A DNA stretch of 64,000 bases, from assembly GCF_026163565.1 (NCBI RefSeq), contig NZ_JAPDKN010000016.1:62001-126000 (forward strand). Reading direction: 5' to 3'. Origin of the DNA: Chryseobacterium sp. YIM B08800 (GTDB lineage: Bacteria; Bacteroidota; Bacteroidia; Flavobacteriales; Weeksellaceae). The notes beneath the pieces are model-generated. The model worked only from the letters and a program-made list of their open reading frames with translations. It made no database searches and was not told where the DNA came from. A program made the translations under genes and the position numbers. Below, in pieces: positions 1 to 64,000 of the stretch. Each line of letters starts with the position of its first letter. Positions within the stretch are counted from its first letter, which is position 1.

Positions 1-15602: not shown

Positions 15603-17162
15603 TTAATTAGAATATCCGCTCAATTCTTCTTTGTTGGAATTGTAGATTTTGTATTCTAAATACTTGAAAGAATCCCTAGGAATAATGGTGACCCATTTTT
15701 TGTACTTCAAAAACCATTTCATCTGGATGCTTTTAAGACCTTTAGTAAGGTAAGCTTCTACGAAAGGGTGTACATGCAGGAAAAGTTTTCCTTTTTCTTT
15801 CTGCATAATGGTTCTGATGGTGTCTCCCATTTTCTCAACAATTACGATTGGAGCTACTATTTCTCCATCTTTGTTGGGGTTTTCTTCTTTAATGTCGATT
15901 TGTTTTTCCGGACGGTTTCTTTGTCTTGTGATTTGTATCAATCCAAACTTACTTGGAGGTAAAATCTTGTGACGTGCTTTGTCGCGGCTCATTTCTGTTT
16001 TAAAATGCTCATACAAATCTCTTCTGTGATCGGGGTTGGTCATGTCGATAAAATCTACAACGATGATGCCTCCCATATCGCGAAGACGCAATTGTCTTGC
16101 TATTTCTGTGGCTGCCATTTTGTTCACATTCAGTGCGTGTTCTTTATTGGCAGTGTTTCCGGCGGTAATATTATTTCCGGAATTGACGTCGATTACGTGC
16201 AACGCTTCTGTGTGTTCTATCACCAGATAAGCGCCTTTTGAACTTGGAATATTTACGTGTTTTCCGAAGCTTTGTTTTAGCTGCTTTTCAACGTTATAAT
16301 ATTCGAGAAGAGGAATGTGGGAGTCGTAGAACTGAACGATATTTTTTCGTTCCGGAGCTATTACTTCCAGATAATTTTTCATTTCGTCTACCATTTGCTC
16401 GTCATCGCAAAAGACATTTACAAAATCCTGGTTAAAGTTATCTCTCAGAATAGACGATGCTTTATCATCTTCGCTCAAGACTTTAGAAGGTACTTTGTTT
16501 TTCTGAATATTCTTAAAAGTATTCTCCCATTTCTGAATCAGTTGATTCATATCATTGTGGAGATCAGCTACTTTCTTGCCTTCTGCTACTGTTCTGATGA
16601 TGACGCCAAAACCTTCCGGCTTTATACTGTCGATCAGGGTGCGAAGCCTTACTTTTTCTTCAGAACTGCTTATTTTTTTTGAGATTGAAACTTTATTGTC
16701 GAAAGGTATCAAAACCAAAAAACGTCCTGTTAAAGAAATTTGGGTAGAAATTCTTGGCCCTTTTGTGGAGATAGGCTCCTTGGTAATTTGTAATAAAACG
16801 ATATCATCTTTGGCGATGATCTTATCTACAGTCCCGTTTTTGTCGATTTCAGGCTGAATTTCAAAATTTTTCAAACCTGATAAAGTCTGTTTTTTAGAAA
16901 CCGAATCTTTTAAAAATTTTCGATAGGTAAGGTATTGCGGTCCCAAATCCTGATAATGCAAGAATGCATCTTTATCATAGCCGATATTTACAAATGCGGC
17001 ATTAAGATTGGGAGCCAATTTTTTTACTTTTCCTATAAACAGATCTCCTACTACAAAATCATTTTTGTCTTCTTCCTCATGAAGTTCACATAGTCTACCA
17101 TCCTCCAGCAAAGCAATCTTTGTAAGATCATCTTCATGCGAAACTATTAGTTCTTTCTTCAT
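15603..17162 (-). CDS. rng: Ribonuclease E/G
   Basis: A 519-residue RNase E/G, the endonuclease for single-stranded RNA in rRNA/tRNA maturation and mRNA decay. The N-terminal S1-like domain has VGDLFIGKVKKLAPNLNAAFVNIGYDKDAFLH. The two catalytic metal-binding aspartates are seen in LHVIDVNSGNN (about residue 312) and GGIIVVDFIDMTNPDHR (about 355), and QITRQRNRPE closes the catalytic domain. The CPxCxG zinc-link of E. coli RNase E/G is absent; the region reads KEENPNKDGEIVAP. It lacks the long C-terminal scaffold of RNase E. The 29-residue basic protein gene lies 159 bp upstream. Confidence 0.94.
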   Translation of the reverse strand: MKKELIVSHEDDLTKIALLEDGRLCELHEEEDKNDFVVGDLFIGKVKKLAPNLNAAFVNIGYDKDAFLHYQDLGPQYLTYRKFLKDSVSKKQTLSGLKNFEIQPEIDKNGTVDKIIAKDDIVLLQITKEPISTKGPRISTQISLTGRFLVLIPFDNKVSISKKISSSEEKVRLRTLIDSIKPEGFGVIIRTVAEGKKVADLHNDMNQLIQKWENTFKNIQKNKVPSKVLSEDDKASSILRDNFNQDFVNVFCDDEQMVDEMKNYLEVIAPERKNIVQFYDSHIPLLEYYNVEKQLKQSFGKHVNIPSSKGAYLVIEHTEALHVIDVNSGNNITAGNTANKEHALNVNKMAATEIARQLRLRDMGGIIVVDFIDMTNPDHRRDLYEHFKTEMSRDKARHKILPPSKFGLIQITRQRNRPEKQIDIKEENPNKDGEIVAPIVIVEKMGDTIRTIMQKEKGKLFLHVHPFVEAYLTKGLKSIQMKWFLKYKKWVTIIPRDSFKYLEYKIYNSNKEELSGYSN

Positions 17163-17321
17163 TTTTAAAATTAAAGATAAAAAGATTGGTGATGAAATTT
17201 GAGGTTAATGATGGCTCATTGTTCTCAATTTCTTACTGTTTTACATAACAAAATATAGTCGGTGAATATTAAAAAATTAAAAACACCAACTATATTATTA
17301 TACTAAAAATCCCGAAGGAGA

Positions 17322-17411
17322 TTATTTTTTCTTATGTCTGTTCGCTCTTCTTCTTTTCTTTCTTTTGTGTGTTGCAACCTTGTGTCTTTTTCTTTTCTTT
17401 CCGCTTGGCAT
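17322..17411 (-). CDS. 29-residue highly basic protein, ribosomal protein-like
   Basis: A small frame from the ATG at 17411 to TAA at 17322 encodes 29 residues beginning MPSGKKRKRHKVATHKRKK and ending NRHKKK; more than half are Lys, Arg or His and there are no acidic residues. Such tiny basic proteins are conserved in Bacteroidota next to RNase G and HU genes, and I recall one being described as a ribosome-bound protein in a Flavobacterium ribosome structure, which I cannot verify here. RNA or ribosome binding is inferred from composition. It lies between the HU gene and rng, all on the minus strand. Confidence 0.8.
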   Translation of the reverse strand: MPSGKKRKRHKVATHKRKKRRRANRHKKK

Positions 17412-17460
17412 AATGTTAAATTTTTTTTAAGTAACTAGTTAATATTAATTATTTCTCTCT

Positions 17461-17751
17461 TTATTTTACTGCAACCTTAGTCTTCACTTTCTCCACAAAA
17501 GATTTTGATGGCTTGAAAGCAGGAATATTATGTGCAGGAATTTCTATTGCAGTGTTCTTAGAGATGTTTCTTCCCGTTTTTGCTGCTCTTGTTTTCACGA
17601 TGAAAGATCCAAAACCTCTTAAGTAAACATTGTCTCCATTGTACATAGAAGTTCTGATCTCCTGCATAAAAGCTTCTACAACTTTCTGTGTTTCATTCTT
17701 TTCGGTCCCCAATTTATTTGAGATGGTGTTTACCAATTCTGCCTTTGTCAT
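17461..17751 (-). CDS. HU/IHF-family DNA-binding protein
   Basis: A 96-residue nucleoid protein of normal HU length. The N-terminal helices read MTKAELVNTISNKLGTEKNETQKVVEAFMQEI, and the core has VYLRGFGSFIVKTRAAKTGRNI, the family signature GFGSF-x8-GRNP (here GRNIS). The DNA-embracing arm follows with ISKNTAIEIPAHNIPAFKPSKSF. It should bind and bend DNA as a dimer. It has its own well-formed promoter and stands at the head of the minus-strand group that includes the 29-residue gene and rng. Confidence 0.95.
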   Translation of the reverse strand: MTKAELVNTISNKLGTEKNETQKVVEAFMQEIRTSMYNGDNVYLRGFGSFIVKTRAAKTGRNISKNTAIEIPAHNIPAFKPSKSFVEKVKTKVAVK

Positions 17752-17781
17752 TTCCTTTGTAAATTTTAAATTTTAGGTGTG

Positions 17782-17813
17782 CAAATTTAGTCAAAAAAAT
17801 TGAATATTAACAA
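17782..17813 (-). promoter_or_regulatory. Promoter of HU gene
   Basis: On the minus strand TTG, 21 bp, then TAAATTTG: a full match to the flavobacterial TTG-N17-23-TAnnTTTG promoter, 31 bp ahead of the ATG. Confidence 0.7.
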
Positions 17814-17892
17814 TTTCGAATGAAAAATGTTTCACATAAACTACTGAGAATTCTGTGTTTAGTATAGTGTACCGCTAAAAGGAGTACTTTTT

Positions 17893-18564
17893 TTACATGC
17901 TGGAATTGTAATATCCGTTTTCTACACAGAAGCGAATGAGATGCAGTTTGGTTTTTAAACCGAGCTTTTCTGTAAGTCTGTTGATGTATGTATCGATGGT
18001 ACGTGTGCTTAAATTGAGCTTTTCGCCAATCTCTTTATTGCTGAAACCTTCATAGCAAAATTTCATCAATTGGATTTCTGTTGACGACAATTCTTCCTGG
18101 CTTTTTTTCTGACGGTTCATATATTCCTGAACTGCCAAAGGTTGTTTCTTCCATTTTTCGGAATATGCTTGATAATCAAATTCTTGAGAGGTAATTTGAC
18201 CTTTGATGATGTCTTTTATAATATTGCTGTTTTTTTGGCAGTAATAAATGTTTGGAATCTTGTCTAAAATCTCTGCCATGTCTTCCTGATAAGTTCCGGA
18301 ATAGGTAATGATTGGTGTTTCGCTATTGTTTTTTCGGATAAATTTTATAGCTTCAATACCACTGAGAACGGGCATGAAAAGTTCTATAATAAACACATCT
18401 TCCTGTTTCCTGTAGATGCGATTAATCAACTCATGACCGTTATTGCAGTCGTTGAGCAGCATATTAAATGGGTTTTCCAAGAGCGTTTTGATCATTATTT
18501 TTTTAAAATAAAAATCGCTGTCCGCAATAGAAAATCTTACCGTATTGGTCAGTAATTTACTCAT
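17893..18564 (-). CDS. LuxR-type regulator with Glu at the phosphorylation site
   Basis: I choose the ATG at 18564 (223 residues); the frame stays open 57 codons further upstream, but that part is unlike any receiver and overlaps the divergent promoter. The receiver starts VRFSIADSDFYFKKIM (one of the two acidic-pocket residues is Ser) and carries VFIIELFMPVLSGIEAIKFI, in which Glu stands where the phospho-accepting Asp is expected. Glu there can mimic phosphorylation. The HTH is complete: LSSTEIQLMKFCYEGFSNKEIGEKLNLSTRTIDTYINRLTEKL. It is divergent from the T6SS genes and a candidate regulator of them, which is inference from location. Confidence 0.85.
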   Translation of the reverse strand: MSKLLTNTVRFSIADSDFYFKKIMIKTLLENPFNMLLNDCNNGHELINRIYRKQEDVFIIELFMPVLSGIEAIKFIRKNNSETPIITYSGTYQEDMAEILDKIPNIYYCQKNSNIIKDIIKGQITSQEFDYQAYSEKWKKQPLAVQEYMNRQKKSQEELSSTEIQLMKFCYEGFSNKEIGEKLNLSTRTIDTYINRLTEKLGLKTKLHLIRFCVENGYYNSSM

Positions 18565-18686
18565 TTTATTTTTGTGATTTGGTATGGGCAAAATAAAATT
18601 CTGCTGTCTAAAATAAGAAAATCTTTCGGATCTGGAAATTAAAGTTAACATTAAAAAATTGTAAATAGTATTGTATGCATTGAATT

Positions 18687-18694
18687 TAATTTTG
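18687..18694 (+). promoter_or_regulatory. Promoter -7 box for T6SS gene run
   Basis: TAATTTTG matches TAnnTTTG, 49 bp ahead of the chosen ATG at 18744, inside the 179-bp divergent interval. A TTG 25 bp upstream is slightly too far for the usual -33 spacing. Confidence 0.45.
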
Positions 18695-18743
18695 TGCATA
18701 AATGTTTTTTTTCCTATTTTCACAATCCAAATCAAATCACAAC

Positions 18744-19274
18744 ATGTCTTCTAATAGAGAAAAAAAGTTAAACAAATCTGATGTCAGATTAGGTATATGG
18801 AAGTTTATCCTTTCATTTATTATACTGTCTGCTATTTCATTTACCAGTGTATTCTTCTTTTTTAAGAGTTACGACAGGCAGCTTGCCGGTGTTGATGAAG
18901 AGGTGCGTGCTTACCGAGATCTTCAGGCTAAAGACAATCTTCTTCGTATCCACGTTGACAGTATTTACGCAAGAATGGAAATGCTGGATTCTGACAAAGC
19001 TTATAACGATAACTATTTACGTACTTACATTCTCGACAACGTTCGCGAAGCTCAACAGATCATGGGAGCAGACAGCGCTAATAACTTAAAGCACTACGCC
19101 GTTTTAATGCAAAAAATTAAGCCCATGCTTAATCTTAAAAGCCAGATTATCAATGTTTCTTTTAAACAACAAATTGCGATACGTAATGTTCAGGAATGTC
19201 AAGGGAAATCTAATCAGATTAATAACAAGATGAAAATAGATCCTACCAGAAAATTTACGGGGCGAAGAAGATAA
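18744..19274 (+). CDS. T6SSiii transmembrane protein, TssO type
   Basis: From the ATG at 18744 the product is 176 residues: a short cytosolic head (MSSNREKKLNKSDVRLGIWK), one transmembrane helix (about 21-44, FILSFIILSAISFTSVFFFF) and a periplasmic coiled-coil-rich part ending in RKFTGRRR. The size and topology fit the TssO-type proteins found only in the Bacteroidota T6SS (T6SSiii), where they replace or accompany the TssJLM envelope complex. An in-frame ATG at 18702 would add 14 residues of poor quality. A second protein of the same layout follows 20 bp downstream, then the PKD protein and TssR. The TssO name is by resemblance and context. Confidence 0.7.
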   Translation: MSSNREKKLNKSDVRLGIWKFILSFIILSAISFTSVFFFFKSYDRQLAGVDEEVRAYRDLQAKDNLLRIHVDSIYARMEMLDSDKAYNDNYLRTYILDNVREAQQIMGADSANNLKHYAVLMQKIKPMLNLKSQIINVSFKQQIAIRNVQECQGKSNQINNKMKIDPTRKFTGRRR

Positions 19275-19294
19275 TTATTTAAAGTTTAGAAATT

Positions 19295-19813
19295 ATGCAG
19301 GGACAAGTTACATTATCAAAAAAAGAAAAACACTATCAGTTTTTTTACCTCATACTAATGCTTATTGTAGCACTTTTCTTTTTGGGAGTGATTTTTCTAA
19401 AAGGTTTTGCATCGCCATTTTCTGAAGCAGATACCAATTCGTTACAGATTTTGGATCAGAAAGTGAAGTTTGATCAGCAACAAAAAATAGGTTTAAAATT
19501 AATAGATACCGCTTCGGCAAGAGTCAACAGATTGTCTATGGAAATTCAGCAACCTGTAGAAAGGAATGATGCTGAATATGCAATACAAGATTTAGCGAAT
19601 ACGTTTCAGAATGTTGTTGTTAATGATTCACGAAAATTGGCTTTTCCGCAAATCGGAAAATTCTTTAAAATGAATATGGTAGATAAAGACAGAATCATGA
19701 AAATGAATGAAACCACAAAAACATTCGAAAAACAGTTTGAAGACTGCCAATTAGGATACAAAGAAAAAAGCCAGACCCTGAGAGATCGGAATAATGCTTT
19801 AAACCCAAGATAA
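19295..19813 (+). CDS. T6SSiii transmembrane protein, second TssO/TssP-like
   Basis: A 172-residue bitopic membrane protein: cytosolic MQGQVTLSKKEKHYQ, one helix (about 16-38, FFYLILMLIVALFFLGVIFL) and a periplasmic helical region with FDQQQKIGLKLIDTASARVNRLS. It shares layout with the preceding product and probably belongs to the same envelope complex of the Bacteroidota T6SS, possibly as a hetero-oligomer. No enzyme motif is visible. It lies 20 bp after the first and 37 bp before the PKD gene. Which of the two is strictly TssO and which TssP cannot be settled by reading. Confidence 0.65.
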   Translation: MQGQVTLSKKEKHYQFFYLILMLIVALFFLGVIFLKGFASPFSEADTNSLQILDQKVKFDQQQKIGLKLIDTASARVNRLSMEIQQPVERNDAEYAIQDLANTFQNVVVNDSRKLAFPQIGKFFKMNMVDKDRIMKMNETTKTFEKQFEDCQLGYKEKSQTLRDRNNALNPR

Positions 19814-19850
19814 CACCAAAAATACACAAAACACATCACAAAAATTTACT

Positions 19851-20762
19851 ATGAATTATTTTCAAAAGAACAGGAAGAACATCATTATTGGTGTAATTGC
19901 CACATTGCTTATTGCTGCACTCGTCGCATTGTGGCTGCAAAAAAAGGTCATTCATTCAGAAAGTGATATTGAAGGAGTAGTTTTTCCGTCTTCGCTTTAT
20001 ACAGGAGATACTTTAACGTTTCAGGATAAAACTCCATTTGCAAAATTCAAAAAATGGGATTTTGGCGATGGCCAAACTTCAGAAAAAGACAAAGGAATTC
20101 ATTTTTACAATAAACCGGGTTATTACAACGTGACCTTGATTATTGATAATAAATATTCTAAATCTTTCCCGATTATGGTTTCCCCAAGAGGAATTCCGAA
20201 ACCTAAAGACAGCACAGTCGGAGTAACGAAGATTGACGCCCAAACTCAGGCAATGCAGTATGAAAATATCCAATTTCGTGCACTTTCAGATGCTACACAG
20301 TTTACCTGGAGATTTGGAGAAACCGGAAAAATAGATGCTAAAGACAAGCTAGCTATTTATGCGTTTCAAAAACCTGGAGACTACACCGTTACATTGTATA
20401 CCGAAAAAGATTTGGAGCCTATTGAACACCGTATAAAAATCTTACCGGCGTATAATTCTATGCAGGACGAAGAGCCTACTTTAGACGAATTGTATGCGAA
20501 AAAAGATAATGATTTTAAATATCACTTGCAGCAAATTGCCAATGGTAACAGTTTCAATATGCATTACAATTATCTTTTGAAAACCTATTTGTGTAATAAC
20601 GAGAATGCAATTGTAAAAGTTACAGACAGCAAAGTCAATAATTTTTATCTGTATTGTGCGGGTCTTCAATTTGATAAAAATACAGTAATACAATCTGTAA
20701 AGTTAAATTTTGATGATGGAATGACTTGTGTAACCAAAGTTGACATCAACCAAAGCAAATAA
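19851..20762 (+). CDS. T6SS-linked membrane protein with two PKD-like domains
   Basis: A 303-residue protein with an N-terminal transmembrane anchor (NIIIGVIATLLIAALVALWL, about residues 10-29) and two PKD-like domains in the periplasm: KWDFGDGQTSEKDKG with FYNKPGYYNVTLII (about 63-102) and FTWRFGETGKIDAKDK with FQKPGDYTVTLYTEK (about 145-185). The C-terminal 100 residues are of unknown fold. PKD domains mediate protein-protein contact, fitting a structural part of the trans-envelope complex between TssO-type proteins and TssR. A TssP/TssQ identity is possible but unproved. Confidence 0.75.
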   Translation: MNYFQKNRKNIIIGVIATLLIAALVALWLQKKVIHSESDIEGVVFPSSLYTGDTLTFQDKTPFAKFKKWDFGDGQTSEKDKGIHFYNKPGYYNVTLIIDNKYSKSFPIMVSPRGIPKPKDSTVGVTKIDAQTQAMQYENIQFRALSDATQFTWRFGETGKIDAKDKLAIYAFQKPGDYTVTLYTEKDLEPIEHRIKILPAYNSMQDEEPTLDELYAKKDNDFKYHLQQIANGNSFNMHYNYLLKTYLCNNENAIVKVTDSKVNNFYLYCAGLQFDKNTVIQSVKLNFDDGMTCVTKVDINQSK

Positions 20763-20811
20763 AAAATTGCTCGTTTATCGGGCATTACACCAACTTATAA
20801 AGAAAATTAAG

Positions 20812-23211
20812 ATGAAAAATAAATTTCCTCTAGCAGCTTATTATATAGGGTTTTCGGTTTTGCTGACGAGTTGTCAGGTAAAATTGCCGTCAAAAAAAAC
20901 TCCTGAACCGCAACAATATGGGCAAATAGATAATGCTCCGGTAATTAATGGTTTTCCAAAAAAATCGGCTCCCTGGATTGTTATTTCAGACCGATCAAGA
21001 AATACGGCTTATCTTGATAAAAATGATGAAAAATCATACAAAGAAGTAAAGTTTTTAGAACCTTTGATGGTTTTAAAACACAGAGACGGAATGGTAAAAG
21101 TAGCAGAATATATTCCGGATGCTTTGATGAAAAAAGTTTCGTCAAAATCGATAAAAACCTACGGCTGGATCCCGGAATCTGATCTTTTGCTTTGGAGCAA
21201 TTCCTTGAAAAGCGAAAAAACGGGTTATCCTGTAAGAGTAGCGGTTGTTCCTAATAATCCTGATGTTATTAAAAGTGCAGAAAGATATTATAAAAACGAT
21301 TCAATCATGGTTTTCAACTCGCCAAGTCTTATTGAAGAGGCAAGTGTGAAAATTCCTAACGGACAAATGGTTTATGTTTACAAACAGGCAGAAAACAATA
21401 AACGTTTTTTGGTAGGAAAAAAGCCTAGAATAGATATGGACAGTATCAGTACAGGTTTGTATGGCTGGGTGAGTTCTAACGTAATTTCAGCTTGGGGTGA
21501 ACGTTCTGCTGTAAAAATGAAAAACACAACAGGGATTAAAGAAAGTACTTTAGGAATTCATGAAGGTTCTCCGGGAGCTCCGGATACAGAAAACCGTACG
21601 GCTGTTTTGTTGACGGATGTTAATAATAGACCGCCTCTTGAAAATATTTTCCCTGTAACATTGGCTTTAAACGAAGAAGCAAAACCAGATCTTAAAACGA
21701 AGTATTTTACCAATGTTTTAGATTACAGTAAAAACTTTGTTAAAAACGTGTTGGGAGAACCTATTGTTTTTGACCGTTACAAAGAAATAATTGAAAAAAA
21801 CAAGAAAATAAATATTGTTTTTGTTTTAGATATAAGTGAAGCCAATAAACCCTATATCCCTATTGTAAGCTCGCTTTTGCAGGATCTTCAGTTGAAATTT
21901 GAAAAACCTTCTTATTTTAATTCTGTAAAATACGGTGTAGTTCTTTATAAAAACAATTCTTGCGGAGAAAATGTAATTCCGTCACCTTTAAGTAAAGATT
22001 ATAACAAAGTAATGAGCTTTATTGAAGATAAAATGAATGAAATGAATTGTCCTAGTAGTGTTGGAAATCAGCCGGTAAATGAAGGTCTTATTGCTGCCGG
22101 AAATTTACTTTCCGGTGTTCCGGACGAAGCTAATATTGTAGTTACAATTGGTACTTCCGCAAACCGAAGCGGAAATATGTACAGCGTTATAGGCTCATTA
22201 ACACAAGCTCAGGCAAGATTGATTATGTTCCAAACTAATGCTCGCTCTTCCGATACTTACAACGATTTTGTTTTAATATCAGAAAATATAGTAACCAACA
22301 CAGCTAAAAATGTTGCTGAACTAAAAAAGCAGAAAATTATCAATCAAAGTGATGTCTTAACCAAGAATAACTTTAGTTTAATAGAAAGTGATGCAGGCTT
22401 CTTTTCTTTAGATTTCCCAAAGCAGAGTATGGCTCAGGGATTTGTTATTTTTCCTAAAAAAGGAGACATTACCGCACCGGGACTTTTGGTGAAATCTGTT
22501 GATAGTCTCATTGCTCAGGTAACTTACGACAATGAAATGATAGATAAGTCTTTAAATGAACGTTTCCATTCTTCAGTTGGAGCTGGGAAAACGGAGGTAG
22601 ATTTTAAATATAAATATTTGTATCCGGGATTAACGAATCCTGTTCCTTCAGGGATTGCAGCACAGTTGATTAATTATGGAAATCCGTTTTTAGCGAAAGG
22701 ATATATCCCTAAAGAATTGATGGATTACAAACAGAATATGGAAAAGGGTATTCTTGTTTCAGAGAGCGAATACGATCAGCTGAAGAATTTCTATAAAGAA
22801 GTTTATGAAAATACTGGGGCTGCAAGAACAGACTTTAAACAAGGAAGAGCAGTAAGAGAATATGTTAAGTTATTAAAAAAGTACAATCCAACACTGAAAT
22901 TCTTAGACAAAGGAGAGCTATATAAACAGCCAATGTCTTATGCAGTAGGAGTGAGTACAGGTTTTGATAATTCTGATGAAGAAAAAATGTCGAAATATAT
23001 GCTTGCAGGCTGGAAAAAATCTGATATCATCACCAATGAAGAAGCAAGAACTTATTTTAAATATTACAAAGATCTTGCAGACAGAATGCTTACTTATAGA
23101 AATAATCCTGCTGTAAAAATTAAACAGAACGGGCAGGAATTTTATTGGCTTAATGAGTATTTTATGCCAACAATGCTTCCTGTGGATGAACCGGAATATA
23201 CTCAACATTAA
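20812..23211 (+). CDS. tssR: T6SSiii lipoprotein TssR with VWA-like domain
   Basis: I choose the ATG at 20812, giving 799 residues and a lipoprotein signal (AAYYIGFSVLLTSCQVK, Cys about residue 21); the frame extends 24 codons upstream over the PKD gene's end. TssR is specific to Bacteroidota T6SS. The middle (about 330-520) resembles a von Willebrand A fold, with IVFVLDISEANKPYIPIVSS in place of the DxSxS motif (DISEAN, so the metal site is degenerate) and IVVTIGTSANRSG later. SH3-like segments such as KTYGWIPESDLLLW and YGWVSSNVISAW lie before it. It probably links the baseplate/membrane complex to the outer membrane; that is inference. Confidence 0.78.
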   Translation: MKNKFPLAAYYIGFSVLLTSCQVKLPSKKTPEPQQYGQIDNAPVINGFPKKSAPWIVISDRSRNTAYLDKNDEKSYKEVKFLEPLMVLKHRDGMVKVAEYIPDALMKKVSSKSIKTYGWIPESDLLLWSNSLKSEKTGYPVRVAVVPNNPDVIKSAERYYKNDSIMVFNSPSLIEEASVKIPNGQMVYVYKQAENNKRFLVGKKPRIDMDSISTGLYGWVSSNVISAWGERSAVKMKNTTGIKESTLGIHEGSPGAPDTENRTAVLLTDVNNRPPLENIFPVTLALNEEAKPDLKTKYFTNVLDYSKNFVKNVLGEPIVFDRYKEIIEKNKKINIVFVLDISEANKPYIPIVSSLLQDLQLKFEKPSYFNSVKYGVVLYKNNSCGENVIPSPLSKDYNKVMSFIEDKMNEMNCPSSVGNQPVNEGLIAAGNLLSGVPDEANIVVTIGTSANRSGNMYSVIGSLTQAQARLIMFQTNARSSDTYNDFVLISENIVTNTAKNVAELKKQKIINQSDVLTKNNFSLIESDAGFFSLDFPKQSMAQGFVIFPKKGDITAPGLLVKSVDSLIAQVTYDNEMIDKSLNERFHSSVGAGKTEVDFKYKYLYPGLTNPVPSGIAAQLINYGNPFLAKGYIPKELMDYKQNMEKGILVSESEYDQLKNFYKEVYENTGAARTDFKQGRAVREYVKLLKKYNPTLKFLDKGELYKQPMSYAVGVSTGFDNSDEEKMSKYMLAGWKKSDIITNEEARTYFKYYKDLADRMLTYRNNPAVKIKQNGQEFYWLNEYFMPTMLPVDEPEYTQH

Positions 23212-23228
23212 TTAGTTATACCATAATA

Positions 23229-23257
23229 AAAAGCAGAGAATTAATTTTCTGCTTTTT
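23229..23257 (+). terminator. Terminator after tssR
   Basis: AAAGCAGA/TCTGCTTT hairpin followed by a T-run. It ends the structural T6SS transcript; a new promoter begins about 20 bp later. Confidence 0.82.
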
Positions 23258-23277
23258 TATTTTTAAATAGTTTTTGT

Positions 23278-23285
23278 TATCTTTG
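23278..23285 (+). promoter_or_regulatory. Promoter -7 box for effector unit
   Basis: TATCTTTG, full TAnnTTTG match, 18 bp ahead of the ATG at 23304 and directly after the tssR terminator, so the effector genes form their own transcript. The -33 element is unclear. Confidence 0.5.
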
Positions 23286-23303
23286 AGTACCAAATATCAC
23301 ATT

Positions 23304-23807
23304 ATGTCTACTCAATCATCGTCTCATGATGGTAAACACTTCGTTGTTCAAAAAGGAACATGCCAGTGTAACCAGGGAGATCAGTTTCCTAAGCATATCG
23401 TCAATGCACACAACAAACATTTCTGGAATGATTCTGAAGGAAATGCAGATTATTTAGCGGTTACCGAAGATGATCTTCAGTTTGATCCACCAGGTCCAAG
23501 TTTTGGAAAATGTAAATTAAAACCCAGTTCGGGTGGTTACCTTCCCTGTGCTTATGCTCCTGCCGGAAAATGGCAGAAAACTTACGAAAAAGTTTTGGTC
23601 ATGGGTAAAAAGTGTGTGACAGAAATTTCAGAGCTTCAATGTACAACGGGCGGGAAAATTACGATCAAAGATCACGGACAGCGTGGTGAAATGAGCAAAA
23701 AGAATGTGAAAAATGCTGATGCAAAAGTAATCAGACATGCAAATCCTCTTGTGGATGTGAATGACTTTAAAGAAACTGTAATGGAAAGCGAAATCGACGC
23801 TTATTAA
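23304..23807 (+). CDS. DUF4280 PAAR-like protein
   Basis: A 167-residue protein from the ATG at 23304; a weaker in-frame start ten codons upstream lies within the promoter. The DUF4280 pattern is clear: FVVQKGTCQCNQGDQFPKHI, GPSFGKCKLKPSSGGYLPCAY and KVLVMGKKCVTEISELQCTTGGKITIKDHGQ, with paired cysteines. DUF4280 proteins are predicted PAAR-like spike tips or adaptors of contractile injection systems and sit next to toxin genes. The effector gene starts 18 bp downstream. It has no signal peptide, consistent with delivery through the T6SS tube. The spike role is family knowledge plus context. Confidence 0.87.
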   Translation: MSTQSSSHDGKHFVVQKGTCQCNQGDQFPKHIVNAHNKHFWNDSEGNADYLAVTEDDLQFDPPGPSFGKCKLKPSSGGYLPCAYAPAGKWQKTYEKVLVMGKKCVTEISELQCTTGGKITIKDHGQRGEMSKKNVKNADAKVIRHANPLVDVNDFKETVMESEIDAY

Positions 23808-23825
23808 TTTTTAATTTTTTCTGAA

Positions 23826-26800
23826 ATGTCTAAAAAAGGAGTTTCAAAAATATCCGGAAATCCTTCGCCAAAAGTTGGGGAAGCTGTTACTTACACCGTT
23901 ACAGAGTGGTATCCTTCCACTCCTCAAAACCAAAGGAATCCGGCAAATGTTATTTGGGAATTATTTAAAAAAAGACCTAACGGAAGATTTACTTCAACCA
24001 ATATCAAAAAAAAAGGTGTTGGGAACTTTACTTTCGGAGAGGTTGCGCAAAAACACACCTATCGTTTAGAAGCTTATCTTTTTGAACCTGAAGGAAGCGG
24101 CGCATCAACAATAGAAATCAATCCTCAACCTACAGCTGTTCCAAAAATTGAAAAAGTAGAACTTCAGTATGTAGACGATTCACCGGGAACGGTTTTTAGT
24201 TTTACAGAAAAAATGAGAGCTCGTGCACAATGTGTGAATTTGAATGGTAAAAAATTAAAGTTTACGCTTTGGGAAGATGATGCAACAGGCAAAGGACACG
24301 ATGCAAAAAATCTTTTAATTGAAACCCAAGAAGCTACCGTAGATAAAAGTGGTGTTGCTACGGCCGAATTTATGCTTACCCGTGCTTTGATGCAAAAAGC
24401 CATGCAGGGAGAAACAAATCCTAAACAACTTGAGTTTTATGTTACGGTAGAATATTTTTCGCACAAAAAGCATGCAACTGATAATGTGAATGTAGATAAT
24501 CCTTTGCATACATCTGCGCCAAATCCCCAACCAATACCACAACAACCAACAAATAATCCTCCGGCTCAATCAACACCTGAAACTCCATCAAATAAAACAC
24601 ACCCCAGAGCCGAAAATTCTCCTGCTGCAGAAAAGCCGATATCCCGGATGGAAGAAAGGGGAGTTGCTGGACAGAATCCAAACCCAGCTGAAGGAGAATT
24701 GCATGATTATGATGAAGCTAAAGGAACTATTAACCCTGAACAACCATCAACTCCGCAATCAAATGAAGGGAAAACAGTGACTACTGTTGAAGATTCTTCG
24801 GTGGAAGAATTATTGGATGCTTATTTTGCTAAAAAAGAATATACTAAACAAACTGGTGAAGCAGCCGGAACCTTAGAATACAAGTTTGGAAGCAATGGAA
24901 ATAAAACAGCTACTGATGCAGAAAAAGAAAAAATAGCAAAAATTATTTTAGGCAAGTCTGCTGTAAAAGCATTAGCAGACAAAAAAGAATATACAACTTT
25001 GGAAGCCATTAAACAGGTTCTCTCCAAAGAAGTTTACAATAAAGATGAAAAAGTAAGTTTCCAAACCTTTAAATTGGGAGCTGAGTTCAAGAAAATTACT
25101 TCTGCACCTTTAGACACAAAATTATATTTAGTGGCAAAAACTGCAGGTTCAGGTCTAAGTGATAAACAGGCTACAATTATTATTAAAGAAAAAGATGGAT
25201 TGATTAAAGGTTCGGCAGGGGCTGTTTTACCAATCTTAGAAATTAATGAAGAACAAATGGATCAGGCTACTCCTACCACAGGAGAAGTTCCGGGAACTGA
25301 AAAAAACGAGTTTACAGGGAAAATAGAAAACGGAATGGTGAAAATTCCTGTTCATCTGAGACCGAAATCTAATGATGAACTGAAACAGTGGAGAGAGAAA
25401 CTGAAAAAAGGGAAACAAGACGGTGAATACACCTATACATTCAGTAATGTAAACGGTACTGCTATCACTGCCGAAAATAAAAAAAGTTTATCTGCAACTA
25501 TTGCGAAAAATGCTAAAGAAGGAAAATTAGGCAATCCCAAAATTGAAAACGGTAAAGTTGCTTATGCCGAAGATATTGAAGCCGTATTACAAGTTAAAAC
25601 ATATACAAGAGGTGAGACTATAAAATTTAATTTATATAAAAAAGAAAAGGAATTATTGTATCTTAATGTTAAAGCACAAGGTGAAAAACAGCATGATAAA
25701 GAATTTTTGAAAGCGGAGGGTGCTTATTTTGTAGTTGGTGGAAATTGTTTCTGTAATAGGAATATTGAAAAAATTGAGTTTGAAGATATTTTGAAAAAAC
25801 TTCGTGAAAGTGAGAGAATAGCAAATACTACAGAATTGTTTTTTGCTGATAACTGTAATTTAGATGATAAGACATTAGCAAGTTTCGTCGATCAGCTAAA
25901 TACCACTTTGGATCAATACAATATTAGTACTTGTATAAGAAAAATACATTTTTTAGCCCAAATTTATCATGAAACAGACAGGCTGCAAACAACTAAAGAA
26001 TATGGAGGAACAAAAAGATACAGCCCCTATGTCGGAAGAGGAATTATGCAACTGACTCATGATTCCGGGTATGCAAGATATAAAGCATATTCAGGAATTG
26101 ACGTTGTAACAGATTATGAAAAAGTTGCAGAAGAATTAAAACTTACTGTAGATTCGGCAGGATGGTTTTGGAAACAAGGAAAGGAGTTGAGTCCTGGAAC
26201 TTCTTGGGCTGTACCTCGAACCAAGTTTAGCGAATTTGATGGTTCGACTGGAAAACAATATGCTAAACAAGAATTCACTTACGAACTTGATGGTGTATCA
26301 AGAAAATATGGAACAGTTGATATGAATCTTTTAGCCGATGCTGATTATATTGATACAATTAGTTGGCTTGTAAACGGAGGTGATAACGGCAGAATGGAAA
26401 GAAGAGAATATTTGAAGAAATTAAAAGACATTTTTAATTATCCTGAAGATTGTGAAAATGCCGGACAATCGAATGCTGGAAATAGTAATGTAAATATTCA
26501 TTTTAGTGGGCAGTCTGCTCATGCAGATGCAGTTTCTGAATATACAAGAGGTATTTTAAGAGAAGTTGGAGAAGCCACAGAAAATATGGATATTTACATC
26601 ACAAGTACAGCCAGAACTCCTAATGATCAAGCCAGAATTATGTATGATAATGCAAGTAGAGATTTACAAGAGCAAAGAAGAACCTATAGAGCCCCCGGAC
26701 AATCGGTGATTGATGTTTTTGAACAAAATCAAAACCAGCCGAGAGATAGGGTTATTGCTCTCATGGAAGCAAGGATAAACGAATTAGGTCCATCAAGTGT

Positions 26801-26960
26801 CTCGAGACACTGTGCAGACCCAGCTGTTACCAATGTATTTGATGTATCTATTTCTAGACTTACAAATCCTAATGATTTCTTAACGCAGATCAGGGGGAGA
26901 ACGGAAGTACAGACAGTTTTAAACGAAAACGGAGCCTATCACATAGAAATTTCTCAATAA
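23826..26960 (+). CDS. Putative T6SS effector: GH19-like plus M15-like peptidoglycan hydrolase
   Basis: A 1044-residue protein without signal peptide. Residues 1-220 are Ig-like (GNPSPKVGEAVTYTVTEW); 230-315 are a Pro/Asn/Gln-rich linker; 320-640 contain repeated beta modules (KVSFQTFKLGAEF, GETIKFNLYKKEK). About 650-880 matches GH19 chitinase/endolysins: KIHFLAQIYHETDRLQ with catalytic Glu, YVGRGIMQLTHDSGYARY and DSAGWFWKQG. About 895-1044 resembles M15 D,D-peptidases: ITSTARTPNDQ, SSVSRHCADPAVTNVFDVS and the final GAYHIEI, giving the His, Asp, His ligands. It could thus cut glycan and peptide bonds of a rival's wall. It follows the DUF4280 gene and overlaps the next gene by one base. Toxin role is inferred. 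Confidence 0.8.
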   Translation: MSKKGVSKISGNPSPKVGEAVTYTVTEWYPSTPQNQRNPANVIWELFKKRPNGRFTSTNIKKKGVGNFTFGEVAQKHTYRLEAYLFEPEGSGASTIEINPQPTAVPKIEKVELQYVDDSPGTVFSFTEKMRARAQCVNLNGKKLKFTLWEDDATGKGHDAKNLLIETQEATVDKSGVATAEFMLTRALMQKAMQGETNPKQLEFYVTVEYFSHKKHATDNVNVDNPLHTSAPNPQPIPQQPTNNPPAQSTPETPSNKTHPRAENSPAAEKPISRMEERGVAGQNPNPAEGELHDYDEAKGTINPEQPSTPQSNEGKTVTTVEDSSVEELLDAYFAKKEYTKQTGEAAGTLEYKFGSNGNKTATDAEKEKIAKIILGKSAVKALADKKEYTTLEAIKQVLSKEVYNKDEKVSFQTFKLGAEFKKITSAPLDTKLYLVAKTAGSGLSDKQATIIIKEKDGLIKGSAGAVLPILEINEEQMDQATPTTGEVPGTEKNEFTGKIENGMVKIPVHLRPKSNDELKQWREKLKKGKQDGEYTYTFSNVNGTAITAENKKSLSATIAKNAKEGKLGNPKIENGKVAYAEDIEAVLQVKTYTRGETIKFNLYKKEKELLYLNVKAQGEKQHDKEFLKAEGAYFVVGGNCFCNRNIEKIEFEDILKKLRESERIANTTELFFADNCNLDDKTLASFVDQLNTTLDQYNISTCIRKIHFLAQIYHETDRLQTTKEYGGTKRYSPYVGRGIMQLTHDSGYARYKAYSGIDVVTDYEKVAEELKLTVDSAGWFWKQGKELSPGTSWAVPRTKFSEFDGSTGKQYAKQEFTYELDGVSRKYGTVDMNLLADADYIDTISWLVNGGDNGRMERREYLKKLKDIFNYPEDCENAGQSNAGNSNVNIHFSGQSAHADAVSEYTRGILREVGEATENMDIYITSTARTPNDQARIMYDNASRDLQEQRRTYRAPGQSVIDVFEQNQNQPRDRVIALMEARINELGPSSVSRHCADPAVTNVFDVSISRLTNPNDFLTQIRGRTEVQTVLNENGAYHIEISQ

Positions 26961-27871
26961 TGAAATTAAATATTTTTAATACAATTTTACTGTTAATATT
27001 ATTTACATCATGTAAAAAAAATGTTGACTTTTCAAAAACTAATGCTGCAATTAATGCTAAAGAAACCTGTAAAGAACAAGTTATTTCGGCTTCCGGCTAT
27101 TTTTTGGTAACTCCTGATAATGTGGAAATAGATTCCTTAAAGAATGCCATGGGAGAAAACTTTTTTACCATTGCCGATGATAGTAATTATTATATTGCAG
27201 AAATCAATGAATCATTAAAAAATTCACTGCAAAAGATTGATGCAGACTGTATTAATTTTAAAAATGAAAAGTACACGCTTAATAAAAAGAATGAAAAATT
27301 AAATTGGTATATCATTGATTATAAAAAAGGTGAAAAGCCTAAGATTGTCTCATTGGTTGACTTTTATCAAAAAATATCTCAAAAACAAGCTTTTGCAGAT
27401 AACAATCCCTCAAACCAAATAATTGATAAACTAAATAAAAGTAAGACTTTAAATGCATTTACATTTGATATAAATGGTGATGGGAAAGAAGATAAGATTT
27501 TTAGTAACAAACCGAATACAGGAGATAGTTTGCTGATTTTTTTTAAGACAGATAAAGATTATAAGTTGGTTTTAGAAACTACAAACTTTTCTCAGGATGG
27601 AGGTCATCAGTTTTCTACAATCAAAAAGAATGGAAAAGGTTTTTCCGTAAAAACAGATTTTCCTGATGGAGCAGACGATTATCTTTATAACATATCATAT
27701 ATTGAAGATCAATTTATTTTAAATAAAGTAATTCACCATCTTCAATCTTGGCAGAATAAAACTAGTCAGCAGTGTGATTTTAATACTAACATTAATTTGA
27801 AAAATTCAAAAGATGAAATATGGAAAAAACTGGTGAATTACGAAGACAGAGCAAATTGTTTTAATAAATGA
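26960..27871 (+). CDS. Lipoprotein, candidate immunity protein
   Basis: A 303-residue lipoprotein (LLLILFTSCKKN, Cys about residue 18). Its ATG shares the final A of the effector's TAA, so the two are translationally coupled. A FG-GAP/VCBS-like segment is visible, TFDINGDGKEDKIFSNKPNTGDSL (about residues 170-193), and the C-terminus contains paired cysteines. The location in the periplasm and the one-base overlap with a wall-hydrolase gene are what is expected of an immunity protein that neutralises the toxin. No immunity family was recognised; the role is inference. Confidence 0.75.
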   Translation: MKLNIFNTILLLILFTSCKKNVDFSKTNAAINAKETCKEQVISASGYFLVTPDNVEIDSLKNAMGENFFTIADDSNYYIAEINESLKNSLQKIDADCINFKNEKYTLNKKNEKLNWYIIDYKKGEKPKIVSLVDFYQKISQKQAFADNNPSNQIIDKLNKSKTLNAFTFDINGDGKEDKIFSNKPNTGDSLLIFFKTDKDYKLVLETTNFSQDGGHQFSTIKKNGKGFSVKTDFPDGADDYLYNISYIEDQFILNKVIHHLQSWQNKTSQQCDFNTNINLKNSKDEIWKKLVNYEDRANCFNK

Positions 27872-28022
27872 GTAAACTTCTTTGAAAAATAATTTTAAGA
27901 CTAATTTGCACGTATTTTCTTCAAAATAAAATCTAAGGAGAGGCCTACAAGAATGAAATATAAACCAAAATATCATCAAACATCAAGGTAATTAAAAGTT
28001 TTAAAATTTATTATCAAGAAAA

Positions 28023-28823
28023 ATGAAGCAAAGTGCAATAATATTTTTCATCTTATTGGTGTTTGGATGCCAAAAAGCATCTAGCAAAATAGAGCAGACT
28101 TCTATGGCAAAATCTGTAGAAACTTCTTTACAAAAAACAGTTTTAGAGAATTCTGAAATCAATTGTGAAGAGTTTTTTCGGCAGATTGTTTTGTCTAGTA
28201 ATCTGTCTGCAGTTAAAAATTACAAAGATGTTTTTGTGCGAATTGAAAGCAGCTCAGAAGACAAAATTGTTTTGGAATTATATGTGAAAAGCAATCTTTC
28301 AGAATCTTCCCAAAACAAACAAATTGTAGAAAATGCCGTTGCCTGGCTCAATTTTATACCAGACTCTGAAAAACTTTTAGATATTACGGCTGATCCTGAA
28401 GAGCCGGTTGAGTTGACTTTTAATAAAGAGCTGCTAAAAAAGTTTGATTTCAGTAAAGCTTGTGGTCTTCAACCTAAAACAAGTGAAAAGCAAAGCAGAA
28501 ATTTATCAAAAACAAACTGTAAAGAAATTTCAGGCGATATGCTTTCTGGTGAAGAATGTGTTGTTTCATCAAATTCTTTAGAAGCTGTTTATAAAGAAAT
28601 GATAGATAAATCGTTAGTGAGAGATGCTGAATTTCTCTTGAAAAAACTTCCGAAAATTAATACTTCTGAAAAAATTAATAAAAATGGAATTGTTGAAATC
28701 TCATATAAAGTAAAACCAAATACCGTTATCATTGAAATGCTTTATGAAGGCGGACTTACAGATATTGAACTCAACAAAGAAAATCAAACCGTGAAAAGAA
28801 AAATTGTTTACAACGCAGATTAA
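28023..28823 (+). CDS. Hypothetical lipoprotein near T6SS effector
   Basis: A 266-residue lipoprotein (FILLVFGCQKAS, Cys about residue 16). Residues 30-150 contain SEINCEEFFRQIVLSSNLSAVKNYKDVFVRI and a Cys pair; the second part has NCKEISGDMLSGEECVVSSNSLEAVYKEMI. I know no function. It lies 151 bp after the candidate immunity gene on the same strand, before another small lipoprotein. It could be a second immunity protein or an immunity gene left from an effector exchange. The gap upstream holds no gene that I can see. Confidence 0.72.
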   Translation: MKQSAIIFFILLVFGCQKASSKIEQTSMAKSVETSLQKTVLENSEINCEEFFRQIVLSSNLSAVKNYKDVFVRIESSSEDKIVLELYVKSNLSESSQNKQIVENAVAWLNFIPDSEKLLDITADPEEPVELTFNKELLKKFDFSKACGLQPKTSEKQSRNLSKTNCKEISGDMLSGEECVVSSNSLEAVYKEMIDKSLVRDAEFLLKKLPKINTSEKINKNGIVEISYKVKPNTVIIEMLYEGGLTDIELNKENQTVKRKIVYNAD

Positions 28824-28865
28824 TTTCACTAAATTTAATCTTATAAACACTTTATCAAAAAGTCA

Positions 28866-29333
28866 ATGTTTAAATTTAATATCGTTCTAGGAATATTAAT
28901 TTTTTTAATTATCGCTTGCAAAGAAGAAAAGGAAGCTTCCAAAGAAGTTGTGATTTCCGAAAAATCCGATTCTTTAAATTTGAAAACAATTGTTAAAACA
29001 GAAATTCCCCGGAAGACCTTTTCCTGGCTTGGAAATTATTCCTGTAATTTTTTGAGGATGAAAGAAGAGTCAGCTGATCCGAGAGGTTGGGGAATGATCA
29101 GGATAAAGATTAAAAAAGATTCTGTAAAATTTGGCTTGGATACCTATATTGAGAATTTTGGAAAAGATTTAACTGTTGTGAATCAGAGCGAAGATAAAAT
29201 TATTCTTGCATTAAAAAATAAAAAAGATTCCACCTTTATAATCACAAAAAATAAACACAAATATTTTTTGAAAAGTAACTTTATTAACCAAACAGTTGGG
29301 GAAACAGAAATTTACGAACTGAAAAAAGAATGA
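28866..29333 (+). CDS. Small hypothetical lipoprotein
   Basis: A 155-residue lipoprotein (GILIFLIIACKEEK, Cys about residue 18). After a Lys/Glu-rich linker the mature domain is WLGNYSCNFLRMKEESADPRGWGMIRIKIKKD followed by beta strands ending GETEIYELKKE, a compact all-beta fold in the size range of lysozyme-inhibitor-like and immunity proteins. The resemblance to such inhibitors is only by size and strand pattern. It is 42 bp after the previous lipoprotein and 39 bp before the LysM-type gene, so all three are likely co-transcribed. Confidence 0.72.
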   Translation: MFKFNIVLGILIFLIIACKEEKEASKEVVISEKSDSLNLKTIVKTEIPRKTFSWLGNYSCNFLRMKEESADPRGWGMIRIKIKKDSVKFGLDTYIENFGKDLTVVNQSEDKIILALKNKKDSTFIITKNKHKYFLKSNFINQTVGETEIYELKKE

Positions 29334-29372
29334 TTAGCTTAAAAATAGTTTTCTAAGAAAGATGAAAAATCT

Positions 29373-30329
29373 ATGATGATCCATTTTATACTTCCCGGAG
29401 ATAACCTAGAAAATATTGCTGAGAAAATCAGGCTTGAAAATCCTGTTTATCTTAAAGAATTTCACAATCAACATTGCCTGAAAGAAGATTTTATTGTTGA
29501 TGATTTGGTTCCCGGGAAAAAACTGCTGCTGCCCGATTTTACGAAAATCAAAACCTATAATGATAAAAATGATGCTCCTTTTAAAAGTCCGGAATTAAAT
29601 CCTAAAATCGTTTTTAATCCGATTGGCTTTAATGAAAAATTTAAAACTACAATTAAAGAATCATCCATCAATGATGCTAAAACTATTGACAAAAGTTTTT
29701 CTTATATCGCATCTTTGCAATGGATAAAAAATGAATTGGGTGAACATCTCTTTCATTTTACCAAAGATCAGTTTTCAAATCGCAATAACACAAAAATGGA
29801 AAGTCTGGCGATTGAAAGCATGAAATATTTATATCCTATTGAAGTTTTTGTAAACGTCAAAGGTGAGATTTTGCGAACTGCTTTAAAGAAACAAACTTTG
29901 AATAATTTTAATCAGATTAAAGAAAAATTATTAGATTTTTTTCCGGATAAATATGCTGAAATATATCTTGAAGAATTTGAATATGCTGCTTTGAATCCCG
30001 ATATTTTTGATCAGAGAATGAAAGAAGACTGGTTTCTGAAAAGCTACTTTTCATCTTTCCGAAATCCTTTTGAAAACGGCAAATCTTTTTTTGAATTGTA
30101 TTTAGAAAAAACTGTATTAAACATTCAGCAAACTGCAAAATTAACGGATAACAAAGAAGAAATTCTATTACATCAAACCTTAAAAAATAAGGAAGAAAAC
30201 CAGGATGATTTCACAGGGAATCTATCAGTTTCTAAAAATAACGGAATGATCAGATCTTTAAATGCAGTATATTCTTACAAAGAATTTTCAGTTTCCTATT
30301 CCACAGAATTTTCAATTGTAAATATATAA
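29373..30329 (+). CDS. LysM-type protein of T6SS locus
   Basis: A 318-residue protein with no signal peptide. The N-terminus (about residues 3-55) looks like a LysM domain: HFILPGDNLENIAEKIRLENPVYL ... VDDLVPGKKLLLPD, with the GDxLxxIA core and the closing G-x-x-L-x-L-P. The rest is helical and unassigned (SFSYIASLQWIKNELGEHLFHFTKDQF). A second in-frame Met is adjacent, so the start may be residue 2. Cytosolic LysM-like heads occur in proteins of contractile injection systems, where they help bind tube or baseplate parts, so an adaptor or cargo role is possible. Confidence 0.7.
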   Translation: MMIHFILPGDNLENIAEKIRLENPVYLKEFHNQHCLKEDFIVDDLVPGKKLLLPDFTKIKTYNDKNDAPFKSPELNPKIVFNPIGFNEKFKTTIKESSINDAKTIDKSFSYIASLQWIKNELGEHLFHFTKDQFSNRNNTKMESLAIESMKYLYPIEVFVNVKGEILRTALKKQTLNNFNQIKEKLLDFFPDKYAEIYLEEFEYAALNPDIFDQRMKEDWFLKSYFSSFRNPFENGKSFFELYLEKTVLNIQQTAKLTDNKEEILLHQTLKNKEENQDDFTGNLSVSKNNGMIRSLNAVYSYKEFSVSYSTEFSIVNI

Positions 30330-30655
30330 TTTAAACATTTTTTTAATTGCCCGTAATTTCTCATCGTATTTCTTTGCTAAGTTTACGCCGTTGTTTAACT
30401 TAAAATCAGCCAATATTTTAAAATTCTTTGTTTCCCTTTGCGTTAAATTAATGAATGTTTCTTTTGTAATTAGTTGATTTTATATTGTTATTATAGTTAG
30501 GGAAGCTTTCATTTTTAAATGTTTTCATAATATTCGTGCATTCGTGGCAAATCAACAGTTTATTTCCAATTATTTTCTAAAAAACCGCAAAATATATCTG
30601 AAAAAAAACTGCTTCAAAATTGAAACAGTCTTTTTAAATATTTTTATAAAAAAAA
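30330..30655. other. Gene-free interval with relic repeat-like sequence
   Basis: 326 bp of AT-rich non-coding DNA between convergent genes. It includes phrases such as ttgtttccctttgcgtta and cattcgtggcaaat that read like flavobacterial dispersed non-coding repeats, but no second copy is in this window. The terminator at its right end is listed separately. Confidence 0.45.
30609..30630. terminator. Bidirectional terminator
   Basis: ACTGcTTCAA/TTGAAaCAGT hairpin with one mismatch, T-run on both strands, between the convergent LysM-type gene and endonuclease gene. Confidence 0.8.
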
Positions 30656-32449
30656 CTATTTAATCACGAATTTCAGACTCGCTTCATCAAGTTTTAAAAT
30701 ATAAATTCCCTGCAAGAGGCTTTTTATTTTAATTGATTTTCCGTTTTTAAAAGGATTATTGATCGTCTGTATTACTTTTCCCTGTAGATTATAGATTTCC
30801 GCTTTTTTGATATTTTGTGTATCACCTTTTACAAAAATTTCCTGATTGGTAATTGGGTTTGGATAAATCTTTAATTCTTTTGGTTCTGCAAGGATATTTG
30901 TTGTTTGACTTTGTCTTAAGGTTGAATTATTGCAAGTCCAGCTCAAATTATCAATTGCCACTCTGTTGCTCGAAGAATTATTAATTAAAGCTACCACAAC
31001 ATTCCCTGAAACATTAATATTGTTAATTGTTGTCGTAGTTGCCGTCGTGCTGTAAGGAACTGTTCCAACATTTACTCCATTTACCTGAACGGTGAAGTTC
31101 CCATTACTTCCACTGAATTTAAGTTGTGTTGTAACCGTCAAAGATCCAATTCCGTTTGCCGAGCTGCTTGATTTCAAAGAACCATCTCTTACGGTAATTG
31201 CTTTGTTGGAAATGGTTTGATCACTTCTTGAGTCTGTTGCCGTCCATGTAATTCCGTTGCTCGTCCATGTTTTAGTTGAATACGATGATGAACTTGCTGT
31301 TGGTATTGTTTCAAAAGTTTCATTCACACAATTTGTAGGATTCGGATTGGTTGTTCCTGTATTCGTCGTTGCTGAAACGGTAGTGCTGTTTGCTGAAGAA
31401 TTTCCGGCAGCATCTTTTGCTTTAATATAAAAATTATAAGTTGTAGAAGGATTTAATCCTGTAACTGTTGTTGAAGTTGAAGAAACATTTGTTTTTAAAC
31501 TTCCGTTCATATAAACATCGTAAGAACTTACGGCTACATTATCTGTAGCTGCATTCCACATAAGAGAAACCGTGTTGGATGTTTTTCCTGAAACAGTTAA
31601 ATTAGTAACCGTTGACGGAGCTTGAGTATCAGTTGTTGGAGCTTGTCCTCCCCAAATTTGATTTACATAATTAGGGTTGTCTATAAACGGATTTCTGTTT
31701 CCCTGAAAAGTATAAGAAGCATTATTTCTGTTGATTTCTGCCTGCGAAACCGGATCCTGATTATGCCAAGCTAAAAGTACGTTCAGCTCCCAGGTTTGTA
31801 GACCTGGAAATGCAGAACTTCCAAGCATATTTCCTGTAGAAAAAGTTGAAAGTTTACTTTGATATCTTGTCACAAAATAGAAAACCATTCTTGCTACATC
31901 ACCTTTAAACTCATCAATAGGCTCAAAAACTGTCCCCGAAAATCCTGAAGATGACGAGCTTCCCAATTTTGAACCATTTAAAGAAGTAAAACTTGCCGTT
32001 CCTACTTTTCCGAAAGGATAATTAGAGCGCATTCCGTTTACTTTTCCATCTGTCGCTCTGATGAAATGAATGTCGTTTTTCATCGGCGAACCTTCATTAA
32101 AAAGACTTTGCGGAACGATATGTTCACGATTGTAGCAATTTCCTTCAGTAGAGTAGGTGCCGCACTGATTATTTCCCGGAATAAATTTGTATGGATCTGT
32201 GGAGTTTGGTTTTTCAGAATAAATATCAAGAATAGAACCGTCGTTTTCGTAGTTTTTATCAATGTCGGTGGTTTTGTAGGCAGTCCAAAGTCCGTTGTAG
32301 CCTTTGTCTTGATGTCCGCTTGTAATGATATTGCTTAAAGCGGTTTTTAATGAAGCTCCCGACAATCCGTTCGCTGAGTTATAATATCCTGCAGGAGCTT
32401 GTGCATTCGCTAACTGCGAGAATATCATACAAAAAAGTAGTTTTTTCAT
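30656..32449 (-). CDS. Secreted endonuclease I with FN3 and T9SS sorting domain
   Basis: A 597-residue exported nuclease; signal peptide MKKLLFCMIFSQLANAQ. Residues about 25-270 match the EndA/NucM endonuclease I family, with catalytic NREHIVPQSLFN (about residue 108) and later GMRSNYPFGKVG and YVNQIWG. Residues about 275-365 are a fibronectin III domain (STVTNLTVSGKTSNTVSLMW, TVTGLNPSTTYNFYIKAKD). A beta-rich region follows and the last 75 residues are a type IX sorting domain: PKELKIYPNPITNQEIFVKG ... GIYILKLDEASLKFVIK. It should cut extracellular DNA non-specifically after T9SS export. It is convergent with the T6SS-linked genes. Confidence 0.92.
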   Translation of the reverse strand: MKKLLFCMIFSQLANAQAPAGYYNSANGLSGASLKTALSNIITSGHQDKGYNGLWTAYKTTDIDKNYENDGSILDIYSEKPNSTDPYKFIPGNNQCGTYSTEGNCYNREHIVPQSLFNEGSPMKNDIHFIRATDGKVNGMRSNYPFGKVGTASFTSLNGSKLGSSSSSGFSGTVFEPIDEFKGDVARMVFYFVTRYQSKLSTFSTGNMLGSSAFPGLQTWELNVLLAWHNQDPVSQAEINRNNASYTFQGNRNPFIDNPNYVNQIWGGQAPTTDTQAPSTVTNLTVSGKTSNTVSLMWNAATDNVAVSSYDVYMNGSLKTNVSSTSTTVTGLNPSTTYNFYIKAKDAAGNSSANSTTVSATTNTGTTNPNPTNCVNETFETIPTASSSSYSTKTWTSNGITWTATDSRSDQTISNKAITVRDGSLKSSSSANGIGSLTVTTQLKFSGSNGNFTVQVNGVNVGTVPYSTTATTTTINNINVSGNVVVALINNSSSNRVAIDNLSWTCNNSTLRQSQTTNILAEPKELKIYPNPITNQEIFVKGDTQNIKKAEIYNLQGKVIQTINNPFKNGKSIKIKSLLQGIYILKLDEASLKFVIK

Positions 32450-32721
32450 AATAATATAATTTGGGTAAGATTATAATAATTTGGTGAATGTAAAATTACA
32501 TTATTATTAAAGTTTATGTTAGTTAATATTAAATTTTATAAAGCAATGCACAATATTTTAATGTTTTGTTTTGAAACAATAATGTTTAAATATTGTTAGG
32601 TTTTATTAAAATAAATTGATTATTTTTTGGATTATGAGTGTTATTTTTATTGATATAAATCATAATTGTTTTCAAAATGATAAAATTATTTATGTTTACT
32701 TTTGTTTTAAATTTATTTAGA

Positions 32722-33528
32722 ATGATTAAAAACAACTTTCTTTTTGCTGGTCTTATCACGGCAACTATTTTTACCGGTTCAATATTAAATGCTCAATGCA
32801 ATCCGGTTTCAGAGTTTTCGGAAAATTTTGATACTTTATCATGCTGTAATATGGGTGTAGTTCCATCTTGTTGGAATAGTATTTTAACTGCAGGAGGAGG
32901 AAATCAGATTATTTCAAGCACTTCTCCCGCATCAAGCCCGAGTAATGTTTACCAGACAGGTTATACCAAAATTTCAATTGTTGTGATGCCTCCGCTTACC
33001 AATATCAATGCCGGAACGCATCATTTTAAATTTAAAGCAAGGGTAAACTCTGGCCCGGGTCTTTTAGATTTTGGATATATCACCGATGTAAATGATGCTT
33101 CAACATTTGTTGTTTTGCAATCGATTACAATTAATAATTTAACGTATGACAACACTTCCGAGAGAACTTTTGATGTACCAACCACAGTTCCTGCAAATGC
33201 AAGACTGGCAATAAGAAATCCGGGAACAACTTGGGCAGGACATTATTGGGATGATGCAGTCTGGGAACCGAAAACAGCTTTGTCAACCATTGATTTAAAG
33301 TTAAATGATTTTAAAATTTATCCAAATCCGTTTAAGGATGTAATTACTATTTCTGAAACAAAAGAAATTCAACAATTAAAGATTACAGATGTTTCCGGAA
33401 GATTAATAAAAACAATCGAAAAACCTTCTTCTAAAATAAACATGAGCGAATTGAAAGCAGCAATTTATTTTATGACTACAGAATTTAAAGACGGCAAATC
33501 ACAAACCATTAAAATTATCAAAGAATAA
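32722..33528 (+). CDS. T9SS-exported protein, choice-of-anchor type
   Basis: I choose the ATG at 32722 (268 residues) since it gives a clean signal peptide NNFLFAGLITATIFTGSILNAQ; an in-frame ATG 15 codons upstream is weaker. The body (about 25-190) is a jelly-roll-like domain beginning NPVSEFSENFDTLSCCNMGVVPSCW and holding GHYWDDAVW, similar to MAM/choice-of-anchor J domains. The C-terminus is a type IX sorting domain: LKLNDFKIYPNPFKDVITIS ... YFMTTEFKDGKSQTIKIIKE. The ligand is unknown; a paralogous layout is seen at 59217-60044. Confidence 0.82.
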   Translation: MIKNNFLFAGLITATIFTGSILNAQCNPVSEFSENFDTLSCCNMGVVPSCWNSILTAGGGNQIISSTSPASSPSNVYQTGYTKISIVVMPPLTNINAGTHHFKFKARVNSGPGLLDFGYITDVNDASTFVVLQSITINNLTYDNTSERTFDVPTTVPANARLAIRNPGTTWAGHYWDDAVWEPKTALSTIDLKLNDFKIYPNPFKDVITISETKEIQQLKITDVSGRLIKTIEKPSSKINMSELKAAIYFMTTEFKDGKSQTIKIIKE

Positions 33529-33566
33529 TTATTTTAAAACCACTCTTATTTTTAACATGTAATCAA

Positions 33567-33597
33567 AAAAGTCAACACAAAATTTGTGTTGACTTTT
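33567..33597. terminator. Bidirectional terminator
   Basis: Near-perfect inverted repeat AAAAGTCAACACAAA/TTTGTGTTGACTTTT between two convergent genes; A- and T-rich flanks serve both strands. Confidence 0.85.
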
Positions 33598-33619
33598 AAT
33601 ATAATTTAAAATAAAAATC

Positions 33620-34147
33620 TTATTTTTTCATTTCCGGAGGATAGTTTGCCATAATTTCGGCAACAATCTGAGGAATTTGTTTTTGTTTAGCTTTTGGTCG
33701 GTCTACAGAAATTCCACTACCGATTCCCTGCCAAACTAATTTTTGAGATCTAGAGTCTACAAGATCTACAATAATTGCTCCTTCGTTATAGTTACTAGTC
33801 CAGGTTCTGTTCATTCCGATTCCCCAACCGAAACCACCGCCCCATCCCCACATTCCGTAAGGACTTGTACTGTTGATGTCGGTAATTTTTTTGTGGTTAG
33901 CTTTTACATTCACAATCAAATCAGGATTTTCTCCCGGTTGAAGTCCTTTCATCTGCAATTGTTTAGACAGCTCATTCAAAACTCTGTCTTTATCGATGTC
34001 ATTCAGTTTCAAATCATCGATTCTGATTTTATATGTTTTGTAAGTCGTAAAATTAGCAGTTTGAGCATAATCTGAACGTACCTGAAATGGGCTACAAGAC
34101 GATAAACCTAAACTTGCTGCAAGCAAAATAAAAATATATTTCTTCAT
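33620..34147 (-). CDS. DUF4136 lipoprotein
   Basis: A 175-residue lipoprotein (LLAASLGLSSCSPFQV, Cys about residue 18). The DUF4136 pattern is visible: VRSDYAQTANFTTYKTYKI near the start, VLNELSKQLQMKGLQPGENPDLIVNVKA in the middle and GAIIVDLVDSRSQKLVWQGIGSG before the C-terminus. A Gly/Trp-rich stretch MWGWGGGFGWGIGMNRTW lies in the centre, as usual for the family. Such proteins are envelope-associated and of unknown role. The DUF5522 gene starts upstream with a one-base gap, so the two share a transcript. Confidence 0.9.
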   Translation of the reverse strand: MKKYIFILLAASLGLSSCSPFQVRSDYAQTANFTTYKTYKIRIDDLKLNDIDKDRVLNELSKQLQMKGLQPGENPDLIVNVKANHKKITDINSTSPYGMWGWGGGFGWGIGMNRTWTSNYNEGAIIVDLVDSRSQKLVWQGIGSGISVDRPKAKQKQIPQIVAEIMANYPPEMKK

Positions 34148-34148
34148 T

Positions 34149-34334
<186 letters not shown>

Positions 34335-34349
34335 TTAAATCAAAACTTT

Positions 34350-34357
34350 TATATTTG
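34350..34357 (+). promoter_or_regulatory. Possible -7 box giving a leaderless start
   Basis: TATATTTG, a full TAnnTTTG match, ends just 5 bp before the ATG at 34363. If used, transcription would begin at or next to the start codon. Confidence 0.35.
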
Positions 34358-34362
34358 TTATC

Positions 34363-34692
34363 ATGATAATTGTGTGCCAAAAGCTCCTCAAAAATACAAA
34401 AATAAACGGCATTACGCTCTATCCTTTTATTTTCATTAAAAATCCTGAAGATAAGAAGAATAGGGTTCTGATTAATCATGAAAAAATTCATATCAGACAG
34501 CAATTGGAGTTGTTGATTATTTTCTTTTACATTTTATACGTTGCAGAATATTATTATCATTTTTTTAAACTTAAAAATCCTCATTTAGCGTACCGTGCGA
34601 TTTCTTTTGAAAGAGAAGCTTACTCAATGGAACACGATTTAAATTATCTAAAGAAGAGAAAATTCTGGGCATTCAGAAAATACTTTAATTAA
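34363..34692 (+). CDS. Small HEXXH-motif protein, metallopeptidase-like
   Basis: A 109-residue protein with VLINHEKIHIRQQLELLIIFFYILYVAEYYYHFF (about residues 41-74): HEKIH fits the zinc-binding HEXXH motif, followed by a hydrophobic helix that may enter the membrane. A later ISFEREAYSMEHDLNYL offers a Glu as third ligand, in the order seen in minigluzincins. No pro-region or signal peptide. It could be a small membrane-linked protease or an inactive relative; activity is inference. The start is the only good Met, and a -7 box lies almost upon it. Confidence 0.65.
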   Translation: MIIVCQKLLKNTKINGITLYPFIFIKNPEDKKNRVLINHEKIHIRQQLELLIIFFYILYVAEYYYHFFKLKNPHLAYRAISFEREAYSMEHDLNYLKKRKFWAFRKYFN

Positions 34693-34712
34693 AAGATTAG
34701 CACTCCAAAATT

Positions 34713-34754
34713 CCCCTCCTTTGGAGGGGTGTCAAAAATTCTTTGAATTTTTGA
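34713..34754. repeat. Two adjacent palindromes
   Basis: CCCCTCC-TTT-GGAGGGG at 34713-34729 is followed by a second inverted repeat, GTCAAAAATTC/GAATTTTTGAC, at 34731-34754. The double palindrome in an intergenic site looks like a REP-type element or dispersed flavobacterial repeat and could also end transcription of the upstream gene. Confidence 0.65.
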
Positions 34755-34834
34755 CGGGGTGGTAAAAAGAAGCAGCAAATATCCTCAATACTAGCAAAAA
34801 TCTGTTTTACCAACACAAGCTCAAATAAAAAAAC

Positions 34835-34842
34835 TAATTTTG
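34835..34842 (+). promoter_or_regulatory. Promoter -7 box for desulfhydrase-like gene
   Basis: TAATTTTG, full TAnnTTTG match, 28 bp ahead of the ATG at 34871. No clear -33 element. Confidence 0.45.
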
Positions 34843-34870
34843 TTAAAACAAATATCATTTAAACAAAGAA

Positions 34871-35779
34871 ATGTTATTACAACTTCCTACAGAAACCATT
34901 CCCATTCAGGAAATCCCAATTAATAAAAAAGTAAAACTTTTCATCAAAAGAGAAGACTTTATTCATCCTCAAATTTCAGGTAACAAATACTGGAAACTTT
35001 TTTACAATATTAATAACTACTTAGAAAATTCGCCGGAAAATCCTTTAATCATCACATTTGGCGGAGCTTATTCAAACCATATTTCAGCAGTTTCTGCTAC
35101 GGGAAATCTTTTTGGAATTAAAACTTTAGGCATTATAAGAGGCGAAGAATTAGAAAAAAAATGGCGGGATAATCCGACTTTACTTTTTGCCAAAAGAAAC
35201 GGAATGAATTTAAAATTTGTTTCGCGTGAAGAATATCGCCATAAAGAAAAATTAACCGAATTTTTACAACATGAATTTCCGGAAGCATTAATAATTCCTG
35301 AAGGCGGAACCAATAAAAATGCTGTTCAGGGCATTAAAATGATGCTCAATAACGATACAAAAGATTTTGATTATCTTTGCACAGCAGTTGGAACCGGAGG
35401 TACTTTGGCGGGGATTTCAGAATTTTGTGAAGATAATCAGAAGGTTATAGGTTTTAAAGTAGTTGAAGATTCTTCTTTAGAAAGCAAAATGTCAGAATTA
35501 ACCTCGAAGAAAAATTTTCATCTAAACGATGCTGCTTTTGGTGGTTATGGTAAAATAAATGATGAAAATATTCGTTTTATCAATGATTTTAAAGCGAAAT
35601 TTAATATTCCTTTAGAACCAGTGTATACAGGAAAGATGATGCAGAAAGTTTTTGAAATGATCGATGCTGATTATTTTCCTGAAGGAAGCAAAATTCTGTG
35701 TTTTCATACCGGAGGCTTGCAGGGAATAGAAGGCGCCAATTTGCTTTTAGAAAAACAAAATAGAAATTTAATAATGTAA
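34871..35779 (+). CDS. PLP enzyme: D-cysteine desulfhydrase/ACC deaminase family
   Basis: A 302-residue cytosolic enzyme. The PLP-binding Lys is in QISGNKYWKLFYN (about residue 40), followed by ITFGGAYSNHISAVSATG, the Asn-His block of this family, and the phosphate cradle CTAVGTGGTLAGISEFC. The family removes sulfide from D-cysteine or opens 1-aminocyclopropane-1-carboxylate; residues deciding between these (Tyr pair of ACC deaminase) cannot be judged safely, and D-cysteine desulfhydrase is more common in this phylum. Single gene, with its own promoter. Confidence 0.88.
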   Translation: MLLQLPTETIPIQEIPINKKVKLFIKREDFIHPQISGNKYWKLFYNINNYLENSPENPLIITFGGAYSNHISAVSATGNLFGIKTLGIIRGEELEKKWRDNPTLLFAKRNGMNLKFVSREEYRHKEKLTEFLQHEFPEALIIPEGGTNKNAVQGIKMMLNNDTKDFDYLCTAVGTGGTLAGISEFCEDNQKVIGFKVVEDSSLESKMSELTSKKNFHLNDAAFGGYGKINDENIRFINDFKAKFNIPLEPVYTGKMMQKVFEMIDADYFPEGSKILCFHTGGLQGIEGANLLLEKQNRNLIM

Positions 35780-35859
35780 AGCCGAAAAAGTATGATGAAT
35801 TCATACGACAATTTTAAAACACAGGTGGATTACTTGTAGGGCTTTAAAAATCAAAAAAC

Positions 35860-36915
35860 ATGAAAAGACTTTTCTTACTAATTAGCCTTTTAGTTTTATC
35901 AAAATTCTCAGCTCAGACCTGGGCAACAGAAGATCAATACATTCAGAAATTTGCTCAATATGCAGTTGAAGAAATGGAAAAATACAAAATTCCGGCTTCA
36001 ATTACACTTGCACAAGGACTTTTAGAAACAGGTGGCGGACAAAGCCGTTTGGCGCTGGAAGGAAAAAATCACTTCGGTATAAAATGTAAAGAAGACTGGA
36101 CCGGAAAAACAATGAAGCACACCGATGATGCTCCGAATGAGTGTTTCCGTGTGTATGATGATCCTAAACAATCTTACGAAGACCACTCTATATTTCTGGC
36201 AACAAGAAAATACTACACCAAACTTTTTGATCTTGATATGAAAGATTATAAAGCTTGGGCGCATGGTTTAAAAAAAGCAGGTTACGCTACCAATCCTCGT
36301 TATGCATCAATTCTGATCGGAAAAATTGAAAAATACAAGCTGTATGAATTTGATGAAGTAAATTCCAAAGAAGTTCTTTATGCCGTATTAAAAAAATATC
36401 CGGGATTACAGGAAGACAGACAGTTTATGACTCAGCTTGAACCTGCAAAAGAAAAGAAAAAAACAATTGCTCCGACTCCTAAAACTCAATCTCAACCTAA
36501 AGTTTATGCTTTAGCTCCTGAAAAAAAGGAAAGAGTAAAAACAAAAGCAGAGATTTTAAATTCAATTTTAATTAAAAGTCATCCGAATGGTGGTTTGAAA
36601 TATATTGTGATTCCTGAAGATACTGATGTACAGTATATTGCTAAGAAATTTAAAATCAGCGAAAGTAAATTGATGAAATGGAACGAGCTGGAGGGAACTG
36701 CATTAGCAAAAAATGAAGTTGTTTTTCTTGAATCTAAGAATTCTCAGGGAAATACTCCAATCTACAAAACCGAATCTGGCGAAGATATGTATGATATCGC
36801 ACAGAAATTTGGCATCAAACTCAATAAATTATATGCTAAAAACAGAATGGATGAGGGACAAAAACCATCCACTGGACAATTAATTTATCTGATCGACAAA
36901 AAACCTAGAAACTAA
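35860..36915 (+). CDS. Glucosaminidase with two LysM domains
   Basis: A 351-residue exported wall hydrolase; signal peptide MKRLFLLISLLVLSKFSAQ. Residues about 25-165 are an endo-beta-N-acetylglucosaminidase (FlgJ/GH73-type) domain with ITLAQGLLETGGGQSRLALEGKNHFGIKC, the catalytic Glu lying in LLETG, and YDDPKQSYEDHSIFL. Two LysM modules follow after a Lys/Pro linker: YIVIPEDTDVQYIAKKF (about 246-292) and IYKTESGEDMYDIAQKF (about 302-347). It should bind and cleave peptidoglycan during growth or division. No linked gene suggests a special role. Confidence 0.9.
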   Translation: MKRLFLLISLLVLSKFSAQTWATEDQYIQKFAQYAVEEMEKYKIPASITLAQGLLETGGGQSRLALEGKNHFGIKCKEDWTGKTMKHTDDAPNECFRVYDDPKQSYEDHSIFLATRKYYTKLFDLDMKDYKAWAHGLKKAGYATNPRYASILIGKIEKYKLYEFDEVNSKEVLYAVLKKYPGLQEDRQFMTQLEPAKEKKKTIAPTPKTQSQPKVYALAPEKKERVKTKAEILNSILIKSHPNGGLKYIVIPEDTDVQYIAKKFKISESKLMKWNELEGTALAKNEVVFLESKNSQGNTPIYKTESGEDMYDIAQKFGIKLNKLYAKNRMDEGQKPSTGQLIYLIDKKPRN

Positions 36916-36931
36916 AATCAGTTGTTAGGTT

Positions 36932-37003
36932 TTAGTTGATGGTTGTTAGTTTTAAGAACTGATAATTAATCGCTATCAACTAATTACCATCAACTATCAA
37001 CTA
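36932..37003. repeat. Long imperfect inverted repeat upstream of hemL
   Basis: TTTAGTTGATGGTTGTTAG on the left pairs with CTAATTACCATCAACTA on the right across a 29-bp loop, and extra 'atcaact' words are repeated near by. The element fills the 95-bp gap before hemL. It may be a dispersed repeat or a leader structure that affects hemL. Confidence 0.55.
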
Positions 37004-37010
37004 AATAATA

Positions 37011-38294
37011 ATGAAATACCAAAGAAGTTCAGCTTTATTTGAAGAGGCTTACAAATATATTCCGGGAGGTGTAAATTCTCCGGTTCGTGCTTTTAAATCG
37101 GTGGGTGGAGTTCCCGTTTTTATGAAATCTGCGAAAGGTGCTTACCTTACAGATGCTGATGACAACACGTACATAGATTACATTAATTCTTGGGGACCTG
37201 CCATTTTAGGTCACACCCATCCTGAAGTTTTAGAAGAATTAAAAATTCAGGCAGAAAAAGGATTCTCTTTTGGCGCACCAACGGAATTAGAAACTGAAAT
37301 TGCAAAATTCATTACAGAAAATGTTCCGAATATCGACCAGATAAGAATGGTTTCTTCAGGTACAGAGGCTTGTATGAGCGCAATCAGACTGGCAAGAGGT
37401 TTTACAGGAAGAGATAAATTTATCAAATTTGAAGGCTGTTATCATGGTCATTCAGATTCGTTTTTGATAAAAGCGGGAAGTGGTGCTGCAACTTTTGGAA
37501 ACCCGAATTCTCCAGGTGTAACTCAGGGAACAGCAAAAGATACTTTATTAGCAAGATATAATGATTTTGAGCAAGTAGAAGATTTGTTCAGACATAATCA
37601 GGGTGAAATTGCAGCGGTAATTATTGAGCCGGTTGCAGGAAACATGGGTTGTGTACTTCCTGAAAACGATTTCTTACAAAAATTAAGAAAGATCTGTGAC
37701 GAAAACGGAGCTTTACTGATCTTCGATGAAGTAATGACAGGTTTCAGACTGGCTTTTGGCGGAGCTCAGGAATTATTTAATGTGAAAGCCGATTTGGTAA
37801 CTTATGGAAAAGTAATCGGAGGCGGACTTCCGGTAGGAGCTTTTGCAGGAAGAAATGAAATTATGGATCATCTTGCTCCAAAAGGCGGAGTTTATCAGGC
37901 CGGAACTTTGAGTGGAAATCCTTTGGCAATGAGAGCAGGTTTAAAAACTTTGCAAATCATTAAAAATGACCCTGAATTTTTCAACAGATTGGCTAAAACA
38001 ACAGAAACGTTAGACTTTGAAATCGGAAAAATTTTAAGTGAAAAAGGAATTGAGCACAGGATCAACAGAAAAGGTTCGATGATGTCGGTTTTCTTCCACA
38101 TTAATGCGGTTTCTAATTTTGATGAGGCACAAAATGCTAATCATTCATTATTCAATAATTTCTTTCATCAGATGTTAACCAACGGAATTTATCTTCCGCC
38201 AAGTGGTTATGAAACCTATTTCATCAGTGATGCAATCAAGGACAAAGAAATCGATATGACTTTGGAAGCGGTAAGAAAATTTCAGTATTCTTAA
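37011..38294 (+). CDS. hemL: Glutamate-1-semialdehyde 2,1-aminomutase
   Basis: A 427-residue PLP enzyme of normal length that makes 5-aminolevulinate, the C5-pathway precursor of heme. Conserved blocks: [16 protein letters not shown] at the N-terminus, [51 protein letters not shown] with the Asp that contacts PLP nitrogen, and [18 protein letters not shown], whose Lys (about residue 267) forms the Schiff base. The C-terminus ends at a bidirectional terminator. Other heme genes are not in view. Confidence 0.96.
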
Positions 38295-38317
38295 AATTTG
38301 GATTTTTTAGAAAATTT

Positions 38318-38348
38318 AAATCCTCTCTCAAAACCTGAGAGAGGATTT
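38318..38348. terminator. Bidirectional terminator after hemL
   Basis: AAATCCTCTCTCA/TGAGAGAGGATTT stem with a 5-base loop between hemL and the convergent cysteine-rich gene. Confidence 0.85.
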
Positions 38349-38361
38349 CATTTATTGACAT

Positions 38362-38844
38362 TTAAGCGCACTCAATTCCACATTCAGCAGAACAAAGTAA
38401 GACACCTGTTGGAGTTGGTTTATCGTAACATCCTTTTGTTCGATGGCATTTTGTTACGCATTGAGTGGTAGTATCTCCAATACTAAATTCTGCCTTTTCA
38501 GGTCCTGAAAAAATTTCTTTAAGATTTTTAACTGTGGAAGCAGAAATTTCTTTATCACTTTCATTTGCATAATAGGTTGCTATAAGATTTTCATTTTTAT
38601 CCAACACCATTTTAAAGTAAAAACCTTGTCCCGGTGATTTCTCTTTATAAATTACATAAAAAGATTCACCAACGGTTTCAGATTTCTTAGTAAGAATATT
38701 AAATTTTTTATTTTTTGGTTCTTCATTTTTCTTAAAAGAACTGAAATATTCTTTATCGTTTCTAACTGGGTTATTATCTTTAGCTTTAATTGTAATAAAG
38801 GCAAACAATAAAAGAGCGAATGTTAATAAAATATTATTTTTCAT
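38362..38844 (-). CDS. Secreted protein with six-cysteine C-terminal tail
   Basis: From the ATG at 38844 the product has 160 residues with signal peptide MKNNILLTFALLLFAFITIKA; a longer frame would begin before a Lys-rich stretch that overlaps the preceding gene and is unlikely. The mid-part (YVIYKEKSPGQGFYFKMVLDKNENLIATYYANE) is unassigned. The last 34 residues hold six cysteines: TTQCVTKCHRTKGCYD and VLLCSAECGIECA, a disulfide- or metal-rich knot. It follows the GLPGLI gene by 13 bp. A precursor of a small exported peptide is possible, but no leader-peptidase site or maturation gene is evident. Confidence 0.7.
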   Translation of the reverse strand: MKNNILLTFALLLFAFITIKAKDNNPVRNDKEYFSSFKKNEEPKNKKFNILTKKSETVGESFYVIYKEKSPGQGFYFKMVLDKNENLIATYYANESDKEISASTVKNLKEIFSGPEKAEFSIGDTTTQCVTKCHRTKGCYDKPTPTGVLLCSAECGIECA

Positions 38845-38857
38845 AATGTTTTGTTTT

Positions 38858-39685
38858 TTAGAGTTCAATTTTATTTTCTTTTTTATATTCTTCAATCATT
38901 TTTTTCTGAGTTTCATCAAGAAGCTTTCTCATATCGACAGTATTGCCATTAGCATCTTTCTTTTCATAGATTTGATGCGTATGCATCATTTCAATAATCC
39001 TTTTCAAAGGATTTTCAGTATGGCTTTTTCTCACTTCTAAGAATTTTGATTTTGAGGTTTCAATATACTTTCCTTTTGCAATACGATCGTCAATAGATAT
39101 TCTTTTTTGTTTTGAGATACCTGTTGCTAAAAAATGATGGTCGTATTTTTTATCAAATATTTCGAGAATTAAACCAGGCAATCCAAAGAATTTATAGGGC
39201 CCGTCCTGAACAGGAATTTCTGGAGTGTAATATGCTTCATAGTCTCTTCCTGCATAGGTTGTAGTAGCTAAATACACTTTATAACCTAAAATTTCTTTGC
39301 TTTCTGTACTTATTTTCCAGTTAAATTCAGGCTTTTCATTATATTTAAATTCATGCCCGTCAAATTCAAGAGAATAATAAGTAACATCCTTATATGAGAG
39401 CTTTTTCTGAATATAACAACCAAGGATATCTCCAGGCAATGCTTTAAAGTTAATCTTCTTGCCTAGTTTTTCGTCTGATGCTATAATAGAATCTGCTAAA
39501 TACGGCGCTTCACTGAAAAATGTAGAATGGTTTTCTTCAATATTTAAGAATGTGTTCTGTGAAATGATTTTTGTGCTGTCTTTCATAATGTGCTTAGAAT
39601 ACTTGTACTGGACAACAAATGATTGAGCAGTTATAACAGATGAAAAACATAGAAAAAATAGAATTAATAAAGTTATTTTTTTCAT
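38858..39685 (-). CDS. GLPGLI family protein
   Basis: A 275-residue exported protein; signal peptide MKKITLLILFFLCFSSVITAQ. The family-defining motif is FFGLPGLILEIFDKK (about residues 167-181), preceded by GRDYEAYYTPEIPVQDGPYKF. GLPGLI proteins are envelope proteins of Bacteroidota, often next to TonB-linked or peptide-related genes; their role is unknown. Here the partner is a six-cysteine secreted protein 13 bp downstream. Both are minus strand and may be one transcript. Confidence 0.9.
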   Translation of the reverse strand: MKKITLLILFFLCFSSVITAQSFVVQYKYSKHIMKDSTKIISQNTFLNIEENHSTFFSEAPYLADSIIASDEKLGKKINFKALPGDILGCYIQKKLSYKDVTYYSLEFDGHEFKYNEKPEFNWKISTESKEILGYKVYLATTTYAGRDYEAYYTPEIPVQDGPYKFFGLPGLILEIFDKKYDHHFLATGISKQKRISIDDRIAKGKYIETSKSKFLEVRKSHTENPLKRIIEMMHTHQIYEKKDANGNTVDMRKLLDETQKKMIEEYKKENKIEL

Positions 39686-39879
39686 AAGAATAATGAATTT
39701 AAATCTAAGACTCTTTTAATGCTTATGTGGAATTTGGTTTTTTAGAAGTGCTCATATTTATCAACACAAATATTTCAAATATCGTAAATATTTTGATTTT
39801 GAGAGGACTTTTTTGAGCGTTCGAAAAATTCATACAAGCAATATGATAAATGATACAATTCTAAGACCTTAGTTCTTAC

Positions 39880-39887
39880 TAATTTTG
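39880..39887 (+). promoter_or_regulatory. Promoter -7 box for amidohydrolase gene
   Basis: TAATTTTG, full TAnnTTTG match, 17 bp ahead of the ATG at 39905. No clear -33 element was found. Confidence 0.4.
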
Positions 39888-39904
39888 TGTCATAGAAATT
39901 GAAT

Positions 39905-41236
39905 ATGGAAAGGTCTAATAATATTTCGCGAAAAGATTTTTTGAAAAGCTCTGCTTTAGCAATGGCTGGAATTACTTTAACGCCTACAGTGGTGAGTGCA
40001 AAAACGCTTTCTGAAGATAAAGTTTCAACAGTAAACGGGAAATTAATTCTTAAAAATGTTCGTCTTGAAACAGGTTTTGAATATGAAGAAGGCGAAGTGA
40101 TTTCTACAAAAACAGATTTGTTTTTAATAGAAACAGAAAACGGAAAAATCATAAAAATAGCACCGAATGATCCGAAAGCAAAAGCGGTGGATGCAAAAGG
40201 TTTTTTGATGCTTCCGGCTTTTAAAGACATGCACATTCACCTCGATAAAACTTTTTATGGCGACAAATGGCAGGCTGTAAGAAAAAGAAAAGGCGGAGTA
40301 AAAGGAATGATTGCTTTGGAAGAACAGATCATGCCGGAAATTCTGAAAAATTCTACTTATAAAGCAGAAAAAATGATTGAATTGATCCAGTCTAAAGGAA
40401 CTGCTTTTGCAAGAAGTCATGTGAATATTGAGCCTACTTCCAAGCTCGATTCTTTGAAAAATCTACAGAAAGCTTTAGATAACAAAAAGAAAAGTTTCGG
40501 TGCTGAAATTGTTGCGTTTCCGCAGCACGGAGTTTTTTACAAAAATTCTGTTCCTTATCTGAAAGAAGCGGCTCAGATGAATATCGATTTTATCGGTGGA
40601 GTAGATCCTTACACGATTGACGGAGCGATTGAAAAGACAATTGATTTTACGGTACAACTCGCTTTAGATCATCAAAAAGGAATTGATATTCATTTACATG
40701 AAACCGGAGAATCAGGTTTGAAAACGGTTGAATACCTTATCGATAAAGTGAATGAAAATCCTTCTCTAAAAGGAAAAACATTTTTTAGTCATTGTTTTAT
40801 TTTAGGTAAATTAGATAAAATAAAACAGGAAGAGATTGCCGAAAAATTAGGCAATGCTCAAGTGGGAATTGCTTCAACGATCCCTATCGGAAATTTGATT
40901 ATGCCGCTTCCGACTTTACAAAAACATAATGTAACCGTTTATACCGGAAACGACAGTATTATCGATCATTGGAATACTTACGGAACCGGAAGTGTTTTAG
41001 AGAAAGCCAATCTTTATGCTCAGCTTTACGGTCAGTCGACTGAATTTTTGCTTTCAAGAAGTTTAAAATTAGCAACGGCAAATCTAACTCCTTTGGATGA
41101 TAAAGGCGTTCAGCAATGGCCGAAAACAGGTGATGATGCCGATTTTGTTCTGCTGAATGCAAGCTGTTCTGCAGAAGCGGTATCAAGAATTTCGAACGTA
41201 GAATCTCTTATTTATAGAGGGAACGTGGTATTTTAA
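39905..41236 (+). CDS. Amidohydrolase, cytosine deaminase-like, with Tat-like leader
   Basis: From the ATG at 39905 the product is 443 residues; a TTG two codons earlier is possible. The leader NISRKDFLKSSALAMAGITLTP resembles a twin-arginine signal but has Arg-Lys in the core. The metal-dependent hydrolase core shows MHIHLDKTFYGDKW (HxH plus substrate Lys, about residue 110), FARSHVNIEP, IDIHLHETGESG, FFSHCFILG and VYTGNDSIIDHW, close to the cytosine/isoguanine deaminase branch. It may deaminate or hydrolyse a cyclic amide in the periplasm. The ankyrin gene follows 15 bp downstream. Confidence 0.82.
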   Translation: MERSNNISRKDFLKSSALAMAGITLTPTVVSAKTLSEDKVSTVNGKLILKNVRLETGFEYEEGEVISTKTDLFLIETENGKIIKIAPNDPKAKAVDAKGFLMLPAFKDMHIHLDKTFYGDKWQAVRKRKGGVKGMIALEEQIMPEILKNSTYKAEKMIELIQSKGTAFARSHVNIEPTSKLDSLKNLQKALDNKKKSFGAEIVAFPQHGVFYKNSVPYLKEAAQMNIDFIGGVDPYTIDGAIEKTIDFTVQLALDHQKGIDIHLHETGESGLKTVEYLIDKVNENPSLKGKTFFSHCFILGKLDKIKQEEIAEKLGNAQVGIASTIPIGNLIMPLPTLQKHNVTVYTGNDSIIDHWNTYGTGSVLEKANLYAQLYGQSTEFLLSRSLKLATANLTPLDDKGVQQWPKTGDDADFVLLNASCSAEAVSRISNVESLIYRGNVVF

Positions 41237-41251
41237 TTAAATAAAAAATAG

Positions 41252-41920
41252 GTGATAAGAGTTTTATTTTTTCTTTTGTATTTTCTCGGTGTGAATGCTT
41301 GTGAAAAAAGTTTCTCTCAACCTGTAAAAAAAAACACGATGAAAAATGAAAATTTAATTGAGCTTGTAAAAAGCAACAATGCAGAAGGATTAAGAACTGC
41401 TTTGGAAAACGGAGCCGATGTGAATACAAAAGATTCCAGAGGAAGATCTTTGCTGCTTCTTGCAGTGGTAGGGAAAAAGATAAAAATTGCAAAAATCCTT
41501 GTCGAATATAAAGCGGATGTTAATCTGCAGGATCAACAATTAGATAGTGCGTTTTTATTTGCAGGAGCAAACGGACAGACCGAATTAGTGAAATTATTTC
41601 TGAAAAACGGAGCCCGTTTTGACGTTTTCAACAGATATAACGGAACGGCTTTAATTCCAGCCTGTGAAAGAGGTCATGTAGAAACGGTAAAAGTTTTGGC
41701 AAATACGGAAGGTTTTCCGATCGATCATGTAAACAGATTGGGATGGACAGCTTTGATGGAAGCGGTAATTTTAGGTGACGGAAGTTTAAAATATCAGCAA
41801 ATCGTTCAGATCCTTAAAGATAAAAAGGCAAAAGATATTGCTGATAAAGATGGAATTACCGCTTTGGAACACGCAAAATCTTTAGGATATAAAGAGATTG
41901 TAAAAATTTTAGAATCTTAA
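41252..41920 (+). CDS. Ankyrin-repeat protein
   Basis: A 222-residue protein starting at a GTG, with a hydrophobic leader IRVLFFLLYFLGVNACEK that may be a lipoprotein signal (weak lipobox VNAC). From about residue 35 it has ankyrin units: NNAEGLRTALENGADVNTKDSRGRSLLLLAVVGK, IAKILVEYKADVNLQDQQLDSAF and LVKLFLKNGARFDVFNRYNGTALIPACERG, in all about five. Ankyrin repeats bind proteins. It is 15 bp after the amidohydrolase gene, so a partner or protector of that exported enzyme is conceivable. A later Met at residue 30 would remove the leader. Confidence 0.85.
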   Translation: MIRVLFFLLYFLGVNACEKSFSQPVKKNTMKNENLIELVKSNNAEGLRTALENGADVNTKDSRGRSLLLLAVVGKKIKIAKILVEYKADVNLQDQQLDSAFLFAGANGQTELVKLFLKNGARFDVFNRYNGTALIPACERGHVETVKVLANTEGFPIDHVNRLGWTALMEAVILGDGSLKYQQIVQILKDKKAKDIADKDGITALEHAKSLGYKEIVKILES

Positions 41921-42068
41921 ATTATCTACGTGAAACTTTGAAAAGATTTTTCCAATCAGCTTTTATATTGTTTTCGCAGATTGTACAAATTAGACAGAAT
42001 CAGCGAGATATTTATTAACAAAGATTGTAAGTCTATTATCTGTCATTTAATAACTAAAAAATCTAAAA

Positions 42069-42962
42069 ATGATTTCCTGCATAAATTTCACTAATTTTAG
42101 GCAAAAATCATTCGGGATGAGCCGTCGTTCAGATCATTTTCCGGTTTTGGGTATTCAGGATTTCAAGGATGATCATTCTTTGGAAACACACCTCTTGTTT
42201 AATGAACTTTACGGAGAACGTTCTATTGATGATCCGCACAAACATGATTTTTTTATCATTAATATTTTTGAAAAGGCAAAAGGTAATCACACCATCGATT
42301 TTGTAGATTATGAAGTGAAAGACCATCAGATTCATTTGGTTTTTCCCGATCAGGTGCACCAATGGGAAATTGAAGCAGGAACGATAGGATATCAGTTGAT
42401 GATCAGCAGAGCCTGGTTTGAAAGTTTAATTCCAGCTTTGAGATTTTCACAATTATTTTATCAAAATCATCCTGTAATAGATCTTTCAGATGAGCGATTT
42501 AATTTTTTGGTTTATGAATTTAAAACCATTAAAAAACTTTTGAATGATGAGAATATCTTTTGGGAAATGATCCAGAAGCGAAGCGAAATGATCGGATTAC
42601 TCATCAGTGAAGCGGTAGAATTTATTTTTAAAAATGATGAGCAATACCATTCGAATCCTGTTTTTTCAAAATTTTTAAACCTTATTGATGAGCATTTTAA
42701 AGAAGAACGGTCGGTTTCTTTTTATGCTGAAAAGCTTAATATCTCACCTAATTATTTAAATATTATCTGTAAAAAAAGCATTAATTCTTCAGCTTCATCG
42801 CTTATTCAGGATAGAATTTTACTTGAAGCAAAGCGTCTTCTGAAAGTTTCAAAAAAATCGGTGAAAGATATTGTTTTTGATTTGGGATTTTATGATCAGG
42901 CGAGCTTTTCAAAATTTTTCAAGTCTCAAACAGGAATGACGCCGTCTCAATTCAGAGAATGA
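42069..42962 (+). CDS. AraC-family transcription regulator, source of 3' tandem tails
   Basis: A 297-residue regulator (or 281 from the ATG at 42117). An N-terminal cupin-like sensing domain (HKHDFFIINIFEKAKGNHTIDFVDYEV, HLVFPDQVHQWEIE) is followed by two helix-turn-helices (about 190-297): FYAEKLNISPNYLNIICKKS and VKDIVFDLGFYDQASFSKFFK with TGMTPSQFRE. It probably binds a small ligand and controls a nearby or distant gene. The last 42 codons and 173 bp downstream recur twice more as a 301-bp tandem array; in those copies the coding part differs only at synonymous positions. Confidence 0.9.
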   Translation: MISCINFTNFRQKSFGMSRRSDHFPVLGIQDFKDDHSLETHLLFNELYGERSIDDPHKHDFFIINIFEKAKGNHTIDFVDYEVKDHQIHLVFPDQVHQWEIEAGTIGYQLMISRAWFESLIPALRFSQLFYQNHPVIDLSDERFNFLVYEFKTIKKLLNDENIFWEMIQKRSEMIGLLISEAVEFIFKNDEQYHSNPVFSKFLNLIDEHFKEERSVSFYAEKLNISPNYLNIICKKSINSSASSLIQDRILLEAKRLLKVSKKSVKDIVFDLGFYDQASFSKFFKSQTGMTPSQFRE

Positions 42963-43135
42963 TTTATTGGAAAAGGTTGAACTCCTACGGAGTTCTTATT
43001 GTATTTATTACTATTTATTCTACAAAGGTGTTGCTCCTCCGGAGCTGCCCAGATTGTAAGATAAATTGGTATAAGGTAAATTCTAATTAAAAATGATATA
43101 AGTTAATTGTTTAAATAAAAATTCCTGAGAAAAAA

Positions 43136-43263
43136 GTCTTCTGAAAGTTTCAAAAAAATCGGTGAAAGATATTGTTTTTGATTTGGGATTTTATGACCAG
43201 GCAAGTTTTTCAAAATTCTTCAAATCTCAAACGGGAATGACGCCTTCTCAATTCAGAGAATGA
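43136..43263 (+). pseudogene. AraC C-terminal fragment, copy 2
   Basis: Encodes the same 42 residues as the end of the AraC gene, including VKDIVFDLGFYDQASFSKFF and the stop, but with no start codon or N-terminal domain. Seven synonymous differences to the gene. A pseudogene-like tail in the 301-bp array. Confidence 0.85.
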
Positions 43264-43436
43264 TTTATTGGAAAAGGTTGAACTCCTACGGAGTTCTTAT
43301 TGTATTTATTACTATTTATTCTACAAAGGTGTTGCTCCTCCGGAGCTGCCCAGATTGTAAGATAAATTGGTATAAGGTAAATTCTAATTAAAAATGATAT
43401 AAGTTAATTGTTTAAATAAAAATTCCTGAGAAAAAA

Positions 43437-43564
43437 GTCTTCTGAAAGTTTCAAAAAAATCGGTGAAAGATATTGTTTTTGATTTGGGATTTTATGACCA
43501 GGCAAGTTTTTCAAAATTCTTCAAATCTCAAACGGGAATGACGCCTTCTCAATTCAGAGAATGA
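43437..43564 (+). pseudogene. AraC C-terminal fragment, copy 3
   Basis: Identical in the coding part to copy 2, with the same seven synonymous differences to the complete gene. No start codon. The last tail of the 301-bp array. Confidence 0.85.
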
Positions 43565-43771
43565 TTTATTGGAAAAGGTTGAACTCCTACGGAGTTCTTA
43601 TTGTATTTATTACTATTTATTCTACAAAGGTGTTGCTCCTCCGGAGCTGCCCAGATTGTAAGATAAATTGGTATAAGGTAAATTCTAATTAAAAATGATA
43701 TAAGTTAAAGGTTTAAACAAAAATTCCTCTGAAAATACTTCTAAGGAATTTTATATTAATTTTAAATGTAA

Positions 43772-44944
43772 TTATTGTAATCCAGACCAACCAACTGCCC
43801 AAGTTGGAGTAGACTCTCCATTTCCGGCTCCTGTTGCATCAGGTTTTTCGGTAAAAGTGTTGGGTAAAATTGTTACAGATGCACCCGCTGTTGAAGTGGC
43901 TGAAATCTTATTCGTAACATTGGTTGCATTAAATAGAATATCTTTTATTTTATTTTGATCGTTAAAATAAGTAACGGTTGCATCACCTTGTAAATTAATA
44001 CCTGTTTTCCAACTTGAAATCACGGCATTTTCAATCGTTGCTTGAGCTCCCGATGACAACAATATGCCATTAGCTTCGCCTGTGTTATTTCCTCCGATTA
44101 AGGTCACGTTTTTGATAGTTGCACTTGATTGAGGAGAAGCAGTAGGATTTGTAGCATTATTAATACCTTTAATTCCATTATTTCCTGTGCCGTCTGCTTT
44201 TCTTTTGGTATAAATATTTGTAGCGGTACCAATCCATCCGTCTTTATAACTGAATGCATGATTGGTGTTCCCGATTGAAACAATGTTTGAAACATTTACC
44301 GTTCCGCCATAAATTTCGATACCGTCGTCTGCATTATTTAAAAGTGCTACGCTTTCTACTCTGGTCTCGTTACCAATCCCGAAAAGAGAAAGCCCGTTAA
44401 ATTTTTTACCGGCTGAAAAGTTAGCGCCTGCGTATTCAATTCTTACATAATTCAGTGATCCTGAATTATCGGTAGTTTCAGCACCTCCGTAAGTTAAATT
44501 TCCTATTTCTGATAAACCAGTACTTCCTGTATTGATCGGAGCTTTACCACAAATAACTATTCCGCCCCAATTTCCGGCTTCGGCTGTTGTTGATGTAAAT
44601 AAAACGGGTGAGCCGGGAGTTCCGTTTGCATAAATTTTTCCACCCTGTTCTACAAGAATGTAAGATGATGCTCCTGCTGTAGCTGTAATTCTTGTTCCGG
44701 CAGGAATAGAGAGAGTTCCGCCATTTTTTACCGTAACAATACCGGTGAGTTTATAAAGCTTCATCGGATCAAGTGTTACAACTTGTCCGCTGGTAATATC
44801 ACCTTTAAAATTATTAGGATCCTGAGCTATTCCGATAACGGGAATTTCGGAAGTTATATCGTCATCTTTACTGCACGAATAAATGGTAAATGATGAGCCG
44901 ATAATGAAAGCAGCGATGATTATTTTTAAGTGATTTTTCTTCAT
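43772..44944 (-). CDS. Beta-helix lipoprotein linked to TonB receptor
   Basis: From the ATG at 44944 the product has 390 residues (the longer frame adds 13 poor residues). Lipoprotein signal IIIAAFIIGSSFTIYSCSKDDD. The mature part is a Gly/Asn-rich right-handed beta-helix type: VTVKNGGTLSIPAGTRITA, NWGGIVICGKAPINTG, LNYVRIEYAGANFSAGKKFNGLSLFGIGNETRVESV and NADDGIEIYGGTVNV. It is a paralogue of the product of the next gene upstream, and both follow a TonB-dependent receptor gene on the same strand, so it may be a surface lipoprotein that binds the receptor's substrate. Substrate unknown. Confidence 0.82.
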   Translation of the reverse strand: MKKNHLKIIIAAFIIGSSFTIYSCSKDDDITSEIPVIGIAQDPNNFKGDITSGQVVTLDPMKLYKLTGIVTVKNGGTLSIPAGTRITATAGASSYILVEQGGKIYANGTPGSPVLFTSTTAEAGNWGGIVICGKAPINTGSTGLSEIGNLTYGGAETTDNSGSLNYVRIEYAGANFSAGKKFNGLSLFGIGNETRVESVALLNNADDGIEIYGGTVNVSNIVSIGNTNHAFSYKDGWIGTATNIYTKRKADGTGNNGIKGINNATNPTASPQSSATIKNVTLIGGNNTGEANGILLSSGAQATIENAVISSWKTGINLQGDATVTYFNDQNKIKDILFNATNVTNKISATSTAGASVTILPNTFTEKPDATGAGNGESTPTWAVGWSGLQ

Positions 44945-45201
44945 AATTCTCAGATTACTATTCTTCAACGAGATTTTTATCAATCTATTTTGAATGAGAA
45001 GACCAAATTACCATTTTTCTGTTTATTATCCCAATTCAAACGATGATGAATTGATTTTAAATTAAATATTTATTTGAAAACTTTTTTTAACGCAAAGTTT
45101 AATTTTGATTATTAATAATTATTTAAGTGAACAAAGAGGAATCAACTTGTTGATTTTATTAAGCTTGAATTTTGTTAACAGTAATTTAAATATGGATTAA
45201 A

Positions 45202-45233
45202 CACCACGCCCGGAAAATAAATTCCGGGCGTGG
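45202..45233. terminator. Inverted repeat between the two beta-helix lipoprotein genes
   Basis: CCACGCCCGGAA/TTCCGGGCGTGG, a 12-bp GC-rich perfect stem with an 8-base loop, 38 bp after the stop of the upstream lipoprotein gene on the minus strand. The T-run after it is weak, so it may reduce rather than stop read-through to the second lipoprotein gene. Confidence 0.75.
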
Positions 45234-45271
45234 TTTTCAATATGATATGAAGAAACTAATTACTTAATTGT

Positions 45272-46486
45272 TTAGTTCATTGCATCTGTAGTGTCAAATG
45301 AAGTCAAACCAGTCCAGCCTTTTGCCCAGTCTGGTAAAGCAGTAACGTTTCCAGCTCCGTTTGCAGTAGTACTTGTTGTAAATACACCAGACAAATCAGG
45401 ACCTGTAGTTGCAGGAGCAACAGCTTTAGACTTCCAAGGTGTTGCAACCCCTACAAATCTTACGTTTTTAATATAAGAAGCACTTGTGAACCAGTTGTAA
45501 GTTCTAGGTGTTTCAAAATCTAAACCTGTAGAGAAATTAGCAATAACGATGTTATCGAATTTACCGTTAGATCCAGCTCTGATTTTCATACCCTGAGATT
45601 CAGAACCAGCAGCGTTACCGATGAAAGTAGCATTGTTGATTGTTGGGTTTGATACACCGTTTCCGAAAGTTGTGTTTTCGTCAGTGTCTTGAGTATCAGC
45701 TTCTACACCTCTGTTTCCTGGTTCAGCAGCAGTTTGGTATTGTTTTTTTCTTGCAGCATAAATGTATTCTGCAGTTCCTTGCCAACCTTCTGTCCAGTCG
45801 ATACTATCATCACCAACACCTAAAACCAATAAGTGATCAGCATTTACATTTCCACCGAAGAATTCGATACCATCATCAGCACCGTCTACTACATAGATGT
45901 AAGAAACTACAGTTCCGCTTCCTACTCCGAATAGAGAAAGACCGTTGAATTCTTTTGCAGGATTATATTTATAACCACTGTCTTTAATGATAATATATTT
46001 TAAAATCCCTGAATTATCAGTTTTGTTAGTCCCTCCATATACAAGATCTCCTAATTCTGATGTTGAAGTACCTAAAGAGCTTCTGTTTGAAGGAGCATTT
46101 CCTAATACAACGATACCTCCCCAATGTCCTTGCTTATGAGTAGATCCTTCAAATACAATCGGGTTTGTTGCTGTACCGTTTGCAATTAATTTACCACCTC
46201 TTTCAACGATAAGATAGTTTGCTCCTTCTGCAGCAACGATTCTTGTACCTGCAGGAATTACTAAAGTTGCTCCGCTTTCTACAGAAAGAGTTCCTGTAAG
46301 GTTGTACACTTTAGTTGCATCTAGAGTTACTGTAGTTCCTGATGCAATTTTACCTTTAAAATTTGCAGGATCAATGGTTGATACGTTTTCCGTTGTGTCA
46401 TTATCAGAGCTACAAGAGATTGCAGTTGCTGAAAATGCTGCTACTAATGAAAAGCAAAGCGCTGCTCTCAAAATTGTTTTTTTCAT
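45272..46486 (-). CDS. Beta-helix lipoprotein, second paralogue
   Basis: A 404-residue lipoprotein (SLVAAFSATAISCSSDND, Cys about residue 25). The same pattern as its downstream paralogue: LSVESGATLVIPAGTRIVA, HWGGIVVLGNAPSNR, LKYIIIKDSGYKYNPAKEFNGLSLFGVGSGTVVSYIYV and GADDGIEFFGGNVNADHLLV. It starts 24 bp after the TonB receptor gene ends, so receptor and lipoprotein form one operon, in the way of receptor/surface-lipoprotein pairs of Bacteroidota, though it is unrelated to SusD. Ligand unknown. Confidence 0.84.
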   Translation of the reverse strand: MKKTILRAALCFSLVAAFSATAISCSSDNDTTENVSTIDPANFKGKIASGTTVTLDATKVYNLTGTLSVESGATLVIPAGTRIVAAEGANYLIVERGGKLIANGTATNPIVFEGSTHKQGHWGGIVVLGNAPSNRSSLGTSTSELGDLVYGGTNKTDNSGILKYIIIKDSGYKYNPAKEFNGLSLFGVGSGTVVSYIYVVDGADDGIEFFGGNVNADHLLVLGVGDDSIDWTEGWQGTAEYIYAARKKQYQTAAEPGNRGVEADTQDTDENTTFGNGVSNPTINNATFIGNAAGSESQGMKIRAGSNGKFDNIVIANFSTGLDFETPRTYNWFTSASYIKNVRFVGVATPWKSKAVAPATTGPDLSGVFTTSTTANGAGNVTALPDWAKGWTGLTSFDTTDAMN

Positions 46487-46509
46487 AACTATTTTTTTAG
46501 ATTTATATT

Positions 46510-48984
46510 TTAAAATTTATAAGATAAACTGATTCCGGCTTCACGACCTCTTGTATAGTTTTGGTGAATAAAAGTACCTGCGCCGTTTTCCTGCTGTATT
46601 TTGTAATTAGGGTTTAATAAGTTTTTAGCAGAGATGCCAATACCTATTTTGTCTAAATTAAAGTTTAAATTGAGATCAAGAATATCTCTTCCTTGCTCAT
46701 AGAAGTTTCCTGTCTTGTTGGTTCCGATAGCGTAAACATTTTTACCAACATGAGAATAAGAAACTACAAAGTCTAAACTGTTTGCGTTGCTCCATTTGTA
46801 GTTGTACCCTAAGTTTGCATTAGCAATGAAATCTGCAACACCCTGAATATCGTCTTTTGTCTGACCACTAAATTCTGCAGTCTTGCCTCCGTTTTCTTTA
46901 GCAAGTTCTTCAGGAGTTTTCAATTCTTGCTCAGAATGCATTACAGTTCCGTTCAAGAAGGTATAGATTTTAGAATTATTCCAAGAGTAAATATCTTTTC
47001 TAAATTCTAATTCCGCACCTAAAATATATCCCCAATTTGAAATATTAAAATAAGTCATATCATTTGGAGCAGAAGTAGAGTAGGTAGTTCTTGCGATTGC
47101 ATTTTGAATATATTTACCAAAAGCGGCAACTGAAATAACTTCTCCTGATTTAGGGAACATTTCCCACTTTAAATCGAAATTATAATTATCTGACGGATAA
47201 AGATATTCATTACCATAAACATTGGTTGTAATATCATAATATGCAATTGGAATAATCTCTTTTGCTTGTGGTAAAGTATATGTTTTAGAGAATGATAATC
47301 TTAAATTCTGCTTATCATTGATGCTGTATTTAGCGTTTAATGCAGGCAAGAATTTGTTGTAAGTTTTATTTTTTCTTTTTTCAATTCCACCAGTTAAAGG
47401 TTCTGTCCATTTAGTTTGCATATCGATGAAGTCGTAGCGACCACCAACTTGTACAATAAACTTATCAGATAAAGTAATGTCTACATTTGCATGTCCAGAT
47501 TGAAGGTTTTGTTTAATTCCATAATAGAATGGAGTAAATATATTATTTCCCGACATGAACGTCTGATACGTAAATAAGCCGTTGTTTCCTGCATTGATGA
47601 ATGCATCGATATTATCAGGATCTACAGGATTGATAAAGCTGAAACCCATACCAATCGTTGTATTATCGAATTTTCTGTCTTTGTAAGATCCGTCGTAACC
47701 TGCCGTAATTTTGAAATTTTCAAAGCTTTTAGAAACATTTAAGTGTCCCAAAACAGTGTTGTCTGTAAGCTCATCAAAATATCTGTGGTTGTTGATCGCA
47801 CTTCCTGCAAGCAAATTGAAGTTTTCTGCATCAATTGTATTTTGAAGACGGTCTGGTCTTTTGCTGTTTAGCATATTGTATCCTAAAGCCCAATCTGCTA
47901 CCCAAGTTGATCCTATTTTATGATTTCCGAATAATTGGTTTACCCAAGTATCAGTAATCTTGTTGTCTCCTCTGTTGATGATTACATTTCTGTCAACATC
48001 ATAAGAATATCCTTCGTATCTTTTAGCTGACTGAGAAGATGAATGAATATAATTTGAAGTAAAATTAATCTTATTATTGCTGTTTAATTTATATGCTAGA
48101 TTAATTAAACCCGTTGTATTTGTTTTATAAACAGAACGTTGTACGTTGGTGAAGTTTGAATTTGGATTTCCGCTCGCAAAAAAGAAACCTTCTTGTCCTT
48201 CACTGTACTCATAGCTATTGTCAAACCCTGCATAAGCAAATAAAGATAGTTTTCCGAAAGTTGCACCACCTTCCACATTGATATCTGTATTGAAAGGGTT
48301 TTGAGCATTTTTAAAGTTCCACTTTGTAGTGAATGGATAAGACTGATAAGGATTTCCTTTTATGAAACTTGTTTCTTTAAATCCGAAAAAACCAGGTCCG
48401 CCATCCTGAAGTTTAAAGTCTTTTTTTCTGTAAGTCTGAAAGTTAACACCGCTTCCTAAACCAATTTTAAAATAAGGCTTTCCGCTGTGTTCTTTAGATA
48501 CGATATTGATGTTAGCACCTCCAAAATCACCAGAAAATTTAGGATTGTAAACTTTATCTAATGAAATATATTCGATCATTGAAGTTTTAAAAATCTCAAG
48601 ATCTATGTTTTTGAATTCGGGATCATCAGATGGAATTGTAAGTCCGTTTAAGGTTGTACTGTTGTAACGGTCTCCCAAACCTCTTACGAAAATCTGTCCG
48701 CTTCCTTCTTGTTTTTGTGTTCCACTGGCTTTGGTTACAGCAGTAGCAGCATCGCCTACACCTTGTTTGGCTAATTGTACAGAACCTACTCTTTCGATAA
48801 CCTCTACAGATTTTTTCTGCATGTTGATTAGGTTAGCTTCAGTTCCTTTTTTTGTAGACCCTTTGATGATAACACCCTCAATCTTTTTTTCGTTCTTTAC
48901 GGTGTCATTTTTTTCTTGAGCGTACATTAAAGTACCAGATGTGGTAAGGAATAATGCAGCGATACTCAGTTTTCTAAAATTCAT
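46510..48984 (-). CDS. TonB-dependent outer-membrane receptor
   Basis: An 824-residue receptor with signal peptide MNFRKLSIAALFLTTSGTLMYAQ. The plug domain has VEVIERVGSVQLAKQGVGDAATAVTKASG and GSGQIFVRGLGDRYNSTTLNGLTIPSDDPEFKNIDLEIF, followed by FSGDFGGANINIVSKE; the C-terminal barrel ends in GISLSYKF with the terminal Phe of outer-membrane proteins. No N-terminal carboxypeptidase-regulatory domain as in SusC. It heads an operon with two beta-helix lipoproteins. It is divergent from a PhoB/PhoR-like pair, so phosphate- or organophosphate-linked uptake is possible but not shown. Confidence 0.93.
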   Translation of the reverse strand: MNFRKLSIAALFLTTSGTLMYAQEKNDTVKNEKKIEGVIIKGSTKKGTEANLINMQKKSVEVIERVGSVQLAKQGVGDAATAVTKASGTQKQEGSGQIFVRGLGDRYNSTTLNGLTIPSDDPEFKNIDLEIFKTSMIEYISLDKVYNPKFSGDFGGANINIVSKEHSGKPYFKIGLGSGVNFQTYRKKDFKLQDGGPGFFGFKETSFIKGNPYQSYPFTTKWNFKNAQNPFNTDINVEGGATFGKLSLFAYAGFDNSYEYSEGQEGFFFASGNPNSNFTNVQRSVYKTNTTGLINLAYKLNSNNKINFTSNYIHSSSQSAKRYEGYSYDVDRNVIINRGDNKITDTWVNQLFGNHKIGSTWVADWALGYNMLNSKRPDRLQNTIDAENFNLLAGSAINNHRYFDELTDNTVLGHLNVSKSFENFKITAGYDGSYKDRKFDNTTIGMGFSFINPVDPDNIDAFINAGNNGLFTYQTFMSGNNIFTPFYYGIKQNLQSGHANVDITLSDKFIVQVGGRYDFIDMQTKWTEPLTGGIEKRKNKTYNKFLPALNAKYSINDKQNLRLSFSKTYTLPQAKEIIPIAYYDITTNVYGNEYLYPSDNYNFDLKWEMFPKSGEVISVAAFGKYIQNAIARTTYSTSAPNDMTYFNISNWGYILGAELEFRKDIYSWNNSKIYTFLNGTVMHSEQELKTPEELAKENGGKTAEFSGQTKDDIQGVADFIANANLGYNYKWSNANSLDFVVSYSHVGKNVYAIGTNKTGNFYEQGRDILDLNLNFNLDKIGIGISAKNLLNPNYKIQQENGAGTFIHQNYTRGREAGISLSYKF

Positions 48985-49147
48985 TTCTTTTTTTACTAAT
49001 TACTTTCGGTGCAAAGGAAGAAAAGATTGTTCGTGTAAATGGTTTAGTAAAATTTAAATTTTTCTTAACTAAACATTACGAAAACGAAATTATTGTTAAC
49101 TTTATGTGAACGATAACCATTGTGTTAATCCATCATTCAAAATTGAT

Positions 49148-49155
49148 TAACTTTG
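49148..49155 (+). promoter_or_regulatory. Promoter -7 box for response regulator gene
   Basis: TAACTTTG, full TAnnTTTG match, 17 bp ahead of the ATG at 49173. A TTG at 49120-49122 is 25 bp upstream, slightly beyond usual spacing. Confidence 0.5.
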
Positions 49156-49172
49156 AAACGTAAAAATTGAAA

Positions 49173-49850
49173 ATGAACCAAAAGAAAATTCTTCTAATAG
49201 ACGATGAACTCGATATTCTAGAGATTCTGTCTTACAATCTGGAAAAGGAAGGTTACGACATCTATACCGCTACAAATGGTAACGAAGGTATAGAGAAAGC
49301 AAAAGAAATTATTCCCGATTTGATCTTATTAGATGTAATGATGCCCGAAAAAGACGGTATCGAAACTTGCCAGGAACTTAGAAAAGTAAAAGAGCTGCAA
49401 AAAACGCTTATCGTTTTTCTTTCTGCAAGAAGTGAAGAGTTTTCTCAGTTGGCCGGCTTTCAGGCAGGAGCAAACGATTATGTTGTAAAACTGATTAAAC
49501 CGAAAATTCTTATTTCTAAAGTAAATGCATTGCTTCAGCTGACTTCTCAGGTTTCTGATAATGCTAAGCTGATAGAAATTGGTGATTTAGTTATTGATAA
49601 AGACAACTTCAGAGTTTCAAAAAGCGGACAGCAGTTTTTATTGCCTAAAAAAGAGTTCGATTTGCTTTATCTTTTAGCATCAAACACAGAAAAAGTGTTT
49701 AAAAGAGAAGAAATTCTTGAAAAAGTTTGGGGAAATGACGTGATCGTTGGTGAAAGAACAATTGATGTACACATCCGTAGGCTGAGAGAAAAATTAGGAA
49801 TCAACACGATTCAGACTTTAAAAGGGATTGGGTACAAATTAATTGTTTAA
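49173..49850 (+). CDS. OmpR/PhoB-type response regulator
   Basis: A 225-residue regulator from the ATG at 49173. The receiver has LLIDDELDILEILSYNLEK (acidic pocket) and PDLILLDVMMPEKDGIETC with the phospho-accepting Asp near residue 53, plus Ser at LSARSEE. At the Lys site it reads YVVKLIKPKIL, where the usual cis-Pro after Lys is Leu. The winged helix (about 130-225) has LPKKEFDLLYLLASNTEKVFKREEILEKVWG and RTIDVHIRRLREKLG. It partners the histidine kinase 47 bp downstream, and the pair resembles PhoBR. Confidence 0.92.
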   Translation: MNQKKILLIDDELDILEILSYNLEKEGYDIYTATNGNEGIEKAKEIIPDLILLDVMMPEKDGIETCQELRKVKELQKTLIVFLSARSEEFSQLAGFQAGANDYVVKLIKPKILISKVNALLQLTSQVSDNAKLIEIGDLVIDKDNFRVSKSGQQFLLPKKEFDLLYLLASNTEKVFKREEILEKVWGNDVIVGERTIDVHIRRLREKLGINTIQTLKGIGYKLIV

Positions 49851-49897
49851 CTCAAATAAATCCTAACTTTACATTTAACCTATAAAATTTTGTAAAA

Positions 49898-50929
49898 TTG
49901 AAATTTTACAGACTAACTTTAGTTTCATCATGTCTGCTTACATTGGTGATGTTTGTTTTGGTGATTATTTTCGATTCACTGAAAGATATTTATTACCATA
50001 CTTCCCAGTTTAAGATTGGTCTTTTTGTGTGCATCGTTTTGATGTTTATTATTAATTATGTGGTCTTAGAGCTGCTTTTTAATTATTATGCAAAAAAACA
50101 GGTCAGAAAAATCTCAAAAATTCTTCCGGAAGAAATTGTTTACAGCGATCAGAATAATATTACGCTGAAAGAGCTGGGCGAAAGATTTTCAGATTTCAAT
50201 CAACAACAACTCACCGAGATGGATATGATGAAGGAAATGGAAAGTTACCGTAAAGAATATATCGGAAATGTTTCGCATGAGCTGAAAACTCCGCTTTTTT
50301 CGATTCAAGGTTATGTAGAAACTTTGGTTGACGGTGGAGTAGACAACTTAACGATTCGTGATAAATATTTAGAAAGAATTGGTATTTCTGTAGAAAGATT
50401 GATTGCTATTGTAAATGATCTCGATATGATCAACAGATTAGAGGCCGGAGAAATTAATCTTACCGTTTCAAAATTTGATGTTAATATTCTGATTAAAGAA
50501 ATTTTTGACCTTCTCGATCTTGAAGCCGAAAAAAACAATACTGTTTTGCAGCTTCAGACTTTGCACAGCCAAATTTTTGTGGAAGCAGACAAACAAAAGA
50601 TTTCTCAGGTTTTTATAAATTTAATTTCAAATGCTATTCATTACGCCAACAGACAGGAAGCTAGAGTAGTGGTGAAAACAAGCGTTCTCAAAAACAAAGT
50701 ACTCATTGAAGTGATTGATAACGGGATGGGTATAAAAACGGAATTATTGCCAAGAATTTTTGAAAGATTTTACAGAGTAGAGACAAGCCGAAGCCGAAGA
50801 CAAGGCGGTTCGGGATTAGGACTTGCCATTGTAAAGCACATTCTGGAGGCTCATAACGAAAATATTACGGTAGAAAGCGTTTACCTGGAAGGCACAAAAT
50901 TCAGTTTTATGCTCGAGAAAAGTAAATGA
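49898..50929 (+). CDS. Sensor histidine kinase, PhoR-like
   Basis: A 343-residue kinase that appears to begin at TTG. Two transmembrane helices (about 7-27 and 38-59) frame a very short loop, so there is no large periplasmic sensor, as in PhoR. The H-box is YIGNVSHELKTPLFSIQGYVETLVDGG (His about residue 127), then an N-box LINLISNAIHYANR, and G-boxes VIDNGMGI and GGSGLGLAIVKHI. The next downstream Met would remove most of the first helix. It forms a two-component pair with the preceding regulator, divergent from the TonB receptor operon. Confidence 0.92.
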   Translation: MKFYRLTLVSSCLLTLVMFVLVIIFDSLKDIYYHTSQFKIGLFVCIVLMFIINYVVLELLFNYYAKKQVRKISKILPEEIVYSDQNNITLKELGERFSDFNQQQLTEMDMMKEMESYRKEYIGNVSHELKTPLFSIQGYVETLVDGGVDNLTIRDKYLERIGISVERLIAIVNDLDMINRLEAGEINLTVSKFDVNILIKEIFDLLDLEAEKNNTVLQLQTLHSQIFVEADKQKISQVFINLISNAIHYANRQEARVVVKTSVLKNKVLIEVIDNGMGIKTELLPRIFERFYRVETSRSRRQGGSGLGLAIVKHILEAHNENITVESVYLEGTKFSFMLEKSK

Positions 50930-50980
50930 TTTTGGCGAAATGTAAGAAAAAAAAAGTTTCTAAAAAATTATTAAATATTT

Positions 50981-51009
50981 TTTGTAAAATCTCATTTATT
51001 ATATATTTG
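50981..51009 (+). promoter_or_regulatory. Promoter of pRiA4b-like gene
   Basis: TTTG, 17 bp, TATATTTG: the best match in the window to the flavobacterial consensus, 52 bp ahead of the ATG at 51062. Confidence 0.75.
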
Positions 51010-51061
51010 CATCAAGAATTTATCATAATAAATAAAGGCAAAAAGTAATTGAAATACTGAT

Positions 51062-51664
51062 ATGGTTTACAAAATCCGTGTAATATTAGATACGAAAGAA
51101 GACATTTTCCGCGATGTAGAAATCAAAGGAAAACAAACACTCTGGAACTTACATTTGGGAATTAAAAGTGCATTCAATCTTAGTGGAGATGAGCTGTCTA
51201 CTTTTAATCTTCTCGAAGAAGATGGTACTGTTGTAAAAAGCGTTCCACTTGAAGATATGAGTGATGATGGTGATGGCGAGATTATGTCAGATGTGTACAT
51301 CGATGAAGCATTTGAGTCAGCAGGAGACAAAGCACAGTTCCAATATGGGTTGCTTGATCTTTGGGAATTTTTCTGCGAGCTTATAGAAGTGGTTGAAGAA
51401 ACAAAAGGTGTGAATTATCCGCTTACTGCATACAGATTCGGAAATGCTCCTTTAAAAGCTCCAAGCAAAAGTGGAAGTGCTGCAGGATCAAAAAACAAAA
51501 AATCTGCAATGCCTTTAATGGATGACGATTTCAATTTTGATGATGATTTCGGAGGTGGAAGCAATAACTTTGCAGATGAAGATGACGATAGCTTTGATGA
51601 CGATGAAGAAGATGACTACAATGATGATGTTTTCGATGATGAAGACGACGACAACGAAAGATAG
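51062..51664 (+). CDS. pRiA4b ORF-3-like protein with acidic tail
   Basis: A 200-residue protein. Residues 1-130 match the plasmid pRiA4b ORF-3-like/IS1096 passenger family: VYKIRVILDTKEDIFRDVEIKGKQTLWNLHLGIKSAFNLSGDEL and GDKAQFQYGLLDLWEFFCELIEV with its conserved YDFGDxW-type region altered to FQYGLLDLWEF. The last 55 residues are an Asp/Glu-rich low-complexity tail, as in many flavobacterial homologues. The molecular role is unknown. Despite the family name no transposon ends or transposase are near; it is probably a chromosomal housekeeping gene. Confidence 0.85.
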   Translation: MVYKIRVILDTKEDIFRDVEIKGKQTLWNLHLGIKSAFNLSGDELSTFNLLEEDGTVVKSVPLEDMSDDGDGEIMSDVYIDEAFESAGDKAQFQYGLLDLWEFFCELIEVVEETKGVNYPLTAYRFGNAPLKAPSKSGSAAGSKNKKSAMPLMDDDFNFDDDFGGGSNNFADEDDDSFDDDEEDDYNDDVFDDEDDDNER

Positions 51665-51678
51665 AAACTAAAATATAG

Positions 51679-51704
51679 CCCTGAAGTAAAATTCAGGGTT
51701 TTTT
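51679..51704 (+). terminator. Rho-independent terminator
   Basis: CCCTGAA/TTCAGGG stem with a 6-base loop followed by T6, 15 bp after the stop of the pRiA4b-like gene. Confidence 0.9.
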
Positions 51705-51942
51705 GTTTCAAATAAATTTTAATACTCAATTTCTTATTTTTGCAAAAATTTAAAGCTCGTTTAAATGAATTTATCCCTCAGATTTTTACTGATTAAAAAA
51801 AATATCTATCTGTTTTTTTATCTGCTAAATCTGCACAATCAGCGAGAATTTTATAAAAGTTGATTGAAAATTATTAAATAATAAACTTAAACGGGTTTGT
51901 AAAACTACTTTTAGGAACAGAATATGTTTCTTTTTATTTTAA

Positions 51943-53223
51943 ATGAAAATGAATATGGATTTACCTCAGGAATGGAAACACACCACCAATATATATGAAG
52001 TTAACGTAAGACAATACACTAAAGAAGGCACTTTCAGAGCGTTTGAAAAAGAAATGCCACGCCTGAAAAATATGGGCGTTAAAACCTTATGGTTCATGCC
52101 GATTACTCCGATTGCTCAAAAAAATAAGAAAGGAAGTTTAGGAAGTCCTTATGCAGCGTCAGATTACACTTCAATTAATCCTGAGTTTGGAACGATGGAT
52201 GATTTCAAACATTTAATTAATGAAGCGCATCGTTTAGGTTTTAAAGTAATTATCGACTGGGTTGCTAATCACACAGGTTGGGACCATGTTTGGACGAAAA
52301 CAAATCCCGAATTTTACCTGAAAGAGAATGGAGATTTTAAAATGGCTTCCGGAATGGATGATATTATCGAGCTTGATTATGAAAATCAAGAAATGAGGAA
52401 AGCGATGATTGATGCGATGAAATTCTGGATTGAAGAAGCAGATATTGATGGTTTTAGATGCGATTTGGCTTCTTGGGTAACTGTTGATTTTTGGAAAGAA
52501 GCAAGACCAGAAGTCGAAAAAATAAAACCTCTTTTCTGGATTGGTGAGTTTGATGAATTGGAAAGTCCGGAATACGGAAAAGTTTTTGATGCAAGCTATT
52601 CTTGGAAATGGATGCACAAATCTGCCGAATTCTATAAAGACAATCAACCGATTCATGAACTTGTAGATTTGCTTAGGAAATATTCTCAAATCGGAGATTC
52701 TTCAATGAGAGCTTGGTTTACAACCAATCATGACGAAAATTCATGGAACGGAACAGAATACGAAAAGTACGACGATATTACCAAACCAATGGCAATATTT
52801 TCAGCAACCTGGAACGGAATTCCGTTATTATATTCGGGCCAGGAACTTCCGAATCTGAAAAGATTAGAATTTTTTGAAAAAGACCCAATTGAGTGGACGA
52901 ATCATTGCGAAATGGCTGATTTTTATAAAACTTTATTGAATCTGAAATCTTCAAACCCAGCTTTACGAGGTGGTGATTCAAATGTTGTGACCTATCTTTT
53001 AAATACTTCTGCGAATGATAAAATTTTTGCTTACATCAGAAAAAATAAGTGGAATGAAGTTTTAGTGGTGCTCAATTTTTCAAAAGAAAATGTAGAATTT
53101 ACCATTGAAGATGAAAATGTTGCCGGAGCTTTTAAAAATATTTTTGATGGAACGAAAAGAGATTTCAACAACGGTAAAAACTTTAGTTTTAAGGTTTCTG
53201 ATTACGCTGTTTTTGAAAAATAA
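51943..53223 (+). CDS. GH13 alpha-amylase family enzyme
   Basis: A 426-residue GH13 hydrolase without signal peptide, so probably cytosolic. The four family regions are present: VIIDWVANHTGWDH (I), DGFRCDLASWVTVDFW with the nucleophile Asp (II), LFWIGEFDE with the acid/base Glu (III) and FTTNHDENSW (IV). A short C-terminal beta domain follows. It lies after a 278-bp gap and stands alone. The substrate is probably a malto-oligosaccharide or a related alpha-glucan; the exact activity cannot be told from the sequence. Confidence 0.9.
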   Translation: MKMNMDLPQEWKHTTNIYEVNVRQYTKEGTFRAFEKEMPRLKNMGVKTLWFMPITPIAQKNKKGSLGSPYAASDYTSINPEFGTMDDFKHLINEAHRLGFKVIIDWVANHTGWDHVWTKTNPEFYLKENGDFKMASGMDDIIELDYENQEMRKAMIDAMKFWIEEADIDGFRCDLASWVTVDFWKEARPEVEKIKPLFWIGEFDELESPEYGKVFDASYSWKWMHKSAEFYKDNQPIHELVDLLRKYSQIGDSSMRAWFTTNHDENSWNGTEYEKYDDITKPMAIFSATWNGIPLLYSGQELPNLKRLEFFEKDPIEWTNHCEMADFYKTLLNLKSSNPALRGGDSNVVTYLLNTSANDKIFAYIRKNKWNEVLVVLNFSKENVEFTIEDENVAGAFKNIFDGTKRDFNNGKNFSFKVSDYAVFEK

Positions 53224-53304
53224 ATTGACATAAAGTTGTGAGCTAAGTTTTTCTTTTAAGATTAAATCAAAATACATAACTTTAAAAATATATTATAATG
53301 GAAG

Positions 53305-53324
53305 CGGGCTTTAGCCCGTTTTTT
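53305..53324 (+). terminator. Hairpin 'cgggctttagcccg' with T-run
   Basis: CGGGC-TTTA-GCCCG followed by T6, a word common in flavobacterial intergenic repeats; the phrase ggctttagcc recurs 20 bp on. It could end the GH13 transcript. Confidence 0.7.
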
Positions 53325-53360
53325 AATGAATTAAAGAAAAGGCTTTAGCCAAAATTTAAT

Positions 53361-53801
53361 ATGAACAAATCTTCACTTATCAATATTGTTAAATTAAAAC
53401 TCTCCGAAAAAATAAACAACTTCGAGAAACTGATTTCTGAAACCCGTGCATCAAGCAACGATACAAAAAGTTCAATGGGAGATAAATATGAAACAGGAAG
53501 AGAAATGCTTCAGCAGGAAATCAATAATCTTCAGGTTCAATTAAATGAAGTTTTGAAGCAACAGGATTTTCTGAAAACGATACTTCCAAAACAGTCGGAA
53601 AAAGCAGAAAAAGGAGCGATTGTAAAAACTGAAAAAGGTTTGTTTTTTATTTCGGTTTCTTTGGGTGAAATTACTTTTGAAAATCAAAAAATTATCTGTA
53701 TTTCTCCAGAATCTCCTTTGGCAAAAGCAATGAATGGAAAACAGGAAAACGATTCTTTCTCGCTTAATAATATCAGCCAAAAAATTATTGAGATTCAGTA
53801 G
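53361..53801 (+). CDS. GreA/GreB-like C-terminal domain protein
   Basis: A 146-residue cytosolic protein. The N-terminal half is a coiled coil (KLKLSEKINNFEKLISETRASSND ... QQEINNLQVQLNEVLKQQDF) and the C-terminal half resembles the GreA/B FKBP-like domain: GAIVKTEKGLFFISVSLGEITFENQKIICISPESPLAKAMNGKQENDSF, with SPLAKAMNGKQ like SPLGKALLGK of Gre factors. Gre proteins rescue stalled RNA polymerase; without the N-terminal acidic finger residues clearly seen, this protein may only bind polymerase. Function inferred. Confidence 0.7.
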   Translation: MNKSSLINIVKLKLSEKINNFEKLISETRASSNDTKSSMGDKYETGREMLQQEINNLQVQLNEVLKQQDFLKTILPKQSEKAEKGAIVKTEKGLFFISVSLGEITFENQKIICISPESPLAKAMNGKQENDSFSLNNISQKIIEIQ

Positions 53802-53919
53802 TTTTAAGTTTGAAAACATCATTGATTCAAAAAGAAGCATTTATGAGTTTATTAACTTTTAAAAAACTCTCTTTGCATAATTTTTGTTGATTTAATATCA
53901 TAATTAAATATCATTTATT

Positions 53920-54669
53920 ATGAAAATTTTAAATAATAAAGTAGCATTAGTTATTGGCGCAGGTTCAGGAATTGGACTTGCTATCGCAAAATTATACGCT
54001 AAAGAAGGAGCAAAAGTTATTGTTTCAGACATTAATGAAGAGCATGGAAAATCTGCAGTTGAACAGATAAAGTCAGAAGGCGGTGAAGCAAGTTTTGTAA
54101 AAGCCGATACTTCAAATCCTGAACAGGTTGAAGCTTTGGTAAAAGCAACCGTTGATACTTACGGAAGATTAGATATTGCTTGTAACAATGCCGGAATTGG
54201 TGGTGAAGCAAACCAAACAGGAGATTACAGTCTTGATGGATGGAAAAAAGTAATTGATATTAATCTCGATGGTGTTTTCTACGGTTGTAAATACGAATTG
54301 ACGCAAATGGAGAAAAATGGAGGTGGTGTTATTGTAAACATCGCATCGATTCACGGAACAGTTGCAGCTCCATTATCATCAGCTTATACTTCTACTAAAC
54401 ATGCTGTTGTTGGTTTGACAAAAAATATCGGAGCAGAATATGGTCAGAAAAACATTCGTTGTAATGCAGTTGGACCTGGTTATATTGATACCCCTCTTTT
54501 GAATCAGTTAGACGACGAACATAAAAAAGCATTGATTGCAAAACATCCGATGGGAAGATTAGGAAAGTCTGAAGAAGTTGCAGAATTGGTTCTTTTCTTA
54601 AGTTCTGATAAATCATCTTTTATGACGGGAGGTTATTATTTGGTTGATGGAGGTTATACGGCAGTTTAA
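53920..54669 (+). CDS. Short-chain dehydrogenase/reductase
   Basis: A 249-residue NAD(P)-dependent SDR of classical length. The cofactor site is VALVIGAGSGIGLAIAKLYAKEG with Asp at IVSDIN, suggesting NAD preference. Conserved NNAGIGG and the catalytic Ser-Tyr-Lys are visible: VNIASIHGTVAAPLSSAYTSTKHAVVGLTK (Tyr about residue 154). The C-terminus has LFLSSDKSSFMTGGYYLVDGG. Substrate unknown. Stand-alone gene ended by a terminator. Confidence 0.94.
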   Translation: MKILNNKVALVIGAGSGIGLAIAKLYAKEGAKVIVSDINEEHGKSAVEQIKSEGGEASFVKADTSNPEQVEALVKATVDTYGRLDIACNNAGIGGEANQTGDYSLDGWKKVIDINLDGVFYGCKYELTQMEKNGGGVIVNIASIHGTVAAPLSSAYTSTKHAVVGLTKNIGAEYGQKNIRCNAVGPGYIDTPLLNQLDDEHKKALIAKHPMGRLGKSEEVAELVLFLSSDKSSFMTGGYYLVDGGYTAV

Positions 54670-54692
54670 TTTCATTAAAAATAAATTTATAG

Positions 54693-54723
54693 AAGCGTTC
54701 ATTTTTTGTGAATGCTTTTTTTG
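54693..54723 (+). terminator. Rho-independent terminator after SDR gene
   Basis: AAGCGTTCA/TGAATGCTT hairpin with one G-T pair, then a T-run. Confidence 0.85.
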
Positions 54724-54794
54724 ATAGAAAATTGAAATTGTATTGATATGGATAACTTTAGTTTTGAAATGAAGATTTTAAACTTTGTTTTTTC

Positions 54795-54802
54795 TAAATT
54801 TG
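54795..54802 (+). promoter_or_regulatory. Promoter -7 box for thyA
   Basis: TAAATTTG, full TAnnTTTG match, 17 bp ahead of the ATG at 54820. No -33 element at normal spacing. Confidence 0.45.
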
Positions 54803-54819
54803 AGGGATAATTTTTCGCA

Positions 54820-55614
54820 ATGCAAAACTACCTCGATTTACTTCAGCATATTTTAGATAACGGAACCGATAAAACTGACAGAACAGGAACAGGAACACGC
54901 AGTGTTTTTGGATACCAGTTACGTTACGATTTATCAAAAGGATTTCCTTTGGTTACGACTAAAAAAGTTCATTTAAAATCAATTATTTACGAATTGCTTT
55001 GGTTCATTAAAGGAGACACCAATATTAAATATCTTACTGACAACGGCGTTTCTATTTGGAACGAATGGGCCGATAAAAACGGAGACTTAGGACCTGTTTA
55101 CGGTGCACAATGGAGAAGCTGGAGCGGTGCCGACGGAAAAGTTGTTGACCAATTTTCTGAAGTCATCGAGCAAATCAAAAAAAATCCTGATTCCAGAAGA
55201 TTAATTGTCTCTGCATGGAACGCTGCCGAAATTCCAAATATGGCTTTGGCGCCTTGTCACGCTTTATTTCAGTTTTATGTAGCTGACGGAAAATTGTCGC
55301 TTCAATTATACCAGAGAAGTGCAGATGTTTTCTTGGGAGTTCCTTTCAATATCGCAAGTTATGCGCTTTTATTGATGATGGTTGCTCAGGTTACGGGATT
55401 AGAAGTTGGTGATTATGTGCATACTTTTGGGGATGTTCATATTTACAATAATCATTTTGAACAGGTTAATAAACAGCTTTCAAGAGAGACAAGACCTTTG
55501 CCAACTATGAAACTCAATCCTGAAATTAAAGATATTTTCGATTTTAATTTTGAAGATTTTACTTTAGAAAATTATGATCCACATCCGGGAATTAAAGCTC
55601 CTGTTGCGATATAA
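54820..55614 (+). CDS. thyA: Thymidylate synthase
   Basis: A 264-residue ThyA, the standard bacterial length, which methylates dUMP with 5,10-methylenetetrahydrofolate. Conserved blocks: [63 protein letters not shown] with the nucleophile Cys (about residue 146), and [23 protein letters not shown]. The C-terminus APVAI is intact. A dihydrofolate reductase gene often follows thyA, but here a toxin-antitoxin pair comes next after a terminator. Confidence 0.97.
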
Positions 55615-55617
55615 TCT

Positions 55618-55653
55618 ACTTTGGCAAAGTTTAAAATCTTTGCCAAAGTTTTT
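55618..55653 (+). terminator. Rho-independent terminator after thyA
   Basis: Perfect 12-bp stem ACTTTGGCAAAG/CTTTGCCAAAGT followed by TTTTTA, starting 3 bp after the stop codon. Confidence 0.9.
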
Positions 55654-55666
55654 ATTTAAAAATTTT

Positions 55667-55674
55667 TAACTTTG
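55667..55674 (+). promoter_or_regulatory. Promoter -7 box for toxin-antitoxin pair
   Basis: TAACTTTG, full TAnnTTTG match, 17 bp ahead of the antitoxin ATG. TTTG at 55639-55642 lies 24 bp upstream. Confidence 0.5.
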
Positions 55675-55691
55675 ATTAAAATCCTGAAATT

Positions 55692-55934
55692 ATGGAAATT
55701 AAAATCAGTTTAGACGAATATGCAGATGTTCCTTTCATTAAAAAACTTTTGTCTCAGATAAAAGGAATTAATCATATTGAGATTTCTGAAAACGATAAAA
55801 CTTATTCGTGGGAAGAGATTGAGAATTCTGAAAATTTTGGAAAGGTTATGGAACAAAGTGAAAATGATTACAGAAATGGAAATCATCAAGAATTAACAGA
55901 TGATTTGTTAGACGATATTTTTGATAGAAAATGA
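55692..55934 (+). CDS. Antitoxin of ParE-type pair
   Basis: An 80-residue acidic protein: EIKISLDEYADVPFIKKLLSQIKGINHIEISEND then a helical tail ending in ELTDDLLDDIFDRK. It overlaps the toxin gene by 4 bp (ATGA), the classical arrangement. It has no recognisable DNA-binding domain of RHH or AbrB type, but antitoxins of this size and charge are common in flavobacteria. The paralogue at 56299-56517 shares the first half. It should bind and block the toxin, and may autoregulate. Confidence 0.78.
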   Translation: MEIKISLDEYADVPFIKKLLSQIKGINHIEISENDKTYSWEEIENSENFGKVMEQSENDYRNGNHQELTDDLLDDIFDRK

Positions 55935-56239
55935 AAGTTGAAGTTTCAAGAACTGCGCAAATTTCTTTGGAAGAAATAATAGATTTTCTAAAGATAAATT
56001 GGACAAAAAAAGAAATTAATACTTTGAAAGTTTATATTAAAAATTTCAGACAAGTTATAAAAGATGGAATAATACAATATCAATCTTTAGAAAATTACAC
56101 AAATATTAGATTTACTCTCATAGGAAAAAAGCAAGTGAAACTTTTTTATGAAATTAAAAAAGACTTAGTTATCATAAAACTTTTTTGGCATTGTAAACAA
56201 AATCCTAATAAATTGATGACAATTTTAAATCAAAAATAA
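55931..56239 (+). CDS. RelE/ParE family toxin
   Basis: A 102-residue protein of ParE/RelE fold: MKVEVSRTAQISLEEIIDFLKINWTKKEINTLKVYIKNFRQ at the start, then NIRFTLIGKKQVKLFYEIKKDLVIIKLFWHCKQNPNKL at the end, the latter being the typical final strands with the ...IxxFWHxxQNP signature of flavobacterial ParE-like toxins. Members act on gyrase (ParE) or ribosome-bound mRNA (RelE); the residues that would decide are not clear. It overlaps the antitoxin gene and ends at a terminator. Confidence 0.85.
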   Translation: MKVEVSRTAQISLEEIIDFLKINWTKKEINTLKVYIKNFRQVIKDGIIQYQSLENYTNIRFTLIGKKQVKLFYEIKKDLVIIKLFWHCKQNPNKLMTILNQK

Positions 56240-56240
56240 G

Positions 56241-56264
56241 GTGAAGTTAAGCTTCACTTTTTTT
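56241..56264 (+). terminator. Terminator after toxin gene
   Basis: GTGAAG-TTAAG-CTTCAC hairpin followed by T7, two bases after the stop codon. Confidence 0.88.
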
Positions 56265-56298
56265 GTAACTTTCACGCCAAAATATCTACTTATCACTT

Positions 56299-56517
56299 AT
56301 GAAATCACTGAAAATTAGCATTGAAGAAAATACGGATGTTGAAAAATTAAAAGAACTTTTACTTCAGGTGAAAGGAATTAATGATATTGAAATTATCGAC
56401 GACGAAAATCCTGAAAGTGAACTGAAAAAAGCGTTTGCAAAAACTAAAGAACAGTTGAAGAAAGGTGATTACGAAACATTGGTCAACGATATTTTTGATA
56501 TTCTGATTAAAAAATAA
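56299..56517 (+). CDS. Orphan antitoxin-like protein
   Basis: A 72-residue acidic protein whose first half, LKISIEENTDVEKLKELLLQVKGINDIEI, closely follows the antitoxin upstream (KISLDEYADVPFIKKLLSQIKGINHIEI), and whose tail YETLVNDIFDILIKK also recalls it. No toxin gene follows; the M1 aminopeptidase gene begins 28 bp later. It is probably a relic of a duplicated pair or an antidote to toxins encoded elsewhere. The similarity is seen; the role is inference. Confidence 0.75.
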   Translation: MKSLKISIEENTDVEKLKELLLQVKGINDIEIIDDENPESELKKAFAKTKEQLKKGDYETLVNDIFDILIKK

Positions 56518-56545
56518 TTCAAAAAAAATAATAATATAGAAAAGG

Positions 56546-59056
56546 ATGAGAAAAGCCATTTTATCTATCGCAATACTTGGAGTTTTATTCTCCGCAAATG
56601 TATCTGCACAAACAGAAACTTCGGGAAGAGAAAAAGTCTACAGAGCAACACATACAAAAGTTACAGAGCTTAAACATACCAAACTTAAAGTTAATTTTGA
56701 TTATCAAAAAGAGCAGATGAATGGTGAAGAATGGTTAACGGCTTCTCCGTATTTTTATCCTTCTAATGAATTGACGCTTGATGCAAAAGGAATGTTGATT
56801 CATGAAGTGGCTTTAGATAATAACGGCAAAAAATCTCCTTTAAAATATGATTATAAAAATGATGTTTTAAAGATAAATTTAGATAAAACGTATACAAGAA
56901 ATCAGGATTATACGGTTTACATCAAGTACACTTCCCGTCCGAATGAAGTGAAACAAGAGGGAAGTGCAGCAATCAACGATGCAAAAGGTCTTTATTTCAT
57001 CAATGCTCAAGGAAAAGAAGCTGATAAACCAACGCAAATCTGGACTCAGGGCGAAACTGAATCTTCTTCAGCGTGGTTTCCAACAATCGATAAACCGAAT
57101 CAGAAGACCACTCAGGAAATCTACATGACTGTTCCTGATAAATACGTTACCCTTTCTAACGGGATTTTAAAAGAATCAAAAAAAGAATCCAACGATTTAA
57201 GAACCGACCATTGGGTGATGGATAAAAGACATTCTACCTACCTTTTCTTTATGGGAGTTGGTGATTATGCCGTTGTAAAAGACAAATGGAAAAATATTCC
57301 TGTAGATTATTATATCGAAAAAGCATACGAACCGTATGCAAAGCAGATTTACGGAAACACTCCGGAAATGATCGATTTTTTCTCTAAAAAATTAGGTTAC
57401 GATTATCCTTGGGCAAAATATGCTCAAATTTCTGGTAGAGATTACGTTTCCGGAGCGATGGAAAATACCACAGCAACGCTTCACGGAAGTGATATTCTTC
57501 AAAAACCGGGACAATTAATTGATGAGAACAAATGGGAAGATACCATCGCTCATGAATTATTTCACCATTGGTTTGGAGATTTAGTTACTGCAGAAAGCTG
57601 GAGTAATCTTACGGTAAATGAATCTTTTGCTAACTATTCAGAATATCTTTGGAACGAATATAAATACGGAAAAGACCAGGCAGATTATCATCAGATGGAA
57701 GATGTGAATCATTACATTCACAATCCTTCAGATTTCAAAAAAGATTTGGTAAGATTTGATTACGGTTCTCGTGAAGATGTTTTTGACTTGGTAACGTATC
57801 AAAAAGGAGGCGGAATTCTTCATATGTTGAGAAATTATTTGGGTGATGATGCATTCTTCGCAGGAGTTACAGATTATCTTAAAACCAACGAATATAAAAA
57901 TGCCGAAGCACATCAGTTGAGATTATCTTTTGAAAAAGTTTCTGGTAAAGATTTAAATTGGTTCTTTAATCAGTGGTATTTTGGAAGCGGAAACCCAAAA
58001 TTAAATTATACTTACACTTTCGAGCCTGTAAAAAAACAGGTTACGGTTACATTGAATCAATCTCAGGATCTACCTTTTGAATTTCCTTTGGCTATTGATG
58101 TTTATGATAACGGCAAACCAAAAAGATATAATGTTTGGGCGAATGCGACTGCAAAAAATACTTTTACTTTCGATTCGTCTAAAAATCCGGATTTAATTAA
58201 TATCAATGCGGACGGAGTTTTGTTAGCTGATGTTACTGAATCTAAAACTCCGGAGCAGAATTTCCTGCAGTTTACCAATTCTAAAGAGTTTAAAAGCAAA
58301 TACATCGCTTTGAACGCCATAAAAGATCAGGTGGGTAAAAATCCGGCAGCTACAAAATTATTGGCAGCAGCTATAAAAGATCCTTTCTTCAGAATCAGAA
58401 TGAAAGCTTTGGAACTGATGGATCTAAGCAATTCTGAGCAGATGAAAGCTTTGGGAAGCGATGTTGAAAAGCTGGCTTCAAATGATCCTAAAACTTTGGT
58501 TCAGGGTGTTGCAATTGCGGCTTTAGCAAAAACGAAAGACAAAAAATATACTCCGATTTTTGAAAAAGGCGTAAATGCGGTTTCCAATTCTGTAAAAGTA
58601 AACTCTTTGGCAGCAATTATCGCAGTAGATCCTTCAAAAGTAAATGGTTTAGCTGATAAAATTGAACTGGATGGTGCTTCTGAAGAAATGCTTACTCAGT
58701 TATTGCCTGTTGTGGTTAAAAATAAAGTGACTTCTCAGATGGCAAATATTGCTTCGATTGCAGCATTTTATCCTTTTGTGAAATTCCAGAATCCTGAATT
58801 GGGAAAAGTGGCTGAAGAAGGCTATAACTGGATCATGTCTTCGGATAATTTAAAAGCTACAGAAAGTATTACAAAAATTTTAGATCAGGCTAAAGGACAA
58901 ATGGGAGATAATCCGCAAGTAAAAATGATGATTACTCAAATGTTAAAAGATGGTCTGAATAAGAAAATGGAACTTCTTAAGCAAAATCCTCAAAAAGCAT
59001 CAAGCATCAATCCGCAAATTGATGCAATCAATAAAGCAATTGAAAATTTTAAATAA
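56546..59056 (+). CDS. M1 family aminopeptidase
   Basis: An 836-residue exported zinc aminopeptidase; signal peptide MRKAILSIAILGVLFSANVSAQ. The substrate loop is SGAMENTTATLHGSD (GAMEN, about residues 305-319) and the zinc site HELFHHWFGDLVTAESWSNLTVNESFANYSE (about 340-371; HEXXH-18-E). Upstream EGxxSxWFP-like TESSSAWFPTID precedes the domain. A C-terminal HEAT-like region of about 250 residues follows. It should remove N-terminal residues from peptides in the periplasm, supplying amino acids. Monocistronic; terminator after it. Confidence 0.95.
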   Translation: MRKAILSIAILGVLFSANVSAQTETSGREKVYRATHTKVTELKHTKLKVNFDYQKEQMNGEEWLTASPYFYPSNELTLDAKGMLIHEVALDNNGKKSPLKYDYKNDVLKINLDKTYTRNQDYTVYIKYTSRPNEVKQEGSAAINDAKGLYFINAQGKEADKPTQIWTQGETESSSAWFPTIDKPNQKTTQEIYMTVPDKYVTLSNGILKESKKESNDLRTDHWVMDKRHSTYLFFMGVGDYAVVKDKWKNIPVDYYIEKAYEPYAKQIYGNTPEMIDFFSKKLGYDYPWAKYAQISGRDYVSGAMENTTATLHGSDILQKPGQLIDENKWEDTIAHELFHHWFGDLVTAESWSNLTVNESFANYSEYLWNEYKYGKDQADYHQMEDVNHYIHNPSDFKKDLVRFDYGSREDVFDLVTYQKGGGILHMLRNYLGDDAFFAGVTDYLKTNEYKNAEAHQLRLSFEKVSGKDLNWFFNQWYFGSGNPKLNYTYTFEPVKKQVTVTLNQSQDLPFEFPLAIDVYDNGKPKRYNVWANATAKNTFTFDSSKNPDLININADGVLLADVTESKTPEQNFLQFTNSKEFKSKYIALNAIKDQVGKNPAATKLLAAAIKDPFFRIRMKALELMDLSNSEQMKALGSDVEKLASNDPKTLVQGVAIAALAKTKDKKYTPIFEKGVNAVSNSVKVNSLAAIIAVDPSKVNGLADKIELDGASEEMLTQLLPVVVKNKVTSQMANIASIAAFYPFVKFQNPELGKVAEEGYNWIMSSDNLKATESITKILDQAKGQMGDNPQVKMMITQMLKDGLNKKMELLKQNPQKASSINPQIDAINKAIENFK

Positions 59057-59078
59057 AAATTAATAAGAATTTTACCAA

Positions 59079-59105
59079 AACCACTGCATCAGTAGTGGTT
59101 TTTTT
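59079..59105 (+). terminator. Terminator after aminopeptidase gene
   Basis: AACCACT/AGTGGTT stem with an 8-base loop and a T-run. Confidence 0.85.
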
Positions 59106-59157
59106 ATTTTTCATAAATAATTATATTTGATTATTTGGTAATGTAATATCATATTTA

Positions 59158-59188
59158 TTGTGTTTTTGTAAAATATATTATATATTTG
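59158..59188 (+). promoter_or_regulatory. Promoter of T9SS cargo gene
   Basis: TTG, 20 bp, TATATTTG: a good match to the flavobacterial consensus, 28 bp ahead of the ATG at 59217. Confidence 0.65.
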
Positions 59189-59216
59189 ATGTTGAACTAT
59201 TAATAAAAGATGATTT

Positions 59217-60044
59217 ATGAAAACAAAACTATTCTCTAAAATTTTATCAAAACGCCTATACACTGCAATAGCAGTTCTTGGGATTACGTTTTCGAATGCA
59301 CAGATTACCACGTTTCCGTGGACAGAAACTTTTGAAGATAACTCACCAACAAGAGGTGACTGGACTCAAATTTACGAAGTAAATAATATGTCTTGGACTT
59401 TTGCTTCCACATCTTCAACAGGTAGTGTAAGTACAGCTTACGAAGGAGTAAAGTTTGCAAATTATCCCGGTACATCTCACAACTTTGATAAAACAAAATT
59501 GGTAAGTCCTGTATTAAATTTATCTTCAGTTACTAATCCAACGGTAAGCTTTTATTACATCAATAAGTTGTGGAGTCCCGACCTAAACTGGTTAAGAGTT
59601 TTTTACAGAACTTCTGCTACTGGAACCTGGACCCAGCTTGCTGAGTTCCATTCTAATATTACAACTTGGACTTCTTCCGGAGCTATTGCAATTCCTCCTA
59701 CAACTTATCAGATTGCTATCGAATGCGAAACTGATTATGGATATTCTACATTAGTGGATGCAGTAGTTGTTTCAGGAGCTAGTTTAAGTGTAAAAGATGT
59801 GACGAAATCTGCAAAATCTTCAATCAGCTATTATCCAAATCCTGTCGGAAATACTTTGAACTATAAGAGCAGTGAAAAAGTAAATGATATTACTATTTAT
59901 AACAATGCCGGTCAAAAGATTCAGTATCATAAAACAGATTCAAATCAAGGTAGTTTAGATGTTTCTGCATTGCCAAGTGGAGTGTATATGATTTCTGGTA
60001 AAACAGCATTAGGTACAGAATCATTCAAAATGATTAAAAAGTAA
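59217..60044 (+). CDS. T9SS-exported choice-of-anchor-type protein
   Basis: A 275-residue exported protein; signal peptide about residues 1-30, ending SNAQ. The jelly-roll-like domain starts FPWTETFEDNSPTRGDW and contains KLVSPVLNLSSVTNPTVSFYY and VFYRTSATGTWTQLAEF, like MAM/choice-of-anchor J domains. The last 75 residues form a type IX sorting domain: ISYYPNPVGNTLNYKSSEKV ... SGVYMISGKTALGTESFKMIKK. It is a paralogue in layout of the product at 32722-33528. It is probably a surface adhesin or binding protein; ligand unknown. Confidence 0.87.
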   Translation: MKTKLFSKILSKRLYTAIAVLGITFSNAQITTFPWTETFEDNSPTRGDWTQIYEVNNMSWTFASTSSTGSVSTAYEGVKFANYPGTSHNFDKTKLVSPVLNLSSVTNPTVSFYYINKLWSPDLNWLRVFYRTSATGTWTQLAEFHSNITTWTSSGAIAIPPTTYQIAIECETDYGYSTLVDAVVVSGASLSVKDVTKSAKSSISYYPNPVGNTLNYKSSEKVNDITIYNNAGQKIQYHKTDSNQGSLDVSALPSGVYMISGKTALGTESFKMIKK

Positions 60045-60081
60045 TTTAAATTTTAACCAATTAAATACATGTTATTTTCAG

Positions 60082-60106
60082 AGCACTTCGAAAGAGGTGC
60101 TTTTTT
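60082..60106 (+). terminator. Terminator after T9SS cargo gene
   Basis: AGCACTTC-gaaa-GAGGTGCT stem (one G-T pair; GAAA tetraloop) followed by a T-run. Confidence 0.88.
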
Positions 60107-60113
60107 GTTAATG

Positions 60114-60121
60114 TAATTTTG
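60114..60121 (+). promoter_or_regulatory. Promoter -7 box for HMG-CoA synthase gene
   Basis: TAATTTTG, full TAnnTTTG match, 78 bp ahead of the ATG at 60200. No -33 element at normal spacing. Confidence 0.35.
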
Positions 60122-60199
60122 TGTAATCGGCAAAAAAATAGACGATTCTCCAGTATTTTTTATTACATCTTTCATAAATTCGTTTAAAATTTGACGATT

Positions 60200-61528
60200 A
60201 TGAGTTTTGGAATTGAGGCAGCAAGTTATTATGTGCCTTCTTTGTATTTGAAAATTAAAGATTTAGCAGAAAAAAGAGGAATTGAACCTGCAAAACTGGA
60301 AAAAGGATTAGGCTTACATAAAATGGGATTTCCCGATGTACATGAAGATGCTGCTACATTCGCTGCAGAAGCTTTATTAAAATTAATAAAAGACTACCAA
60401 ATCAATCCCAAAGAAATCTCACGTATTTATTTAGGAACTGAAAGCGCAATCGATGCCGCTAAACCAACAGCTTCCTATGCAATGCAGATGATAGAAAAAG
60501 TTTTGGAAGCAGAGTTTGGAGAAAGATGTTTCAAAAACTGTGATGTGGTAGATATGACTTTTGCTTGCATTGGCGCAGTAGATGCGCTTCATAATTCTTT
60601 AGATTTTGTAAGAGTAAATCCGGATAAAAAAGCAGTGGTTATTGCAAGTGATTATGCCAAATATGAGCTGGCTTCATCCGGTGAATATACTCAGGGTGGA
60701 GGTGCAGTTGCTTTATTGGTTTCCGCAAAACCTGATTTAATTGAGATTGAAAATAATTGGGGGGTTGCTACAGAATCAGTTTTTGATTTTTTTAAACCAA
60801 GAAGACATTTCAAAAAAGAAAATTTAAAAAATGCTCCTGAAGCTTTTCCGGATAAAATAGAAATTTTTACGGATGAACCTATTTTTGACGGGCAATATTC
60901 CAACCAATGTTATCAGGATAGGATTAGGGAAGCTTATCAGCATTATGAGGAAGTTTCAGGCAAAACAAAACCTTCTAAGAACTGGAAATATCTTATTTTC
61001 CATCTTCCGTATGCATTTCATGGGAAAAGAGTTTTTACAGAGATTTACAGCTTAGAAAACGGACTCCCTTATTCAAATGCTGACGAACAAAAAGCAGTTG
61101 CAAAGTCTGAAAATTACATCGAATTTATCAACAGTAAAATTGAAAAAACACAACGTGCGTCTTCGGAAATAGGAAATATGTACACCGCTTCAATTTTTAT
61201 GGCTTTACTTTCAGGTCTACAGACTTCTTTTAATGAAAATGAAGAATTAGCCGGTGAAGAAATCGGATTTGTTGGTTATGGAAGCGGTTCAAAATCAAAA
61301 GTTTTTGCCGGAAAAGTTTCTGAAAACTGGAAAAATGTGGTTACAAAATGGGATTTATTTGAAAATCTTAAAAATCGTTTAGCGATTGATTTTGATACTT
61401 ATGAAAAGCTTCACAGAAAACAATTGGAATATTCTGTAAATCCAGATTACAACGGATTTGGTTTAGAATTTGTAGAATTGGAAAATCCTGTGCTGAAAGG
61501 AGCGAGGTATTACGCTTATAAAGGATAA
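60200..61528 (+). CDS. Hydroxymethylglutaryl-CoA synthase
   Basis: From the ATG at 60200 the product has 442 residues; a TTG three codons earlier is less likely. It condenses acetyl-CoA with acetoacetyl-CoA in the mevalonate route to isoprenoids. The catalytic triad is visible: Glu in YLGTESAIDAAKPTASY (about residue 80), Cys in DMTFACIGAVDALHNSL (about 115) and His in FHLPYAFHGKR (about 270), with GEYTQGGGAVALLV and FVGYGSGSKSKVF also conserved. Flavobacteria commonly use the mevalonate pathway. It stands alone between two terminators. Confidence 0.93.
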   Translation: MSFGIEAASYYVPSLYLKIKDLAEKRGIEPAKLEKGLGLHKMGFPDVHEDAATFAAEALLKLIKDYQINPKEISRIYLGTESAIDAAKPTASYAMQMIEKVLEAEFGERCFKNCDVVDMTFACIGAVDALHNSLDFVRVNPDKKAVVIASDYAKYELASSGEYTQGGGAVALLVSAKPDLIEIENNWGVATESVFDFFKPRRHFKKENLKNAPEAFPDKIEIFTDEPIFDGQYSNQCYQDRIREAYQHYEEVSGKTKPSKNWKYLIFHLPYAFHGKRVFTEIYSLENGLPYSNADEQKAVAKSENYIEFINSKIEKTQRASSEIGNMYTASIFMALLSGLQTSFNENEELAGEEIGFVGYGSGSKSKVFAGKVSENWKNVVTKWDLFENLKNRLAIDFDTYEKLHRKQLEYSVNPDYNGFGLEFVELENPVLKGARYYAYKG

Positions 61529-61538
61529 AATAATAAAT

Positions 61539-61570
61539 AAAGCATCTCAATTGAGGTGCTTTGGTTTTTT
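61539..61570. terminator. Bidirectional terminator after HMG-CoA synthase gene
   Basis: AAAGCATCTCAA/TTGAGGTGCTTT stem (one G-T pair) with T-rich plus-strand flank, between convergent genes. Confidence 0.85.
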
Positions 61571-62343
61571 CAATATTTATAATAATTATCTAAATACCAC
61601 AAAATATATTTTTCAAATAAAGAATCTGCGGTCAAGTTTTTTCTTAAAAGTGATTTTTCTGGAAGTATTTTATTTAAAGTGGTGTTGACATCTAAATTAA
61701 CAGATAATTTTTTTCCATCTATTGGTTGTCCCAAAGGATTTAAAAAATTAAGTATATATTTTTCGTTTTGATAACTAATTATGGCTGAATTCAATCCATG
61801 TGAGTAAACTGTTATAATTGAGTCAGATGGCTTAATGGATTCAAGATATTTATCAAATATTTTGAACTCTTTAATATCTTTTATTTTCTGTTTTCCAGAT
61901 TTATCAATTTTCTTTGTTTGTTCATCTCCAATTTTGTAGAAAATATTATTTACTTTAATTAGTTTAATGATATCTTGTTTTGATATTGATAACTTTATTT
62001 GTTTTCTGATTAGCTCGTAATCGAAATTATTTTTATTTAGACCTAATTCGGAGATTAAATTATCAACGAGAGAACTTTTTAAATTCTTTTTTGTAGTATG
62101 AATTTCATTGATTGATAATCTGGTATCTTTTTTAGTGGAATCGTTGTAAATGTAGAATTTCTTTAGTCGTGTGAATTCTAACTTAGAATTATTCTTTTCA
62201 GGATAAATTTTAATAAATTCTTGACTGTCATAAATTCCACTTCCATCACTTTGATAGCCTGAATTTCGGTATTCAATTTTTATATTTTGAGCTAAAAAAT
62301 CTTGTGTAAGTAAGAAAACTACAAAAAGAGCGAAAAACCTCAT
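61570..62343 (-). CDS. Hypothetical exported protein
   Basis: A 257-residue protein with signal peptide MRFFALFVVFLLTQDFLAQ. The mature part starts with IKIEYRNSGYQSDGSGIYDSQEFIKIYPEKN and is a Lys/Ile-rich alpha-beta chain with no cysteine or known motif; it ends WYLDNYYKY. Its gene starts 7 bp after the AraC gene stop on the same strand, so the two are likely one transcript. I recognise no family. Confidence 0.72.
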   Translation of the reverse strand: MRFFALFVVFLLTQDFLAQNIKIEYRNSGYQSDGSGIYDSQEFIKIYPEKNNSKLEFTRLKKFYIYNDSTKKDTRLSINEIHTTKKNLKSSLVDNLISELGLNKNNFDYELIRKQIKLSISKQDIIKLIKVNNIFYKIGDEQTKKIDKSGKQKIKDIKEFKIFDKYLESIKPSDSIITVYSHGLNSAIISYQNEKYILNFLNPLGQPIDGKKLSVNLDVNTTLNKILPEKSLLRKNLTADSLFEKYILWYLDNYYKY

Positions 62344-62350
62344 AAAAAAT

Positions 62351-63268
62351 CTAAATAATAATTTTATTCTGATAACTCTTCGGCGTCACTCCAACCAATT
62401 GTTTAAAAACCCTTGTGAAATAATTGGTATCAGAAAAACCGGTTTGAAAAGCGGTTTCCTTGATGCTGTTATTTAAAGCTAAAAGTTCTTTTGCCCTGTT
62501 AATGCGTTCCTGAAGAATGAAATCATTGGGAGAAGTTCCCAATTCATCTTTAAACATTTTAAAGAAATTTGACTTGCTTACGTAAGCCAGTTTTGCAATG
62601 CTGTCAATAGAAAGTTTTTGGTGAATATTTTTCTTGATATAATCTACCACAAACCCAATTCTTGATTTATTTTTTGCAATATTTTTTTCTACCATAGTTC
62701 TTGCCTGAGTTTGCATCAGCCTGATTAATAATTCCTTTAAAGCAAAATCTGCCATAATATCTTTCTGCGAATTATCATCCATTGCAATTCTCATAATATT
62801 ATTGGTGGCAGAAGCTAAAGACTGATTATTAAACAGAAAATATTCATCCAGTTGTATATTCCATGTTGAGGTTTCGTCTACTTTTGGAAGATTATAGTTG
62901 AGGTGATTCAGAGAATTTTCAATAAAATCGGGGTTTAAGCTTAAAGAAATACATTGAGAAGGAGTTTCGTCTGCATCGGGAAAATCGATGACCATGGTTT
63001 CTCCGGGAGCGACCAAAACGCTTTCTCCGGGATGATAATCAAAATAATTAGTCTTATTTTCCAGCTTCATATGCTTTTTACCTCGAAGCATTGCTGTGAA
63101 TGCGATGTTGTCAAAATGTAGTTTTACGCCGTAAGCAGACTTGTGAGTTTCGTAAATGCTAAATTCACAGTTGTTTAGATTGAATAATGTCTGGTTTTCA
63201 ATCAAGTTCAAAAGCTGGCTTTCCTTCTTTAATTCAGGAGTATTTAATAAAAACTTGTTATCATTCAT
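62351..63268 (-). CDS. AraC-family transcription regulator
   Basis: A 305-residue regulator. The N-terminal domain (about 20-175) is AraC cupin-like (CEFSIYETHKSAYGVKLHFDN ... PGESVLVAPGETMVIDFPDADETPSQCISLSL). The C-terminal double HTH (about 205-305) reads IAKLAYVSKSNFFKMFKDELGTSPNDFI and IKETAFQTGFSDTNYFTRVFKQLVGVTPKSYQ, complete. It is divergent from the aldehyde dehydrogenase gene (starts 178 bp apart), so it is the likely activator of that gene. Confidence 0.92.
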   Translation of the reverse strand: MNDNKFLLNTPELKKESQLLNLIENQTLFNLNNCEFSIYETHKSAYGVKLHFDNIAFTAMLRGKKHMKLENKTNYFDYHPGESVLVAPGETMVIDFPDADETPSQCISLSLNPDFIENSLNHLNYNLPKVDETSTWNIQLDEYFLFNNQSLASATNNIMRIAMDDNSQKDIMADFALKELLIRLMQTQARTMVEKNIAKNKSRIGFVVDYIKKNIHQKLSIDSIAKLAYVSKSNFFKMFKDELGTSPNDFILQERINRAKELLALNNSIKETAFQTGFSDTNYFTRVFKQLVGVTPKSYQNKIII

Positions 63269-63297
63269 TTCTAAACATTTTTCAAGACCTGTCTATT

Positions 63298-63305
63298 CAA
63301 ATATA
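63298..63305 (-). promoter_or_regulatory. Promoter -7 box for AraC gene
   Basis: Minus-strand TATATTTG, full TAnnTTTG match, 30 bp ahead of the ATG at 63268, inside the divergent interval that probably also holds AraC operators. Confidence 0.45.
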
Positions 63306-63445
63306 GAAATTAATTGAGGAATTCTTTGTTAATGAAATGATAAAATTAGAATGATGTAGGATTTTAGTATTCTTTTGTAGGATTCTGCTATTCAATTCTC
63401 TTAGCTGTGTGTAATTTGGCTTTAGATAAAATTAAACTTACTAAT

Positions 63446-64000
63446 ATGAGCACAACAACAGAACAACAATCATCTACCACTTTACAGTGGCCGGAGTTTA
63501 AAAATCAATACAATAATTACATTGACGGAAAGTTTACAGCACCGGTTAACGGGCAGTATTTTGATGTAGTTTCACCAGTTGATGGAAAAGTTTTCACTCA
63601 GGCAGCACACTCATCAAAAGAAGATTTAGAATTGGCAGTAAATGCTGCAGAAAAAGCATTCGAAACATGGAAAAACACTTCATCTACTGAAAGAAGTATT
63701 ATCCTGAATAAAATAGCTGATAGAATTGAGCAGAATTTAGAATATATCGCAACCGTTGAAACGATTGATAACGGTAAAGCGGTAAGAGAAACTTTGGCAG
63801 CTGATATTCCTTTGGCAGTTGACCATTTCAGATATTTTGCATCGGTCATCAGAGCAGAAGAAGGCTCTCACAACGAATTAGATAAAGACACCGTTTCATT
63901 AATCGTACATGAACCATTAGGTGTTATTGCACAAATTATTCCTTGGAATTTCCCAATCCTTATGGCAGTTTGGAAATTAGCTCCGGCTTTGGCAGCTGGA
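63446..64000 (+). CDS. Aldehyde dehydrogenase (3' end cut by window)
   Basis: The first 185 codons of an NAD(P)-dependent aldehyde dehydrogenase, from the ATG at 63446. Family blocks present: NNYIDGKFTAPVNGQYFDVVSPVDGK, AEKAFETWKNTSSTERSIILNKIADRIEQN and the oxyanion region VHEPLGVIAQIIPWNFPILMAVWKLAPALAAG, whose PWNFP holds the conserved Asn. The catalytic Cys/Glu lie beyond the window. The overall pattern is like ExaC/AldA acetaldehyde dehydrogenases of about 500 residues. Divergent AraC gene suggests inducible expression. Confidence 0.93.
   Translation, partial: MSTTTEQQSSTTLQWPEFKNQYNNYIDGKFTAPVNGQYFDVVSPVDGKVFTQAAHSSKEDLELAVNAAEKAFETWKNTSSTERSIILNKIADRIEQNLEYIATVETIDNGKAVRETLAADIPLAVDHFRYFASVIRAEEGSHNELDKDTVSLIVHEPLGVIAQIIPWNFPILMAVWKLAPALAAG

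Follow-up and report, generated by a model that had tools for sequence, protein, structure and literature searches.

Locus and Structure of the Array

The analyzed window, a stretch of 64,000 nucleotides from Chryseobacterium sp. YIM B08800, includes a gene of an AraC-family regulator with matches to the Pfam families HTH_18 (E 4.5e-21) and HTH_AraC (E 1.3e-11), and a convergent neighbor gene that gave no Pfam match up to E 0.001 (Table 1). The nearest named loci were found in Chryseobacterium sp. BGARF1 and C. balustinum, with protein identity of 96% each. The hairpin located between the convergent genes is probably a two-way terminator.

Table 1. Coordinates of the array and of the features surrounding it, in positions of the window
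Feature	Coordinates	Strand	Remarks
AraC-family regulator gene, 297 aa	42069-42962	+	Open frame; last 128 bp form the coding part of unit 1
Unit 1	42835-43135	+	Allele a tail, common core, end 1
Tract with seven silent differences, 49 bp	42896-42944	+	Copies at 43197-43245 and 43498-43546
Core	42945-43106	+	Same in all three units
Doublet of REP-like palindromes	42982-43044	.	Copies at 43283-43345 and 43584-43646
Unit 2	43136-43436	+	Allele b tail, common core, end 1; present if the assembly is correct here
Unit 3	43437-43737	+	Allele b tail, common core, end 2, continuing into the native downstream flank
Native hairpin between the convergent genes	43720-43752	.	Fold -10.4 kcal/mol, z -3.75; present in relatives
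Convergent neighbor gene, 403 aa	43772-44983	-	Open frame

The end of the regulator gene opens a tandem array of three 301-bp units (42835-43737), each composed of the last 128 bp of the gene and 173 bp of spacer, exactly as the original prediction had described. Tandem Repeats Finder assigned a period of 301 bp, 3.0 copies, and 98% matches to the region 42835-43735, and a self-comparison of the window revealed the array as the sole repeat of this kind. The seven silent third-codon differences between unit 1 and unit 2, all within 49 bp, were likewise confirmed (positions 42896, 42902, 42905, 42917, 42923, 42932, and 42944), with zero differences in the spacer. Units 2 and 3, which had been described as matching each other, differ at six sites, all in the last 29 bp of the unit (43408, 43409, 43417, 43428, 43429, and 43435 in unit 2 coordinates), and unit 3 departs from unit 1 at the same six. 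The reported identity of the non-coding parts thus holds for their first 144 bp and fails for the last 29 bp, where unit 3 is different. Unit 2 is an exact composite, its front being that of unit 3 and its back that of unit 1, with any crossover at unit positions 110-272, so that the crossover fitting the third copy is placed within 163 bp.

The hairpin is whole in unit 3; units 1 and 2 end within its loop and are followed by the gene tail, and the corresponding stretch at the unit 2/3 join is without such a fold (z 0.01). The tails of units 2 and 3 had been considered to lack a start codon. An in-frame TGA stop does directly precede each of them, but a GTG inside each tail opens a 33-aa frame (43162-43263 and 43463-43564), the use of which is unlikely. 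All three tails give identical residues on translation, in agreement with the earlier statement that recombination among them would leave the protein unchanged. A search for known RNA families in 42800-43900 returned none up to E = 1, and three terminator-like palindromes were found, compared with 0.9 expected. The array is probably near-neutral, with the encoded protein unchanged; judged from the sequence, a longer transcript end carrying the three terminator-like palindromes would be its only likely effect.

Distribution of the Unit in Relatives

The unit is present once, at the same place, in four sister species (G108, G131, G100, and G066), the sequence of G066 at this locus being that of C. 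balustinum. The spacer differs in G017, while a short one precedes the hairpin in G189 and C. formosus. A second tail was found in none of the 91 orthologue loci examined, each of which reaches the gene end and at least 563 bp beyond. These are loci rather than species, some species being represented twice; they remained from 137 after removal of the window's own four and of all loci lacking a blastn match that reaches gene position 860. With six further loci added, 97 of 139 passed, corresponding to 69 distinct sequences. A genus-wide search of 173 genomes (137 of which matched) showed no second tail outside the source genome among the matches listed, with few candidates scored per genome.

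A search for a second full AraC gene carrying the unit 2 codons, as suggested earlier, found none in the assembly: the tail is covered by the three array units and by no other of the 15 matches, and among the matches listed for the source genome the closest further AraC relative is 33% identical. In 400 kb of the source genome (20 stretches, about 9%), Tandem Repeats Finder detected two other rows with a period of at least 80, a weak one (96 bp, 75% matches) and a strong one (169 bp, 99%). The strong array consists of four tRNA-Glu (TTC) genes that are 99% alike (locus L160, 3355-3934, contig C13 of source genome G000). The same amount of G108 sequence (400 kb) gave one weak row (102 bp, 73%), and its self-comparison gave one 230-bp pair, 90% alike and about 1 kb apart, with an open frame running through it.

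Segment 43843-44402 of the convergent downstream gene shows 93-95% identity to G108, G131, and G100 and 72-74% to G066 and G017. In the regulator gene, all five are at about the same distance from the window; the neighboring genes thus differ in history.

Two Alleles and a Common Core

The silent share of single changes in the tail is 21%, so that seven silent changes out of seven have p of about 2e-5, or 6e-4 when transitions alone are counted. Confinement of seven random sites to 49 of the 272 shared bp has p of about 1e-4, or 1e-3 when the random sites are limited to silent and non-coding ones. The clustering follows the places where the gene varies between its closest relatives: among the five nearest species (G108, G131, G100, G066, and G017) the tract differs by 1-7 bp, and the preceding 61 bp show 0-2 differences from the window. 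Over all 69 distinct orthologues, 30 of the first 61 bp and 22 of the 49 bp of the tract are variable. Across the 15 pairs formed by six species, nucleotide differences in the tail number 93 for synonymous and 23 for non-synonymous codons.

The tract of units 2 and 3 matches G131 at 47 of 49 sites and G108 at 46; for the tract of unit 1 the corresponding values are 42 and 43, and its best match is G066 (44/49). An exact match to either version was absent from the 69 distinct orthologues, in which the best values were 44/49 for unit 1 and 47/49 for units 2 and 3. Since sister species differ in this tract by 1-7 bp, unit 1 and units 2/3 carry two ordinary alleles, whose distance on this comparison is an ordinary between-species one. 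The proposal of recombination between functional versions of the gene gains support here, as sister orthologues differ in the same 49 bp and to the same degree, and the silent-only pattern indicates that the two versions of the tail each evolved in a functional gene and were brought together by recombination. A change of ancestry is not visible in the gene body ahead of the tract, where the five nearest species show 88-97% identity per segment. Silent-only change in a dead tail can accordingly reflect between-species recombination, and selection on the tail does not have to be invoked.

The core (42945-43106) is identical across the three units. Six core changes are private to the source genome relative to four relatives and common to all units, and one core site, 42955, differs from the window in all 69 distinct orthologues. 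If the two alleles had kept their own spacers, at the divergence of 5-10% seen between sister species, zero differences in 162 bp would have p of about 2e-4 to 4e-8. The six private changes in every unit, together with the identity, indicate that the core is of one recent origin and that the flanking parts are not. Exchange between units would account for the identical core, and an unchanged spacer next to changed coding DNA does not require selection on the tails.

Alternative Explanations

The number of units depends on a draft assembly of 132 contigs. A two-unit array contains every k-mer of the three-unit array up to k = 163; unit 2 adds none, and in such a draft the third copy could be an extra turn of an assembler loop. 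The structure of unit 2 is what a single unequal crossover between two tandem units would yield, and an assembly loop would look alike. Provided that the contig is correct at the join, there are at least two units, and a third is likely, though short of proof. We assign a small but appreciable probability to the explanation that the assembler wrote three units where there are two, or where strains were mixed. It would account for the third unit only, however: at least one duplication is still required by the linkage of the hairpin loop with the gene tail and by the presence of two alleles with two ends. The contamination estimate, which also counts against this explanation, is 0.33%. The original prediction suggested that the tails could be donor cassettes for a silent tail-swap, or the array a copy-number hot spot. 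The 128-bp homology of the tails would permit exchange, and unit 2 indicates that exchange between units can have happened; yet a swap would leave the protein as it is, and the second tail is missing from all 91 orthologue loci and from the matches listed for the 173 genomes of the genus. The device is left without support, and we give it hardly any credence. An active system, in which sister-species tails are captured behind the gene and recombine repeatedly, the gene end acting as a trap for foreign alleles with the protein unchanged, appears only slightly less improbable.

Each unit also carries a doublet of REP-like palindromes, which is dispersed: it occurs at 27 genomic places, the array accounting for three (reversed control, 0). 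Five Y1_Tnp matches were identified in the genome, and one of them, at locus L135 (1388-2131; contig C13 of G000, near 192180-192930), is flanked on both sides by palindromes, five in all within about 750 bp, so that dispersed palindromes also flank a transposase gene, as for a REP element with a putative Y1 transposase. The other four matches have no palindromes in the stretch examined, and the 400-kb sample contains 13 palindromes in total. The L135 gene has the motifs DHIH, WQ, and YILNQKKHH, which are similar to those given for subclass 1.2 in the tables of PMC6006769, where this subclass is described as generally without such terminal structures or repeats. We consider it highly unlikely that the element or its putative transposase made the duplication, despite the doublet in each unit and the one flanked gene among the five Y1_Tnp matches: the doublet is separated from the edges of the unit by 147 bp on the leading side and 91 bp on the trailing side, the element occurs at this locus in four sister species that have one unit, and none of 12 other loci around element matches in the source genome has such a unit. 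In the only one of the 12 with a repeat, L015, that repeat is the element itself, adjoining the transposase gene. Among the matches listed, another genome of the genus, G187, has the palindromic element four times in a row at intervals of about 120 bp (contig C22, 633689-634117).

Proposed Origin of the Array

The explanation that we favor, with a good deal of confidence, is a recent partial tandem duplication holding two diverged alleles of one gene end. The copies are arranged head to tail and their sequence is single in relatives, as expected for a tandem duplication; unit 2 is a recombinant of its neighbors; and two alleles and an illegitimate join are both present at the array. In the first step, an illegitimate join of the native hairpin loop to position 42835 inside the gene would have given a two-unit array. 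The allele difference between units would come from participation of sister-species DNA, which either entered when the duplication formed (by homology-facilitated illegitimate recombination or by a single crossover of a circularised fragment) or was imported into the gene end later. We infer that the duplication and the second allele arrived together, although a duplication with a subsequent import into unit 1 is an almost equally good fit. In a second step, with which the structure agrees exactly, exchange between units would have made the cores alike; if the third unit is more than an assembly loop, one unequal crossover in the core may have produced it. The array would then most likely be a near-neutral remnant, which the same exchange could shrink again.

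Microhomology of 3-10 bp at the join is described for most cases of homology-facilitated illegitimate recombination (PMC3240628). At the array, microhomology is weak: the longest word that the two edges have in common nearby is 8 bp and lies off the join, where no clear shared word is seen and changes may conceal one. Gene-end duplications of 109-950 bp are described for 14 sequenced clones of E. coli, in which they arose by a single crossover of a recircularised fragment (PMC3240628), and pneumococcal transformation also yields tandem duplications, far larger ones (PMC3784515). Riemerella anatipestifer, from a related group, is reported as competent (PMC8459023). The source genome has DprA- and ComEC-family genes, and both families also match most of 14 control genomes; transformation in the source organism is plausible, no more.

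Comparison With Known Systems

An earlier report of the array was not found in the literature, as judged by titles and abstracts. The array resembles short tandem duplications formed by illegitimate joining and unequal crossover in its new join, head-to-tail units, and recombinant middle unit, and is unlike them in that its outer units carry different alleles at between-species distance. It constitutes a small natural record in which alleles from two ancestries stand head to tail after an illegitimate join, and opens no new biological question. The lacZ duplications described in PMC3240628 (109-950 bp) are similar in that a gene end of a few hundred bp was duplicated, from which adjacent alleles would follow; unlike them, the array is known from its sequence alone. 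Partial copies lacking a start and located beside or near an expressed gene are also known from the vls system of Borrelia (PMC11499132), the cassettes of which are described there as about 90% identical to the expressed gene and as varying the protein, whereas the tails considered here encode the same residues.
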